Part shown: piece after piece, positions 1 to 64,000 of the stretch | Numbering within the stretch: position 1 is the first letter of the stretch | Layout: each line of letters begins with the position of its first letter | Assembly (NCBI GenBank): GCA_947499635.1 | Contig: CANMPD010000001.1 | Coordinates: 62,001-126,000, forward strand | Direction of reading: 5' to 3' | Origin: an uncultured Paracoccaceae bacterium | GTDB lineage: Bacteria; Pseudomonadota; Alphaproteobacteria; Rhodobacterales; Rhodobacteraceae | DNA: 64,000 bases | Translations under genes and position numbers: made by a program | Notes under the pieces: generated by a model | Seen by the model: only the letters and a program-made list of their open reading frames with translations | What the model was told of the DNA's origin: nothing | Database searches by the model: none

Positions 1-61
1 ACGGCAAGCCTTTGACAGCAAAGTTGTGCCTGAAACGCAAAGCTGAGCCGATGCTACATAG

Positions 62-90
62 AAAAAGCCCCAAGGATTTGGGGCTTTTGC
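62..90 (-). terminator. Intrinsic terminator-like hairpin downstream of mmsA
   Basis: aaaagccccaaggatttggggctttt stem-loop with flanking A/T runs, just past the mmsA stop. Confidence 0.7.
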
Positions 91-141
91 AGGTTTTTGG
101 CATTGCGGCGCGACCGATAGGTTTAATGGCGCGCTTGTGGA

Positions 142-1641
142 TTAATCCATGGCCTTAAAGTTAAATTCACCGCCGTCTTTGATGCCAGAGAACCAGCGTG
201 CAGTGACTGTTTTAGTTCGTGTATAGAACTTAAACGCGTCGGGACCGTATTGGTTCAGGTCACCAAATGCAGATTTTTTCCAGCCGCCAAAGCTGTGGTA
301 GGACAGGGGCACAGGGATTGGGAAGTTGATGCCGACCATGCCCACATTGACCCGGTGGGCAAAGTCACGGGCTGTGTCTCCGTCTGCGGTGTAGATGGCG
401 GTGCCGTTGCCATAGGCGTTGTCACGCACCAGAGTGAGGGCGTCCTCATAGGTGTCCATGCGTACGGTTGACAGGACAGGGCCAAAAATTTCTTCTTGGT
501 AGATGTCCATATCGGCTGTGACATTGTCAAACAGGGTCGGGCCGACAAAGTTACCACTTTCATACCCTTGAAGCGTCAAACCGCGCCCGTCAGTGACCAA
601 TTTCGCGCCTTGAGCCACGCCACTGTCAATGAGGCCTTCGATACGAGATTTGGCCGCAGGGGTGATAACGGGACCAAAGTCGATGTCTTCGCCGGCGGTG
701 TAAGGGCCGACTTTAAGCTTTTCGATGCGAGGGACCAATTTTTCAATCAAACGATCCGCGGTTTCCTGCCCGACAGGGACGGCGACCGAAATAGCCATGC
801 AGCGTTCGCCTGCGGCACCAAAACCTGCGCCCATCAGTGCGTCAGCGGCTTTGTCCAGATCTGCGTCGGGCATGATCAACATATGGTTTTTCGCGCCGCC
901 AAAACACTGTGCGCGTTTTCCGTTGGTGGCGGCACGGCCATAGATATATTGCGCAATCGGAGTGGAGCCCACAAAGCCGACGGCCTGGATGGTGTCATTG
1001 TCAAGCAGGGCATCCACGGCTTCTTTGTCCCCATTTACAACTTGCAGAACACCATCAGGCAGACCAGCCTGTTGCAGCAATTCAGCCAGATACAACGCGG
1101 TTGAGGGGACGCGTTCAGATGGTTTGAGGATCATTGCGTTTCCGCAAGACAGGGCAGGTGCCATTTTCCAGAGCGGGATCATCGCCGGAAAGTTAAAGGG
1201 TGTGATGCCTGCAACGACGCCCAAAGGCTGACGCATGGAGTATAGGTCGATACCCGGACCGCCTGCATCAGTGTATTCGCCTTTGAGCATATGTGGCGCG
1301 CCCATGCAGACTTCGACCACTTCAAGGCCACGCTGCACATCACCACGGGCATCGGGCAGGGTTTTACCGTGCTCGCGCGAGACCAATTCGGCCAGTGTGT
1401 CCATGTGTTCGTTGATCAATGCAGCGAATTTCATCATGACACGGGCGCGTTTTTGAGGGTTTGTCGCAGCCCAGCCGATTTGTGCTTCAGCGGCTTTGGC
1501 CACGGCAGCGTCGATCTCGTCTTTGGTGGCGAGAGGCACTGTGGCCAGTTTTTCGCCTGTGGCGGGACTTTGGATATCCGCAAAGCGTCCGGAGGTACCG
1601 GTGGTTTTTTCGCCGTTGATGAAATGGGTTAGCTCTTGCAT
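142..1641 (-). CDS. mmsA: Methylmalonate-semialdehyde dehydrogenase (CoA-acylating)
   Basis: 499-aa ALDH-family protein with the MmsA-type MRQPLGVVAGITPFNFPAMIPLWK and GAAGERCMAISVAV motifs. Confidence 0.93.
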   Translation of the reverse strand: MQELTHFINGEKTTGTSGRFADIQSPATGEKLATVPLATKDEIDAAVAKAAEAQIGWAATNPQKRARVMMKFAALINEHMDTLAELVSREHGKTLPDARGDVQRGLEVVEVCMGAPHMLKGEYTDAGGPGIDLYSMRQPLGVVAGITPFNFPAMIPLWKMAPALSCGNAMILKPSERVPSTALYLAELLQQAGLPDGVLQVVNGDKEAVDALLDNDTIQAVGFVGSTPIAQYIYGRAATNGKRAQCFGGAKNHMLIMPDADLDKAADALMGAGFGAAGERCMAISVAVPVGQETADRLIEKLVPRIEKLKVGPYTAGEDIDFGPVITPAAKSRIEGLIDSGVAQGAKLVTDGRGLTLQGYESGNFVGPTLFDNVTADMDIYQEEIFGPVLSTVRMDTYEDALTLVRDNAYGNGTAIYTADGDTARDFAHRVNVGMVGINFPIPVPLSYHSFGGWKKSAFGDLNQYGPDAFKFYTRTKTVTARWFSGIKDGGEFNFKAMD

Positions 1642-1805
1642 GGCAAGTCTCCGCAGGGGTCAAGGTGTGTGCAAGTTAATCTTGCAAAATACCAGCGCCA
1701 AGAGGAAATATTTCAAATAGGACTTGCATAAACGCAATGGTTAATCTTCCATTAACCACGAAGCAGATAACAACAGACAACAAAAATTAAGACAGGGCCA
1801 TTTCA

Positions 1806-2702
1806 ATGGATGCGCAATGGGATGACATGAAAGTATTTCTCGCCGTGGCGCGAGAAAGTAGCCTGTCGGGGGCGGGGCGTGTGTTGAAAATGGATCCCGC
1901 CACGGTTGGACGGCGCATTGCGCGGTTCGAAGAGGCGATTGGAACCACATTATTCATAAAGTCACCGCAAGGCTATGCGATTACTCCTGCAGGTGATCGT
2001 CTGCTGTCTCACGCCGAAGAAGCCGAGCAGGCCATGCGTGCAGGTCAAGATGCCTTGATGGGGGTGAGCGACACGATGTCGGGTCAAATCCGTCTGGGTG
2101 CGCCGGATGGCTGTGCGAACTATTTGCTGCCGCAGGTCTGTGCCCAGATCGCCAAGGAAAACCCGGATCTCGATATACAGATTGTTGCCTTGCCGCGTAC
2201 AATCAATCTGAGCCGCCGCGAGGCCGACATGGCTGTGTCGGTCAGTGCCCCGACAGCGGGACGTTTGCTGGTGCAAAAGATCACAGATTATAAATTACAT
2301 CTCGCGGCGTCGCGGTATTACCTGCGTGATAATCCCGATATTATCCGTCTCTCGGACCTGAAAAAGCACCCTGTCATTGGATATATTCCGGATATGGTTT
2401 TTGATCGAGAGCTGGATTACCTCTCTGATTTGGGGGTGGAACGCGTAAAATTGGCGTCAAATTCGGTTTCGGTTCAGGTGAAAATCGCGGTCGAAGGCAC
2501 GGGCCTATGTGTGATGCATGACTTTGCTTTGCCTGCACATCGTGTGCTGCGTAAGGTTTTGAAAGATAAGATAAGTTTGACTCGTAGTTTCTATTTGGTG
2601 CGTCATCAGGCAGATCACCGCAGTGAGCGGTTGAACCGCTTTGCTTTGGCGTTGACGCGAGGGTTGCGAAATGAAGTTGCGCGATTGGAAGGCTTGACTT
2701 GA
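1806..2702 (+). CDS. LysR-family transcriptional regulator
   Basis: N-terminal LysR HTH (FLAVARESSLSGAGRVLKMDPATVGRRIARFEEAIGTTLF), 298 aa, divergent from mmsA. Confidence 0.9.
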   Translation: MDAQWDDMKVFLAVARESSLSGAGRVLKMDPATVGRRIARFEEAIGTTLFIKSPQGYAITPAGDRLLSHAEEAEQAMRAGQDALMGVSDTMSGQIRLGAPDGCANYLLPQVCAQIAKENPDLDIQIVALPRTINLSRREADMAVSVSAPTAGRLLVQKITDYKLHLAASRYYLRDNPDIIRLSDLKKHPVIGYIPDMVFDRELDYLSDLGVERVKLASNSVSVQVKIAVEGTGLCVMHDFALPAHRVLRKVLKDKISLTRSFYLVRHQADHRSERLNRFALALTRGLRNEVARLEGLT

Positions 2703-2756
2703 TATCGCATTGCGGCAAGCCTTGGGATGTCGATGTAAAATTGCTGAGGTGAAGGT

Positions 2757-3191
2757 ATGCTTGTTAAAACGATTTTGAACTCCAAAGCGATGAAACAGAT
2801 TGTGACCGTCACGCCGAATTCCACAGTTGCCGATGCCGCGACACTGTTGGCACAGAACGGGATCGGGACGGTTGTGGTTTCAACGGATGGGATGGCTGCG
2901 GATGGTATCTTATCCGAGCGTGATATCGTGCGACAACTTGCCAAAACTGGCGCGGACTGCCTGTCGCAACCTGTCAGTGAATATATGACAACGAAACTGG
3001 TGACATGTACATCTGATGCGAATGTACAAACGCCGCTTGAGCAGATGACCAGCGGCCATTTCCGCCACATGCCGGTGGTAGATGATGGTAAGTTGATAGG
3101 TGTTATTACGCTGGGGGATGTGGTCAAAGCGCAATTGTCGCATGTGGAAATGGAGAAAACGGCGCTGGAAGGGATGATCATGGGGCACTAG
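2757..3191 (+). CDS. CBS-domain protein (tandem CBS pair)
   Basis: 144 aa with two CBS motifs (GIGTVVVSTDGMAADGILSERDIVR; HMPVVDDGKLIGVITLGDVVK). Confidence 0.9.
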   Translation: MLVKTILNSKAMKQIVTVTPNSTVADAATLLAQNGIGTVVVSTDGMAADGILSERDIVRQLAKTGADCLSQPVSEYMTTKLVTCTSDANVQTPLEQMTSGHFRHMPVVDDGKLIGVITLGDVVKAQLSHVEMEKTALEGMIMGH

Positions 3192-3326
3192 GCCTCTTGT
3201 CGTCTTTACCTTTGTCATTTTCCAAGGTCTTGGGGCTGTTCTATGTGGCTCTGCTCTTGCAAACCTGAGATCAACATGTTTGCGTGCGCGCATTAATTGC
3301 CTGTTAACGAAATCAGGAGTGCCCCC

Positions 3327-3824
3327 ATGCGGATTGGTCTCTATCCCGGAACTTTTGACCCTATTACCCTGGGTCATATTGATATTATTCGTCGCGCCTG
3401 TGCGATGGTGGATAAGCTTGTGGTTGGGGTGGCTATCAATCGTGATAAGGGCCCATTGTTTTCGCTAGAGGAACGCGTTGCGTTGCTGGAAGCAGAATGC
3501 GCCATGCTGTGTGAGCAAACTGGCACTGAAATTGTTGTGCACCCTTTTGAAAACCTGCTGATCAACTGCGCGCGCGACGTCGGTGCCCAAATCATCGTAC
3601 GCGGCCTGCGGGCTGTGTCGGATTTTGAGTATGAATTCCAGATGGTTGGAATGAACCGCGCGTTGGATGATACGGTTGAGACTGTGTTTTTGATGGCCGA
3701 AGCCAAACATCAGGCGATCGCATCGAAGCTGGTCAAGGAAATCGCACGTTTGGATGGTGACGTATCCGGTTTTGTGACGCCATTGGTTCAGGAGAGATTA
3801 TTGAAGAAGCTTGGAAAGTCTTAG
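3327..3824 (+). CDS. coaD: Phosphopantetheine adenylyltransferase
   Basis: MRIGLYPGTFDPITLGHIDIIRRA nucleotidyltransferase motif; internal start after a ggag SD is preferred over the ORF-track start 3297. Confidence 0.95.
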   Translation: MRIGLYPGTFDPITLGHIDIIRRACAMVDKLVVGVAINRDKGPLFSLEERVALLEAECAMLCEQTGTEIVVHPFENLLINCARDVGAQIIVRGLRAVSDFEYEFQMVGMNRALDDTVETVFLMAEAKHQAIASKLVKEIARLDGDVSGFVTPLVQERLLKKLGKS

Positions 3825-4018
3825 CCAAAAGCGTTTGGAACCAAAGCTTTTGAGGACCTGACACGACCCTAGGTGCGTATCCTAGGGCGCCAAGAAATCC
3901 CGAACCTCTTTGGAACTCGGGATCCTAATATGGCGTGTCCTGCTGATTTTTCCCATGGCGGCCGATTTGGAACAGACTAAGGCTCTGCGGCGATATGTTT
4001 AACCAGAAAGGGTCTGAA

Positions 4019-4702
4019 ATGAGTAAATCGCTCGCGGAGTTTATTGGTACATTTACGTTAGTGTTGTTTGGTTGTGGCTCGGCCGTGATTGCAGGGGCTG
4101 ATATTGGTCTGTTTGGCATTAGTTTTGCCTTTGGCCTTGCCTTGATTGGCATGGCCTATGGGATTGGACCTGTTTCAGGGTGTCATATTAACCCTGCAGT
4201 TTCTCTGGGTGTATGGGCCGCAGGTCGTATGTCACTGTCTTCGGCCATCCAGTATATTGTTGCGCAACTTCTAGGCGGCATTGCGGCTGCATTTGTTCTG
4301 TTGATCATTGCTTCTGGCAAGGCGGATTATAGCGTTGCTGTAAATGGGCTTGGTCAAAACGGTTGGGGCGCTGGATATCTGGGCGAGTATACCATGGGCG
4401 CGGCCTTTATGTTCGAAGCCGTCGCGACGTTTATTTTTATGGTTGTTATCCTTGGGTCCACTGGATCTGCTGGGACGCCGGCGATTGCTGGTCTTGCAAT
4501 CGGTTTGACATTGGTTGTGATTCACCTCGTGGGTATCAACATCACAGGCGTTTCGGTCAATCCTGCACGTTCGGTTGGTCCGGCGCTGTTTGCAGGTACC
4601 ACCGCGATTTCACAGCTTTGGCTGTTCATCGTTGCACCGATCCTTGGTGCAGTTGCTGCAGGTCTTGTCTTTAAGACAGGGATGCTGGACGGCGCGCAGT
4701 AA
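4019..4702 (+). CDS. aqpZ: Aquaporin Z
   Basis: MIP family with two NPA motifs (CHINPAVSLG, VSVNPARSVGPALF); start MSKSLAEFIGTF. Confidence 0.93.
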   Translation: MSKSLAEFIGTFTLVLFGCGSAVIAGADIGLFGISFAFGLALIGMAYGIGPVSGCHINPAVSLGVWAAGRMSLSSAIQYIVAQLLGGIAAAFVLLIIASGKADYSVAVNGLGQNGWGAGYLGEYTMGAAFMFEAVATFIFMVVILGSTGSAGTPAIAGLAIGLTLVVIHLVGINITGVSVNPARSVGPALFAGTTAISQLWLFIVAPILGAVAAGLVFKTGMLDGAQ

Positions 4703-4720
4703 GCGTATCGTCTTACGTAG

Positions 4721-4747
4721 AACCTGTTGCGGGGATCCGCAGCAGGT
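4721..4747 (+). terminator. Hairpin downstream of aqpZ
   Basis: acctgttgcgg/ccgcagcaggt near-perfect inverted repeat just after the aqpZ stop. Confidence 0.45.
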
Positions 4748-4792
4748 CACCTAAAGGATTAGACTGGATAATGGTTTGGAGGGCAGGGCAGC

Positions 4793-4936
4793 TTAGCGCC
4801 AGAAGGCCATCCATTCGATGAGCTCATAAAAACGCTTGCCCAAGAACACGAAATGTTCACTGCCAAAAAAGATCGCATCAACACCACCGATCAGCAAAAG
4901 TACGAGGCCAAAGCCGAGTGCGGTTTTATTGGTCAT
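4793..4936 (-). CDS. Small membrane protein, 47 aa, unknown function, upstream of and separate from gap
   Basis: Manual translation: MTNKTALGFGLVLLLIGGVDAIFFGSEHFVFLGKRFYELIEWMAFWR*; one TM helix; below the ORF-track length cutoff. Confidence 0.75.
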   Translation of the reverse strand: MTNKTALGFGLVLLLIGGVDAIFFGSEHFVFLGKRFYELIEWMAFWR

Positions 4937-5031
4937 AGTCTGTTGTTTGCCTGTCTGGACATAAATTCACCGCTTGGACTGTGCCCGAGCGGTGAAAAAA
5001 TCTCAAGTCTGATAATAGCTTGGCAACGCAG

Positions 5032-6033
5032 TTAGTTGAGACGCCCCATGGCAGCAGCCACGTCAGCCATGCGAACAGAAAAGCCCCACTCATTATCGTA
5101 CCATGCAAGAACACGCACCATACGGTCGCCCACAACGCGGGTCTGATCTGGTGCAAAGATCGAACTTTCTTCGGTGTGGTTAAAGTCAGTGGAGACCAAC
5201 GGGGCAGGTTCATATCCCAAGACACGCGACATCGGCCCTGTTGAGGCCTCGGCAACCGCGGCGTTGACCTCTGCGACGGTGACATTGCGACCCGCGCGGA
5301 ACGTCAGATCGACGGCTGAAACATTTGGTGTTGGAACACGGATAGAAGAGCCATCTAGGCGGCCTTTGAGATTTGGCAAAACCTCACCAAGTGCTTTTGC
5401 GGCGCCCGTGGATGTGGGGATCATCGACATTGCCGCAGCACGGGCGCGGTACAAATCGTTGTGGCGGCGGTCCAAGGTAGGTTGGTCGCCGGTGTAAGAG
5501 TGGATCGTGGTCATAATACCGCTCTCGATACCGAAAGCACCGTCAAGGACTTTGGCAAGCGGCGCCAGGCAATTGGTGGTGCAGGATCCGTTGGACACCA
5601 TAGTGTCATTGGCAGTGAGCAGGTCATCATTCACGCCAAAGACAATTGTCTTGTCGACATTGACGCCGGGCGCTGACAACAAAACCTTACCTGCGCCGCG
5701 TTCAAGGTGGGTTTTGGCCTTGAGGCCGTCATTAAAGTTGCCGGTGCATTCTAAGACAACATCGCAACCATCCCAGTCCAGTTCGGACATGTCGTAGGTT
5801 GAAAACATCTGAATGTCTCCGCGCCCTAAATTCATGTGGCGGTCACCGTAATCAACCTTGCCGGGGAAGCGCCCATGGATACTGTCATATTTCAGCAGAT
5901 GTGCAGCGGTTTCAATGGGGCCAGTGGCATTGATTTTAACCACGTCGATGTCATTGCGCAGTGATCCTGCGATATGGGCCAATGTGCAGCGGCCAATGCG
6001 CCCAAATCCGTTGATGCCAACTTTGATGGTCAT
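5032..6033 (-). CDS. gap: Glyceraldehyde-3-phosphate dehydrogenase
   Basis: MTIKVGINGFGRIGR and SNGSCTTNCLAPLAKV catalytic motif; start at 6033 rather than 6087. Confidence 0.96.
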   Translation of the reverse strand: MTIKVGINGFGRIGRCTLAHIAGSLRNDIDVVKINATGPIETAAHLLKYDSIHGRFPGKVDYGDRHMNLGRGDIQMFSTYDMSELDWDGCDVVLECTGNFNDGLKAKTHLERGAGKVLLSAPGVNVDKTIVFGVNDDLLTANDTMVSNGSCTTNCLAPLAKVLDGAFGIESGIMTTIHSYTGDQPTLDRRHNDLYRARAAAMSMIPTSTGAAKALGEVLPNLKGRLDGSSIRVPTPNVSAVDLTFRAGRNVTVAEVNAAVAEASTGPMSRVLGYEPAPLVSTDFNHTEESSIFAPDQTRVVGDRMVRVLAWYDNEWGFSVRMADVAAAMGRLN

Positions 6034-6120
6034 AATGTGCCTCGTGTCCGAACGATAATTTAACTTGCTCATAGAGGGTGGTGACAATCGGTAAAAGGGA
6101 AAAATTTATTAAACACAGGA

Positions 6121-6176
6121 TGTTAGCGCAAAATATTCATGTTTGCGGTAACGGTTTTAAAATGGTTGCGTTAACA
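6121..6176. promoter_or_regulatory. Cluster of three LacI-family-like operator sites upstream of gap
   Basis: tgttagcgcaaaat (6121), tgtttgcggtaacg (6140), tggttgcgttaaca (6163); each resembles a TGTTNGCGNTAACA-type palindrome. Confidence 0.45.
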
Positions 6177-6321
6177 ACGATGTTTTTAACAGCAACAACA
6201 TCCTAGGTGGTGACGCTTGGGGGAAAATCTATCAATTGGTGTCACCTTTGTTGGGGCTCTTGATCGCAGCGCACCCCTCGGGCACAAAGCCTATGTAACA
6301 CAGCCACGTGAGGATGGATAA

Positions 6322-7263
6322 ATGAGCGGACTTTTGGCGCTGTTGGATGATGTGGCAGCGATTGCCAAAGTTGCAGCGGCTTCGGTGGATGATATTGCGG
6401 CGCAATCGCTTAAGGCGGGGTCCAAGGCGGCGGGGATCGTGATCGATGACGCCGCAGTGACGCCAAAATATGTCACAGGACTACAGCCAGCGCGTGAATT
6501 GCCGATGATCTGGCGCATTGCGCGCGGCTCGTTCATCAACAAATTGGTGTTTTTGCTGCCGGTGGCCTTGCTGATGTCGCAGTTTGCACCGTGGCTGATC
6601 CCGCCATTGTTGATTATGGGGGGGTGTTATCTGTGTTTTGAGGGGGCCGAAAAGATCCTGCATGTCCTCAAACCTCATGCGTCCCATACATCTGAGGAAG
6701 CATCAGATGGCGATGTCGCCCATCTTGAAGAGCAAAAGGTCAAAGGGGCGATTAAAACCGATTTTATTCTCTCGGCTGAGATCATGACCATTGCGCTGTC
6801 GGTGATTGACAGCGACAGCTTGTTCGTGCGCGCATTCACGTTAGCTGTGGTTGGGATAGGGATCACCATCGCGGTTTATGGCGTGGTGGCGATTATCGTA
6901 AAGATGGACGACATTGGTTTGTGGCTGACGCGTGTCGGTAAAACCGAGGTCACCCGTGCAACGGGCCGTGGCATTGTGGCGTTTATGCCGTGGTTTCTGA
7001 TCGCTCTTTCCGTGATTGGCACGGCTGCGATGTTGTGGGTTGGCGGCTCGATCATTGTGCATTCACTGCATCAAATGGGCTGGCACGGCCCCGAAGATCT
7101 GATCCACAGCATTGCACATAGCCTTGGTCAGGCTGACGCATTTTTAGAGTGGTTGGTTAAAGCAGTGATTGATGGTGTGCTTGGGTTTGTTGTCGGTCTT
7201 GTGTTGGTTCCTGTGGTGACCAAACTGATCGCGCCTTTGTTGGGTAAAAGCGCCGCGCATTAA
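6322..7263 (+). CDS. DUF808 family (YedI-like) membrane protein
   Basis: MSGLLALLDDVAAIAKVAAASVDDIAAQSLKAGSKAAGIVIDDAAVTPKYV is the family signature; multiple TM segments. Confidence 0.9.
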   Translation: MSGLLALLDDVAAIAKVAAASVDDIAAQSLKAGSKAAGIVIDDAAVTPKYVTGLQPARELPMIWRIARGSFINKLVFLLPVALLMSQFAPWLIPPLLIMGGCYLCFEGAEKILHVLKPHASHTSEEASDGDVAHLEEQKVKGAIKTDFILSAEIMTIALSVIDSDSLFVRAFTLAVVGIGITIAVYGVVAIIVKMDDIGLWLTRVGKTEVTRATGRGIVAFMPWFLIALSVIGTAAMLWVGGSIIVHSLHQMGWHGPEDLIHSIAHSLGQADAFLEWLVKAVIDGVLGFVVGLVLVPVVTKLIAPLLGKSAAH

Positions 7264-7287
7264 GCGCCGCGACTGTTGGTAAATGGA

Positions 7288-7322
7288 AAAAGCGCCGCTT
7301 GGATAAACCAAGCGGCGCTTTT
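7288..7322. terminator. Bidirectional intrinsic terminator between convergent DUF808 and tkt genes
   Basis: Perfect 15-bp stem aaaagcgccgcttgg-ataaa-ccaagcggcgctttt. Confidence 0.9.
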
Positions 7323-7362
7323 ACATATATGTAAGATGGGGGCGAGCGCCCCCAGTTGGAGC

Positions 7363-9384
7363 TTAACCGAGAAGATCTTTGACTTTGGCGACGGCTGCAT
7401 CGGCAGTGATGCCGAATTTTTCAAAGAGCTCACCAGCAGGGGCAGAGGCACCAAATCCGGTCATGCCAACAAAGCCCGCTTTTTTCTCTTGGCCGCGTTC
7501 ACCCATCAACAGACGATCCCAACCGCCATCGCGTACGGCGGCTTCGATGCCAACGCGCACAGCCCCTGCAGGCAGGATCTTGCGGCGATAGGTTTCGTCT
7601 TGGGCAAGGAACAGCTCCATACAAGGAACTGAAACCACGCGGGTACCGATGCCTTGAGATTCAAGCTGGTCTTTGGCCTTCATCGCAAGCGAGACCTCAG
7701 AGCCGGAGGCAATCAGGATCGCCTGACGTTTGCTTTCGGCTTCGGCGAGAACATAGGCGCCTTTTTCGGTCAGGTTGTTCAACTTGTGCTCTTTGCGCAG
7801 GGTCGGCAGACCTTGGCGTGTCAAAGCAATAACCGAGGGTGTCTCTTTGGAGGACAGTGCGATTTCCCAGGCTTCGGCCGTTTCCACAGCATCTGCGGGA
7901 CGGAAGGTATAGCTGTTGGGGGTCGCACGACAAATCGCCAGATGCTCAACCGGTTGGTGAGTCGGGCCATCTTCGCCCACACCGATAGAGTCATGTGTCA
8001 TGACAAAGACGGTAGGGATCTTCATCAATGCTGCCAGACGCATGGCGGGGCGGGCATAGTCGGTAAAGCAGAAGAATGTACCAGAGTATGGACGCAGACC
8101 ACCATGCAGTGCCATGCCGTTCATTGCAGCGGCCATACCGTGTTCACGGATGCCCCAATAGACGTAACGGCCCGCGCGGTTATCTGTGTCGAACACGCCA
8201 AGATCACCGGTTTTGGTGTTGTTCGAACCGGTGAGATCCGCAGAGCCCCCTACGGTTTCCGGCATGATCGGGTTGATTACGGCCAGTGCCATCTCGGACG
8301 CCTTGCGGGTCGCCACCGAAGGTTGCTCTTCGGAGATCTGCTTTTTCAGTTTCTTGACTGTCGCAGAGAGCTTGTTTGGCACCTCTAGAGCAAAGGCGCG
8401 GTTAAAGCGGTCTTGTTTCTGCTTAGAGATCTCAGCAAAGCGCGCTTCCCAAGCGGCGCGTTCTTCTGCGCCACGGGTCCCAATCGCTTCCCATGCTGAT
8501 TTAATCTCGGCGGGAACCTCAAATGCGCCGCCGGTCCAGCCATAGGCTGCTTTGGCTGCGGCCAGTTGGTCCGCATCCGTAAGAGCACCGTGACCTTTTG
8601 AGGTATCCTGCGCTGCGTGACCCAGTGCGATATGGGTTTTGCAGGCAATCATCGATGGCTTTTTGGTCTTCTTTGCAGCTGTAATCGCGGCATCAATCTC
8701 GGCCGGGTTATGGCCGTCGATCTCTTGAACATGCCAGCCAGACGCCTTGAAGCGTTGTACCTGATTGGTGCGATCGGACAGGTCAACACTGCCGTCGATG
8801 GTGATGTTATTGTTATCCCAGAACACAACCAGTTTGCTTAGCTGGTGGCGACCTGCAAGACCGATGGCCTCTTGCGAGATGCCTTCCATCAGGCAGCCGT
8901 CGCCTGCGATCACATAGGTATAGTGATCGACGACCTTTTTGCCGTATTGTGCGCGCAGCATTTCTTCGGCCATAGCAAAGCCCACGGCATTGGAAATCCC
9001 TTGCCCCAACGGGCCAGTTGTCGTTTCAACAGCATCCAGAAGGAAGTTTTCCGGGTGTCCGGCTGTCAGCGCGCCCATTTGGCGGAAATTCACCAGCTGG
9101 TCGTGTGTCACCTGCGCGTCACCCATGAGGTACAGCAAGGAATACACCAACATGGAGCCGTGGCCCGCAGACAGGATAAACCGGTCACGGTCGGCCCATT
9201 TAGGGGCGGAGACGTCAAATTTCATGTGTTTTTCAAACAACACGGTGGCCACATCAGCCATGCCCATAGGCATGCCAGAGTGGCCTGAATTGGCGGCGGC
9301 TACTGCATCCAACGTCAAGGCGCGGATGGCGGTGGCTTTGTACCAGTGATCGGGGTTGTCAGTGCGCAGGGCGGTCAGATCCAC
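7363..9384 (-). CDS. tkt: Transketolase
   Basis: 673 aa, [29 protein letters not shown]-binding, [20 protein letters not shown]. Confidence 0.96.
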
Positions 9385-9578
9385 TGAATGTATCCTCTTT
9401 GGGTTCGCAGGGGTGAGGGCTGGATACCACTGTCGCTCAGGAATTCAAGTATTTGCGCACGCAACTTGTTGCTTCATGCGGAGTCTCGCGTGCAAGTGGT
9501 TGAAAGCGCAGGGAGGGTGTTTTAATCCTTCTGTGTATAAATGACGGCAAATTGTGATCAATGAGATTGATTCGGGGT

Positions 9579-9594
9579 AAAACCGATCGGTTTT
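9579..9594. promoter_or_regulatory. 16-bp perfect palindrome AAAACCGATCGGTTTT in the divergent tkt / zauP-like promoter region
   Basis: Directly visible self-complementary sequence. Confidence 0.5.
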
Positions 9595-9728
9595 GGGTTC
9601 GAATTTTGGACCAATTGATTGTGACTTATGGGTCGTGCGGAAAAAACAGGTTTGGCCGACTGGCTGTGTCGCTTTGGGGATCGCCCTGATGTGAAGTGCC
9701 AGAAGGTACAGTGAGGCGAAGGTAGCGG

Positions 9729-11036
9729 ATGGAGCATCTCGAAGAATTGCAGGGCCGTATAAAGGCCGCGCTGGATCGTATTGGATCCGGCGTTGGGGCT
9801 TTGGATGAAAAATACGCCAATCGTCCGCCCGAGGTGGTCGAAGTTGCCGCAGCGTCTAATGCGGACGCGGATGCTGCGTTGCTTGAGGCACTGGAGGATG
9901 AAAAAACCGCCAATGCTCAGCTTGAGGCGCGCAATACGCAGCTGCATGGCCGTATTGTTGAAATGGAAAAAAAGGTCGCGGCTGTCGACAAGGTCGACCA
10001 TGTGGTCGCGCTTGAGGCCGAGTTGGAGCTTTTGCGCAACGAAGCCAATAGTGCTGTAACTGCCACAAGCGCAATTGAGGCGCTGAACAGTGAAGTAAAC
10101 CGTCTCAAAGGTGAACTTGAGGGGGCTCGTAACGAGTTTGCGAGCGAAAAAGAAACATTTGAAGACGAGATCGCAGCGCTAAAAAACCGTCTTACTGATT
10201 TGCAAGAGGCGGCTGAAAGCACGGCGGCTGATCCTTCGGTGACGGATTCTTCGGAGACTGAGACGCCCGTTCAAGGTGACGTCTCGGACGCGACTGTCGA
10301 TGCAAGTGCCGCGGACACCGCTGCGGTTGAAGCAGCAACTGCGGCGCTACAACAAGAGGTCGACGCGCTTAAGGCTGAGCTTGAGAAGTCACAGACAGAT
10401 GCGCAGGCCTTTGCGCAGGCAGCCGTGGATTCGCAAGAAGCAGAAGTTGCAGCTAAAGCGATGACCGAAGCCGCAGAAAAAGCATTGGCGACTGCGCAAC
10501 AAGAGGTTGCTGCTGGGACACAGGCACTGAGTGACGCGCAGGCGAAAGCCACTTCGACCGCGCAGGCTCTAGCTGAATTGCAAAATTCTTCACAATCCGA
10601 GATCGAAGCTGCGCAAGATGCAGCGCTTGAGGCACAAAGCGCCGCAACGCAGGCACAACAGCTGGCTGCTCAGGCAGAAGAACGCGCCCTTCAAGCCGAA
10701 GAGGCGCAGGCAGCAGCACCAGCCGAAACCGCCGTAGATGAGACATTGACGGTTACGAGCCTAGAAACACGTCTGCAGGAGTTGGACGCGCGTTTAAACA
10801 CGTTACGTGCCACCAATGATGAACTGACAAAGGCCAATGCGGCCCTGCGTCAGGCGATTTCCGAAGGTCTGGGAGACGCAGGTTTGATTAATCAGGGTCT
10901 TGAGGCCGAATTGGCCGCTGCCAATGCGGCTCGTGATGCGGACCAGGCCGAGGTCAACGCGATCCTTGCGCGCCTTGAGATGCTACTGCCCGAGGCTCCG
11001 ACGCTACAAGCCGTAACCCCAGAGGGAGACGCGTAA
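9729..11036 (+). CDS. Ala/Glu-rich coiled-coil protein, ZauP-like candidate, coupled to zapA
   Basis: 435 aa with long heptad-like Ala/Glu/Gln-rich stretches; stop overlaps the zapA start (taatg). Confidence 0.7.
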   Translation: MEHLEELQGRIKAALDRIGSGVGALDEKYANRPPEVVEVAAASNADADAALLEALEDEKTANAQLEARNTQLHGRIVEMEKKVAAVDKVDHVVALEAELELLRNEANSAVTATSAIEALNSEVNRLKGELEGARNEFASEKETFEDEIAALKNRLTDLQEAAESTAADPSVTDSSETETPVQGDVSDATVDASAADTAAVEAATAALQQEVDALKAELEKSQTDAQAFAQAAVDSQEAEVAAKAMTEAAEKALATAQQEVAAGTQALSDAQAKATSTAQALAELQNSSQSEIEAAQDAALEAQSAATQAQQLAAQAEERALQAEEAQAAAPAETAVDETLTVTSLETRLQELDARLNTLRATNDELTKANAALRQAISEGLGDAGLINQGLEAELAAANAARDADQAEVNAILARLEMLLPEAPTLQAVTPEGDA

Positions 11037-11560
11037 TGCCCGAACTTACTATTCATATTGGTGGCCGCGCCTTTGAGGTGTCATGCCAAGAAGGCGAAGA
11101 GAGCTTTCTGCAGATGGCGTCAAAGATGTTAGACGACGAAGCGCAGGTGCTTTCCGACCAAATTGGTCGCGTGCCCGAGGCGCGTATGCTGTTGATGGCT
11201 GGCCTTATGTTGGCGGATAAAACTGCGGCGGCAGACGACCGAAACCGCGAGCTAGAGGTGGAGCTTGCTCAGCGAGTTGCTGAAATCGAAGAATTACGGG
11301 CCGCGCCTGCGCCAGAACCAGAGCAAGTTGAAATCATACCACCCCAAGTCCAGGAAACACTGGAGGTTCTTGCCACACAAGCGGAGGCCCTCGCAGATGA
11401 CCTAGACGCGCGCCTTGCGGGGGACACATCCGTTGACGCCGAAGCCTCGCCTATGGCTGATGTAACTGACGAAGCGGATGTTCTCGCAGTTTCTCCGGGC
11501 GATAGTGATGCGCCAGAGGCACCCGAACCTAATGTACCTGACGAGACCGTCGGCGTTTAG
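11036..11560 (+). CDS. zapA: Cell division protein ZapA
   Basis: MPELTIHIGGRAFEVSCQEGEESFLQMASKMLDDEAQVL...RMLLMAGLMLADK typical ZapA N-terminal domain. Confidence 0.88.
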   Translation: MPELTIHIGGRAFEVSCQEGEESFLQMASKMLDDEAQVLSDQIGRVPEARMLLMAGLMLADKTAAADDRNRELEVELAQRVAEIEELRAAPAPEPEQVEIIPPQVQETLEVLATQAEALADDLDARLAGDTSVDAEASPMADVTDEADVLAVSPGDSDAPEAPEPNVPDETVGV

Positions 11561-11602
11561 GCCTCGATCAATATATTCACAATTTTGGTAACGTCTGCTC
11601 TT

Positions 11603-11632
11603 TAACTCCCGTCGCGTTTGTGGCGGGAGTTA
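11603..11632 (+). terminator. Hairpin terminator candidate downstream of zapA
   Basis: taactcccg / cgggagtta stem followed by attaatt. Confidence 0.6.
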
Positions 11633-11851
11633 ATTAATTCGTTTTCGGCTACAATTTCTACGTTTTACGTGAACTGTGCCGTAACTTGTTACGAAAGCTT
11701 CGCTTAATCATTTAAGAGTCATGAATTAAATTGGATCTTAAATTTTCAGATGACCAAACTCATTTAATAAAAGCTCTGGGTATAAACGTATCAGAGACCT
11801 GATGAGAATTAGATCTAGAAAGATCTGCGATTTTACTGTGGTAAAGTAGGC

Positions 11852-11883
11852 AAAAAAGACCCGCCGGTTTTGTTCGGCAGGCC
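11852..11883 (-). terminator. Intrinsic terminator downstream of the monothiol glutaredoxin gene
   Basis: On the minus strand cctgccgaacaaaaccggcggg followed by tcttttttg. Confidence 0.65.
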
Positions 11884-11916
11884 TTTGGCTTACAATTGAT
11901 AAGGGAACAGCGCCTA

Positions 11917-12282
11917 TCAGCCGTTGGCTTCGCGGATTTTATCCGCAGCGTCTTTATCGTATGCGATGTTGTTTTGTTCGAACATACCGTCCAACTCGCC
12001 GGACAGGGTCATCTCGGTGATGATGTCGCATCCGCCAACAAATTCACCTTTGATGTAGAGCTGCGGGATTGTAGGCCAGTCAGAATATTCTTTGATACCT
12101 TGGCGCAGTTCGTCGTCAGCCAGAACATTCACATCGCTGTAGTCCAAGCCAATATAGTTAAACACGCCAGCCACGCGTGAAGAGAAACCACATTGTGGCA
12201 TTTCTTTTGTGCCTTTCATGAACAGCACTACGTCGGTGGATTTTACAAGCTCGTCGATACGGGCGTTTACGTCAGTCATCAT
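11917..12282 (-). CDS. grxD: Monothiol glutaredoxin (Grx4/GrxD family)
   Basis: [23 protein letters not shown] with CGFS active site; probable start at 12279 or 12282. Confidence 0.95.
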
Positions 12283-12430
12283 TCTCGTCCTTTTTCAGGC
12301 GGGTGCTACCTTGGGAGGTGGTAGGTCAATGTCGGGTCATTGCTGCGGATATAGGGCGTAAATTGAAAAATGTAAGAGGCATTCACGCACCTCAATACCG
12401 CCCAGAGACATCCGATCACAATTGTTTAGA

Positions 12431-12667
12431 TTATTCAGGAACTTTAGTCGTTAACGCAAGAGCATGAAGGTCACCATTGGGGCCATCCATCTTACCCTTG
12501 AGTGCGGCATAGACTGCGCGTTGCTGTTGGACGCGGTTTTTGCCGCGAAAGCTTTCGTCGGTGATCATCGCAGACATATGCACGCCATCGTTACCGCCAA
12601 CCTCGATGACCGCGTCGGGGAAGGTTTCGCGTAAAAGCGCCTCGATTTCGTGTGGTTGCATTGGCAT
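12431..12667 (-). CDS. BolA family protein
   Basis: MPMQPHEIEALLRETFPDAVIEVGGNDGVHMSAMITDESFRGKNRVQQQRAVYAAL; adjacent to CGFS glutaredoxin. Confidence 0.92.
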   Translation of the reverse strand: MPMQPHEIEALLRETFPDAVIEVGGNDGVHMSAMITDESFRGKNRVQQQRAVYAALKGKMDGPNGDLHALALTTKVPE

Positions 12668-12733
12668 GGGGGAGAGGATCCTTTCCTGTGTTGTCGGAAA
12701 TGTAAAACGACAGGCCAAGTCGCGCAAGCGGGA

Positions 12734-13261
12734 TTAATGCGGTGCGGTCACATACGAGGCAAGGCTGGGGATGAACTGTGGCACTTCAGCGAGAGCATCT
12801 TGGACCTCATGAGCTTCGAAATCCCAGATGGATTTTGCATCTTGTGGACACATCGCGGCCATTAGCGCCACACACCGCGCACGTACTGGTGCGGGAATGG
12901 GCAGATTTGAGGCTTCTCGTAGGATCAATAGAGCCTCGTGAATGGGACGTAGGACCCGTAAGGCGTAGGTCATATGCGACAGAAGATCTTCGTCATCCCG
13001 CCAACTCTCCCCGTCAAACAGCACCTGTGTGACGCGTTGGCCAGCACCGGCACAGGAATAAGCAACACAACCCGCGAATCCATCTGGTGTTAGGGTGTCA
13101 TGAATAGAGCAGCTGTGCGCACAGAGATTGGGGCAGGGGCTGTCGGTTGCTTTTGCCAACGCAAACTCTGCGCCGACATCAAAGGGATAGGCCACGCAAC
13201 ATAGCGCTGCGCAGCTTGCACAATCAGGGGTCAAATCTGGCAGATCAGGCCCCTGTTGCAT
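12734..13261 (-). CDS. Cysteine-rich protein of unknown function (CxxCxxLCC N-terminal domain)
   Basis: Start at MQQGPDLPDLTPDCASCAALCCVAYPFDVGAEFALAKATDSPCPNLCAHSCSIHDTL; ORF-track start lies inside purL. Confidence 0.8.
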   Translation of the reverse strand: MQQGPDLPDLTPDCASCAALCCVAYPFDVGAEFALAKATDSPCPNLCAHSCSIHDTLTPDGFAGCVAYSCAGAGQRVTQVLFDGESWRDDEDLLSHMTYALRVLRPIHEALLILREASNLPIPAPVRARCVALMAAMCPQDAKSIWDFEAHEVQDALAEVPQFIPSLASYVTAPH

Positions 13262-13265
13262 AGTT

Positions 13266-15431
13266 TTAAGCGACAGCTTCGCCAAAGCTGCTGCGGAAGA
13301 TTGCAGACAGTTCGGACAGCTCTGCTTCAGAACCACCCATGCGTACAGAGGTGCCGGTGAACCGACCAACAGATGTGAGAGTGACGCCTGCTTGACCGGC
13401 CGCAAGCATCAGACCTTCGGCTTGGTCAAAGTTACAGGCCACCAGATAGCGGGCTTGATCTTCGCCAAACAGTGTCTGCGTGTCACTTGCATCCAGTTGA
13501 ACACCGACGCCTGCGGTTTCGGCCATTTCAAAAGCCGCCAGTGCCAGGCCACCGTCGCTGAGGTCTGTGCAGGCTTTGATCAGGTCGCGGTTGGCGCGGA
13601 TAAATTCGCCGTTTTTCTTTTCATCAGCCAGATCAACCGCTGGAGCATCGCCATCTTCGCGGTTGAAGACTTCGGCCAGCAGAGCAGATTGCCCCAAGTG
13701 ACCTGTTGTTTCACCAATCAACAAAAGTACATGACCTTCGCGTGCTTCGCCCAAAATGGGCTCTTCGCCTGCAGCCACGAGGCCCACGGCACCAATGGTT
13801 GGCGTTGGCAGGATACCTTGGCCATCGGTTTCATTGTAAAGCGACACATTGCCGGATACGATTGGCATATCCAACGCAGACACCGCCTGTCCGATACCAT
13901 CGAGTGCACCGACAAACTGGCCCATGATTTCGGGCTTTTCTGGGTTACCAAAGTTCAGGTTGTCTGTTGTTGCAAGCGGCTTTGCGCCAACAGCACAAAG
14001 GTTGCGATAGGCTTCGGCAACGGCTTGTTTGCCGCCCTCAACAGGGTTCGCCTTGACATAGCGCGGCGTTACATCCGAGGTGAAGGCCAGTTTCTTGTCA
14101 GTGCCGTGAACGCGGATCATGCCGCCACCCAAACCGGGACGACGTGCAGTGTCGCCCATTACAGTGGTGTCGTATTGCTCATAAACCCAGTGTTTGCTGC
14201 CATAGTTTGGCGTCGCAAGCAGGGCCTTGAGGCCGTCAATCGGGTCGATGTTTGGCACATCGGCATCTGTCAGCGGTTCAGGCGTTGGGGTTGGCACCCA
14301 TGGGCGGTCATATTCTGGCGCAGAGGACGCCAGTTTCGACAGTGGCATATCGGCTTTGATCTCGCCGTTGTGCATGATGAGAAAGCGGTCTTCGGCAATG
14401 GTCTCACCAACGATGGCAAAATCCAGATCCCATTTTTCAAACACGGCTTTGGCTTCGGCCTCGAGTTCGGGCTTGAGAACCATCAACATCCGCTCTTGGG
14501 ATTCCGACAGCATCATTTCATAGGCCGTCATGTTTTCTTCGCGCTGCGGGACCTTTTCCAGATCCAGACGCACGCCAAGGCCGCCTTTGTCCCCCATTTC
14601 AACCGCAGAACAGGTCAGGCCGGCCGCGCCCATATCCTGGATCGAAATCACAGCACCGGTTTGCATCAACTCGAGGGTTGCTTCCATCAGGCGTTTTTCG
14701 GTGAAAGGGTCTCCAACCTGAACGGTCGGGCGCTTTTCTTCGATTGTGTCGTCAAATTCCGCCGAAGCCATAGTCGCGCCGCCAACACCATCACGGCCGG
14801 TTTTGGCCCCAAGGTAGACAACTGGCATGCCAACACCTGACGCGGCCGAGTAGAAAATCATATCCGTTTTAGCCAAGCCCGCCGCAAATGCGTTGACAAG
14901 GCAGTTGCCGTTATAGGCCGGATGAAAGCGCACTTCGCCGCCAACACAAGGCACCCCGAAACAATTGCCATAGCCGCCAACACCTTCGACGACGCCATTT
15001 ACCAGCTGGCGCGTTTTCGGGTGCGCGGTCTCTCCAAAAGACAGCGAGTTCATGGAGGCCACAGGACGAGCGCCCATTGTAAACACGTCGCGCAGGATAC
15101 CGCCAACGCCGGTTGCCGCGCCTTGGTAAGGCTCAATATAAGATGGGTGGTTGTGGCTTTCCATTTTGAACACGACCGCATCGCCATCGCCAATATCCAC
15201 GATGCCCGCGTTTTCGCCCGGGCCGCAGATAACTTGGGGGCCAGACGTCGGTAGGCCGCGTAGCCATTTTTTGGACGATTTATAAGAACAGTGCTCGTTC
15301 CACATCGCCGAGAAGATACCGAGTTCGGTAAAGGTTGGTTCGCGGCCGATGATCTCGAGGATCATGTCGTACTCTTCTGGGTTCAAGCCGTGATTTGCAA
15401 TGAGTTCAGGCGTGATGGCAGGATCGGTCAT
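13266..15431 (-). CDS. purL: Phosphoribosylformylglycinamidine synthase subunit PurL
   Basis: 721 aa; [25 protein letters not shown] and [46 protein letters not shown] motifs. Confidence 0.97.
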
Positions 15432-15675
15432 GGCGCGAGAGGCCCCTTTGTCTTGGCGAATGTCTTAAAATTCATATAAGGTTGCGCGCCTTCTAAAGCA
15501 TGCGCGACGCTAGGGGAAGATCTCTTAGCCATCTTAGATGAGACAGTTTGCAACGTGAATTGGCGGAATTTGCAAACTGTATGAAAATTAGACCGAGGCT
15601 GGTGTAAATAGGTGAACTTAACGGCGCTAAATAAATTTAGCGGAAAATCGCATTGGGGATTGAGAAAGCGGATTT

Positions 15676-15840
15676 ACAAAAAAAAGGGCCGAGCACTAAG
15701 CTCGGCCTAAGTCCAACAGGGAGGTATGAAGTGCGCGATGCGCTCTCTTCATATCTATCATTTAGGAAGTCACTCAGCTTTACGCAAGACCTACACCTGT
15801 GAGATTGAGACAAATCCGCTATGTATTTTATGCATACCGA
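15676..15840 (-). ncRNA. Candidate small RNA with its own intrinsic terminator
   Basis: Minus strand ends ...acctccctgttggacttaggccgagcttagtgctcggccctttttttt; no plausible ORF; CCUCCCU anti-SD-like tract. 5' end not determined. Confidence 0.35.
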
Positions 15841-16000
15841 TTTGCGCCTGCGGAATATCTTTGTGACACCGTAAGTTATCCCGCTTTTAGCCTAATTCAT
15901 CAAAGAGTGGTGAAATTTTGCCCAGAGGTTACAAGGCGACATCACCTTGAAGATGAGTGTAATTTTTCCTTGGGTTGCATGAGGTGATTTCGAATCACCT

Positions 16001-16906
16001 TTAGAGTTTGCCTAGCTCTTTCATGTGGCGCCGGTGCGCGATGATCTCGTTTTGTACAAAGTCACGAAAGGCTGCAATACGCTGTGATTGACGCAATTCT
16101 TCGGGGTAGGCGAGATATACAGGAACTGGGTTTGTGTCCTCTTCCGGCAGGATTTGTATAAGGTCGGGGAAATCTTCGGTGACATAGTCAGGCAAGACGC
16201 CAATGCCCAAATCGTGCAAGACAGCCTGTAACACCCCAAAGTAGTTGTTTACCGTCAACATGGTCGCAGGTTTATGCGCCAGCAGTTTTTGCACAACCAC
16301 AGCCGCCGACCCGGCCTGCGCAGATTGCAGGCTTTGGCAGATGACGCGATGTTCTGTAATTTCACCGATTTCGTTGGGGGTGCCGTGTTTGGCGATGTAA
16401 CCGCGTGATGCATAGAGACGCATTTGAACAGACATGAGACGTTTGCGAATCAAATCCGCTTGGCTTGGTTCTTTCATACGAATGGCAACATCGGCCTCGC
16501 GCATGGGCAGATCCAACACACGTTCTTTCAGCATCAGATCAATATTGAGGTTTGGGTATTGCTCGTACAGCTTAGTGAGCCGCGGCGCCAACCATAGCGT
16601 GCCAAAACCGGTTGTGGTGGTCACGCGCAACTGACCAAACACACCTTCTTCGCTGTCTCGAATGCGCGCGGATGCGGATTCAAGGCGCTTTGACATGCTT
16701 GAGGCGGCATCAAACAACAGTTCGCCCTGTTCCGTTAAAATCAGGCCACGCGCGTGACGGTGAAACAAGGTGGCGTTCAAACTGTCTTCGAGAGCTCGGA
16801 TTTGCCGAGAAACCGCTGATTGTGACAAATTGAGTTTATCACCCGCATGGGTCAGGCTTCCGGCGTCTGCGACGGCGTGAAAAATCCTTAGCTTATCCCA
16901 ATCCAT
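16001..16906 (-). CDS. LysR-family transcriptional regulator
   Basis: MDWDKLRIFHAVADAGSLTHAGDKLNLSQSAVSRQIRALEDSLNATLFHRHARGL HTH. Confidence 0.92.
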   Translation of the reverse strand: MDWDKLRIFHAVADAGSLTHAGDKLNLSQSAVSRQIRALEDSLNATLFHRHARGLILTEQGELLFDAASSMSKRLESASARIRDSEEGVFGQLRVTTTTGFGTLWLAPRLTKLYEQYPNLNIDLMLKERVLDLPMREADVAIRMKEPSQADLIRKRLMSVQMRLYASRGYIAKHGTPNEIGEITEHRVICQSLQSAQAGSAAVVVQKLLAHKPATMLTVNNYFGVLQAVLHDLGIGVLPDYVTEDFPDLIQILPEEDTNPVPVYLAYPEELRQSQRIAAFRDFVQNEIIAHRRHMKELGKL

Positions 16907-17327
16907 ATCGGCCTCATGTTTCTTTTTGTCATTGGTTGAATCTTATATTGTTTTCGCGGGACAGACAAAGGAAAGGCAGGTCCTTCAGCGTTTTCTCGCA
17001 TAAATGCCCGGTGCTGTGACATCGTTTCCGCTGTTTGCGTTGTTTTTCCGCAAAGTAACAGTGAAATCGCAGTGAATTGAGTGTCATCAATCTGTTATAC
17101 GATGTTTCTGATCCTTCTTATCAACCCAATACCGGCTTCGATTACCTGAATGTTAGACTAAATGCCCTGCGAAATAGTTACGCAGGCAGGGCGGCAGTGT
17201 GGACTCTCAAAACGGAACTCCATATATTGGGTGGACTGAACACTGTGCCGTCTAAGATTTGATGAATTCCTATATATGTGAAGCGCATGCATCGTGTTCT
17301 ACTTAGTCTGATGGAGATCCCCCAAAG

Positions 17328-18206
17328 ATGAAAGCGCGCCCTCGTACTGCTCGAGATATTTCCTACGCACATTCTGCTGTAACCCGGCCTGGACGTATGA
17401 TGATCCGTCTCATCGAAAACTCGACCGGCCGGTGGCGTTTGATAAAACGCGCCAAAGGGTATGAGGCTGAGGTCGCCGCCGGGCGCAGTTTTTGGGACGT
17501 GATTGTCGAACGTTACGGCATGTCACTTGAGGTCACGAGCGGTAGTTTGGATAATATCCCCAAAGATCGCCCGGTGATCCTGATTGCCAATCACCCCTAT
17601 GGGATGCTGGATGGCATGATGATGGGCTATATTCTGTCCAAAGCACGTGGCGATTTTAAAATTTTGGCGCATCAGATCTTTCGCAAAGCGGATGATTTGA
17701 AAAAGGTGATTTTACCGATCTCTTTTGATGAAACCAAAGAGGCCGTACGTACCAACATCCAAACCCGCAAAGAGGCGCTGGAATATTTGGAACAGGGCGG
17801 CGCAATCGGTATTTTTCCCGGTGGTACTGTCTCGACTGCGGCAAAACCGTTTGAGCAACCCATGGATCCGGGCTGGCGTGGCTTTACGGCGCGCATGGTG
17901 TCAAAATCGAATGCGGTTGTTGTGCCTGTCTTCTTTGAAGGCCATAACTCACGACTGTTCCAGATTGCGTCACATCTGCATGTAACGCTGCGTATGGGGC
18001 TTTATATCAAAGAGTTTAAAAAGCGGATCGGGACACCGATACGTGTGGTTGTTGGTGAGCCTATTGAACGTGACGTTTTAGACGCGCTTGGCGGTGATTC
18101 CAAAGCGATGATGGATTTCCTGCGCGAAGAAACGTATAAGCTGTCCCCAGACCCTCTCCAGTTGGATAAATACGGGTTTGAGTTTGACGAGAAATATCGC
18201 ACCTAA
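17328..18206 (+). CDS. Lysophospholipid/glycerol acyltransferase family (PlsC-like) protein
   Basis: [17 protein letters not shown] (NHxxxxD-type) and [11 protein letters not shown] motifs. Confidence 0.85.
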
Positions 18207-18216
18207 AGGCAACGCA

Positions 18217-19026
18217 ATGGCTGTAGGCATCTTTGATTCAGGTCTAGGCGGTTTAACTGTTCTAGACGCGGCGCAGCGGCGCCTTCCTGATGTAGACTTT
18301 CTGTACTATGGGGATAACGATCGTGCCCCCTATGGTGTCCGTGATGCTGAGGACGTCTTTCAACTGACCAATACAGCCGTTCACAACATGTGGGATATGG
18401 GCTGTAACCTGGTGATCTTGGCTTGCAACACAGCCTCGGCCGCAGCGCTGCGCCGGATGCAAGAGGCTGGTGTACCAGAGGGTAAACGCGTCTTGGGCGT
18501 ATTTGTACCACTGATCGAGGCCCTGACAGAACGCCACTGGGGGGATAATTCCCCGCCACGTGAGGTCGAGGTTAAAAACGTCGCCCTGTTTGCCACGCCA
18601 GCGACCGTGGCCAGCCGTGCGTTTCAGCGTGAATTGGCGTTTCGCGCGATTGGTGTCGATGTCGAGGCGCAGGCCTGTGGCGGGCTCGTGGATGCTATCG
18701 AAGACGGTGACATGATCCTGGCAGAGGCTTTGGTCAAAAGCCATGTGGATGCGTTGCTGCGCAAGTTGCCGTCACCTCAGGCTGCGATTTTGGGCTGCAC
18801 GCATTACCCTTTGATGCAGGATATTTTTCAAGCGGCCTTGGGACCGGATGTCAAAGTGTTCAGCCAAGGTAATCTTGTGGCGGACAGTTTGGCCGATTAC
18901 CTGCAACGTCGCACCGACATGCACGGCAGTGGTGCGGGCGGGTATTACACCACCGGAACACCAGAACGTGTGAGCCGACATGCCACCCAATTTTTGCGAC
19001 GAGAAGTCAACTTTCAGGCCGTCTAG
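18217..19026 (+). CDS. murI: Glutamate racemase
   Basis: [39 protein letters not shown] motifs. Confidence 0.95.
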
Positions 19027-19110
19027 GCCCCTTAGTTTACCTAGATCTCGGGCCGCTGTCGCTGTCCCATATATTCATAACACACCATATAATTCCTTCG
19101 AGGTTCTCTC

Positions 19111-20139
19111 ATGCCCAAAAACGTGGCTATCCTTGGCGCATCCGGTTACACAGGTGCAGAACTTGTCCGGCTGATTTCTCAGCATCCAGACATTGAAATC
19201 GCGGCCCTTGCGGCGGAACGTAAGGCAGGGATGGAGATGGCGGATGTGTTTCCACATCTACGCCACTTAACCCTTCCAACCCTTTGTAAGATAGGTGAAA
19301 TTGATTTTTCAAAGATCGACCTATGCTTCTGTGCTTTGCCGCATAAAACCAGCCAAGAGGTGATTTCTAAATTACCTATGTCACTTAAAGTCGTGGATCT
19401 GTCTGCTGATTTCCGTCTGCGGGACCCGCAGGCTTATGAGACGTGGTATGGTAACCCTCATTCGGCAGTCGATGTCCAAAAAGAGGCCGTGTATGGCCTG
19501 ACCGAATTCTACCGAGAAGAGATCAAAGCCGCGCGTCTTGTGGCCGGAACCGGCTGTAATGCAGCGACGGGACAGTTTGCACTGCGCCCGCTGATCGCGG
19601 CTGAGGTGATCGATTTGGACGATATTATTCTCGATATGAAATGCGCCGTCTCAGGTGCTGGTCGTGCGCTTAAGGAAAACCTGCTGCACGCCGAATTGTC
19701 CGAAGGGTATCACGGCTATGCTCTTGGCAGTACGCACCGCCATTTGGGGGAATTCGATCAGGAGTTTTCAGCCATTGCCGGACGTCCGGTCAAGGTTCAG
19801 TTTACGCCACATCTGCTGCCGGTAAACCGGGGGATTCTTGCGACAACCTATGTCAAAGGCGATGCGCAGGAGATCCATGATACGTTGTTGGCCGCCTATG
19901 CGGATGAACCCTTTGTTCAAATGCTGCCACTGGGTCAGGGGCCGTCAACGCACAATGTGCGCGGATCTAATTTTGTGCATATCGGAGTGGTCGCAGATCG
20001 TACCGAAGGGCGTGCAATTGTAATCGCAGCCCTGGATAACCTGACAAAAGGTAGCAGCGGACAGGCTTTGCAGAATGCAAACCTGATGTTAGACTTACCG
20101 GAGACAGCAGGCCTTATGATGGCTCCGCTATTCCCATAG
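19111..20139 (+). CDS. argC: N-acetyl-gamma-glutamyl-phosphate reductase
   Basis: [61 protein letters not shown]. Confidence 0.95.
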
Positions 20140-20158
20140 TTTGACGCAGGGGCGTGCG

Positions 20159-20599
20159 ATGAAATCCCTTAAGAAACAACGCCGTATTCAAGTTTTGTCA
20201 TTGATGACCGTGGCTTTGGTCACGTCGACGGCGCTGATTGGTTATGCGATGCGTGACGGGATCAATTTCTTTCGCAGCCCCACACAAGTTCTAGAAGACC
20301 ACCCAACTGCAACCGAGGTGTTTCGCCTTGGTGGTTTGGTTGAAGACGGCAGTATCCAACGTGGTCAAGGCGAGGTTGTGCGCTTTGTTGTGACGGATGG
20401 CGGTGCGTCTATTAACGTGACGTTCACCGGTATTTTACCGGACTTATTTGCGGAAAACCAAGGTATGATCGGGACCGGTCGCTACATTGATGGCACCTTT
20501 CAAGCCTCTGAAATTCTTGCAAAACATGATGAAACATACATGCCAAAAGAAGTCATGGACGCGCTGAAGGAACAAGGCGTTTACAAACCAGATAGTTAG
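20159..20599 (+). CDS. ccmE: Cytochrome c maturation protein CcmE (heme chaperone)
   Basis: MKSLKKQRRIQVLSLMTVALVTSTALIGYAMRDGINFFRSP; FRLGGLVEDGS; ILAKHDETYMPKEV. Confidence 0.95.
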   Translation: MKSLKKQRRIQVLSLMTVALVTSTALIGYAMRDGINFFRSPTQVLEDHPTATEVFRLGGLVEDGSIQRGQGEVVRFVVTDGGASINVTFTGILPDLFAENQGMIGTGRYIDGTFQASEILAKHDETYMPKEVMDALKEQGVYKPDS

Positions 20600-20628
20600 C
20601 ATGCTCTGCAAGGTGTTGCAGAGCATGC
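20599..20628 (+). promoter_or_regulatory. 13-bp perfect inverted repeat with 4-nt loop between ccmE and the endolysin gene, not followed by a T-tract
   Basis: gcatgctctgcaa-ggtg-ttgcagagcatgc. Confidence 0.7.
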
Positions 20629-20698
20629 GCACGCCTAGATGAGCCAACATTAGGATGACTATGGCACCTTGACCTAAAGAACTGGTCAGGAGTGTCCG

Positions 20699-21319
20699 AT
20701 GTTAGATATTCACCACATCACCGATGAAATCCTTGCCCGCGAAGGCGGCTATGTAAACGATCCAGACGATCCGGGTGGGGCGACAAACCATGGTGTGACC
20801 CTTGGCACCCTGCAGCGGTTGGGCTTGGATGTGAACGCCGATGGGCAGGTGAATATACAAGATGTGCGCCAGTTGTCCCGCGAACAGGCAGCAAATATTT
20901 TTCTGCGACATTATTATTATGAGCCTAAAATCAATTTGTTACCAGATAAACTTCAGCCAAGTGTCTTTGATATGTATGTGAATTCGGGCAGCAACGCGGC
21001 GCGTATCTTACAACGATTGTTGCGGCAAATGGGGTATGATCTGCGTGTGGATGGTGCGCTTGGGCCGCAAACCGCACGCAGCGCGCATGCTGCAGCCCAA
21101 GTGGATGTGGCTGCACTCGTGGATGCGTATGGGATCGCACGGCGCAACTATTATTTCGACCTCGCTGATCGACGTCCCGCCAGCCGGAAATACGCACGTA
21201 GCCGTTCAGGCGATAAAGGAGGGTGGATCAAGCGCGCAGAAGAGTTCATTTCGCCAGCCTTTCATCTCAGTAATGCAGACTTTGCTGCACGGGTGCAGAC
21301 ATGGGGAGCGAATATATGA
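20699..21319 (+). CDS. GH108-family endolysin (N-acetylmuramidase), GTA lysis-type
   Basis: ILAREGGYVNDPDDPGGATNHGVTLGTL catalytic motif; C-terminal peptidoglycan-binding region (LRVDGALGPQTARSAHAA); internal DVNADGQVNIQD EF-hand-like loop. Confidence 0.9.
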   Translation: MLDIHHITDEILAREGGYVNDPDDPGGATNHGVTLGTLQRLGLDVNADGQVNIQDVRQLSREQAANIFLRHYYYEPKINLLPDKLQPSVFDMYVNSGSNAARILQRLLRQMGYDLRVDGALGPQTARSAHAAAQVDVAALVDAYGIARRNYYFDLADRRPASRKYARSRSGDKGGWIKRAEEFISPAFHLSNADFAARVQTWGANI

Positions 21320-21843
21320 TAATGCCATTGGTGAGTTCGTTTTTTGGAAACAATCGTAATGTGTTACGAGAAACAATTGAAGTTTTCCAAGAGAATGCCG
21401 AAGCAAGTGCCGTACGTGATAATTCGTTGACACAGGCAGCTTTGGCCCAGTTCGCAAAAGAATTCCAATCGCCCAAAGGCAGGTTCGAACGGGTAATGGA
21501 TGGGTTGAATCGCCTGCCACGCCCGATGTTGGCGTTGGGAACGTTGGGGTTGATGGTGTCGGCTATGGTTGATCCGCTATGGTTTGCTGCGCGCATGCAA
21601 GGAATTGCTTTGGTGCCAGAGCCACTTTGGTGGTTGTTGGGCATCGTTGTGTCTTTTTACTTTGGAGGGCGTGCGCAAATGAAGTCTCAGGAATTTCAAA
21701 GCAGTATGGCGAATACCTATGTGAATGCACAGCAGGTTGTATCACGGATAAATAACCTAACGCGCACCGAAAAAGCGAAACCAGACAATCCAGCATTGGC
21801 CCAATGGCAAACCCGCAAGGCTGCGGCGGCACGACGCGGGTGA
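21316..21843 (+). CDS. Holin of 3TM type (GTA release holin-like)
   Basis: ATGA overlap with the endolysin; hydrophobic helices MLALGTLGLMVSAMVDPLWFAARM and PEPLWWLLGIVVSFYFGGRAQMK. Confidence 0.85.
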   Translation: MIMPLVSSFFGNNRNVLRETIEVFQENAEASAVRDNSLTQAALAQFAKEFQSPKGRFERVMDGLNRLPRPMLALGTLGLMVSAMVDPLWFAARMQGIALVPEPLWWLLGIVVSFYFGGRAQMKSQEFQSSMANTYVNAQQVVSRINNLTRTEKAKPDNPALAQWQTRKAAAARRG

Positions 21844-21884
21844 TTGCGATTGGCTGCTGAGGCTTACAGGGATATACAGGGGGT

Positions 21885-23867
21885 ATGATAACAGAATTTG
21901 GCCACTTCGCCCTGATCCTCGCCTTTATGGTTGCCGTCGTTCAAATGGTGGTGCCGATGATTGGTGCATATAAACGCTGGGACGGCTGGATGGCCGTTGC
22001 AGAACCAGCTGCCCAGGGGCAGTTTTTGTTCACCTTCTTTGCTTTTGGCACCTTGATGTGGGCCTTTGCGACTTCGGATTTCTCGGTGGAATTGGTTGTC
22101 TTAAACAGCCATTCGGCGAAACCGATGCTTTATAAGCTTGCGGGGACTTGGGGCAATCACGAAGGGTCCATGCTGCTGTGGGTGCTTATTGTAACGCTGT
22201 TTGGGGCGGTGGCATCATTTGGTGGCAATGGCTTGCCACCGACGCTTAAGGCGCGGGTTCTGTCCGTTCAAGCAGCGATTGCGGTGGCGTTCTTTATCTT
22301 TATTCTGTTTACATCTAACCCGTTTGTGCGTGTGGCGGTTCCCCCCTTTGATGGGCAGGATTTAAATCCGTTGTTGCAAGATCCAGGCCTCGCCTTTCAT
22401 CCACCGTTTTTGTATCTCGGTTATGTAGGTCTGAGCATGGCGTTTTCCTTTGCCGTGGCTGCCCTGATTGAGGGGCGTGTGGATGCCGCATGGGGACGTT
22501 GGGTGCGGCCGTGGACCTTGGCCGCTTGGGTGTTCTTAACCATCGGTATTGGGCTTGGATCATGGTGGGCCTATTACGAACTGGGTTGGGGTGGTTTTTG
22601 GTTTTGGGACCCAGTCGAGAACGCGTCGCTGATGCCTTGGCTATTGGCTGCTGCGCTATTGCATTGCGCGATCGTTGTCGAAAAACGCGAAGTTCTCAAA
22701 AGCTGGACTGTATTGTTGGCAATTTTGGCCTTTGGCTTTTCTTTGATCGGCACGTTTATTGTTCGCTCGGGGCTGCTGACGTCGGTCCATGCGTTTGCGA
22801 ATGACCCCGAACGTGGCATCGTGATCTTGGTAATCCTGAGCTTGTTCACGGGCGGTGCGCTTATGTTGTTTGCACTGCGGGCGCAGGCGCTTGAGGCCAA
22901 AGGCGTTTTTGGAGCAGTCAGCCGGGAAAGCGCTTTGGTGGCGAATAATATCCTGTTGGCAGTTGGATGCTTTGTCGTCTTTGTTGGCACGGTGTGGCCC
23001 GTGGTTGCTGAGATGCTGTTTACGCGCAAATTATCGGTCGGACCTCCGTTTTTCGAGGCCGCCTTTACTCCGTTTATGGTTCTGCTTGGTCTGCTGTTGC
23101 CGATTGGCAGTATCATTCCTTGGAAACGCGGCAAGGTCCGCCGCAGTTTGTGGAGCCTGCGCTATGCAGCAGCATTGGCCGTTGCGCTCGCGGGATTGGC
23201 ATGGGCAATGCAAAGTGGTCAAAGCTTGCTGGGGCCTGTGGGTCTTTTGCTGGGGGCATGGATCGTCTTTGGGGCCATTGTCGATGTGTCGCTGCGGATC
23301 GGCAGCTGGACGCGCTTGTCGCGGTTGTGGCGGTTGCCACGTGCGGATTGGGGTAAGGCCGTGGCGCATGCGGGCTTTGGGGTGACAGTCTTTGCCATTG
23401 CGGGTCTTCTGGCCTGGCAAAAAGAGGACATTCGCGTTGCGCGCTTAAATGAGCCGTTTCAGGTTGGCCCATATCATTTGCTATTAGAGCATGTGAGCCA
23501 AGAACCTGGCCCCAACTATAGCAGTACCGTGGCGCAGATTGCTGTTACCCGGGACGGGCAATTGATTACCAAGCTGCATCCAGAAAAACGCATCTACCCC
23601 GTTGCACAGATGCCAACCACCGAGGCCGCGATTGATTTCCGTTTCACCCGGGATCTATATGTCGTTTTGGGGGACGCGCAGGATGGTGGGGGCTGGGCAA
23701 TTCGGACCTATATCAAACCTTTTGCCAATTGGATTTGGGGTGGGTGTTTGTTAATGGCGTTTGGTGGTCTCCTAAGCCTAAGTGATCGTCGTTTCCGTGT
23801 TGCGGCCCCTGGACGGAAAACGGGAAAGACAGGTGCGCCTCCTCCTGTGGAAAGGTCTGCGGTATGA
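21885..23867 (+). CDS. ccmF: Heme lyase CcmF/NrfE family subunit
   Basis: 660 aa; WGNHEGSMLLWVLI; WWAYYELGWGGFWFWDPVENASLMPWL (WWD motif). Confidence 0.97.
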   Translation: MITEFGHFALILAFMVAVVQMVVPMIGAYKRWDGWMAVAEPAAQGQFLFTFFAFGTLMWAFATSDFSVELVVLNSHSAKPMLYKLAGTWGNHEGSMLLWVLIVTLFGAVASFGGNGLPPTLKARVLSVQAAIAVAFFIFILFTSNPFVRVAVPPFDGQDLNPLLQDPGLAFHPPFLYLGYVGLSMAFSFAVAALIEGRVDAAWGRWVRPWTLAAWVFLTIGIGLGSWWAYYELGWGGFWFWDPVENASLMPWLLAAALLHCAIVVEKREVLKSWTVLLAILAFGFSLIGTFIVRSGLLTSVHAFANDPERGIVILVILSLFTGGALMLFALRAQALEAKGVFGAVSRESALVANNILLAVGCFVVFVGTVWPVVAEMLFTRKLSVGPPFFEAAFTPFMVLLGLLLPIGSIIPWKRGKVRRSLWSLRYAAALAVALAGLAWAMQSGQSLLGPVGLLLGAWIVFGAIVDVSLRIGSWTRLSRLWRLPRADWGKAVAHAGFGVTVFAIAGLLAWQKEDIRVARLNEPFQVGPYHLLLEHVSQEPGPNYSSTVAQIAVTRDGQLITKLHPEKRIYPVAQMPTTEAAIDFRFTRDLYVVLGDAQDGGGWAIRTYIKPFANWIWGGCLLMAFGGLLSLSDRRFRVAAPGRKTGKTGAPPPVERSAV

Positions 23868-24334
23868 TGCGTTTTGTGCGGCGTTGTGTGTTAACGCTAT
23901 GTCTGTGTCTTCCCGCTACATTTGCAGTTGCGGTTGAACCAGACGAAATTTTGAGCGACCCGGTGTTGGAAAATCGGGCGCGTGACATTTCACAGGGCTT
24001 GCGCTGTTTGGTATGTCGCAACGAAAGCATTGATGAATCCCATGCAGAGTTGGCCCGTGATTTACGTTTGCTGGTCCGGGAACGCCTTGTGGCAGGGGAC
24101 AGCAATGACGAAGTGGTCGCCTTTGTGGTCGATCGCTACGGAGAGTATGTTTTGCTCAACCCCACCACCACTGGTGTTAATTGGTTGTTGTGGGCTGCAG
24201 GGCCGATCATGTTTTTGATCGCAGCCGGGGTTGGTATTGTCTACGTACGCGGGCGAGATAAGCCCACTCAGGCAGCCGCATTGAGCGCACAAGAGCAAGC
24301 AAGGTTGGATGAGATTCTAAACGGTGAGACGTGA
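23864..24334 (+). CDS. ccmH: Cytochrome c-type biogenesis protein CcmH
   Basis: LRCLVCRNESIDESHAELARDLRLLVRERL (LRCxxC). Confidence 0.95.
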   Translation: MMRFVRRCVLTLCLCLPATFAVAVEPDEILSDPVLENRARDISQGLRCLVCRNESIDESHAELARDLRLLVRERLVAGDSNDEVVAFVVDRYGEYVLLNPTTTGVNWLLWAAGPIMFLIAAGVGIVYVRGRDKPTQAAALSAQEQARLDEILNGET

Positions 24335-24431
24335 ACTTAGGGCAGAGCTTTAAACCGTTATGCGGTCAAATTCTGCAGTTCAGTATATTCTAAAATCCCA
24401 CAACACTCGCCGAAAATATAACCACAAATAT

Positions 24432-24461
24432 AAAAGGCCCCGCAGATATGCAGGGCCTTTT
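24432..24461. terminator. Bidirectional terminator between ccmH and gltA
   Basis: aaaaggccccgca-gata-tgcagggcctttt stem (one mismatch). Confidence 0.8.
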
Positions 24462-24479
24462 GAAGATTTTTAAAAGCGT

Positions 24480-25775
24480 CTAGCGATCTTCGATCTTGAC
24501 GTAATCACGGGCGCTTTCACCGGTGTACAGCTGGCGTGGACGGCCAATTTTCATTGCTGGATCCGAGATCATCTCTTTCCACTGTGACACCCAACCAACG
24601 GTACGCGACAGCGCAAAGATCGGTGTGAACATGGATGTTGGGAAGCCCATCGCTTCGAGAATGATGCCTGAATAGAAATCAACATTCGGGAACAGTTTTT
24701 TCTCGATGAAATATGGATCGTTCAGGGCTGTTTGTTCCAGCTCTTTTGCGACCTGCAAGAGTGGGTTGTCTTCGACGCCCAGCAGCTCCAGAACTTCGTC
24801 CGCAGATTTCTTGAGAACGTTTGCACGTGGATCCGTGTTTTTGTAAACGCGGTGACCAAAGCCCATCAGACGGAACGGATCGTTCTTGTCTTTGGCGCGT
24901 GCAATAAATTCAGGGATACGGTCGACTGTTCCGATTTCCTTGAGCATTTCCAAGCAAGCTTGGTTTGCGCCACCATGCGCAGGACCCCATAGGCACGCGA
25001 TACCAGCGGCGATGCTTGCAAATGGGTTTGCACCAGACGAAGACGCCAGACGTACAGTCGAGGTCGACGCGTTTTGTTCGTGATCTGCATGCAGAGTAAA
25101 GATTCGGTCCATCGCACGCGACAGAATTGGGTTTACCTTGTACTCTTCGGCGGGCACCGAGAAACACATGTGCAAGAAGTTGGCTGCGTAATCCAGATCA
25201 TTACGTGGATATACAAATGGCTGGCCGATAGAATATTTATAAGCCATCGCCGCGATTGTTGGCAGTTTCGCGATCAGACGAATTGCTGCAACTTCACGCT
25301 GCCAAGGGTCGGTGATGTCGGTGGAATCGTGATAGAACGCGGACATTGCGCCTACAACGCCAACCATGGTCGCCATAGGGTGTGCGTCCCGGCGGAAGCC
25401 ACGGAAGAAGTTGTGCATCTGTTCATGCACCATCGTGTGACGTGTCACGCGAGTTTCAAAGTCATCAAGCTGTGTCTGCGACGGTAGCTCACCGTACATC
25501 AACAGATAGCAGACCTCGAGATAATGAGATTCGCCAGCGAGCTGATCAATTGGATAACCGCGGTGCAAAAGTTCACCTTTGCCGCCGTCAATAAATGTAA
25601 TGGTCGAGTCGCAGCTCGCGGTTGAGGTGAAACCTGGATCATATGTAAACACACCCGCTTGGGCATAGAGCTTGCGGATGTCCAGAACGTCAGGACCAGC
25701 AGTTGGTGAGAAAATGGGGAGTTCATAGGTCTCACCGTTCAGGCTGAGCTGAGCGGATTTCTGGGTGTCGGTCAT
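24480..25775 (-). CDS. gltA: Citrate synthase
   Basis: [53 protein letters not shown]. Confidence 0.97.
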
Positions 25776-25901
25776 GTTAAGTCCCTTCCTGTTACAGGCG
25801 CATGGTGGCTTAGCCACCTGCGCAGCCGGACCACCTGACCACAGTATGTGGCTCAAGCGAAGTCCTAGCGTAATGGGCTTACTTACAACTTAACGTGTAT
25901 T

Positions 25902-27302
25902 TCAGCCCGTTACATCCTTAAGCCGGGCCACAGTTTCATCACGGCCCAGAATTATCATCATGTCAAATACCGACGGCGTCACAGCACGACCGGACAGCAC
26001 GGCCCGAAGAGGGCCTGCGAGCTTGCCAAACTTAGTCTCATGGGCCGCCGCAAATGCGTTTAGCGTGGCCTCTAGCTCCTCACGTGTCCAGCTAGCATTT
26101 TGCAGGTGCGGCGTCAATTCGTCCAGTATACCTTCGGATACTGTATCCAGTGCTTTTTGGGCTTTGGCGTCGCATTCTAACGGGCGTGCGGCGAGTGCAA
26201 ATTGTGCTTTCTCCAGCAGTTGCGGCAGGGTACGTGCACTGGATTTTAAGCAATACATTGCCTTTTGTAAGCTTTGTTTTTGCGTGTCCGTCAAGGGGGT
26301 GAGATCCGCAGCGGCAAGATAGCCTTCGATTTCCGATACGATTTCGGAATCGTTCATGATTGCAAGGTGTTGGCCGCAGATGTTCTCAAGTTTTTTGGTG
26401 TCAAACCGAGCCGGGCTTTTCCCTATTCCACCCAAGTCAAACCACTCTTTTACCTGGGTGTCTGTAAAGAATTCATCGTCTCCATGCGACCAACCCAGAC
26501 GCGCCAAATAGTTACGCATACCAGGCGCTGGATACCCCATGGCTTGATATTCCTGAGCGCCTAAAGCCCCATGGCGTTTGGAAAGTTTTTTGCCATCCGG
26601 GCCGTGGATCAAAGGAATATGTGCATAAACGGGCAAGGGCCAGCCCATTGCTGTGTAGATCATCATCTGCCGTGCAGCATTGTTGAGGTGGTCATCGCCG
26701 CGGATCACATGCGTGACGCCCATGTCATGATCATCCACAACAACAGCCAGCATATAGACCGGCGTTCCATCTGAACGCAGCAGGATCATATCATCCAGTT
26801 GCGTATTTTTTATCGTAACCTGACCTTGGACCTCGTCATTGATGACTGTCTGACCGTCTTGTGGTGCTTTGATGCGCACAACATAGGGCGCATCCGGATA
26901 GGTTGCAGGATCTGCATCGCGCCATGGGGACCGGTAGAGTGTCGATTTGCCTTCAGCCTTGGCGGCGTCGCGGAAAGCAGCGATTTCGTCTTGTGTTGCA
27001 AAACATTTATAGGCTTTGCCCTCAGACATCAGCTGATGGGCCACTTCGGCATGGCGGTCGGCGCGATCGAACTGGCTGATGACATCGCCATCATGATCCA
27101 ACCCCAACCATGACAGGCCTTGTAAAATAGCGTCGGTGGCTTCGGGTGTTGAGCGTTCGCGATCGGTGTCCTCGATCCGCAACAGAAATTTACCACCACG
27201 CCCACGGGCGTAAAGCCAGTTAAACAGCGCCGTACGAGCGCCTCCGATGTGCAAGTAACCGGTAGGCGAGGGGGCGAAGCGAGTGACAACCGTTTGGGAC
27301 AT
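25902..27302 (-). CDS. gltX: Glutamyl-tRNA synthetase
   Basis: [34 protein letters not shown] motif. Confidence 0.96.
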
Positions 27303-27381
27303 AAGTAGCGTTTACCTTTTAGAAACCATATTTGGTTTTGATTTAACCACTGTCTACCGAGCCATTGGGTCAGGAGCAAGC

Positions 27382-29487
27382 ATGGGAGCCATCAATTGGG
27401 GGACGAACGTGTTTGACGCACAGCGCGGTCATCTGTTCACCTGGGTGCCTGTTTGCTTTGCTTTGGGCATTGGGCTGTATTTTTCCGTTTTAGTCGAACC
27501 TGATTTATGGGTGTATTGTCTGCTGATCCTTACGGCCTGTGGTTTAGCTGTGGTCGTATATTGCGCCCCATCGCCATTGGATGTCTTTGCTTTCGCGGGT
27601 ATTTTGGTGATTTTTGGCCTGTGTTATATGGGGGCACGTGCGCATTATATCGCGGCACCCGTGTTGGAGTTTCGTTATTACGGTCCTGTCGAAGGACGCG
27701 TGATCCTACGAGATCGGTCATCCAGTGATCGCATTCGGTTAACATTGGATCAGGTCCGTCTGGACGGGGTGCCCTCTGAGCGTAGGCCGACTCATGTACG
27801 GATTTCGCTGTTAGGGGACGCGGCCGTCGCAGCAGGTGGGCTTGGCGTCGGAGCACTGGTGATGACGACGGCACATCTGTCTCCACCTTCCAGTCCGGTT
27901 GAGCCGGGTGCGTTTGATTTTCGTCGCTATGCTTGGTTTCAGCAACTTGGCGCGATTGGGTATAGCCGTGTACCTGTTGTCTTGCGTGGAGAGGCTGACA
28001 CCACGGTGGTGCAACGGCTGCGCGGTCGAGTTTCGGCCTATCTACGGCAAGCCTTACCAGGAGATGTCGGGGCTGTCGCCGCTGCCCTTGCCGTTGGTGA
28101 TCGCAGTTATATCACACAAGATATATGGGATACGTTACGCCGTAGCAATCTGGCGCATTTGTTGGCCATATCTGGGCTGCACATGGGGTTGTTCACGGGC
28201 GTGGTGTTCAGCAGTTTGCGGGTGTTTTTGTCCCTATGGCCGCGCCTCGCGTTGCGATTGAACGTTAAAAGTTGGGCTGCGGCAGGTGCTTTGGTTGCTG
28301 GTGGAGGCTATTTGGTGATGTCCGGGGGCGCAGTCGCGACTGAGCGGGCTTTCGTCATGGTGGCGGTGATGCTGATTGCAACCATGATGGACCGACAGGC
28401 GATTACTGTGCGCGCCTTGGCTTTAGCTGCGATGATCGTCCTGTTGCGCCGACCTGAGAGTTTGTTGAACGCAGGGTTCCAAATGAGCTTTGCTGCAACG
28501 TTGGCATTGATCTTTGTATTTGGGGCGCTGCGTGACTGGCGGGCAAAAACACAATGGCCACGTGTGCCCAAGATTGTCATATGGGGGGCGGGCGTTTTTA
28601 TATCGTCTTTGGTGGCGGGGGCGGCGACAGCCCCTTTCGGAGCGGCGCATTTCAATGTTGTGTCACGTTATGGCTTGGCTGCAAACCTATTGGCTGTGCC
28701 TGTCATGGGGGGCGCCGTGGCCCCTGCCGCAGTTTTGAGCCTTGTGTTGTCAGCGATCGGTTTGCAAAGCCTAGGTTTGTGGATCGTCGGAGGTGGGATA
28801 TCCTATATTATATGGGTTGCTGATTGGGTCGCCGGTTGGACCGGTGCGCAGGCAGCTGTTGTGATACCTCCTCCTTGGGTTTTGCCTGTTATGTCACTTG
28901 GGGCTTTGTTTGTCGTGTTGTGGCAAGGGCGGTTGCGATGGTTGGGGGGGCTGCCTGTTGCCATCGCATGCGTTGCTTGGACGGCTGCGGGGGCAACTAT
29001 GAACAGCCGTCCCGAGGTTTTGATTGCTCAAGACGGAGGCCTCGTTGGTGTTATGACATCCCAAGGGCGTGCCCTGTCTCGGGCTAAAACAAAGGCATTT
29101 GCGGCAGATGCCTGGCGGCGCCACGATGGAGATGCGGCCTCACAAGAGGTGGCAGCACAACGATGGCCGGTGGGTGCGACACAGGTTTTACGTACTATTC
29201 CCTATGGTGCTGGCGAAATCATACATGTGATCGGAAAGCGTGGGGCTGCACAGATCACGAACTGTACGAAAGGGCAGATTATTGTAACGAACCAGCCTAG
29301 TAATATCGCGGGCGACTGCGAGATCTTTGATCCCGCGCGCCTACGTGTGTCAGGCAGTGTCGCATATCGTGGTCAGGGGCAACTGGTCACAGCGGCAGAT
29401 ATAGCAGGTGACCGGTTCTGGACATCACGTGGTTTACGCGAGTGGACATTTCAGTCATCAATATCTGGACAGGATTTTGGTCAATAG
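27382..29487 (+). CDS. comEC: ComEC/Rec2-family DNA translocation protein
   Basis: DUF4131-like N-terminus; [24 protein letters not shown] and [19 protein letters not shown] competence-domain motifs; ATG at 27382 preceded by aggag. Confidence 0.88.
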
Positions 29488-30203
29488 GTGCGAATTAGCC
29501 CTGCTAAAACGCCTTGAACTTGCACTTGGCCAAGAGGGAAGCTGCGTGTGGGAAAGGCGGGGTTTGCAGCCTCAAGTTCGACAGTATCGCCGGTGCGAAA
29601 ATATCGTTTGAGAGTGGCCTCATAGCCTTCCACCATGGCGACAACGATGTCTCCATTTCTAGCAACGCTTGTCTCGCGGATTACAACCACATCACCGTTG
29701 TTGATACCTGCTTCGATCATAGATTCGCCTTTAACCTCAAGCGCGTAGTGCTGACCCGAGTTTGATAGCATCGCATTTGGAATCGTAACATGTTGCGCCC
29801 CATCTCCAATCGCCTCGATTGGGATACCAGCAGCAATACGCCCCATCAATGGAAGCTCAGTAACCGCGGCTGAGGCAGGCGGTTGTGTCTCTGAGGATTT
29901 TCCACCCTCAATCACCTGTGGCTCAAACCCTTGATCAGATGGGGGCTTTGAGGCCTCTAAACCTGCAGGGGTTGCCAACTCACCGATACTATCGGGCAGG
30001 CGCAAAATTTCAATCGCGCGGGCACGATGTGCAAGACGACGAATAAATCCGCGTTCTTCGAGCGCGGTAATCAGGCGATGGATGCCAGATTTAGATCGTA
30101 AATCGAGTGCGACTTTCATTTCATCAAAACTGGGTGATACACTATCGCGTTGAACACGTGTGTGAATAAATTCCAGCAGTTGTAACTGTTTTTTGGTCAG
30201 CAT
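29481..30203 (-). CDS. lexA: SOS repressor LexA
   Basis: [17 protein letters not shown]...[46 protein letters not shown] cleavage region; [17 protein letters not shown] Ser motif. Confidence 0.96.
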
Positions 30204-30235
30204 TACTGTTGCCTCAGGTTTGATGTGTTTTGTTT

Positions 30236-30250
30236 GTTCTATACATGTTC
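30236..30250. promoter_or_regulatory. LexA (SOS) box, alphaproteobacterial GTTC-N7-GTTC type
   Basis: GTTCTATACATGTTC about 33 bp upstream of the lexA start. Confidence 0.85.
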
Positions 30251-30317
30251 CCGTTTTGTGTCAACGATCGTTCTGGTGCGCAGACGTAAGCCATACGTTA
30301 AAACAGCAACATATATG

Positions 30318-31517
30318 TCAAAACCAAAGGTAATTGACGGTTTCACCGGCTTTGTGTTCAAGGTCTTCGATGGGGCGGATCAGCAGTGCGTTTGCCTGTG
30401 CAAGTGTGGCCAGCAGTGAGCTGTCTTGGCTGTCGCTTGGTGTAATCACCGGGGTTGCACCATCGTATGTGACATGCGCCCGCATATAATGTTCGCGCGG
30501 CCCGTTGGCGGCAATGTCGCAGGTCAGGCGTGCTTGACCGATAGGTCCGATATCAGCGGGCAGGCCCAGCATTTTACGGATCATTGGCACAAGGAACAAT
30601 TTGGTGCAAACCATTGATGAGACAGGGTTCCCGGGCAGGCCGACCATAGCCATGCCGTGTTGCGCACCTTTGGTTAAACGTCCGGCAAGTAAGGGCTTTC
30701 CTGGACGCATCGCCACTTTGTAAAACACGCGTTCCAACCCAAGCTCGAGAGCTGCACTTGAGACCAGATCATGATCGCCAACCGAAGCCCCCCCGATGGT
30801 GACCAATAGGTCAGCACCTGCGGCGAGATCAAAGGTGGTCTTTAAGGAGGCGATCGTGTCGCGTGCGATGGGGAGCAGGCGTACATCTGCACCAACCTGT
30901 TCCAGCATAGCTTTGATGCCATAACTGTTTGATGCGATGATTTGGTCAGGGCCCGGAGTTTGACCGGGTGAGACCAGTTCGTCCCCGGTGGCAAGAACAG
31001 CCACGATCGGGCGACGGGTGACGGGAACATCCGATATGTTCATCGAGGCGAGCAGGGCAATATCCGAAGCTCCCAAGAGGCGAGGGGCCGAAATTTCGTC
31101 GCCAATGGAAAAGTCACACCCCAGAGCCCGGATATTGTTTTTAGTACCAGGATCTTTGGAAATCGTGATTACGTTGCCTGAGCGTGTGATGTCTTCTTGG
31201 ATGACGACGAAATCTGTACCTTCGGGCACCGGTGCGCCGGTAAAGATGCGCACAGCCTGACCTGCGCCAACTGTGCCGTCAAACGCATGGCCGGCTGCGG
31301 CTTCGCCGATAACTTTGAACATGGCGTGCTGTTCGACTTCGGTAGACTTCATCGCATAACCGTCCATGGCCGAGGCATGAAACGGCGGTTGATTGCGTCG
31401 CGCCGCGACAGATTGGCCAAGCACACGACCGGCTGCGTCTTTCAAAGGAACAGTTTCGCAAGGAAGTTGCGTTGCCAGTTCAAGAACCGCAGTGCGGGCT
31501 TGGTCGACGGTGATCAT
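30318..31517 (-). CDS. moeA: Molybdopterin molybdenumtransferase MoeA
   Basis: [46 protein letters not shown]. Confidence 0.95.
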
Positions 31518-31990
31518 AGTTCGGCCTCGTAACGACCGGATTTTCCACCGTCTTTTAATATGACGCGAATGTTATTTATTTCCATAGCTTTGTCGGCAGC
31601 TTTGGCCATGTCATAGACCGTGAGCGCCGCAGTTGACACGGCGGTGAGGGCCTCCATCTCAACGCCGGTTTGCCCGGTGGTTTTCACGGTTGCCTCAATT
31701 TGGATGCCGGGAAGATCTGGGTCAAGTGTGAGCTCTACCGCGACTTTGGTGATGGGCAATGGGTGACACAATGGGATCAAGGTCGATGTGTGTTTGGCAC
31801 CCATAATGCCCGCAAGCCGTGCAACCGACAGCACATCCCCCTTTTTTGCACGGCCTTGCGCGATCAGATCAAAGGTGTCTTGTGCCATTTTGATCTGGCC
31901 TGCAGCGGTCGCAATGCGGGATGTAACGTCTTTATCCGAGACATCAACCATATGGGCGTCGCCCTTGGCGTCGAAATGGGTCAGGCTCAT
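31514..31990 (-). CDS. moaC: Cyclic pyranopterin monophosphate synthase MoaC
   Basis: [55 protein letters not shown]. Confidence 0.96.
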
Positions 31991-32042
31991 ATGGTGTTCC
32001 TTTGCAGGTGTAGATTTATAGAGCTTACATGTTGGGCAAAGC

Positions 32043-32855
32043 TTACATAGCGCCAGGCATAAGCGGATTGGTCAATAGGTCACGGGTTGCAGCCGCCACA
32101 TCGTCCTGGCGCATCAGGCTTTCACCGATCAAGAATGTGCGGGCGCCATAGCGGGCAATGTCCGACAGATCGTCGGTACTGGTGAGGCCACTTTCACAGA
32201 CAATAAGACGGTCAGCAGGAACCATCCGCGACAGTATACGGGTGGTGTCCAATGTGGTCTCAAAAGTTTTCAGATTGCGGTTGTTAATGCCCATCAAGGG
32301 GGATTTCAATTTGCAAGCGCGCTCCAGTTCGACTTCGTCGTGGACCTCGAGCAGCACATCCATATTCCATTCAAAGGCACAAGCCTCGAGCTCAGCAGCT
32401 TGCGCGTCGGACACGGAGGCGAGGATGATCAGGATACAATCGGCCCCAAGGGCGCGCGCTTCGGCGACTTGATAGGTGTCATACATAAAGTCTTTGCGCA
32501 GCACAGGTAAGTCACAGGCTGCACGTGCGGCGACAAGGAATTCTTTAGCCCCTTGAAAGGACGGTGTGTCCGTCAAGATAGACAAACATGATGCTCCGCC
32601 TGCGGCATAGGCTTGGGCCAGTTCGGGTGGGTTGAAATCGGGGCGGATCAGGCCTTTGGAGGGTGACGCTTTCTTGATCTCGGCGATCAATCCATAACCC
32701 TCATGGTTGTCGCGACGCAAAGCATCAGCGAACCCGCGGGTTGGGCTGGCTGCACGGGCTTCCTCTTCGACGTCAGCGCGGGATTTTGCAGCTTTGTCCG
32801 CGGCGACCTCTTCGAGTTTGTAAGCTTTGATCCGGTCCAATACGTTTTCAGACAT
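32043..32855 (-). CDS. trpC: Indole-3-glycerol phosphate synthase
   Basis: [53 protein letters not shown]. Confidence 0.96.
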
Positions 32856-32869
32856 GATGTGATCTTTCT

Positions 32870-33526
32870 TTATGAGGTCCATTTGATCGTGGGTACCCCA
32901 CGGGCTTGTAACCATGTGTTCACGGCGGAAAAGGGTCGAGATCCAAAAAATCCGCGACGGGCCGACAAAGGCGAGGGATGGGCTGATTTCAAGATCAAAT
33001 GATCCCCCGGTTGAATATAGACGTCTAGCGCCTGCGCCTGTTTCCCCCAAAGGATAAAAGCTGTTGGGGTTTGTGACACATGTGCAAGAACTTGGTGGGC
33101 TAGCTGTTGCCAGCCGAGGTTTTTATGTGCGTTGGCTTCGCCTTCGGGGACCGACAACACAGTGTTGAGCAGCAATACCCCTTGATCTGCCCAAGGACGC
33201 AGATCTCCGGTTGTTGGGGCAGGGCGACCCAGATCGGTTTCTAATTCTTTATATATGTTTTTGAGAGAACGCGGCAGGGGTTGGACGTTTGGTTCGACCG
33301 AAAAGGATAAACCATGCGCATGACCTGCTGTTGGATAAGGATCTTGACCCATGATAACCACCCGAGTGGCCTCGGCAGAGGTGCGCTCTAGGGCTGCAAA
33401 GCGCTGTGATTGCGGAGGCAAAATTGTTCGGCTGTCTGTCGCCAGTGCGGCCTTGATTTTTGGATAGGTGGTTTCAAAGAACGGCAGTTTGGCCCAATTT
33501 CCTAATGAGTTCAGATCGGTCGCCAT
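32870..33526 (-). CDS. ung: Uracil-DNA glycosylase (family 1)
   Basis: [55 protein letters not shown]. Confidence 0.95.
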
Positions 33527-33527
33527 A

Positions 33528-34550
33528 TCATTTGGCCTCTGACGTGATCCGTGCGAGTGCCTCGAGCTTGGCTTTGGCAAGACCGCTGTCGATACTTTCG
33601 ATGGCGCGTGCGACCCCTTCGCGGAGATCGCTTGCTTTGTCTGCCACCATCAATGCAGCAGCTGCATTCAACAAGACGGCGTGACGGTAACCATTGGCCG
33701 CACCGTCCATCACAGCACGCAAAGCGGTGGCGTTTTGTTCGGGGGTGCCACCGGTGATGGCGTCAAACGAATGGACAGGCAAGCCGGCCTCCTCGGGGTG
33801 GATCTCAAAATCAGTGATGCTGCCATCTGTGTTTAGGGCCGACACCCATGAGACGCCGGTGATTGTCAGCTCGTCCGTGCCGTCGCTTCCGTGTACAAGC
33901 CAGGCTTTTTCGCTCCCCAATTGACCCAAGGTCTGTGCCATAGGACGGATCAGGTCTCGGGAAAAGGCGCCAGTGAGTTGGCGTTTGACACCAGCCGGGT
34001 TGGTCAGTGGGCCAAGGATGTTAAAAATGGTGCGCGTGCCCAGTTCTTGTCGGGTTGGCATAACATGGGCAATGGCCGGATGGTGCATGGGGGCCATCAT
34101 AAACGCCATACCCACCTCGGCGAGGGCGCGTTCGACCACATCTGCACCAACCATCGTCTGGATGCCGAGCTGGCCAAGCGCATCCGCAGAGCCAGAGTTT
34201 GACGACAGTTTGCGATTGCCATGTTTCGCCACGGGCACGCCGCAGCCTGCAACCACAAAGGCGGTTGCTGTTGAAATGTTCAGCGTCTTTTTACCAGAGC
34301 CGCCGGTGCCCACAATATCTATCGCATCGGCAGGGCCGGCAACGGGCTTACATTTTGCGCGCATCACTGCGGCAGCTGCGGCGTATTCATTCACTGTTTC
34401 GCCGCGTGTGCGCAGCGCCATCAACAATCCGCCGATCTGGCTTGGTGTGGCGGCCCCGTCAAACAACACTCCAAAGGCGGTTTCAGCCTCGCTACAGGTC
34501 AGGGGGCGATCAGCTGCTGTGCCGATCAGGGGCTTTAACGCATCGCTCAT
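33528..34550 (-). CDS. trpD: Anthranilate phosphoribosyltransferase
   Basis: [52 protein letters not shown]. Confidence 0.96.
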
Positions 34551-35128
34551 ACAGGTGCCTGCATATCATCAAGAAAGTTTTTAAGGAGCGCGTGGCCATG
34601 TTCTGAGGCAATGCTTTCGGGATGGAATTGCACGCCGTGAATCGGCAGCTCTTTGTGTTGCAGCCCCATAATCGTACCACCCTCGAGCGCGGCAGTGATG
34701 CTCAGGCAGTCCGGCAGTGTTTCGCGTTCAACAATCAGTGAGTGATAGCGCGTGGCCTGAAACGGAGTGGGGAGACCTGCAAAAACGCCAGTGTCATTAT
34801 GGTGCATCGCGCCCATCTTTCCATGAACAATTTCATGGCAACGTTTCACTGTGCCACCAAAGCTCTGACCAATGGTTTGATGTCCTAAACACACACCCAT
34901 TAAAGGTGTCTTTGTCTCCGCGGCTGCAGCCGTGAGCCCAAGGCAAACGCCCGCATCATCTGGCGTTGCGGGGCCGGGTGACAACAAAATACCGTCGGGT
35001 TTCATTGCCATAGCCTCTTGGACGTTCAGCGCATCATTGCGCCAAACCTGTACATCAGCGCCGAGTTCGCCGAGGTAATGTACGAGATTGTAGGTGAAGG
35101 AATCGTAGTTGTCGATTAGCAGCAACAT
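34547..35128 (-). CDS. trpG: Anthranilate synthase component II (glutamine amidotransferase)
   Basis: [52 protein letters not shown]. Confidence 0.96.
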
Positions 35129-35385
35129 CTTGGCAGGCTCTTTTAGGGGCTGGCGGCACAGGGGTGCACCGCGTTATAGTCTTGGTAACATACATGTTCA
35201 GGGATGTGCAGCAGCGTCAAGGCCAGTTTGGTGAATGGAGCGTGGCAAAGAGCAGGAAAGATTAATCTCATTCAAGGCGCGCCGCGCCGATGTGCAGGAT
35301 TATCTTTGTTTCAAGATGTCACGAGCTTTCATGATTTTGGCGCAGCTTTGCAAGGATTTGGATCAAACGACAAAGAGGCGGAAAT

Positions 35386-37032
35386 ATGCGTGGTTTTTTG
35401 GGCGGTGTAAGTACCGGAGCGATTGTGGCCTTGGCCGGTGCCGCAATGGTATCGCTATCTGTACCCTTGGCGCCTTGGGGGGCATCGCCGCAAAACGCAC
35501 TCGAAGCAACGGCACCTGTGGAGGGGGGCTCGGATACGGCTGGTACTCCGCTCGAGGAAGGGTCTCAAGAGCCCGAGACTCAGGTTCAGCAAGAAACCGC
35601 GACTTTGGATCCCGTTGCGGCTTTGAACACTGTCCCTGATGCTGAGGCGGTACAGGACGCAGATCTTGTAAACCTTGCCCCGAATCCCCTTGATGACTCC
35701 GCGCCGCTAAAAGATGACTCCGCGGAAGTTGAGGCCAAAAGTGCAACCCGTCCAGATATTGATCTTGGTACAGCTCTTGCACCATTGCCTGACGCCGGTT
35801 CGTCGATCGTGCCTGAAAGGCAAAACGATTTGCCCAGTACGGTTGAGGTCACAGATCGCAACGGCGCCAAACCGGTCTCTGTGCCTCAGGCAGATGTTTT
35901 ACCAGATTCGGCGCCAGAAATTGCTACAGAAACAGCCAGTGCACCTTCAGTTCCCCTACCATCGGCTGGGCAAGATGTGCCAGACCTAGGTGATCGCGAC
36001 AAAATTACCCAAGACGAAGCAGGCGGTGAAACCGTGGTGCCGCAAATCGTGCAAACACAATCGACCGCGATTTCGAAAGGAGACGACCCTGTTCGCGTTG
36101 TTGCACCGGATGTGGTACAACCACCACAGATTGCTGCGGTTCCCGTTCAAGATCCCGCGCAACAGCCAGTGCAAGAGATTACTGCGCCGGATTTTGAGGG
36201 AAATGCCAACACAGGTAAATCCGTCCGCAGTGCTTCCTTGCCGCAGGCTGGTGTGAACGAGCTTGTGACACGAACGCCTCCGGGGGAACCTGTGCTGCCG
36301 CTGATCAAGCGGAATGAACTGCAGGACAACACTCGCCAAGAAGCTGTGGCGAAAGATACACCCTTTGAGCGAAATTCGGTGTCCGCAAGGCCTCTGCCGG
36401 GGCAACCATATATGTCGATCGTCTTAATCGAAGACGCGTCCTCGGCTGGGGGGGATGCTCTTGATGGTTTTCCTTATCCATTGACGATTGCGATTGACCC
36501 AACAACCGCAAATGCAACAAAGCGCATGCAAGACCGCCGTGCTGATGGCTTAGAGGTCATGATCTTGGCGGATCTGCCACGAGAAGGCACGCCACAGGAT
36601 GCCGAGATTGCTTTGCCCATTTGGTTTGATCGCTTGCCCGACACGGTTGGTATTTTGGAAGGGGTTAAAACCGGTGTGCAAGGCAGTCGAGCATTAGCAG
36701 ATCAGGTGTCCGAGATTGTTGGCGATGATGGATATGGGTTAGTTTTGCAGAACAATGGTTTGAACACCGTTCAAAAACTGGCAGCCCGTGACGGTGTCCC
36801 ATCGGGCGTTGTTTTCCGGGATTTCGATGGTGCAGGCCAAGACGAACGCGCGATGCGCCGTTTCCTAGATCAGGCTGCGTTTCGAGCACGTCAGGAAGAA
36901 GCAGTGATCATGGTTGGACGCCTGAAACCTGACACTATTTCAGCTTTACTGGTCTGGGGATTGCAAGATCGTGCCAGTAAAGTTGCCTTGGTACCAGTGT
37001 CAGCGAGTTTGAAATTACTGCAAACGCCATAA
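35386..37032 (+). CDS. Divergent polysaccharide deacetylase family protein with long Pro/Asp/Ala-rich N-terminal linker
   Basis: N-terminal TM anchor, ~300-aa low-complexity region, C-terminal domain (LTIAIDPTTANATKRMQDRRADGLEVMILADLPREGTPQDAEIALP...). Confidence 0.8.
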   Translation: MRGFLGGVSTGAIVALAGAAMVSLSVPLAPWGASPQNALEATAPVEGGSDTAGTPLEEGSQEPETQVQQETATLDPVAALNTVPDAEAVQDADLVNLAPNPLDDSAPLKDDSAEVEAKSATRPDIDLGTALAPLPDAGSSIVPERQNDLPSTVEVTDRNGAKPVSVPQADVLPDSAPEIATETASAPSVPLPSAGQDVPDLGDRDKITQDEAGGETVVPQIVQTQSTAISKGDDPVRVVAPDVVQPPQIAAVPVQDPAQQPVQEITAPDFEGNANTGKSVRSASLPQAGVNELVTRTPPGEPVLPLIKRNELQDNTRQEAVAKDTPFERNSVSARPLPGQPYMSIVLIEDASSAGGDALDGFPYPLTIAIDPTTANATKRMQDRRADGLEVMILADLPREGTPQDAEIALPIWFDRLPDTVGILEGVKTGVQGSRALADQVSEIVGDDGYGLVLQNNGLNTVQKLAARDGVPSGVVFRDFDGAGQDERAMRRFLDQAAFRARQEEAVIMVGRLKPDTISALLVWGLQDRASKVALVPVSASLKLLQTP

Positions 37033-37294
37033 TGTGAGGTTGTAACCTCTATGCCGTTTGAGTCTAAGTTTTGGCCAACATTTCAATATTTCAAAATTGA
37101 AGAATGTTGTTCCCAAACAGAGATTATGGATTATATGAGTAAGTTTTTGCTATCTAACTCTAAGAATGAGTAATTTTCCCGCAAAATAATCGTGAAGAGC
37201 ATGTGTTTTTCATGAATATTACGATGTATTCGGTTTTTCTTAATGTACCTCCGGCAGCGTCATAGCCGAGTGTAATGTTAAGGGATCTGCCCGT

Positions 37295-39121
37295 ATGTTT
37301 CGTATTAGTTTATTTCGCACAGTTGCGATGAAAACCAGATTACTTGTGTCTGGAATAATTTCGGTATTTGCAATTGTAGGCCTTGCTGGTTTGTCGCTTT
37401 ATAGTCTGTGGCAAAGTGAATTGGCCTTAGAGCACCAAATTGACATGATGCATGCCGTGCGCTCAGAATTAACGGCCAATCTAAAGCATGACTCGATTGA
37501 GGCAAGCGTTGTCTACGCAATGTTGATTGGTCCAGAAGGCAAAGCCGAAAAGCAGAAGTCCATTCGGGATAAAACTGACCATCATATTGTAGAATTACGC
37601 CAAGCTATTACCGAATTGGAAAACATGGAACTCGGGGCGGATATTGCGTCTTTAGTCGAAGATATCAAACCATTTGCAGAACTGTTCATAACGCATGGCA
37701 TCGAAGTCTTGGATATTGCATTTAAAGATAGCTCAGCTGCCAGAGCAAGGTTTGATGCATTTCAAAAGGATTATGAAATTCTGGACAAAAAGTTGCACCC
37801 GTTGGATGCAGCGATAAAAGAGCGTTCCGAAACGGCTGCAATCTATGCAAGAAATCATGATCTAATGATGATTTACATCAATATGGGCTTTGCATTTTTG
37901 ATGGTTGTGGTTTCAATTTTTAATGCAAGAAGCATCACGAATACAATCAGTAAACCGATCGCCCGTCTACGCACAGCCCTGCAGGAAGTTGCAAAGGGAG
38001 ATTTTCGTCGTAGAATTTCAGATATCATGCGCAAAGATACTTTTGGGGATATTGCCAAGGATATCGATGCGGTTTCTTCCCGAGTTGTGATTGCGTTAGA
38101 AGAGCAAGAACAGTTGCGTCTTACAGGTGAAAAAGTGATTGAGCGCCTGCGCGAAGGCCTACAACGTTTGTCTGCTGGCGATTTGAGCCAACCAATTGAA
38201 GCACAATTTGAAGGCGATTATGAAGCGCTGCGCGTGAACTATAATGAGACCGTTGAGCGGCTCAATATGTTGGTTGCAGACGTCGTATCGTCCTGTGGAA
38301 CGCTTCAGGGCCAGTCCGAAAAGATATCTTCAGATTCAAGTGATTTGTCTCAACGCACAGAAAGCCAAGCTGCAACGCTCGAACAAACCGCGGCCGCACT
38401 TGAAATTTTAACACGCAGTGTTAACACATCCGCACAAAATGCTAAGGACGTGGAGCAGGCGGTTGCTGTTGCGAAGACAGACGTACAACGGAGTGAAAAA
38501 GTTGTAGAGAGTGCGATAAGCGCAATGACTGCGATAGAGACGTCGTCTGGTAAAATTTCACAAATTATTGCCGTGATTGATGACATTGCCTTTCAAACCA
38601 ATTTATTGGCTTTGAATGCACGTGTTGAAGCTGCGCGCGCAGGTGAGGTTGGTCGTGGTTTCGCCGTTGTTGCATCAGAGGTGGGGAGCCTAGCGCAACG
38701 CTCGTCCGATGCTGCAAACGAGATCAAAGAGTTGATCACCGAGAGTACAACCCATGTACAAGATGGGGTTGATAAAGTTCACGGAGCAGGCCACGCGCTT
38801 TCGGGAGTGATTGAACATGTCAACGAAATCGCAACTTTGATGGTTGGAATCTCAAACGAAGCGGCAGAGCAAGCGCACGGATTGACCGAAATCAATACCG
38901 GGATGGGACAACTTGACCAGGTAACACAGCAAAATGCATTGATGGTGGAAAGTTCTGGTCGGTCCATCATTGCAATGAACTCGGAAACTTCAGGGCTTAA
39001 TCGTTTGGTTGGGCAATTCAATCTAAAGGGTAATGATCCAACATCTGCTGCTGATTTCGACGAGGATACGGATTTTGATGAATTCGACTCACAGGATGAG
39101 CAACTGAAATACTCGGCGTAG
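37295..39121 (+). CDS. Methyl-accepting chemotaxis protein
   Basis: TM-periplasmic-TM-HAMP plus signalling hairpin [46 protein letters not shown]. Confidence 0.95.
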
Positions 39122-39228
39122 GGTACAGTTGCTCAATCTTGAGAGGGCGTATGACGGTTACTTGTTCAAAACTCACGCAAGGCAGGGTACGTGACGAAGG
39201 ACTATGTACCAGAGGCGTTTAATATACT

Positions 39229-40743
39229 TCAGCTGTTGTGCCCGTTTTTTGTAAAACGGGCGGCATCAGCGGCGGCTCGCCGGATGGCGTTGGATTTGTG
39301 GACAGTTTCCATATATTCTGATTGGGGATCACTGTCGTAAACGACGCCTCCGCCAGCTTGAATATAAAGTTTTTGATCCTGCACAATTGCGGTGCGCAGT
39401 GCGATACACATATCCATGTCTCCACCAGCGCTAAAATAGCCGACACCACCGCCGTATAGGCCGCGTTTTTCTGGCTCCAGCTCGTCAATGATTTCCATCG
39501 CGCGTACTTTTGGCGCGCCAGACACCGTGCCGGCAGGCATACCCGCAAAGAACGCATCAAGCGCGTCCTTATCAGGGTGAAGCTCTCCCACTACATTTGA
39601 GACGATGTGCATTACATGGCTGTAGCGTTCAATAATGAATTCCTCGGTAGGTTTAACTGTACCGATTTTTGCCACGCGACCCACATCGTTGCGGCCAAGA
39701 TCCAAGAGCATAAGGTGTTCAGCCAGCTCTTTTTTATCGGCGAGCAAATCTAATTCGTTTGCTTTATCCTGTTCCGGCGTTTCGCCACGAGGACGCGTAC
39801 CTGCAATCGGGCGAATGGTTACTTCGTTACCAAAGACACGCACTAAAATTTCGGGCGAGGCCCCAATTACCTGAAAACCACCAAAGTTGAAATAGAACAT
39901 AAACGGCGATGGGTTTGTGCGGCGCAGGCTGCGATACAAGGCAAATGGAGGCAATGGGAAATCTTGTGTCCAGCGTTGTGCGGGGACAACTTGGAAAATG
40001 TCACCTGCACGGATATAGTCCTTGGCGCGTTCGACTGCCGCTTTGTACCCTTCGTGCGTAAAATTTGATGTGGGGGGAGAGACGTCATGTGCCTCGCCCA
40101 AGTCACGACTTTCGGAAGGCATCGCGCGTTCTAAATCACGTACTGCGTCCATCACGCGTTCCGCAGCCTGCGCATAGGCGGCTTTGGCAGATTGGCCAGT
40201 GTTTGCCCAAACAGGAGAAACAACTGTGACCTCGCCTTTGACGCCGTCCAAAACGGCAATCACCGAAGGCCGCATCATTACAGAATCAGGTAGCCCAAGT
40301 GGGTCCGGGTTGACGTCCGGTAGGTGCTCGACCAAGCGGATCATATCATAGCCTAGATAACCAAACAGCCCAGCACTGGCTTGGGGCAGATCCTCGGGGA
40401 GGTCAATTTTACTCTCGGCGAGCAGTGCGCGTAGGTTATCCAGCGGGTTTCCCTGTTGCTCTGTAAAAGCATCGGCATCAAAGCGCGCATCACGATTGAG
40501 GTCTGATGTCTCCCCACGACAACGCCAGATCAGATCAGGCTTTAGGCCGATAATCGAATACCGCCCTCGGACCTCTCCTCCGGTGACCGACTCGAGCATG
40601 AAAGCGTCTTTTTGGGCACCGGTGAGTTTCAGCATCAAAGACACAGGTGTATCTAGATCCGCTGCAAGACGGGTATAGACCACCTGATTTTTGCCAGCGT
40701 CATAATTGCGGGCAAAGCTGTTAAAGTCGGGAGTAAGTACCAT
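39229..40743 (-). CDS. trpE: Anthranilate synthase component I
   Basis: 504 aa; IRPIAGTRPRGETPEQD; MPAGTVSGAPKVRAMEIIDELEPEKRG. Confidence 0.96.
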   Translation of the reverse strand: MVLTPDFNSFARNYDAGKNQVVYTRLAADLDTPVSLMLKLTGAQKDAFMLESVTGGEVRGRYSIIGLKPDLIWRCRGETSDLNRDARFDADAFTEQQGNPLDNLRALLAESKIDLPEDLPQASAGLFGYLGYDMIRLVEHLPDVNPDPLGLPDSVMMRPSVIAVLDGVKGEVTVVSPVWANTGQSAKAAYAQAAERVMDAVRDLERAMPSESRDLGEAHDVSPPTSNFTHEGYKAAVERAKDYIRAGDIFQVVPAQRWTQDFPLPPFALYRSLRRTNPSPFMFYFNFGGFQVIGASPEILVRVFGNEVTIRPIAGTRPRGETPEQDKANELDLLADKKELAEHLMLLDLGRNDVGRVAKIGTVKPTEEFIIERYSHVMHIVSNVVGELHPDKDALDAFFAGMPAGTVSGAPKVRAMEIIDELEPEKRGLYGGGVGYFSAGGDMDMCIALRTAIVQDQKLYIQAGGGVVYDSDPQSEYMETVHKSNAIRRAAADAARFTKNGHNS

Positions 40744-40767
40744 GATGCGGATGCCTTGAAACTGCGT

Positions 40768-42600
40768 TTAGTGGAAAGAAGCGTGGACCGCTTCAATCGT
40801 GTGTTGGTTGACACGAGGCGTGGCGTCATCGCGTAGAGCCGTCAGATAGGTTTGCAGCAACTGCGTGGCGATGCTTTGATCCAACTGTGTGCTGAGTGCG
40901 TCTGAAAGGCGCGCCATTTCGTCGTCTTCGGCAGGGGGCAGAATGTCGTCGAGACGTACAACCAACGCAGTTTGCGCATCGGAGACGACGCGCAATTCGC
41001 CGGGCTCCATCTCAAATACCTGATTCAGCAGATCTACCGGTGCTGTATCTATATAGGCCGTACGACGTAGGCCGGTTTCAACGGTAGCGGTGTAGGTTTC
41101 AGGGAATGTGCCGTTGTTGTCACTGGTTTGCTGACGCAGCGCGTCGGCCTGTTCTGCCAAAGCTTTGGCGATACGATCCTGAGTATATGCCGCCAACACG
41201 TCATCGCGGGCTTGGTCAAATGGGTTTGGGCGTGCGGCTAGGGTTTCGTTTAGGCGCAAAGCGAACAGGCTGCCATCTTCTAGAAATGCCGTGGTTGGGA
41301 AATCGGCCTCGGTGACAACATTTGCCGCGTTACGGAAAGTGTCGAATGCAGCCATTCCATCGGTGCTCTCGCCCGTCCAGCTGATCAAGCCCAATTCTAG
41401 TTCTTCATCGGCGGCGACCTCTTCCAGGGTTGCACCACCTGCCATCACGTCTTCGATATCCTCGGCACGTTGCTCGATCACACGGCGGGCGCGATCTATG
41501 GCGAGTTCACTGCGGAGCTCGGCTTCGGCTTGTTCAAAAGTGGTCTCGCGTCCTTCGAGCACACCATTCACGCGATAAAGCGCAGGACCAAGATCAGAAG
41601 GCAGTGGCCCAACGGTTTCTCCAACCTGCGCGGCAAAAATCCCGTCGGCGGCAGCGCCCAATTGCGTACGCGCCACATCACCTAAATCAACGTCAGACAG
41701 ACTGAGGCCACGCTGTTCGACCAAGGTCTCGAATGTCGTACCGCCAACTTCAAGCTGGGCCATTGCGGTTGCAGCAGCATCTTGATCCGAAAAGACCAGA
41801 CGTTCAACCAAACGGCGGTCTGGGACGATATATTCGTCGCGACGGGCTTCATAGGCATCACGCAGAGACTGAGCGTCGATCTCTACCGTGTCGAGCAGCA
41901 TTTCAGGACGCAGCGCCACGTAGGTGATCTCTTTACTTTCGGGGAGTGTGAATTGTGCGATGTTTTCATCGTAAAATGTCTGCAGGTCTGTATCCGTCGG
42001 TGCAACCTGCGTCAGGGCGATATCGTCAGCTGCCAGGCTTACATAGCTAAAGCTGCGACGTGCACCAATATAATCGGTCAAAGTGTTCGCCATAATTGTA
42101 GGCATTTTTGCCCCGCTCATGATCGCGCCTTGGGCAAGGATACGGGCGGCCTCTTGGCGCATATCTTCCTCGAACTCAAGCTCGCTAAGACCAGCGTTTT
42201 GTAGGGAAAATGAGTAAGCGTTGCGGTCGAATTGACCGCTGCCATCTTGAAATGCGGAGATTTGCGAAATTTGCTCAAGCAGAGTTTCATCGCCGATCGA
42301 CAGACCAATGCGCGACATCTCATCGTCAAGTACAGCGGTCGAAATCAGCCGGTTAAGGACAGTACGATCCACGCCAAAAGAAATCAGTTGTGGTAGCGAA
42401 ACGGACTGGCCACTTTGGGCTTGGATCGCTTGTTGTTCCTGTTGCAGCGCGCGACCATAATCGTCGAGGCTGACGTATTCTGAGCCGACCGAAGCAACAG
42501 AACGGCTGGTGCCGGATCCGTTTACAACACCAAATCCGGCGAGACCAACAATCAATAGGCCCATGAGGATCCAGATAAATGTCTTGGAGAGCTGTTTCAT
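40768..42600 (-). CDS. ppiD: PpiD-like periplasmic folding chaperone (SurA N-domain / PPIase)
   Basis: MKQLSKTFIWILMGLLIVGLAGFGVVNGSGTSRSVASVGSEYVSLDDYGRALQQEQQAI; single N-terminal TM, PPIC-like region. Confidence 0.85.
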   Translation of the reverse strand: MKQLSKTFIWILMGLLIVGLAGFGVVNGSGTSRSVASVGSEYVSLDDYGRALQQEQQAIQAQSGQSVSLPQLISFGVDRTVLNRLISTAVLDDEMSRIGLSIGDETLLEQISQISAFQDGSGQFDRNAYSFSLQNAGLSELEFEEDMRQEAARILAQGAIMSGAKMPTIMANTLTDYIGARRSFSYVSLAADDIALTQVAPTDTDLQTFYDENIAQFTLPESKEITYVALRPEMLLDTVEIDAQSLRDAYEARRDEYIVPDRRLVERLVFSDQDAAATAMAQLEVGGTTFETLVEQRGLSLSDVDLGDVARTQLGAAADGIFAAQVGETVGPLPSDLGPALYRVNGVLEGRETTFEQAEAELRSELAIDRARRVIEQRAEDIEDVMAGGATLEEVAADEELELGLISWTGESTDGMAAFDTFRNAANVVTEADFPTTAFLEDGSLFALRLNETLAARPNPFDQARDDVLAAYTQDRIAKALAEQADALRQQTSDNNGTFPETYTATVETGLRRTAYIDTAPVDLLNQVFEMEPGELRVVSDAQTALVVRLDDILPPAEDDEMARLSDALSTQLDQSIATQLLQTYLTALRDDATPRVNQHTIEAVHASFH

Positions 42601-42804
42601 ACGCTTATGCCTTTTATCTTCGCGGCTGTCTTGCCGTATCGTCTGGTGCCCGCGGGCGTGTCCTGTGCGTTTGGTGTCATCCCTGTCGGGAAGCTTGGGA
42701 ACGCCGTATGTGCATACGCTGCTCACTGGTGCGGGGCAAGGTCTGTCCTGCGATCCGGCAAGAGAGGGCATGAATTGTTCGCGTTCAAATACGGTGCGCC
42801 CCCT

Positions 42805-43986
42805 TTAACTGCTGGGAGTGTAAGTCGCGAGACGATCAAAAAGTTCGGTAATGCCGTCACAATCCACATTGGCAAAGGCTATGCGGAATTGGCGCGGGCC
42901 ATCGAGGTCACCTGCGGGTACAAACATCGTGCCTGGTAACATCAGGATGTTTACGTCATGGACCATTTTGCGCGCCAATGTTTGGGCGTCTTGCGGGAAT
43001 GGGTGCTGAACGTAGGCGAAATAGGCCCCGAGCCCAAGCAGTTTCCAGCCCCTGGCGGCCAGTGGTGCAAAACCCGTCTCAATGGCGGCGCGACGGCGTA
43101 GGATTTCGTCTCGTTCTTGCGCCAACCAGGGCCCAAGGTTTTCAATCCCCCACTGCGCCCCAATTTGTCCCAGTTGCGCAGGGCATATTGCGACAGTGTC
43201 GAGAAATTTCTCGATCTCCAAGAGACGTGCGGCAGAGGTGGAAATTGCGCCTACACGGTGGCCAGTTAGACGATAGGCCTTGGAGAATGAGTATAAGTGA
43301 ATCAACGTGTTATCCCAGCCCTCGCGTTGGAATATCTGATGTGGTGCGCCGTCGCGACTGTCAAAATCACGGTAGGTTTCGTCCACAATGAGCGCAATGC
43401 CATGTGCTTTTGCGAGGTCGAAATAGCGATCTAACAATGTGTCAGGGTATTCAATGCCACATGGGTTGTTCGGGGTGACTAAAACAATTGCGCGTGTGCG
43501 GGGCGTGATCAATGTTGCTGCCAGATCAGGGTCAGGCAACATGGCGTCGTCGGTTTTGAGTGGAACCGTAGTAACGCCTTGCATATCAAGCCACATCTTG
43601 TGATTGAAATACCACGGGGTGGGCAGCAAGACTTCGTCGCCCTCGGTGCAAATTGCACTAATGGTGGCAGCAAAAGCTTGATTGCAGCCTGCGGTGATGG
43701 CGATTTGGTCCGAAGCAACGTCGGCGTTATAGTGGTCGCTCATTTGCGCAGCAAGTGCAGCACGTAGGCTCTCACGTCCGAGAACATCACCGTATAGATG
43801 CGCATCTGCATCCTCGAGCGCAGCACGGGCGAGTTCTTGGCGCAAGCCCAAGGGGGGAAGATCTGCTGGTGCAGCTTGGCTTACATTAATCAAAGGTTGC
43901 GTGGGTGTGTAACCCTCGAGCCAGCGACGCGATTCGACAATCGGAGAGGCGAATGTAGCGGATGTGCGCGAAATGGGCATCGACAT
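42805..43986 (-). CDS. PLP-dependent class I/II aminotransferase
   Basis: TPNNPCGIEYP; LIVDETYRDF; LYSFSKAYRLTGHRVGAI (Lys-PLP motif). Confidence 0.9.
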   Translation of the reverse strand: MSMPISRTSATFASPIVESRRWLEGYTPTQPLINVSQAAPADLPPLGLRQELARAALEDADAHLYGDVLGRESLRAALAAQMSDHYNADVASDQIAITAGCNQAFAATISAICTEGDEVLLPTPWYFNHKMWLDMQGVTTVPLKTDDAMLPDPDLAATLITPRTRAIVLVTPNNPCGIEYPDTLLDRYFDLAKAHGIALIVDETYRDFDSRDGAPHQIFQREGWDNTLIHLYSFSKAYRLTGHRVGAISTSAARLLEIEKFLDTVAICPAQLGQIGAQWGIENLGPWLAQERDEILRRRAAIETGFAPLAARGWKLLGLGAYFAYVQHPFPQDAQTLARKMVHDVNILMLPGTMFVPAGDLDGPRQFRIAFANVDCDGITELFDRLATYTPSS

Positions 43987-44063
43987 GTCTGGCGTCCTGT
44001 ATGCGAAAAGATATTGGGGTATTAACGCGATCAGAGGGGGCAGGGGCAAGGCAGTCGCGCAAT

Positions 44064-44094
44064 GAAAAGGCGTGCCCTAACAGAGCACGCCAAA
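44064..44094 (-). terminator. Intrinsic terminator downstream of gpt
   Basis: ggcgtgccctaacagagcacgcc flanked by A/T runs. Confidence 0.65.
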
Positions 44095-44126
44095 AAAATC
44101 GTCACTGGTGTTGTCACCCGTATGGG

Positions 44127-44633
44127 TTATTCTTTGCCACGATAGGGTTCGACATATTGTAGTGCCATATCCCATGGGAAAAAGATCCATGTGTCTTGGC
44201 TGACTTCGGTGATGAAGGAATCAACCATCGCCCGTCCTTTCGGCTTGGCATAGACGGTGGCAAAATGAGCTTTGGGGTACATTTGTCGTACAAGCTCTAG
44301 TGTTTTGCCACTGTCAACGAGATCATCAATGATGAGAATTCCCTCGCCATCAGCGCCCATCAGATCAGCGTCAGGCGCCTTGAGAACCTGTGCTTCGCCT
44401 TGATCCTGGTGATGATAAGACTGAACCCCGATGGTATCGACGACACGAATGTCGAGCTCGCGAGCGATGATCATTGCCGGTGCCATACCGCCGCGCGTGA
44501 TGGCGACAATCGCGCGCCATGCACCCTCATTAGGGCCATTGCCGTCCAACCGCCAAGCCAGTGCACGTGCATCACGGTGTAGTTGATCCCATGAGATGTG
44601 AAAGCCTTTTTCGTGAGGCAGGCGATCTGTCAT
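44127..44633 (-). CDS. gpt: Xanthine phosphoribosyltransferase
   Basis: [64 protein letters not shown] (PRPP loop). Confidence 0.93.
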
Positions 44634-44661
44634 TAAACTGTTCCTTTTCGGGTTCTTGCTC

Positions 44662-45468
44662 TTAAGATTTGCTAATATCAGGCGCGTCAACGGCCTTCAT
44701 GCCAACAACATGATAGCCTGCGTCAACGTGCAGGTTTTCGCCTGTTACGCCTGAAGACAAATCAGATAGCAAATAAAGCGCCGATTTTCCAACATCATCG
44801 ATGGTTACGTTGCGTCGCAGTGGCGAGTTATACTCGTTCCACTTCATGATATAACGGAAATCGCCGATACCGGACGCCGCGAGAGTTTTGATAGGGCCGG
44901 CAGATATCGCGTTGACGCGAATGCCATCTTTGCCAAGATCTTCTGCCAGATATTTCACAGATGCTTCGAGTGCTGCTTTGGCGACGCCCATAACATTATA
45001 GTGTGGCATCACTTGTTCAGCCCCATAGTAGGTCAGGGTTAACAAAGATCCACCTTCAGACATCATCTTTTCAGCACGTTTAGAGACGGCTGTGAAAGAA
45101 AAGACCGAAATGTCCATGGTCATCGAGAAGTTTGCGCGAGAGGTGTCAACATAACGTCCGCGCAATTCATTTTTGTCGGAGAAACCGATGGCATGAACAA
45201 CAAAATCGAGCTTGCCCCAAGTTTCTTCCAGTGTTGAAAACAGCGCGTCGATAGTGGCTTCATCAGACACGTCGCACGGAAGGACGATTTCACTTCCCAA
45301 TCGCGCAGCCAAGGGGGCGACCCGTTTTTTCAAAGCATCGCCTTGATACGAGAAGGCCAGTTCTGCGCCAGCGTCTGCGCAGGCTTTGGCAATTCCCCAG
45401 GCAATGGATTTATCGTTGGCCAGGCCCATAATAAGGCCACGTTTTCCGGCCATCAGATGACTTTTCAT
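44662..45468 (-). CDS. fabI: Enoyl-ACP reductase (NADH), FabI
   Basis: [57 protein letters not shown]. Confidence 0.96.
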
Positions 45469-45598
45469 GCAGGTTCTCCGCCCGTAATCGGTTAATTTCA
45501 GTCCATCTAATACGCTCTGCGTTTTGCTTCAAGGGCTGAGGCACTTGAGAATGCGGGTCCGCGGCGCTAGCTAAGGGGTGTAAGCGGGAGTATATATA

Positions 45599-46210
45599 AT
45601 GTCTGAACCTGATCGTAATGGTATTTTTGCTGGTGAAGATCCGTTTGAAATTGCCCGCAACTGGCTGGCAGAAGCGACGGAAACGGAAATAAACGATCCA
45701 AATGCGGTCTCGTTATCAACCGTTGATGCGGACGGCATGCCTAATGTGCGCGTGGTGTTACTTAAGGAAATCGAAAGTAATGGTTTCGTGATCTATACGA
45801 ATTACGAGAGCGTTAAAGCGAATGAATTGGACCAATCAGGCCGTGCCGCCTTTGTTTTACATTGGAAGTCGTTACGTCGACAGATACGCGTACGCGGGAC
45901 GGTTTCACGAGAAGATGGGTCTCAGGCGGACGAATATTATGCGTCACGGTCATTGAAAAGCCGGTTGGGCGCTTGGGCGTCACAGCAATCACGTCCTTTA
46001 AAAAGCCGTGGTCACCTGATGGCAGAAGTTGCGAAAGTCACTGCAAAACAAGGGACTAATCCTAAGAGGCCACCGTTTTGGGGAGGGTATCGCATTCAGC
46101 CAGTAGAGATTGAATTTTGGGCGGATGGCGCATTTCGCCTTCATGATCGCTTCCGTTGGTCGCGATCTTCTGTCGAGGATAAGTGGCGTATTGATCGCCT
46201 TAATCCTTAG
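45599..46210 (+). CDS. pdxH: Pyridoxamine 5'-phosphate oxidase
   Basis: [30 protein letters not shown]-terminal [19 protein letters not shown]...WRIDRLNP. Confidence 0.95.
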
Positions 46211-46331
46211 GCAAAATTTGCAATAGGTTTACACTTTGTTAGTTTTTTTACCGTTTGCACTTGAATGTCACTATTAGAATCGCGCAATAAGTGACCTATT
46301 AAAATACTAAACCAAGCGATGGAATGCGCAA

Positions 46332-46874
46332 GTGGCAGAAGATCTGAGCGGTTTGCAACAAATCCGTGGGCTAGTTAAATGGTTTGATCCAGTAAAAGGA
46401 TATGGGTTCATTCTGTCTGATGAAGGTGGAACCGATGTACTTTTACACATCAATGTTTTAAGGAATTTCGGGCAAAGCTCGGTGGCTGATGGCGCGGTGG
46501 TCGAGGTGGTCACACATCGTACTGACCGAGGTGTTCAAGCTGTTGAGGTGATCTCGATCGCCCCCCCAGAATGTGATAATTCGCCAGTCTTGAGTGATTT
46601 GGCGGAACTTAATCCCGAAGATTTGGCGGCAACAGTGTTGACGCCAGCTCGTGTTAAATGGTTCGATAAAGCTAAGGGCTTTGGCTTTGCGAATGTGTTT
46701 GGATGTCATGATGATGTGTTTTTACACATAGAAGTGCTACGCCGTTCTGGTTTAGCCGATGTTCAAACAGGAGAAGCGTTAGCCATTCGTGAAATATCGG
46801 GGCAGCGTGGAAAAATCGCAGTTGAAGTGATGGCTTGGGAGGCAGCAGTTAGCCTTCTTAAGGAGCACAAATAA
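46332..46874 (+). CDS. Double cold-shock-domain protein (GTG start)
   Basis: Two CSD motifs: GLVKWFDPVKGYGFILSDEGGTDVLLHINVL and ARVKWFDKAKGFGFANVFGCHDDVFLHIEVL. Confidence 0.93.
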   Translation: MAEDLSGLQQIRGLVKWFDPVKGYGFILSDEGGTDVLLHINVLRNFGQSSVADGAVVEVVTHRTDRGVQAVEVISIAPPECDNSPVLSDLAELNPEDLAATVLTPARVKWFDKAKGFGFANVFGCHDDVFLHIEVLRRSGLADVQTGEALAIREISGQRGKIAVEVMAWEAAVSLLKEHK

Positions 46875-47347
46875 TGAAGTGGCTGTCGCAGTGTTTGATT
46901 GGGGCAGCCATTTTTTTGTCTCCCCTAGAGAGTGTCGCTTCTGAGTGTCATCCATCTTATGTCGAGCTCAAAGGGGATTGGGGACATGCCCGGTTTTCTA
47001 TTGAAATCGCTGATACGGTCGAAAGTCGCGCACAGGGTTTAATGCATCGTGCCGAATTGGCGCCGTCAGCAGGGATGCTGTTTGTTTATGAAAGCCCAAC
47101 AAAAGTGGCTTTCTGGATGAAGAATACTTTAATTCCTTTGGATATGATTTTCACAGACGAGACAGGACGTGTTGTTTCCATTCACGAAAATGCCATTCCG
47201 GGAGATTTAACATCCATCCCGGGAAAAGGTATGGTGTTTTCCGTCTTGGAAGTGAATGCAGGTATCGTGCAACGTTATGGTATTTCCGTAGGTACGGCAC
47301 TGCGTCACGATGTTTTTTCAAAGAAAACTGCAATTTGGCCCTGTTAA
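46874..47347 (+). CDS. DUF192 domain secreted protein
   Basis: Signal peptide; SRAQGLMHRAELAPSAGMLFVYESPTKVAFWMKNTLIPLDMIFTDETGRVVSIHENAIPG. Confidence 0.93.
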   Translation: MKWLSQCLIGAAIFLSPLESVASECHPSYVELKGDWGHARFSIEIADTVESRAQGLMHRAELAPSAGMLFVYESPTKVAFWMKNTLIPLDMIFTDETGRVVSIHENAIPGDLTSIPGKGMVFSVLEVNAGIVQRYGISVGTALRHDVFSKKTAIWPC

Positions 47348-47392
47348 AGGGTTTTCATTCCCGAACCACTTAGTTAGAAGACGGCCATGGTC

Positions 47393-47469
47393 CGGGGCGT
47401 GGCGCAGTCTGGTAGCGCACCTGTTTTGGGTACAGGGGGTCGTGAGTTCGAATCTCGCCGCCCCGACCA
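47393..47469 (+). tRNA. tRNA-Pro (TGG anticodon), copy 1
   Basis: 77-nt cloverleaf CGGGGCG...CGCCCCGACCA, anticodon loop TTTGGGT, encoded CCA. Confidence 0.97.
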
Positions 47470-47674
47470 TAAATCTCATATATTTCAGATAATTAGCATT
47501 CTTCGCAGCCAGGACGCTGTTATCGGGACATGTATATATGTGTCGCGAACGATGATAATCGAGATCTGTGTATTTCCGTCAAATCATTGATAAGAAATAT
47601 GTATATCGTCCGGATTTGCGTCTGTTTTGGGCTTTTCATTCCCAGATCACTTATATAGAAGATGCTTCATGGTC

Positions 47675-47751
47675 CGGGGCGTGGCGCAGTCTGGTAGCGC
47701 ACCTGTTTTGGGTACAGGGGGTCGTGAGTTCGAATCTCGCCGCCCCGACCA
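47675..47751 (+). tRNA. tRNA-Pro (TGG anticodon), copy 2
   Basis: Identical 77-nt sequence to copy 1, spaced 282 bp start-to-start. Confidence 0.97.
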
Positions 47752-48370
47752 TAAATCTCCATTTATAAATTACCTTATATCGGTGTGTAGGACTTCGCTT
47801 GCCTACATCTTGATATTTGATGCTCTGTTTCTAGGTAAGGGAGAGAATCGATTAAGGTCAGGAATCTTAAGGTTTTCGGCGTAGTCAGTTTTCTTGTTAA
47901 CCTTTGATTTACGAATTGTAGCGTGCTGGCGTCAGTTCCTTAGTTTAGTGTTAATGCATAGGTTGAGTTGATGTTTTCATTAACACATAAACGAGAGTGC
48001 CAAATAAAAGCACATGTGCTTGCGGCTGTTTTATCAAATGCTCTGATGAGAGGAGGAACAGTTCCGTTTTTCTGCCCACGATGGGTGACGGAGCGAGACA
48101 AGCCCCTTGGATTTCAGGAGAATTTCGAGGTCGTGGCCGTAGGTCATTTTTGTACATTTTAGTATCAGCGTGTAAACTGAATCGCTTGATATCGCTGACC
48201 CTAGGTTTCAGGAATTTGGTCAACTACAAAGAGTGGGATTTAGTTCAAATTTTTGCGTTGACCCCCGATGTCCATTTACGCCAAATTGTATGTGGCTAAA
48301 GGTTGTTCGCTACATCTGGTATGAATTTGCGAACGGCCGGGACAAAACAATCGTTGTTTCGAGCGAGAGA

Positions 48371-48386
48371 TTATCCACAGATGTGG
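48371..48386. promoter_or_regulatory. Consensus DnaA box TTATCCACA within imperfect palindrome TCCACAGATGTGGA upstream of nrdJ
   Basis: Exact ttatccaca at 48371-48379, ~120 bp upstream of the nrdJ start. Confidence 0.5.
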
Positions 48387-48501
48387 ACCCATGAGATGTG
48401 TGCATACACGCCTCATGACAGGTCTTTCATGGGCAATGATTGGGGCTGGCATCGCAAGGTGCGCATTGGGTTGAACTAGGACATTCAGGGGCACGCGGGT
48501 C

Positions 48502-51500
48502 ATGAAAATCGAACGCAAATTCACTAAATCAGGGCAGGATGCCTATGCGTCTTTGGACTTCGTCGAAGCAACGTCTGAGATTCGAAACCCTGATGGGACA
48601 ATCGTTTTTCATCAAGATGATATCGAAGTACCTGCGTCCTGGAGCCAAGTGGCGAGTGATGTCATTGCACAGAAGTATTTTCGCAAAGCTGGTGTGCCTG
48701 CACGTCTGAAGAAAGTTCGTGAAAAAGATGTCCCCGAGTTTCTATGGCGGTCAGTGCCGGCCGATGACAAAGTGGTGTTTGGTGGCGAAACGTCGTCGAA
48801 ACAAGTGTTTGACCGTCTGGCAGGTGCTTGGGCGTATTGGGGCTGGAAGGGTGGCTATTTCTCGACCGAAGAAGATGCACGCGCTTACTTTGACGAAATG
48901 CGTTATATGTTGGCCAGCCAGCGCGCCGCGCCAAATTCACCGCAATGGTTTAATACCGGTTTGCATTGGGCTTACGGTATTGATGGGCCTGCACAGGGGC
49001 ACCATTATGTGGATTATAAAACCGGCAAGCTGACGAAATCCAACAGTGCCTATGAACACCCACAGCCACATGCTTGTTTCATTCAATCGGTTTCGGATGA
49101 TTTGGTGAACGACGGCGGGATCATGGATCTATGGGTTCGTGAAGCAAGACTGTTTAAGTACGGATCCGGCACTGGTACCAACTTCAGCCATCTGCGTGGC
49201 GAAGGCGAGGCCCTGTCTGGTGGCGGAAAATCCTCTGGTCTTATGGGCTTTTTGAAGATTGGCGACAGATCTGCCGGTGCGATCAAATCTGGTGGTACCA
49301 CTCGGCGTGCCGCGAAAATGGTGATCGTGGATGCGGATCACCCCGATATTGAGAAATTTATCGAGTGGAAGGTGCTGGAAGAGCAGAAAGTTGCCTCCAT
49401 CGTCGCTGGTTCTAAGATGCATGAGAAAATGCTGAATGGCATTTTCGAGGCAATACGGTCTTGGGATGGTTTGGCAGATGACGCCTTTGATCCGTCAGAA
49501 AACTCTGGCCTAAAACAGGCGATACGCGCCGCCAAAAAGGTTGCGATTCCAGAGACATATATCAAGCGTGTGTTAGATTATGCGCGTCAGGGATATGATA
49601 GCATCGAATTTCCCACTTATGATACGGACTGGGACTCTGAGGCTTATAGTTCTGTCTCTGGTCAGAACTCCAACAACTCTATCCGTGTGACAAACGCGTT
49701 TTTACATGCGGTTGAAAAGGATGCGGATTGGCAATTGTTAAACCGCGTTGATGGATCGGTTTCCAAAACTGTTAAAGCGCGAGACTTGTGGGAAAAAGTC
49801 GGTCACGCTGCCTGGGCTTGTGCAGATCCGGGTATCCAGTTTCATGACACAGTGAATGAATGGCATACCTGCCCAGAAGACGGTGAAATCCGTGGATCAA
49901 ACCCGTGTTCCGAATATATGTTCCTTGATGATACGGCCTGTAACCTTGCATCGCTGAACCTGTTGACGTTCCTTAAGGATGGTCAATTCCAAGCCGAAGA
50001 CTATATGCATGCGTGCCGTTTGTGGACGGTGACCTTGGAAATTTCGGTGATGATGGCGCAATTCCCGTCCAAGGAAATTGCACAGCGGTCTTATGATTTC
50101 CGCACGCTTGGTTTGGGCTTTGCCAATATCGGCGGTTTGTTGATGAATATGGGCTTTAGTTATGACAGCAATGAGGGCCGCAGCCTGTGTGGGACACTCA
50201 GTGCGATCATGACCGGTGTTGCCTATGCGACCTCTGCTCAAATCGCATCTGAATTGGGTGCGTTCCCAGGTTATGCAAAAAATGCTGATCATATGTTGCG
50301 TGTCATGCGCAATCACCGCACCGCCGCTTATGGCGCGCGCGACGGATACGAGGCGTTGACTGTAAAGCCGGTTCCGTTGGATTTAGACGCTTGCCCTGAT
50401 TCACAGTTGACTGTTTTGGCCCAAAAAGCATGGGACGAGGCTGTTTCTCTTGGCGAAAAACATGGATATCGCAACGCGCAATCGACAGTTATTGCGCCCA
50501 CCGGCACTATTGGTCTGGTTATGGATTGCGATACGACCGGGATTGAACCTGACTTTGCGCTGGTGAAGTTCAAAAAACTCGCAGGCGGCGGATATTTCAA
50601 GATTATCAACCGTTCGGTTCCGGCTGCACTGGAAGGGTTGGGTTATTCTTCGGCACAGATTTCTGAAATTATTGCTTATGCGGTTGGGCACGGCTCGATC
50701 GGTAATGCGCCGGGGATCAATCATACCTCTTTGACAGGACACGGATTTGGCCCAAATGAATTGGCAAAAGTCGACGCAGCACTAGAAAGCGCCTTTGATG
50801 TACGGTTTGTCTTTAATCAATGGACATTGGGCGAAGAATTCTGCACCGGCGTGTTGGGGATCCCATCCAGTAAACTCAACGATCCGACGTTTAACTTGCT
50901 GCGTCATTTGGGGTTTAGCAAAGCGGATATTGACGCCACCAATGATCATGTCTGCGGAACGATGACCCTTGAGGGGGCGCCGCATTTGAAGACTGAACAT
51001 TACGCCATCTTTGATTGCGCCAACCCGTGTGGTAAAAAAGGTAAGCGTTATCTGAATGTTGACAGCCACATTCGCATGATGGCAGCGGCACAGAGCTTTA
51101 TCTCTGGGGCGATCTCTAAAACGATCAATATGCCCAATGATGCCTCGATCAAAGACTGCCAAAAAGCTTATGAGCTAAGCTGGTCGTTAGGTATCAAAGC
51201 CAATGCATTGTATCGTGATGGATCCAAACTGTCGCAACCGCTGGCATCGGCCTTGGTGGAAGATGATGATGACGCAGCAGAGACACTGGAGAACGGATCT
51301 GTTCCGGAAAAAGTGGCTGTGCTTGCGGAAAAAGTGATTGAAAAAGTCATCGTCAAAGAAATCGTGCGCAATCATCGCGAGAAAATGCCACAGCGTCGTA
51401 AAGGGTATACGCAAAAGGCAAATGTGGGCGGTCACAAGGTTTACTTACGTACCGGTGAATATTCTGACGGCACCTTGGGTGAAATCTTTATTGATATGCA

Positions 51501-52134
51501 CAAAGAGGGCGCGGGCTTTCGTGCAATGATGAACAACTTTGCCATCGCGGTGTCTGTCGGCTTGCAATATGGTGTGCCACTTGAGGAGTTTGTCGACGCC
51601 TTTACCTTCACCAAATTTGAGCCAGCAGGCATGGTGCAAGGGAACGATTCAATCAAGAATGCGACGTCGATTTTGGATTACGTGTTCCGCGAATTGGCCG
51701 TGTCTTATCTGGACCGGACCGATCTGGCACATGTCAAACCTGAAGGTGCAGCCTTTGATGATATTGGCAAAGGTGAGGCGCAGGAAGGGCTTTCTAACCT
51801 GTCCGAGCTGAGTGACAGTGCCGCATCTAAGTCCTTGGAAGTGCTAAAGCAAATTTCATCCACTGGATACTTGCGTAAGCGTTTGCCACAGGATTTGGTG
51901 GTGCTTCAGGGCGGTAACAGCGCGCCTTTGGCCGGCGGTGTTGATCCGGTTGCAGCGTTGCAAACGCTGGTGCCAGAAACGTCTGCGCCTGAAACAGGTT
52001 TAGACGCGCGGACCAAAGCTAAGATGCAAGGTTATGAAGGTGACCCTTGTGGCGAGTGCGGGAATTACACGCTCGTGCGCAACGGAACCTGTATGAAATG
52101 TAATACCTGCGGCGGCACATCTGGCTGCAGTTAA
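48502..52134 (+). CDS. nrdJ: Adenosylcobalamin-dependent ribonucleotide reductase (class II)
   Basis: 1210 aa; [48 protein letters not shown]-terminal [28 protein letters not shown]. Confidence 0.97.
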
Positions 52135-52140
52135 GGTAAA

Positions 52141-52313
52141 CGGCCGTAAGCCGCATTCTGATCGCGCCACCTGGGGGCGTGTAAGGGGAGAGAGAGACAG
52201 TTCGTCGATTTTCTCCCCGACGAAATAAGTGACCGTTGTGTCATTTGACTGTATCGCACACCCTGATGAGCGGAGATGTGTGAACGAAGTCTGAGGCAGG
52301 TGCGCCTGCCTCA
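52141..52313. other. Hairpin-rich non-coding stretch downstream of nrdJ (candidate structured RNA)
   Basis: Stems cggc/gccg; ttcgtcg(52201-52207)/cgacgaa(52218-52224); tgaggcagg-tgcg-cctgcctca (52292-52313); no credible ORF. Confidence 0.3.
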
Positions 52314-52507
52314 TGCGCCGAGAAGGACCAGGCAAGAGACATAAAAACGGGCAGTCCAATGAGAACGAGCCTGATCGGCGAAACTTACCCTTCGATAGCA
52401 ATATCGGAGGGATTTTTATGTCAGGCCGTGCCTTACAAATTAGGTCTATGTTTACTTAAACTTGTGAATAGCTTGTTAAAGACTTTGCGCGAAACTGACG
52501 TTGGGGA

Positions 52508-53080
52508 ATGAATCACGCGATTGCGTGTATCAGTTTGCGAAGGTTGCCACCTGTTATGCCAAGTGTTCAGAAAATACGTCGTTTATGCCTATGTGCCGGA
52601 TGGGTGTTTTTATGTGCCACGTATTTGATGGCGACGGTTGTCGCGGCACAAGATGTACGACCTCGGTATATCAGTAATATGCGTTTCGCACCGTCTATCT
52701 CGACGTTAACCCAAGCGATGCAAGGCATTGATAATGCGAGTATACCCACTGTAGGTTTGGATTCCGAGCAATTGGGAGACACGACTGGTGCAAAACCTGA
52801 CAATCGCTTGTCACGTTGGATTGACCAAACGATCGGTAATGCCGAAGGCGTTCTTTTAACACGCGGTCACGGGCCGTCAGCGACTATTGAAAATCCTTTT
52901 GGTGCACGTACTGGGTTGCAGGCTGATGATCAGCCGGAGTTTGAAGCAGGGGTTCGCATTCCTTTGGGACAACATAGTGAGCTTATGGGCAGTGTCGGGG
53001 CTGAGCAATCTCGCACTACAGGACGCGGGGATATGCGTTATCGAGGACGCGTTTCCCTACGTGCCGCATTTCGCTTCTAG
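52508..53080 (+). CDS. Secreted hypothetical protein, possible outer-membrane/beta-rich C-terminus
   Basis: Hydrophobic signal-like segment ending AQDVRPR; C-terminal alternating RYRGRVSLRAAFRF ending in Phe. Confidence 0.6.
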   Translation: MNHAIACISLRRLPPVMPSVQKIRRLCLCAGWVFLCATYLMATVVAAQDVRPRYISNMRFAPSISTLTQAMQGIDNASIPTVGLDSEQLGDTTGAKPDNRLSRWIDQTIGNAEGVLLTRGHGPSATIENPFGARTGLQADDQPEFEAGVRIPLGQHSELMGSVGAEQSRTTGRGDMRYRGRVSLRAAFRF

Positions 53081-53347
53081 TTTATCATACTCCCAAATGT
53101 AAGCGATGAATAAACTGCTTGGTTCAGATCTGCAGGCGTGTTAGTCGGGATTTATGAAACAGATCGTGTCCCAGATTTATATCTGTATTTCCTGCTAACA
53201 TAGTCAGCGGGCCGTTTTCTGTCGTTTCTTTCTCTGTGACAAATTGCTAAGCCCGCCTTGCACCATGGGAACTGCGCTGTTGTGCTGTTTACTATGCGTG
53301 TTCTGATGAACGTGAGGGACAGGCGATCCACCGTCTAAGGAGCTGAG

Positions 53348-54721
53348 ATGACGACGATTAAACTGCACAATACAAAGACCCGATCCAAAGAGGTTTTTGT
53401 TCCAATTGATATCAAAAATGTGCGGATGTACGTCTGTGGCCCGACGGTTTATGACCGTGCGCATCTTGGTAATGCACGCCCTGTTGTTGTTTTTGACACA
53501 TTGTTTCGTCTACTGCGCCATGTTTATGGCCCTGACCATGTGACCTATGTACGTAATTTCACCGATGTGGATGATAAAATTAACGCGCGTGCAGCACAAA
53601 GTGGACGCAGTATTGAGGATATCACTGACGAGACCATCAGCTGGTACCTGCAGGACATGGGGGAGATCGGTGCACTTGAACCCAACGCAATGCCGCGTGC
53701 GACGCAATATATTGCGCAGATGGTGACGATGATTAAAGATTTGATTGCAAAAGGTCACGCCTATGCCGATGGCGCGGGACATGTGTTGTTTGCGGTGAAA
53801 TCTTATGCTCAATACGGCGCCTTATCTGGACGGTCTGTTGACGATATGATTGCTGGTGCACGAGTCGAGGTCGCAGATAACAAACGGGATCCAATGGATT
53901 TTGTGCTGTGGAAACCGTCCACAAGTGATCAACCTGGGTGGGATAGCCCTTGGGGGCGCGGGCGTCCTGGATGGCATATTGAATGTTCAGCGATGGCGAA
54001 AGATTTACTGGGCGACCAGTTTGATATTCATGGTGGTGGGAATGATTTGATGTTCCCACATCACGAAAATGAGTTGGCGCAAAGCTGCTGTGCCTCGGAT
54101 CACAGCGAGGATGGCGAAGGGTTTGCCAATGTCTGGCTTCACAACGAGATGTTGCAGGTTGAAGGTAAGAAAATGTCCAAGAGTTTGGGCAACTTTTTTA
54201 CCGTACGAGATCTTTTAGATCAGGGGTACCGTGGCGAAGTGATGCGGATGGTGTTGTTGTCTACGCATTACCGTAAGCCAATGGATTGGACACAAGTCAA
54301 AGCGCGTGACTGTGAAGCAACGTTGCGCAAGTGGTGGGCGTTGACAGAGGGCGTCGAACCCTCGGTCAACGCGGCTGCCGCGGTCGTTGACGCACTTGCG
54401 GATGATCTGAACACGGCCGGGGCGATTGCGGAGATGCATAAGCTGGCCTCTTCAGGGGAGGCAGCACAGCTAAAAGCCTCTGCACAGTTGTTAGGGTTAC
54501 TAAACACCCCAGTTGAAGAGATGGCGTGCTTGGATTTGTCGTCTTATGCAAACCGTCTGTTTGAAGTTCGCCAGATTGCAATGCAGAGCAAAGACTTTTC
54601 CGAAGTAGACCGGTTGAAAACGGCATATATTGATGCCGGGTTAGAAGTTCGTATCTCCAAGACAGAAGTTGAATTGGTTCCCACGCCCGATTTTGATGTG
54701 TCGAAGCTGGAGGGGCTGTAA
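53348..54721 (+). CDS. cysS: Cysteinyl-tRNA synthetase
   Basis: [48 protein letters not shown]. Confidence 0.97.
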
Positions 54722-56343
54722 TGGCGGAACGGCTGTATCTTTATGATACCACATTGCGCGATGGGCAGCAGACTCAAGGCGTACAATTTTCGACCGATGA
54801 AAAAAAGAAAATTACCCAGGCGTTAGACGACCTAGGCATTGATTACATCGAAGGTGGCTGGCCAGGGGCAAACCCAACGGATAGCGCATTTTTCGAACAG
54901 GTGCCGTGCACGCGTGCAAAAATGACAGCCTTTGGAATGACCAAACGGGCAGGGCGCTCGGCCGAAAATGACGAGGTTTTAGCTGCCGTTTTGAACGCTG
55001 GCACCGAGACTGTATGTCTGGTGGGAAAGTCACATGATTATCATGTCACCACGGCTTTGGGGATAACGCTCGAAGAGAACCTTAAAAATATAACTGCATC
55101 TATTCAGCATGTCGTCACGCAGGGGCGTGAGGCTTTATTTGATGCGGAACATTTTTTTGATGGTTATAAAGACAATCCGGATTACGCTTTGGCTTGCTGC
55201 CATGCCGCGATCAGTGCTGGGGCGCGTTGGGTTGTGTTATGTGATACCAATGGTGGAACATTGCCAACAGATGTTTATCGCATTGTCTCTGAGGTGATTG
55301 CGACAGGGATCGCTGGGGATCGGCTTGGCATTCATACCCATAATGATACGGAAAACGCAGTTGCTTGCTCGCTTTCTGCAATTGATGCCGGTGCACGGCA
55401 AATTCAAGGGACGTTGAATGGATTGGGGGAGCGGTGCGGGAATGCCAATCTAACGAGCTTGATCCCAACCTTGTTGTTGAAAGAGCCATACAAAAGTCAA
55501 TTTGAGACTGGGGTTTCACATGTCGCGCTGCAAGGGGTGACGCAGCTAAGCCAGACGTTGGATGATATGTTAAACCGTGTGCCATTACGACAAGCCGCTT
55601 ACGTTGGGGCTTCGGCTTTTGCGCATAAGGCAGGATTGCATGCGAGTGCGATTTTGAAAAACCCCTCAACCTACGAGCATGTTCCCCCCGAGGTGGTCGG
55701 CAACAGCCGTATCGTGCCTATGTCAAATCAGGCAGGGCAATCTAATTTACGTAAACGTCTCGCAGATGCGGGGTTGAGCGTCGAAAAGGGCGATCCGGCT
55801 TTGGCGCGTATCCTGGATCGGATCAAAGAGCGCGAGGACCAAGGGTTTTCCTACGATACGGCGCAAGCCTCGTTCGAGTTGTTGGCGCGCCAAGAACTGG
55901 GGGTAAGTGCATCGCTTTTCGAGGTGGAGCGATACCGTGTGACTGTAGAGCGACGTAGAGGGCAAAATGGGCGTCCCATGTCGATGTCTGAGGCTGTTGT
56001 CGTGGTGAATGTGGATGGTGAAAAACGATTGTCAGTCAGCGAATCCTTGGATGACCAAGGCAGTGATCGCGGACCTGTGAATGCTTTGGCCAAAGCATTG
56101 TTGAAAGATCTGGGACGTTATTCCAGTGTGTTGGCTGATATGCATCTCGTGGATTTTAAGGTTCGCATTACGCAGGGTGGTACCGAAGCTGTAACGCGTG
56201 TGATTATTGACAGCGAAGATGCAAGCGGACGACGTTGGTCGACGGTTGGGGTAAGCCCTAACATTATAGATGCATCCTTTGATGCCTTGGTGGATGCGAT
56301 CCGTTGGAAATTGTTACGCAGTGAGATCGAGGTCCATTCGTGA
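54721..56343 (+). CDS. cimA: (R)-citramalate synthase CimA
   Basis: LYDTTLRDGQQTQGVQFSTDEKKKI; GIHTHNDTENAVA; 540 aa CimA-type with C-terminal LeuA dimer domain; TAATG overlap with cysS. Confidence 0.93.
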   Translation: MAERLYLYDTTLRDGQQTQGVQFSTDEKKKITQALDDLGIDYIEGGWPGANPTDSAFFEQVPCTRAKMTAFGMTKRAGRSAENDEVLAAVLNAGTETVCLVGKSHDYHVTTALGITLEENLKNITASIQHVVTQGREALFDAEHFFDGYKDNPDYALACCHAAISAGARWVVLCDTNGGTLPTDVYRIVSEVIATGIAGDRLGIHTHNDTENAVACSLSAIDAGARQIQGTLNGLGERCGNANLTSLIPTLLLKEPYKSQFETGVSHVALQGVTQLSQTLDDMLNRVPLRQAAYVGASAFAHKAGLHASAILKNPSTYEHVPPEVVGNSRIVPMSNQAGQSNLRKRLADAGLSVEKGDPALARILDRIKEREDQGFSYDTAQASFELLARQELGVSASLFEVERYRVTVERRRGQNGRPMSMSEAVVVVNVDGEKRLSVSESLDDQGSDRGPVNALAKALLKDLGRYSSVLADMHLVDFKVRITQGGTEAVTRVIIDSEDASGRRWSTVGVSPNIIDASFDALVDAIRWKLLRSEIEVHS

Positions 56344-57116
56344 CGTTTGATGATGACCTGACGGCTTGCGCCGACGCAGTACAAACGCATGACCCATTGC
56401 GGTTTCAATCTGTTATGGCATCTCCGGTTGCCGTGCGCCCGTTTTTGTTTGCGCTTTATGCATTCAACATCGAACTTGCCCGTGCGCCTTGGGCCAGCCA
56501 AGAAAGCATGATTGCGGAAATGCGCGTACAATGGTGGCGAGACATCGGCAGTGAAATCGAAGCCGGCGCAGGCGTGAGGCGTCATTATGTGGCGACACCA
56601 CTGGCGCGTTTGCTGCCTGCGGATCTTGCATGTCATATAGATACGATGGCCGAGGCGCGCCGTTGGGATATCTATCGTGATCCATTTGAAGATCAGGCGG
56701 CGTTTGACTCTTATATTGATGCGACGGCTGGGGGCGTAATGTGGATGGCGGCTGCAACGCTAGGAGCTGCTGCGCATGACGAGGGGGCCGTTCGCGATTT
56801 TGCTTATGGGGCCGGTTTAGCGACTTACTTACAAGCGATACCTGAACTGGTAGCGCACAAGCGTATTCCTTTGTTGGATGGTACGCATACAGGCCTGCGG
56901 GCGCTGGCAACCAAGGGGCGCACCAGAATCGCGGCGGCACGTAAGAAAGGCGTTACGCGCCTGGCTGTGCCTGCATTGCTGACCGGTTGGCAGGCCGATG
57001 CGGTTTTAGCACAAGTCGAACGTCAACCTGAGCGGGTTGAGCAAGGGGCATTGGGGCTGAGCGAGTTTCACAAACGCAGCAGTCTAATGCTGCGCGCAAT
57101 GACCGGACGTTGGTAG
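56340..57116 (+). CDS. Squalene/phytoene synthase-fold protein, NDUFAF6-like
   Basis: FALYAFNIELARA; MRVQWWRDI; RRWDIYRDPFEDQAAFDSYIDATAGGVMW; GTG start overlapping the cimA stop. Confidence 0.8.
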   Translation: MTFDDDLTACADAVQTHDPLRFQSVMASPVAVRPFLFALYAFNIELARAPWASQESMIAEMRVQWWRDIGSEIEAGAGVRRHYVATPLARLLPADLACHIDTMAEARRWDIYRDPFEDQAAFDSYIDATAGGVMWMAAATLGAAAHDEGAVRDFAYGAGLATYLQAIPELVAHKRIPLLDGTHTGLRALATKGRTRIAAARKKGVTRLAVPALLTGWQADAVLAQVERQPERVEQGALGLSEFHKRSSLMLRAMTGRW

Positions 57117-57136
57117 GCACATGACATATAGGCCGA

Positions 57137-58360
57137 TTAAATCGCAACCTGCTTTGGTTTGAGCACCAACCAGATCAGTGCCCCGCCTGCCAAAACAAGA
57201 AATGGGGCCATCGCTATGTTCACGGCGTTCCATCCATCCACTGGAGAGCCACCGGAACAGTTCATTAATCCACCTGATGCCAGCGATGCAAAGGTGACAC
57301 CGCCAAAGACGATTACATCATTGATGCCTTGTATCCGACCGCGCTCATGCGGTTCGTGGGCATTCGAAAGCATAGTCGTCGCACCGATAAAGCCAAAGTT
57401 CCAGCCAAGTCCTAATAGGATCAGCGCGCTGAAGAAATTGAACAGTTCAACACCACTTAGCGCCACAACAGAAGCACTGGCTAAAATCACCAATCCACAA
57501 CCGATGATTTTTTCGACGCCAAACCGTGTGATCAGATGACCTGTGAAAAATGAGGGTACAAACATGGCCAAGACGTGGAGACTCACGACATCAGCTGCGT
57601 TGTTTTGCGTAAAGCCGCAGCCCACGACTGCCAATGGTGTTGAGGTCATCACCAGGTTCATCAGTGCGTAACTGACCATACCACAGATCATAGCAACAGC
57701 GATCTTGGGTGTTGTGAGCAATTCAATCAAATTACGCCCTGCTGGTGTGCCCGCCGTAGGGGCTTTGGGTTTGGGGATTTTTAAAAAGGCAAATAAAAAC
57801 ATGCCGATTAGGTTGATCACTATAACTGTAAGATATGTACCCATGAATGGGACAACAAAGGCATCACTTGTAATTTTAACCAATTGTGGCCCGATGATCG
57901 CTGACAGCAGCCCACCCGCCATAACATAGGAAATCGCCTTTGGCCGGAATTCAGGTGACGCAGTATCGGCTGCTGCAAACCTGAAAAACCCTTGCGAACT
58001 CATGTAGATGCCTGTCATGAAACTGCCGAGCAAGAAAATCGGAAAGGATGCATGATAGAGCCCATAAGCTCCAACAACGCCGCCTGCTGCACCGCCGATT
58101 GCACCAACAACAAATCCCGTCGCGCGCCCATACCGCTGCATGATTGCCGATAAAGGCGAGGCCGACATCATCGATCCCGCTACGATAAGAGAAATAGGCA
58201 AGGTCGCAAAACATAAGTTTGTGGCCAAAGATTGCCCAGCAAGACCCGCAATGGTGAACAGCATAGGCATCTGCGCGCCTAAAAAGGCTTGAGCAAGCAC
58301 AAGAAAGAAAACGTTGCGCTTGGCAATTCTATCGTCGGCGGAGAGAGAGATATCTGTCAT
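57137..58360 (-). CDS. MFS transporter
   Basis: ~12 TM helices; FRPKAISYVMAGGLLSAIIGPQL; start MTDISLSADDRIAKRNVF. Confidence 0.88.
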   Translation of the reverse strand: MTDISLSADDRIAKRNVFFLVLAQAFLGAQMPMLFTIAGLAGQSLATNLCFATLPISLIVAGSMMSASPLSAIMQRYGRATGFVVGAIGGAAGGVVGAYGLYHASFPIFLLGSFMTGIYMSSQGFFRFAAADTASPEFRPKAISYVMAGGLLSAIIGPQLVKITSDAFVVPFMGTYLTVIVINLIGMFLFAFLKIPKPKAPTAGTPAGRNLIELLTTPKIAVAMICGMVSYALMNLVMTSTPLAVVGCGFTQNNAADVVSLHVLAMFVPSFFTGHLITRFGVEKIIGCGLVILASASVVALSGVELFNFFSALILLGLGWNFGFIGATTMLSNAHEPHERGRIQGINDVIVFGGVTFASLASGGLMNCSGGSPVDGWNAVNIAMAPFLVLAGGALIWLVLKPKQVAI

Positions 58361-58449
58361 AGTTAAAGGCGTAATGTGGAATAAAGCGCAGAGCAAGGAT
58401 TGCACTGAGTACAGGTACAATTTGTCGCGCTTCTGTTTCAAATGATCGG

Positions 58450-59109
58450 ATGGCTATGACTGACTGTAATACTGCCCAACCAATCGGCAGGATAATCACA
58501 TCAAAAGCGTGTGTCGCCGAGGGTGCCGCATGGCTGTCGACGCATGACCCTCGCTTTGCGACGGCATTGGCCGTGACGGGTCCATTGCCGTTGCGCCGCA
58601 AGCCTGATGGCTTTGCCCAATTACTGAGTGCGATCGTGAGCCAACAGGTCTCAGTTGCGTCAGCTAATGCGATTTGGGGACGTCTAAAGGACGCAAAGCT
58701 TGCGGGACCACGTAAAATCAAATGGGCCAGTGATGATGATTTGCGGGCCTGTGGCTTGAGCCGACAAAAAATCCGTTATGCGCGCGCCCTGGCAGAGGCA
58801 GGGATTGATTATAAAGCGCTGCGTGGTGCTTCTACAGATACTGTGATTTCCGAGTTGACCCAAGTGGCTGGGATCGGGGTTTGGACAGCTGAAATTTACG
58901 CGATGTTCTCATTGGGCCGGGCGGATGTCTTTGCGCCGGGTGATTTAGCCTTACAAGAAGCGGCGCGTATCCTGTTTGATCTGGATACACGTCCAAAGGA
59001 AAAACAGTTGCGCGAAATGGCGCAGAACTGGTCGCCGTGGCGGTCGGTTGCAGCGCGGGCTTTGTGGGCGTATTACCATGTGGCAAAAGACAGGGAAGGT
59101 ATCCGATGA
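58450..59109 (+). CDS. DNA-3-methyladenine glycosylase II family (AlkA-like HhH-GPD)
   Basis: FAQLLSAIVSQQVSVASANAIWGRL; ELTQVAGIGVWTAEIYAMFSLGRADVFAPGDLAL. Confidence 0.92.
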   Translation: MAMTDCNTAQPIGRIITSKACVAEGAAWLSTHDPRFATALAVTGPLPLRRKPDGFAQLLSAIVSQQVSVASANAIWGRLKDAKLAGPRKIKWASDDDLRACGLSRQKIRYARALAEAGIDYKALRGASTDTVISELTQVAGIGVWTAEIYAMFSLGRADVFAPGDLALQEAARILFDLDTRPKEKQLREMAQNWSPWRSVAARALWAYYHVAKDREGIR

Positions 59110-59771
59110 CTCGCGTATTAACAGCTGGCCGCAAGGCACCGCTCTCAGGGGAGACTCGCTCTGTTGTGGTGTTTCTGCATGGGTATGGTGCCAACGGCGC
59201 CGATTTATTAGGGCTTGCCGATCCGCTGGCCGAGCATCTGCCAGACACACTGTTCGTGGCCCCTGATGCGCCCGAGGCTTGTGCGGGCGCGCCGCTTGGC
59301 TTTCAATGGTTTCCAATTCCCTGGCTTGATGGATCTTCCGAAGAAGAGAGCATGCGTGGCATGGCGGCAGCGGTTGAAGACCTAAACGCCTTTCTAGATG
59401 CGCTGATGGTCGACGAAGATGTGCTGCCCGAACAGGTGGCCTTGTTTGGCTTTTCTCAAGGCACAATGATGAGCCTACATGTCGCCCCGCGTCGTGAAGA
59501 TCCCATTGCGGGCATCGTGGCCTTTTCGGGGCGCCTGTTATCACCTGACACCTTTTCGGAAGAGGTGGTGAGCCGGATGCCTGTTCTTTTGGTGCATGGT
59601 GATGAGGACGACATGGTGCCTCCGCAATCATTGCCCGAGGCGGTAGACGCATTGGGCGCGGCGGGATTTCGCGATGTCTTCGCCCATGTTATGAAAGGCA
59701 CCGGCCATGGCATAGCCCCGGATGGGCTTAGCGTGGCATTGGCCTTTATGCGCGATAAGCTTAACTTTTAG
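59106..59771 (+). CDS. Carboxylesterase/phospholipase family serine hydrolase
   Basis: [41 protein letters not shown] (GFSQG); [20 protein letters not shown] overlap with upstream gene. Confidence 0.92.
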
Positions 59772-60438
59772 AGCTATTTTTATGAGATGAGGGTTTGCGC
59801 GGGGATCTAGGTTTGTTGCGCGCAGCCTCTACTTTGGGACGTCGCGGCGGTTTGTGTTTCGGCTTTGGCGGCGCTGGTATGTCGGGAACTTCCAGCGTAT
59901 CCCACTTACCTTGAGGTAAGTCGCCCAGCGTCCACGCGCCAATAGCATATCGTATCAATCGTAATGTTGGAACGCCCACTGCCGCTGTCATACGGCGCAC
60001 TTGCCGATTTTTACCTTCGGTAATCTTCAGTTCGATCCATGTGGTTGGTATGTTTTTGCGTTCCCGAATGGGTGGAGTACGCGCCCAAAGGTTTGCAGGT
60101 TCGTCAATAATACGGGCTTTGGCGGGACGCGTTACCCCATCTTTTAATGAGACGCCTTTGCGTAACGCGGCCAAAGCAGCCGTATCCGGCTCGCCTTCGA
60201 CCTGCGCCCAATAGGTCTTTTCCATCTTATGTGCGGGATCGCTGATCCAAGATTGTAAACGGCCGTAGTCTGTAAGTAGCATCAATCCTTCGCTGTCACG
60301 ATCCAGACGTCCGGCGGGGTATACTCCTGGGCACTCAATATAATTGCTCAATGTTGGGCGAGGGTTGTCGATCATGCTGTTGTCTGTGAATTGCGGCAAC
60401 ACGTCGAAGGGTTTGTTAAAGCGGATCAATCGCGGCAT
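59761..60438 (-). CDS. 23S rRNA pseudouridine synthase (RluE/RsuA family) with basic C-terminal tail
   Basis: [50 protein letters not shown]. Confidence 0.93.
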
Positions 60439-60634
60439 GAGCTGACCTATCTTTGATGTGCCTGACCTTTGATCTGTCTGGCATGACGGAAGAAGTCATA
60501 TACGAGAAAACCGTCAGAGGAGGTAGTGTTATTTACTGCAACGATGTGCGGGTGATCATAAGTTGCCGAGGGCGGCAGAGTAGGCCGCGAGCAATGGCGC
60601 CAGAACGTGTAGATCGCGCAGAACAATTGGTTTT

Positions 60635-60743
60635 GAATGGCGTAGGGCATTCATCAAAGGAGACATTTGTCCATTGCCCCGCGAATATCGATTGTGATCC
60701 CAGGATGTCTGATGCTGCGCTTTGCTCGAAGGATCGCTATAAG
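60635..60743 (+). repeat. Degenerate dispersed repeat, copy A
   Basis: aaaggagacatttgtccattgccccgcgaatatcgattgtgatccc...gatgctgcgctttgctcgaaggatcgctataag aligns to copy B. Confidence 0.75.
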
Positions 60744-60778
60744 TGGATCAGAACCAGTAGGGAACAGGTCTCGCAAAA

Positions 60779-61186
60779 ATGAGTATTGATCGCCTTTTGT
60801 CGTTTTGGGCTAGAACTGCACCTGAAACACCTATGCAACGCGTGGGCGCACTTTTAATGGCACTGAATGCAGTTTTTTGCACGATCATAATCTTAATGGT
60901 GATTGTCAGTGCCTCTGCGAACACTTGGACCTGTGCAGGGTTGTTGGGCAGCGTATTTGGTTTGAGTGTTATTCTATTGGTGCTTCCGGTTGGAATAGCC
61001 CATGGATTGGCGGCCTGTTTTCCAAGGATACTGAAGCCTTGGAGGCGTGAGCCGAACGGACGTTTAGAAGAGATAAAACTCCATTCCTCCGCCAAAATGA
61101 GGGATATATATCTTGTTGTTGGTTGGTCCGTTTCGATTGGTGCTATCTTGCTGCTGTTGTACCTAGCGGCGCTTCGCGCGCATTGA
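60779..61186 (+). CDS. Hypothetical membrane protein (3 predicted TM)
   Basis: 135 aa; hydrophobic segments VGALLMALNAVFCTIIILMVIVSA, GSVFGLSVILLVLPVGIAHGLAA, DIYLVVGWSVSIGAILLLLYLAAL. Confidence 0.65.
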   Translation: MSIDRLLSFWARTAPETPMQRVGALLMALNAVFCTIIILMVIVSASANTWTCAGLLGSVFGLSVILLVLPVGIAHGLAACFPRILKPWRREPNGRLEEIKLHSSAKMRDIYLVVGWSVSIGAILLLLYLAALRAH

Positions 61187-61226
61187 TCGATGGGCGTTTG
61201 TTCACAGAGCAGACCTTTAGCTGGAT

Positions 61227-61393
61227 GCGTCGAACGACAACTTTGTCCGCATGGCTGCCATCCATTGCCACAATGTCGTATGACTGGTTAGGGTAGGGCG
61301 TCCAAGTAAGGAGACATTCGTCGATTGCGCCGCGAATGTCGACTGTGAGCCCGCTTTGACCAATGCTGCGCTTTGCGCGAATGTCCGCTAAAG
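61227..61393 (+). repeat. Degenerate dispersed repeat, copy B (most complete)
   Basis: Shares its 5' half with copy C (tccattgccacaatgtcg) and its 3' half with copy A (atgctgcgctttgc). Confidence 0.8.
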
Positions 61394-61435
61394 TATGAAA
61401 GAAAAAAGGTTCTTCAAAAAAATCTCTACGTTTAG

Positions 61436-62080
61436 CTAGTCTTCAACACGTAGTTCGTCGTAGGAGATTGCGACGTGTTTTTTGAAGGCGCTGCGATCGC
61501 TCAATCTTTGATAATAGGACTGAAGATTGGGTAACTCCGGGCGGTCGATATCAATGTCAAAGTAACGATACAGCACGTGACCGAATTGAATGTCGGCAAG
61601 CGTAAAGCAAGAACTAGCTAGCCATTCTCTTTTGGAAAGCTGCTGTTCAGCGATAACAAGAAAATGGCTCAGTGAAGTCATAGCGGCATCGATTGCCTGA
61701 GGATCTCTTTGTGATGGTGCGGTGCGAACGACGCGCCAGAAAATTGGCCCGGTGAATTTAAGTGTGATATTGATTTTTGCCCATTCAGCCCATTGATCAA
61801 CCTGTGATCGTGCAGCCAGGTCTTTGGGCCAGAACGCATCATCCCCATATTTTTCAGACAGGTAACGCAGGATCACACCAGTTTCCCAAATTGGCACGCT
61901 ATTCCCATCTTTGAGGACTGGAACTGTACCATTTGGGTTCATAGCGAGAAATTCCGGAGTATCATTGCCCCCATAAATAAAACCAGTGTCATGCCTAATG
62001 TGCTTCAAGCCAAGCTCTTCGGTCGCCCACATCAACGCTTGAACATTGGACGATGAAGCTCGCCCCCAAATCTCAATCAT
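61436..62080 (-). CDS. Glutathione S-transferase family protein
   Basis: MIEIWGRASSSNVQALMWATEELGLKHIRHDTGF; NPNGTVPVLKDGNSVPIWETGVILRYLSEKYG. Confidence 0.92.
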   Translation of the reverse strand: MIEIWGRASSSNVQALMWATEELGLKHIRHDTGFIYGGNDTPEFLAMNPNGTVPVLKDGNSVPIWETGVILRYLSEKYGDDAFWPKDLAARSQVDQWAEWAKINITLKFTGPIFWRVVRTAPSQRDPQAIDAAMTSLSHFLVIAEQQLSKREWLASSCFTLADIQFGHVLYRYFDIDIDRPELPNLQSYYQRLSDRSAFKKHVAISYDELRVED

Positions 62081-62212
62081 TTAACATTCTCCAATGCCGG
62101 GATTTTGGCGAATCTGGACGGCCTCTACAAGCATTATCATGGTATGTTCGGCCTTCTCGCGACCTTCTCGAAAACCATTTTCAGTTCAACGGACGGCCTA
62201 ACCGGACATTGG

Positions 62213-62312
62213 TGCGTCTGCCGCGAACGGAAAGTTTGTCCCGCAGAGCGGCCGTCCATTGCCACAATGTCGAATGACTGGCTAGGGTAGGGGGTCCATT
62301 AAGGGGGATTTT
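62213..62312 (+). repeat. Degenerate dispersed repeat, copy C
   Basis: gccgtccattgccacaatgtcgaatgactggctagggtagggggtccattaagg aligns to copy B. Confidence 0.8.
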
Positions 62313-62498
62313 TACAATGTAACGTCTCAGATTGGATGTGAATGACCCTAAGATATATCGAACCTATGAGATGGATGAAGCAAGGTCTTAGCATCGTAAA
62401 TCGCCGTCACGAGCAGCGCGGCTTCTTGGGGGGTATCTATGTGGTTCGCGACCTGTTGACTGGCCTAAAACATGTGAGTGGGAGTAAATGAGTTTAGC

Positions 62499-62541
62499 AA
62501 TTTTAAGGGGCAAACCGACAATAGCGTTTTGCCCCTTAAAA
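62499..62541 (-). terminator. Hairpin downstream of tRNA-Leu
   Basis: ttttaaggggcaaa...ttttgccccttaaaa inverted repeat. Confidence 0.75.
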
Positions 62542-62543
62542 TA

Positions 62544-62629
62544 TGGTACCCAAGGCCGGACTCGAACCGGCACGATATCACTACCGGGGGATTTTGAATC
62601 CCCTGCGTCTACCATTCCGCCACTTGGGC
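62544..62629 (-). tRNA. tRNA-Leu (CAA anticodon)
   Basis: Minus strand gcccaagtggcggaatggtagacgcaggggattcaaaatcccccggtagtgatatcgtgccggttcgagtccggccttgggtacca; anticodon loop TTCAAAA. Confidence 0.95.
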
Positions 62630-62791
62630 ATGGCGCGGTACTACATAAGCCGAAAGGAGAGGTCCAGAGCTAAAATGCATAATCTTGTGAAAATGCGGGA
62701 AAAAATAGCAAAGGCCGTGGGGAGCCTTGACCGGATGCCGTCATCATGCGACGCCCGAGGGGAATATTGATGGCCTTGGGTTTATATTTCT

Positions 62792-63370
62792 ATGTTGCGA
62801 CCTCTCTACAATCGAACCATGGCACTTGCCGATCACCCTAAAGCCTTGTGGTTTTTGGCGGCTGTGTCTTTCGTCGAAAGCTCAGTCTTTCCAATTCCAC
62901 CGGATATTTTGATGATCCCTATGATCCTTGCTCGGCCGTCGCGGGCGTGGTTGATTGCATTGGTGGCTTTGATATCCTCCGTTTTGGGCGGGCTGTTGGG
63001 CTATGCGATCGGAGCGTTTTTTTACGAAGGCATCGGCCAACCTATTCTCGAGGCGATGGGTAAGGGCGATAAAATGGCCGAGTTTAACACCCGGTTTAAC
63101 GACTTTGGTTTCTGGGCTGTACTGATCGCGGGAGTTACACCTTTCCCTTATAAAGTGATCACGATCATGTCAGGTTGGACTGCGATGCCGGTTGGGACAT
63201 TCGTTGCCACTTCAATCCTTGCCCGAGGGCTGCGCTTTTTTATTGTCGCGGGGCTTTTATGGAAATTTGGCGCACCGGTGCGTGACTTTATTGAAAAACG
63301 CCTGGGGTTGGTTTTTTCAATATTCTGCGCCTTATTGGTGGGCGGATTTGTTCTGCTTAAATACCTATAA
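62792..63370 (+). CDS. YqaA/DedA-like (VTT domain) membrane protein
   Basis: FVESSVFPIPPDILMIPMILARPSRAW; GGLLGYAIGAFFYE; ITIMSGWTAMPVGTFV. Confidence 0.88.
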   Translation: MLRPLYNRTMALADHPKALWFLAAVSFVESSVFPIPPDILMIPMILARPSRAWLIALVALISSVLGGLLGYAIGAFFYEGIGQPILEAMGKGDKMAEFNTRFNDFGFWAVLIAGVTPFPYKVITIMSGWTAMPVGTFVATSILARGLRFFIVAGLLWKFGAPVRDFIEKRLGLVFSIFCALLVGGFVLLKYL

Positions 63371-63382
63371 GGAGTTGCCAAA

Positions 63383-63853
63383 ATGGCATTTGCACGGTTT
63401 TTGACGATATTGGCTGCTCTGGGATCTGCCGCATTGCTGCTTGGAGCATTTGGGTTTCAATATCTGGGGGGGCTTGCTCCGTGCAAAATGTGCCTATGGC
63501 AAAGGTATCCGCACGCAATAGCCATTGGCATCGGTGCACTCGCTGCCTTTATACCATTTGCATTTCTGCGTTACCTTGGTGCTCTTGCCGCGCTAACAAC
63601 AGCGGGGGTGGGGGCATATCATGCAGGGGTTGAGTGGAAGTGGTGGCAAGGGCCGACCAGCTGTACCTCAAGCCCGATCAACGATTTATCGCCACAAGAG
63701 CTGATGGCGCAAATCTTGGCGGCACCGATTACACGATGTGATGATATTGCTTGGGAAATGCTAGGCTTATCTATGGCCGGCTGGAATGCAGTTATATCGT
63801 TTGGACTGTTTTTATTATGGATTGCAGCAGCGCGATCCAATCGGTTGGGCTGA
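63383..63853 (+). CDS. dsbB: Disulfide bond formation protein DsbB
   Basis: GLAPCKMCLWQRYPHA (CxxC-WQRxP); second Cys pair CTSS...TRCDDI. Confidence 0.93.
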   Translation: MAFARFLTILAALGSAALLLGAFGFQYLGGLAPCKMCLWQRYPHAIAIGIGALAAFIPFAFLRYLGALAALTTAGVGAYHAGVEWKWWQGPTSCTSSPINDLSPQELMAQILAAPITRCDDIAWEMLGLSMAGWNAVISFGLFLLWIAAARSNRLG

Positions 63854-63876
63854 GGCCAATAAGGTGATGCCAGCGG

Positions 63877-64000
63877 CTAGGCTTCTAGCTCGCTATCCCA
63901 ATATAGGTAATCAATCCAACTCTCGTGCAAATGGCCCGGTGGAAATTTCCGGCCAGTGTTATGCAATTCTGTCGCGGCAGGACGGCGCGGCGGTTTGCGC
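63877..64000 (-). CDS. C-terminal end of an unidentified protein truncated by the window edge
   Basis: Minus-frame ...RKPPRRPAATELHNTGRKFPPGHLHESWIDYLYWDSELEA*. Confidence 0.5.
   Translation of the reverse strand, partial: RKPPRRPAATELHNTGRKFPPGHLHESWIDYLYWDSELEA

Follow-up and report, generated by a model that had tools for sequence, protein, structure and literature searches.

Degenerate intergenic repeats beside rluE in a Paracoccaceae genome: probable recombination sites of a mobile cassette family with a 210-aa tyrosine recombinase as candidate enzyme

Towards the end of the 64,000-nt stretch of DNA from an uncultured Paracoccaceae bacterium analyzed here (referred to as the window), three short repeats alternate with two accessory genes beside rluE and a tRNA-Leu gene. 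What are these repeats, and how did the genes come to stand between them? An earlier note described copies A, B and C as degenerate dispersed repeats marking a plastic insertion locus. The positions it gave, the shared strand and the noncoding nature of the copies were confirmed, the sequence blocks it quoted were found, and the alternation A-membrane-B-GST-C was recovered, with a 135-aa open reading frame (ORF) and then a glutathione S-transferase (GST) gene between the repeats; its distance of about 230 bp from C to tRNA-Leu agrees with our measurement (Table 1). Only B is a complete copy, however, while A and C are partial, representing the right and the left part of the repeat, respectively. 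The interpretation itself is sound within its limits, but it missed the breakpoints at the motif GAGCCC, the occurrence of the membrane gene elsewhere and the ends of a recombinase gene. From sequence comparison, we consider it probable that the repeats belong to a mobile cassette family, of which they would be degenerate recombination sites and short non-autonomous segments, with a 210-aa tyrosine recombinase as the probable enzyme.

Table 1. Features of the repeat locus (window positions).
Feature	Position	Strand	Remarks
Copy A	60635-60745	+	Right part of repeat only: end of gene-less middle segment and unit tail
Cassette 1	60696-61248	+	Unit tail, membrane gene, repeat head; from pairwise alignment with L009
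Membrane protein gene, 135 aa	60779-61186	+	No Pfam match; putative cargo of cassette 1
Copy B	61227-61393	+	Complete composite repeat (head, middle, tail)
Head of copy B	61228-61248	+	
Gene-less middle segment of copy B	61245-61352	+	Bounded by GTCCGC and GAGCCC
GAGCCC core in copy B	61347-61352	+	Putative crossover region
Tail of copy B	61347-61393	+	
Cassette 2	61347-62244	+	Unit tail, GST gene reversed, head of C; putative, by analogy and sequence layout
GST gene, 214 aa	61436-62080	-	Putative cargo of cassette 2
Copy C	62213-62312	+	Left part of repeat only: head and start of middle segment
tRNA-Leu(caa)	62544-62629		232 bp from copy C

Each repeat is a mosaic around the six-base core GAGCCC with imperfect inverted arms. 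In pairwise alignments, A and B are 77.7% alike over 103 nt (E 3e-16) and B and C 85.3% over 75 nt (E 2e-17); a second repeat search of the window gave 78% over 98 nt for A/B and 88% over 58 nt for B/C. Copy B is matched by profile model R1 (E 7e-48). Copy A, whose core is mutated to GATCCC (60696-60701), contains a match to the profile of the unit described below (G000:C1:122676-122744, E 7e-9), and the head of copy C carries GTCCCGC at 62238-62244.

The tRNA-Leu gene is unsupported as an integration target; a duplicated tRNA end was not seen. An 18-bp inverted repeat (94% complementary, 62500-62542) just past its 3' end is probably the tRNA-Leu terminator. Five loci of relatives (L161-L165) reveal the order RluE(-), HNH(+), approximately 3 kb, DsbB(-), VTT(-, where found) and tRNA-Leu(+). 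Relative to these, the HNH-to-tRNA-Leu block is inverted in the window genome (60440-64000), and one breakpoint of the inversion coincides with the position of A-membrane-B-GST-C. Elsewhere in the window, two tRNA-Pro(tgg) genes form a tandem 146-bp duplication, 89% identical (47333-47759).

The repeats are not confined to this locus. DNA searches of the own genome yielded eleven significant places, and a profile search gave about 30 matches (29-31). A profile built from 16 copies matched all 18 genomes of the genus that were searched, where the matches are often clustered on one strand at a spacing of about 0.7-3 kb. Single small genes are again bracketed in the own genome at C2:72392/73358 (265-aa ORF) and C8:417/1067 (151-aa ORF). 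Comparison of two subfamilies isolated a common 45-bp unit, GAGCCCAnTTTGACCGATGCTGCGCnTTGCnCGAATGnCCGCTTT, in which conservation is highest over the first six bases (0.92-0.97 per base, 116 sites). The arms of the site form an imperfect palindrome centred on the core, approximately GCGGCGAAnGnCnGCTTn-GAGCCC-AnnTTGACCGATGCTGCG. With the unit profile, the own genome yields 24-29 sites; 46 genomes within the same bacterial family have matches, whereas among the genomes sampled from other families there are only 2. The repeats are widespread in the bacterial family. Control DNA from the rluE region (225 kb) contained a single marginal site besides the window's own. An initial IUPAC pattern search of the genome contigs returned zero matches because the repeat is too degenerate. 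A phage origin was rejected, the repeat matching only 24-nt chance stretches in Mycobacterium phages.

The earlier note also suggested a check for RNA structure. Stable folds are indeed obtained from single copies, as would suit a terminator, attenuator or other regulatory element repeated by chance. A consensus structure is absent, though (2 pairs, energy about 0), neither a covariance-model match in Rfam nor a covarying fold was found, and the adjoining genes are unrelated and lie in both orientations. We therefore regard a structured RNA as a most improbable explanation.

Presence and absence of the bracketed genes, the second point on which the earlier interpretation was made to depend, vary as it anticipated: neither the membrane gene nor the GST gene occurs in any of the 20 rluE-region loci fetched from relatives. 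With these 20 loci and the roughly 30 profile matches, the outcome named there as contradictory, namely no further copies and no such variation, did not occur.

The membrane gene gives the clearest view of movement. Pairwise alignment of its cassette in the window with C6:203704-204365 of the same genome (L009) reveals 2 SNPs in approximately 550 bp. Past this segment the repeats of the two copies, on C1 and C6, are about 78% alike, and farther out the DNA is unrelated. Both breakpoints fall inside repeats, the right boundary being GTCC and not GAGCCC. Altogether the gene was found at five places in four genomes, each time with at least the unit tail upstream. Homologues in Tritonibacter litoralis, a Ruegeria sp. 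and a Phaeobacter sp. share 73-75% and 59% identity; their neighbourhoods differ, and the unit tail lies immediately upstream in each. The membrane protein is absent from the whole plasmid collection searched. As to the surroundings of the second copy, repeat copy C6_1 (L009:3353-3691) starts within a fragment of a large serine recombinase gene, with a tRNA nearby at L009 about 3000-3070. Searches for a recent second copy of the GST cassette found none, and no site adjoins the three nearest GST homologues. The best reading of A-membrane-B-GST-C is two decayed gene cassettes beside rluE whose sites would be partly eroded.

Further recent exchanges were examined for the position at which similarity breaks. 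A gene segment of 893 bp is shared at 97.4% between G004 and G015, and another of 333 bp at 98% between two contigs of G011; both start at GAGCCC, and the preceding sequence differs. Segments without a gene behave alike: 107 bp (100% identical, two places in G007, the same kind as the middle segment of B), 68 bp (98.5%, two places in G015) and 52 bp (98%, two places in G013) all end at GAGCCC and have unlike flanks on both sides. Across 121 sites in in-register alignments, 10 of approximately 27 non-open right ends lie 6-9 bases past the start of GAGCCC, and the left starts of gene segments lie at -5 to +1 relative to it. Since all copies conserve GAGCCC, alignments tend to stop on it; a crossover is thereby confined to these six bases or their edge and resolved no further. 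A second junction, GTCC(C)GC, bounds two of the gene-less segments on the left and the membrane cassette on the right. A search for strain-level presence/absence on Phaeobacter plasmids found no informative pair. On a larger scale, the window genome (L140:10862-15540) and G007 (L082:4402-9171) have in common a 4.3-kb block of five genes at 79%. It encodes three small proteins besides a DUF1611-like and a racemase-like protein, and in each genome a unit copy follows downstream.

Could such exchanges arise between passive intergenic repeats that multiply by some unknown route, with homologous recombination or gene conversion swapping the genes and the recombinase as chance cargo? Copies of one subfamily are 70-90% alike, which is sufficient for occasional exchange, and the two breakpoints of the membrane cassette both lie within repeats; single exchange events may indeed stem from homologous recombination. 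Breakpoints should then scatter over the 100-170 bp of the repeat, however, whereas they pile up at the six-base core, even across subfamilies. Such exchange would also leave unexplained why GAGCCC motifs flank the recombinase gene on either side at fixed distances, as described in the following. Passive repeats are hence an unlikely account.

The candidate enzyme, a 210-aa tyrosine recombinase, recurred among the loci fetched for the repeats. It matches PF00589 only (Pfam E 1e-17) and has no domain other than the catalytic one; the residues R, K, HxxR, H/W and Y needed for catalysis are conserved in the 22 aligned homologues spanning them. One such recombinase is WP_011536738.1 of Ruegeria sp. 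TM1040. Copies were gathered by protein search alone before their flanks were stacked, and GAGCCC was counted by motif search, not with the repeat profile. GAGCCC or a near variant lies upstream at fixed distances in 23 of 27 copies: in subfamily A the distance is 132-135 bp (13 of 17 copies), in subfamily B either 97-99 or 130-133 bp (10 of 10 copies). Downstream, it is found at 76-77 bp in 13 of the 17 subfamily A copies. These motifs face outward, and beyond them identity drops towards background; the neighbouring genes are different in every plasmid examined. When the two flanks of single copies were aligned directly and locally (ten plasmid copies), scores did not rise above shuffles, and the shared ends are visible only after stacking. 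The same core forms both ends of a tiny recombinase element. This element is apparently undescribed; the open-access literature revealed nothing relevant, while preprints and most subscription papers fall outside that coverage.

Genomes of the same family carry on average 12.9 sites with the recombinase versus 3.0 without it (MWU p 3e-7, kinship not modelled), and outside the genus the means are 10.6 versus 1.3 (p 2e-6, likewise with kinship not modelled). In 9 of the 18 genomes of the genus, sites are present and a close recombinase is not. The own genome has an open recombinase frame at C8:160080-160709, which has lost its upstream GAGCCC end and shows a head/GTCCCGC junction in its place.

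The 52-107 bp segments, being gene-less, multi-copy and exact in their ends, might also suggest REP-like or miniature inverted-repeat elements (MITEs) that an unlinked transposase mobilizes, with the intervening genes as bystanders. MITEs and REP/REPIN elements are likewise short, noncoding and multi-copy, with an autonomous relative in the genome. Yet gene segments with the same boundaries also move, and among the genes seen only the tyrosine recombinase has matching ends. An enzyme of this class sets the present family apart from both, as do boundaries with a hexamer core in place of long terminal inverted repeats and target duplications. We rate this explanation as quite improbable, though less so than a structured RNA.

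For the preferred reading, recombination at sites served by the 210-aa enzyme, the following course is probable. The recombinase would cut and rejoin DNA within the GAGCCC core; a palindrome centred on the core is what is expected for a tyrosine recombinase, the crossover region of which comprises six to eight bases. DNA between two sites, be it a gene, a gene-less piece of 50-110 bp or the recombinase gene itself, could thereby be joined, removed or exchanged. Repeated capture would lead to gene-repeat-gene arrays, in which single accessory genes alternate with repeats. We further infer that the intermediate would be circular, that insertion would have a polarity, and what kind of junction GTCC(C)GC, the second one, would represent.

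Compared with known systems, this one looks integron-like in its working but scores outside the integrons proper, which on present sequences is the best reading. Like integrons (IntI, attI, attC; CALIN), it combines a tyrosine recombinase with single-gene cassettes between imperfectly palindromic multi-copy sites, has sites adjoining the recombinase gene, and includes acetyltransferase, GST and toxin-antitoxin genes among its accessory cargo. A site next to the integrase with cassettes beyond corresponds to the upstream GAGCCC of the 23 copies (out of 27). On the other hand, three members reach only 24, 20 and 23 bits with the IntI model NCBIfam TIGR02249, against a cut-off of 265, and the attC core motifs RYYYAAC and GTTRRRY occur together in 1 of 116 sites, where 0.27 are expected by shuffling. 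Unlike in integrons, the recombinase has 210 aa and a catalytic domain only, the cassettes are dispersed, and the cargo genes lie in either orientation; unlike attI, an additional site lies downstream of the recombinase. With FimB/FimE and the Xer recombinases the enzyme shares the fold family PF00589 and a full catalytic residue set, and FimB, at about 200 aa, is of similar size. It nevertheless falls below the cut-off of every Xer and invertase model (best score among XerC, XerD and XerA 59 bits, at least 220 being needed), and its relatives in the PDB are distant only (XerD, E 1e-4). Where these enzymes are tied to a single invertible promoter or a dif site, this one is associated with cargo and with sites that are dispersed.

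Relatives of the recombinase were found on 438 plasmid records from many Proteobacteria, including Escherichia, Klebsiella, Pantoea and Sinorhizobium. Six gammaproteobacterial copies share a conserved block that comprises the gene with about 65 bp before and 45 bp after it, with ends resembling GCGGACATT and unrelated surroundings; we take this as a lead, not as proof, that the arrangement holds generally. Many Klebsiella plasmids carry a 75-bp terminal piece of this element (L224:2700-3900, E. coli pPGRT46; query 235-309) that lacks the gene, as expected of a short non-autonomous derivative; some part of the query is matched by 567 Klebsiella records. Beside the E. coli copy, L224:2820-2925 is 90% identical to a class 1 integron stretch on a Pseudomonas plasmid (L312:1501-1549), which sits between a cassette gene and qacE-delta-1. 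Because of this match, the E. coli recombinase copy abuts an integron attC-like site.

As a tentative extension, in which we place clearly less confidence than in the cassette reading of the repeats, there might be a second cassette system across the Proteobacteria, independent of integrons. Its minimal recombinase would form a cassette of its own of about 700-860 bp, and its dispersed palindromic sites, with the GAGCCC core in Rhodobacterales and ends resembling GCGGACATT in Gammaproteobacteria, would have assembled single-gene cassettes in chromosomes and plasmids. If the proposed reading is true, common intergenic repeats of Roseobacter-type genomes would serve a gene-shuffling system as its recombination sites, with crossover in a six-base core and with a candidate enzyme that can be named. 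This would explain how single orphan genes move among unrelated loci without insertion sequences, and accessory genes on plasmids would gain a further, integron-like route.
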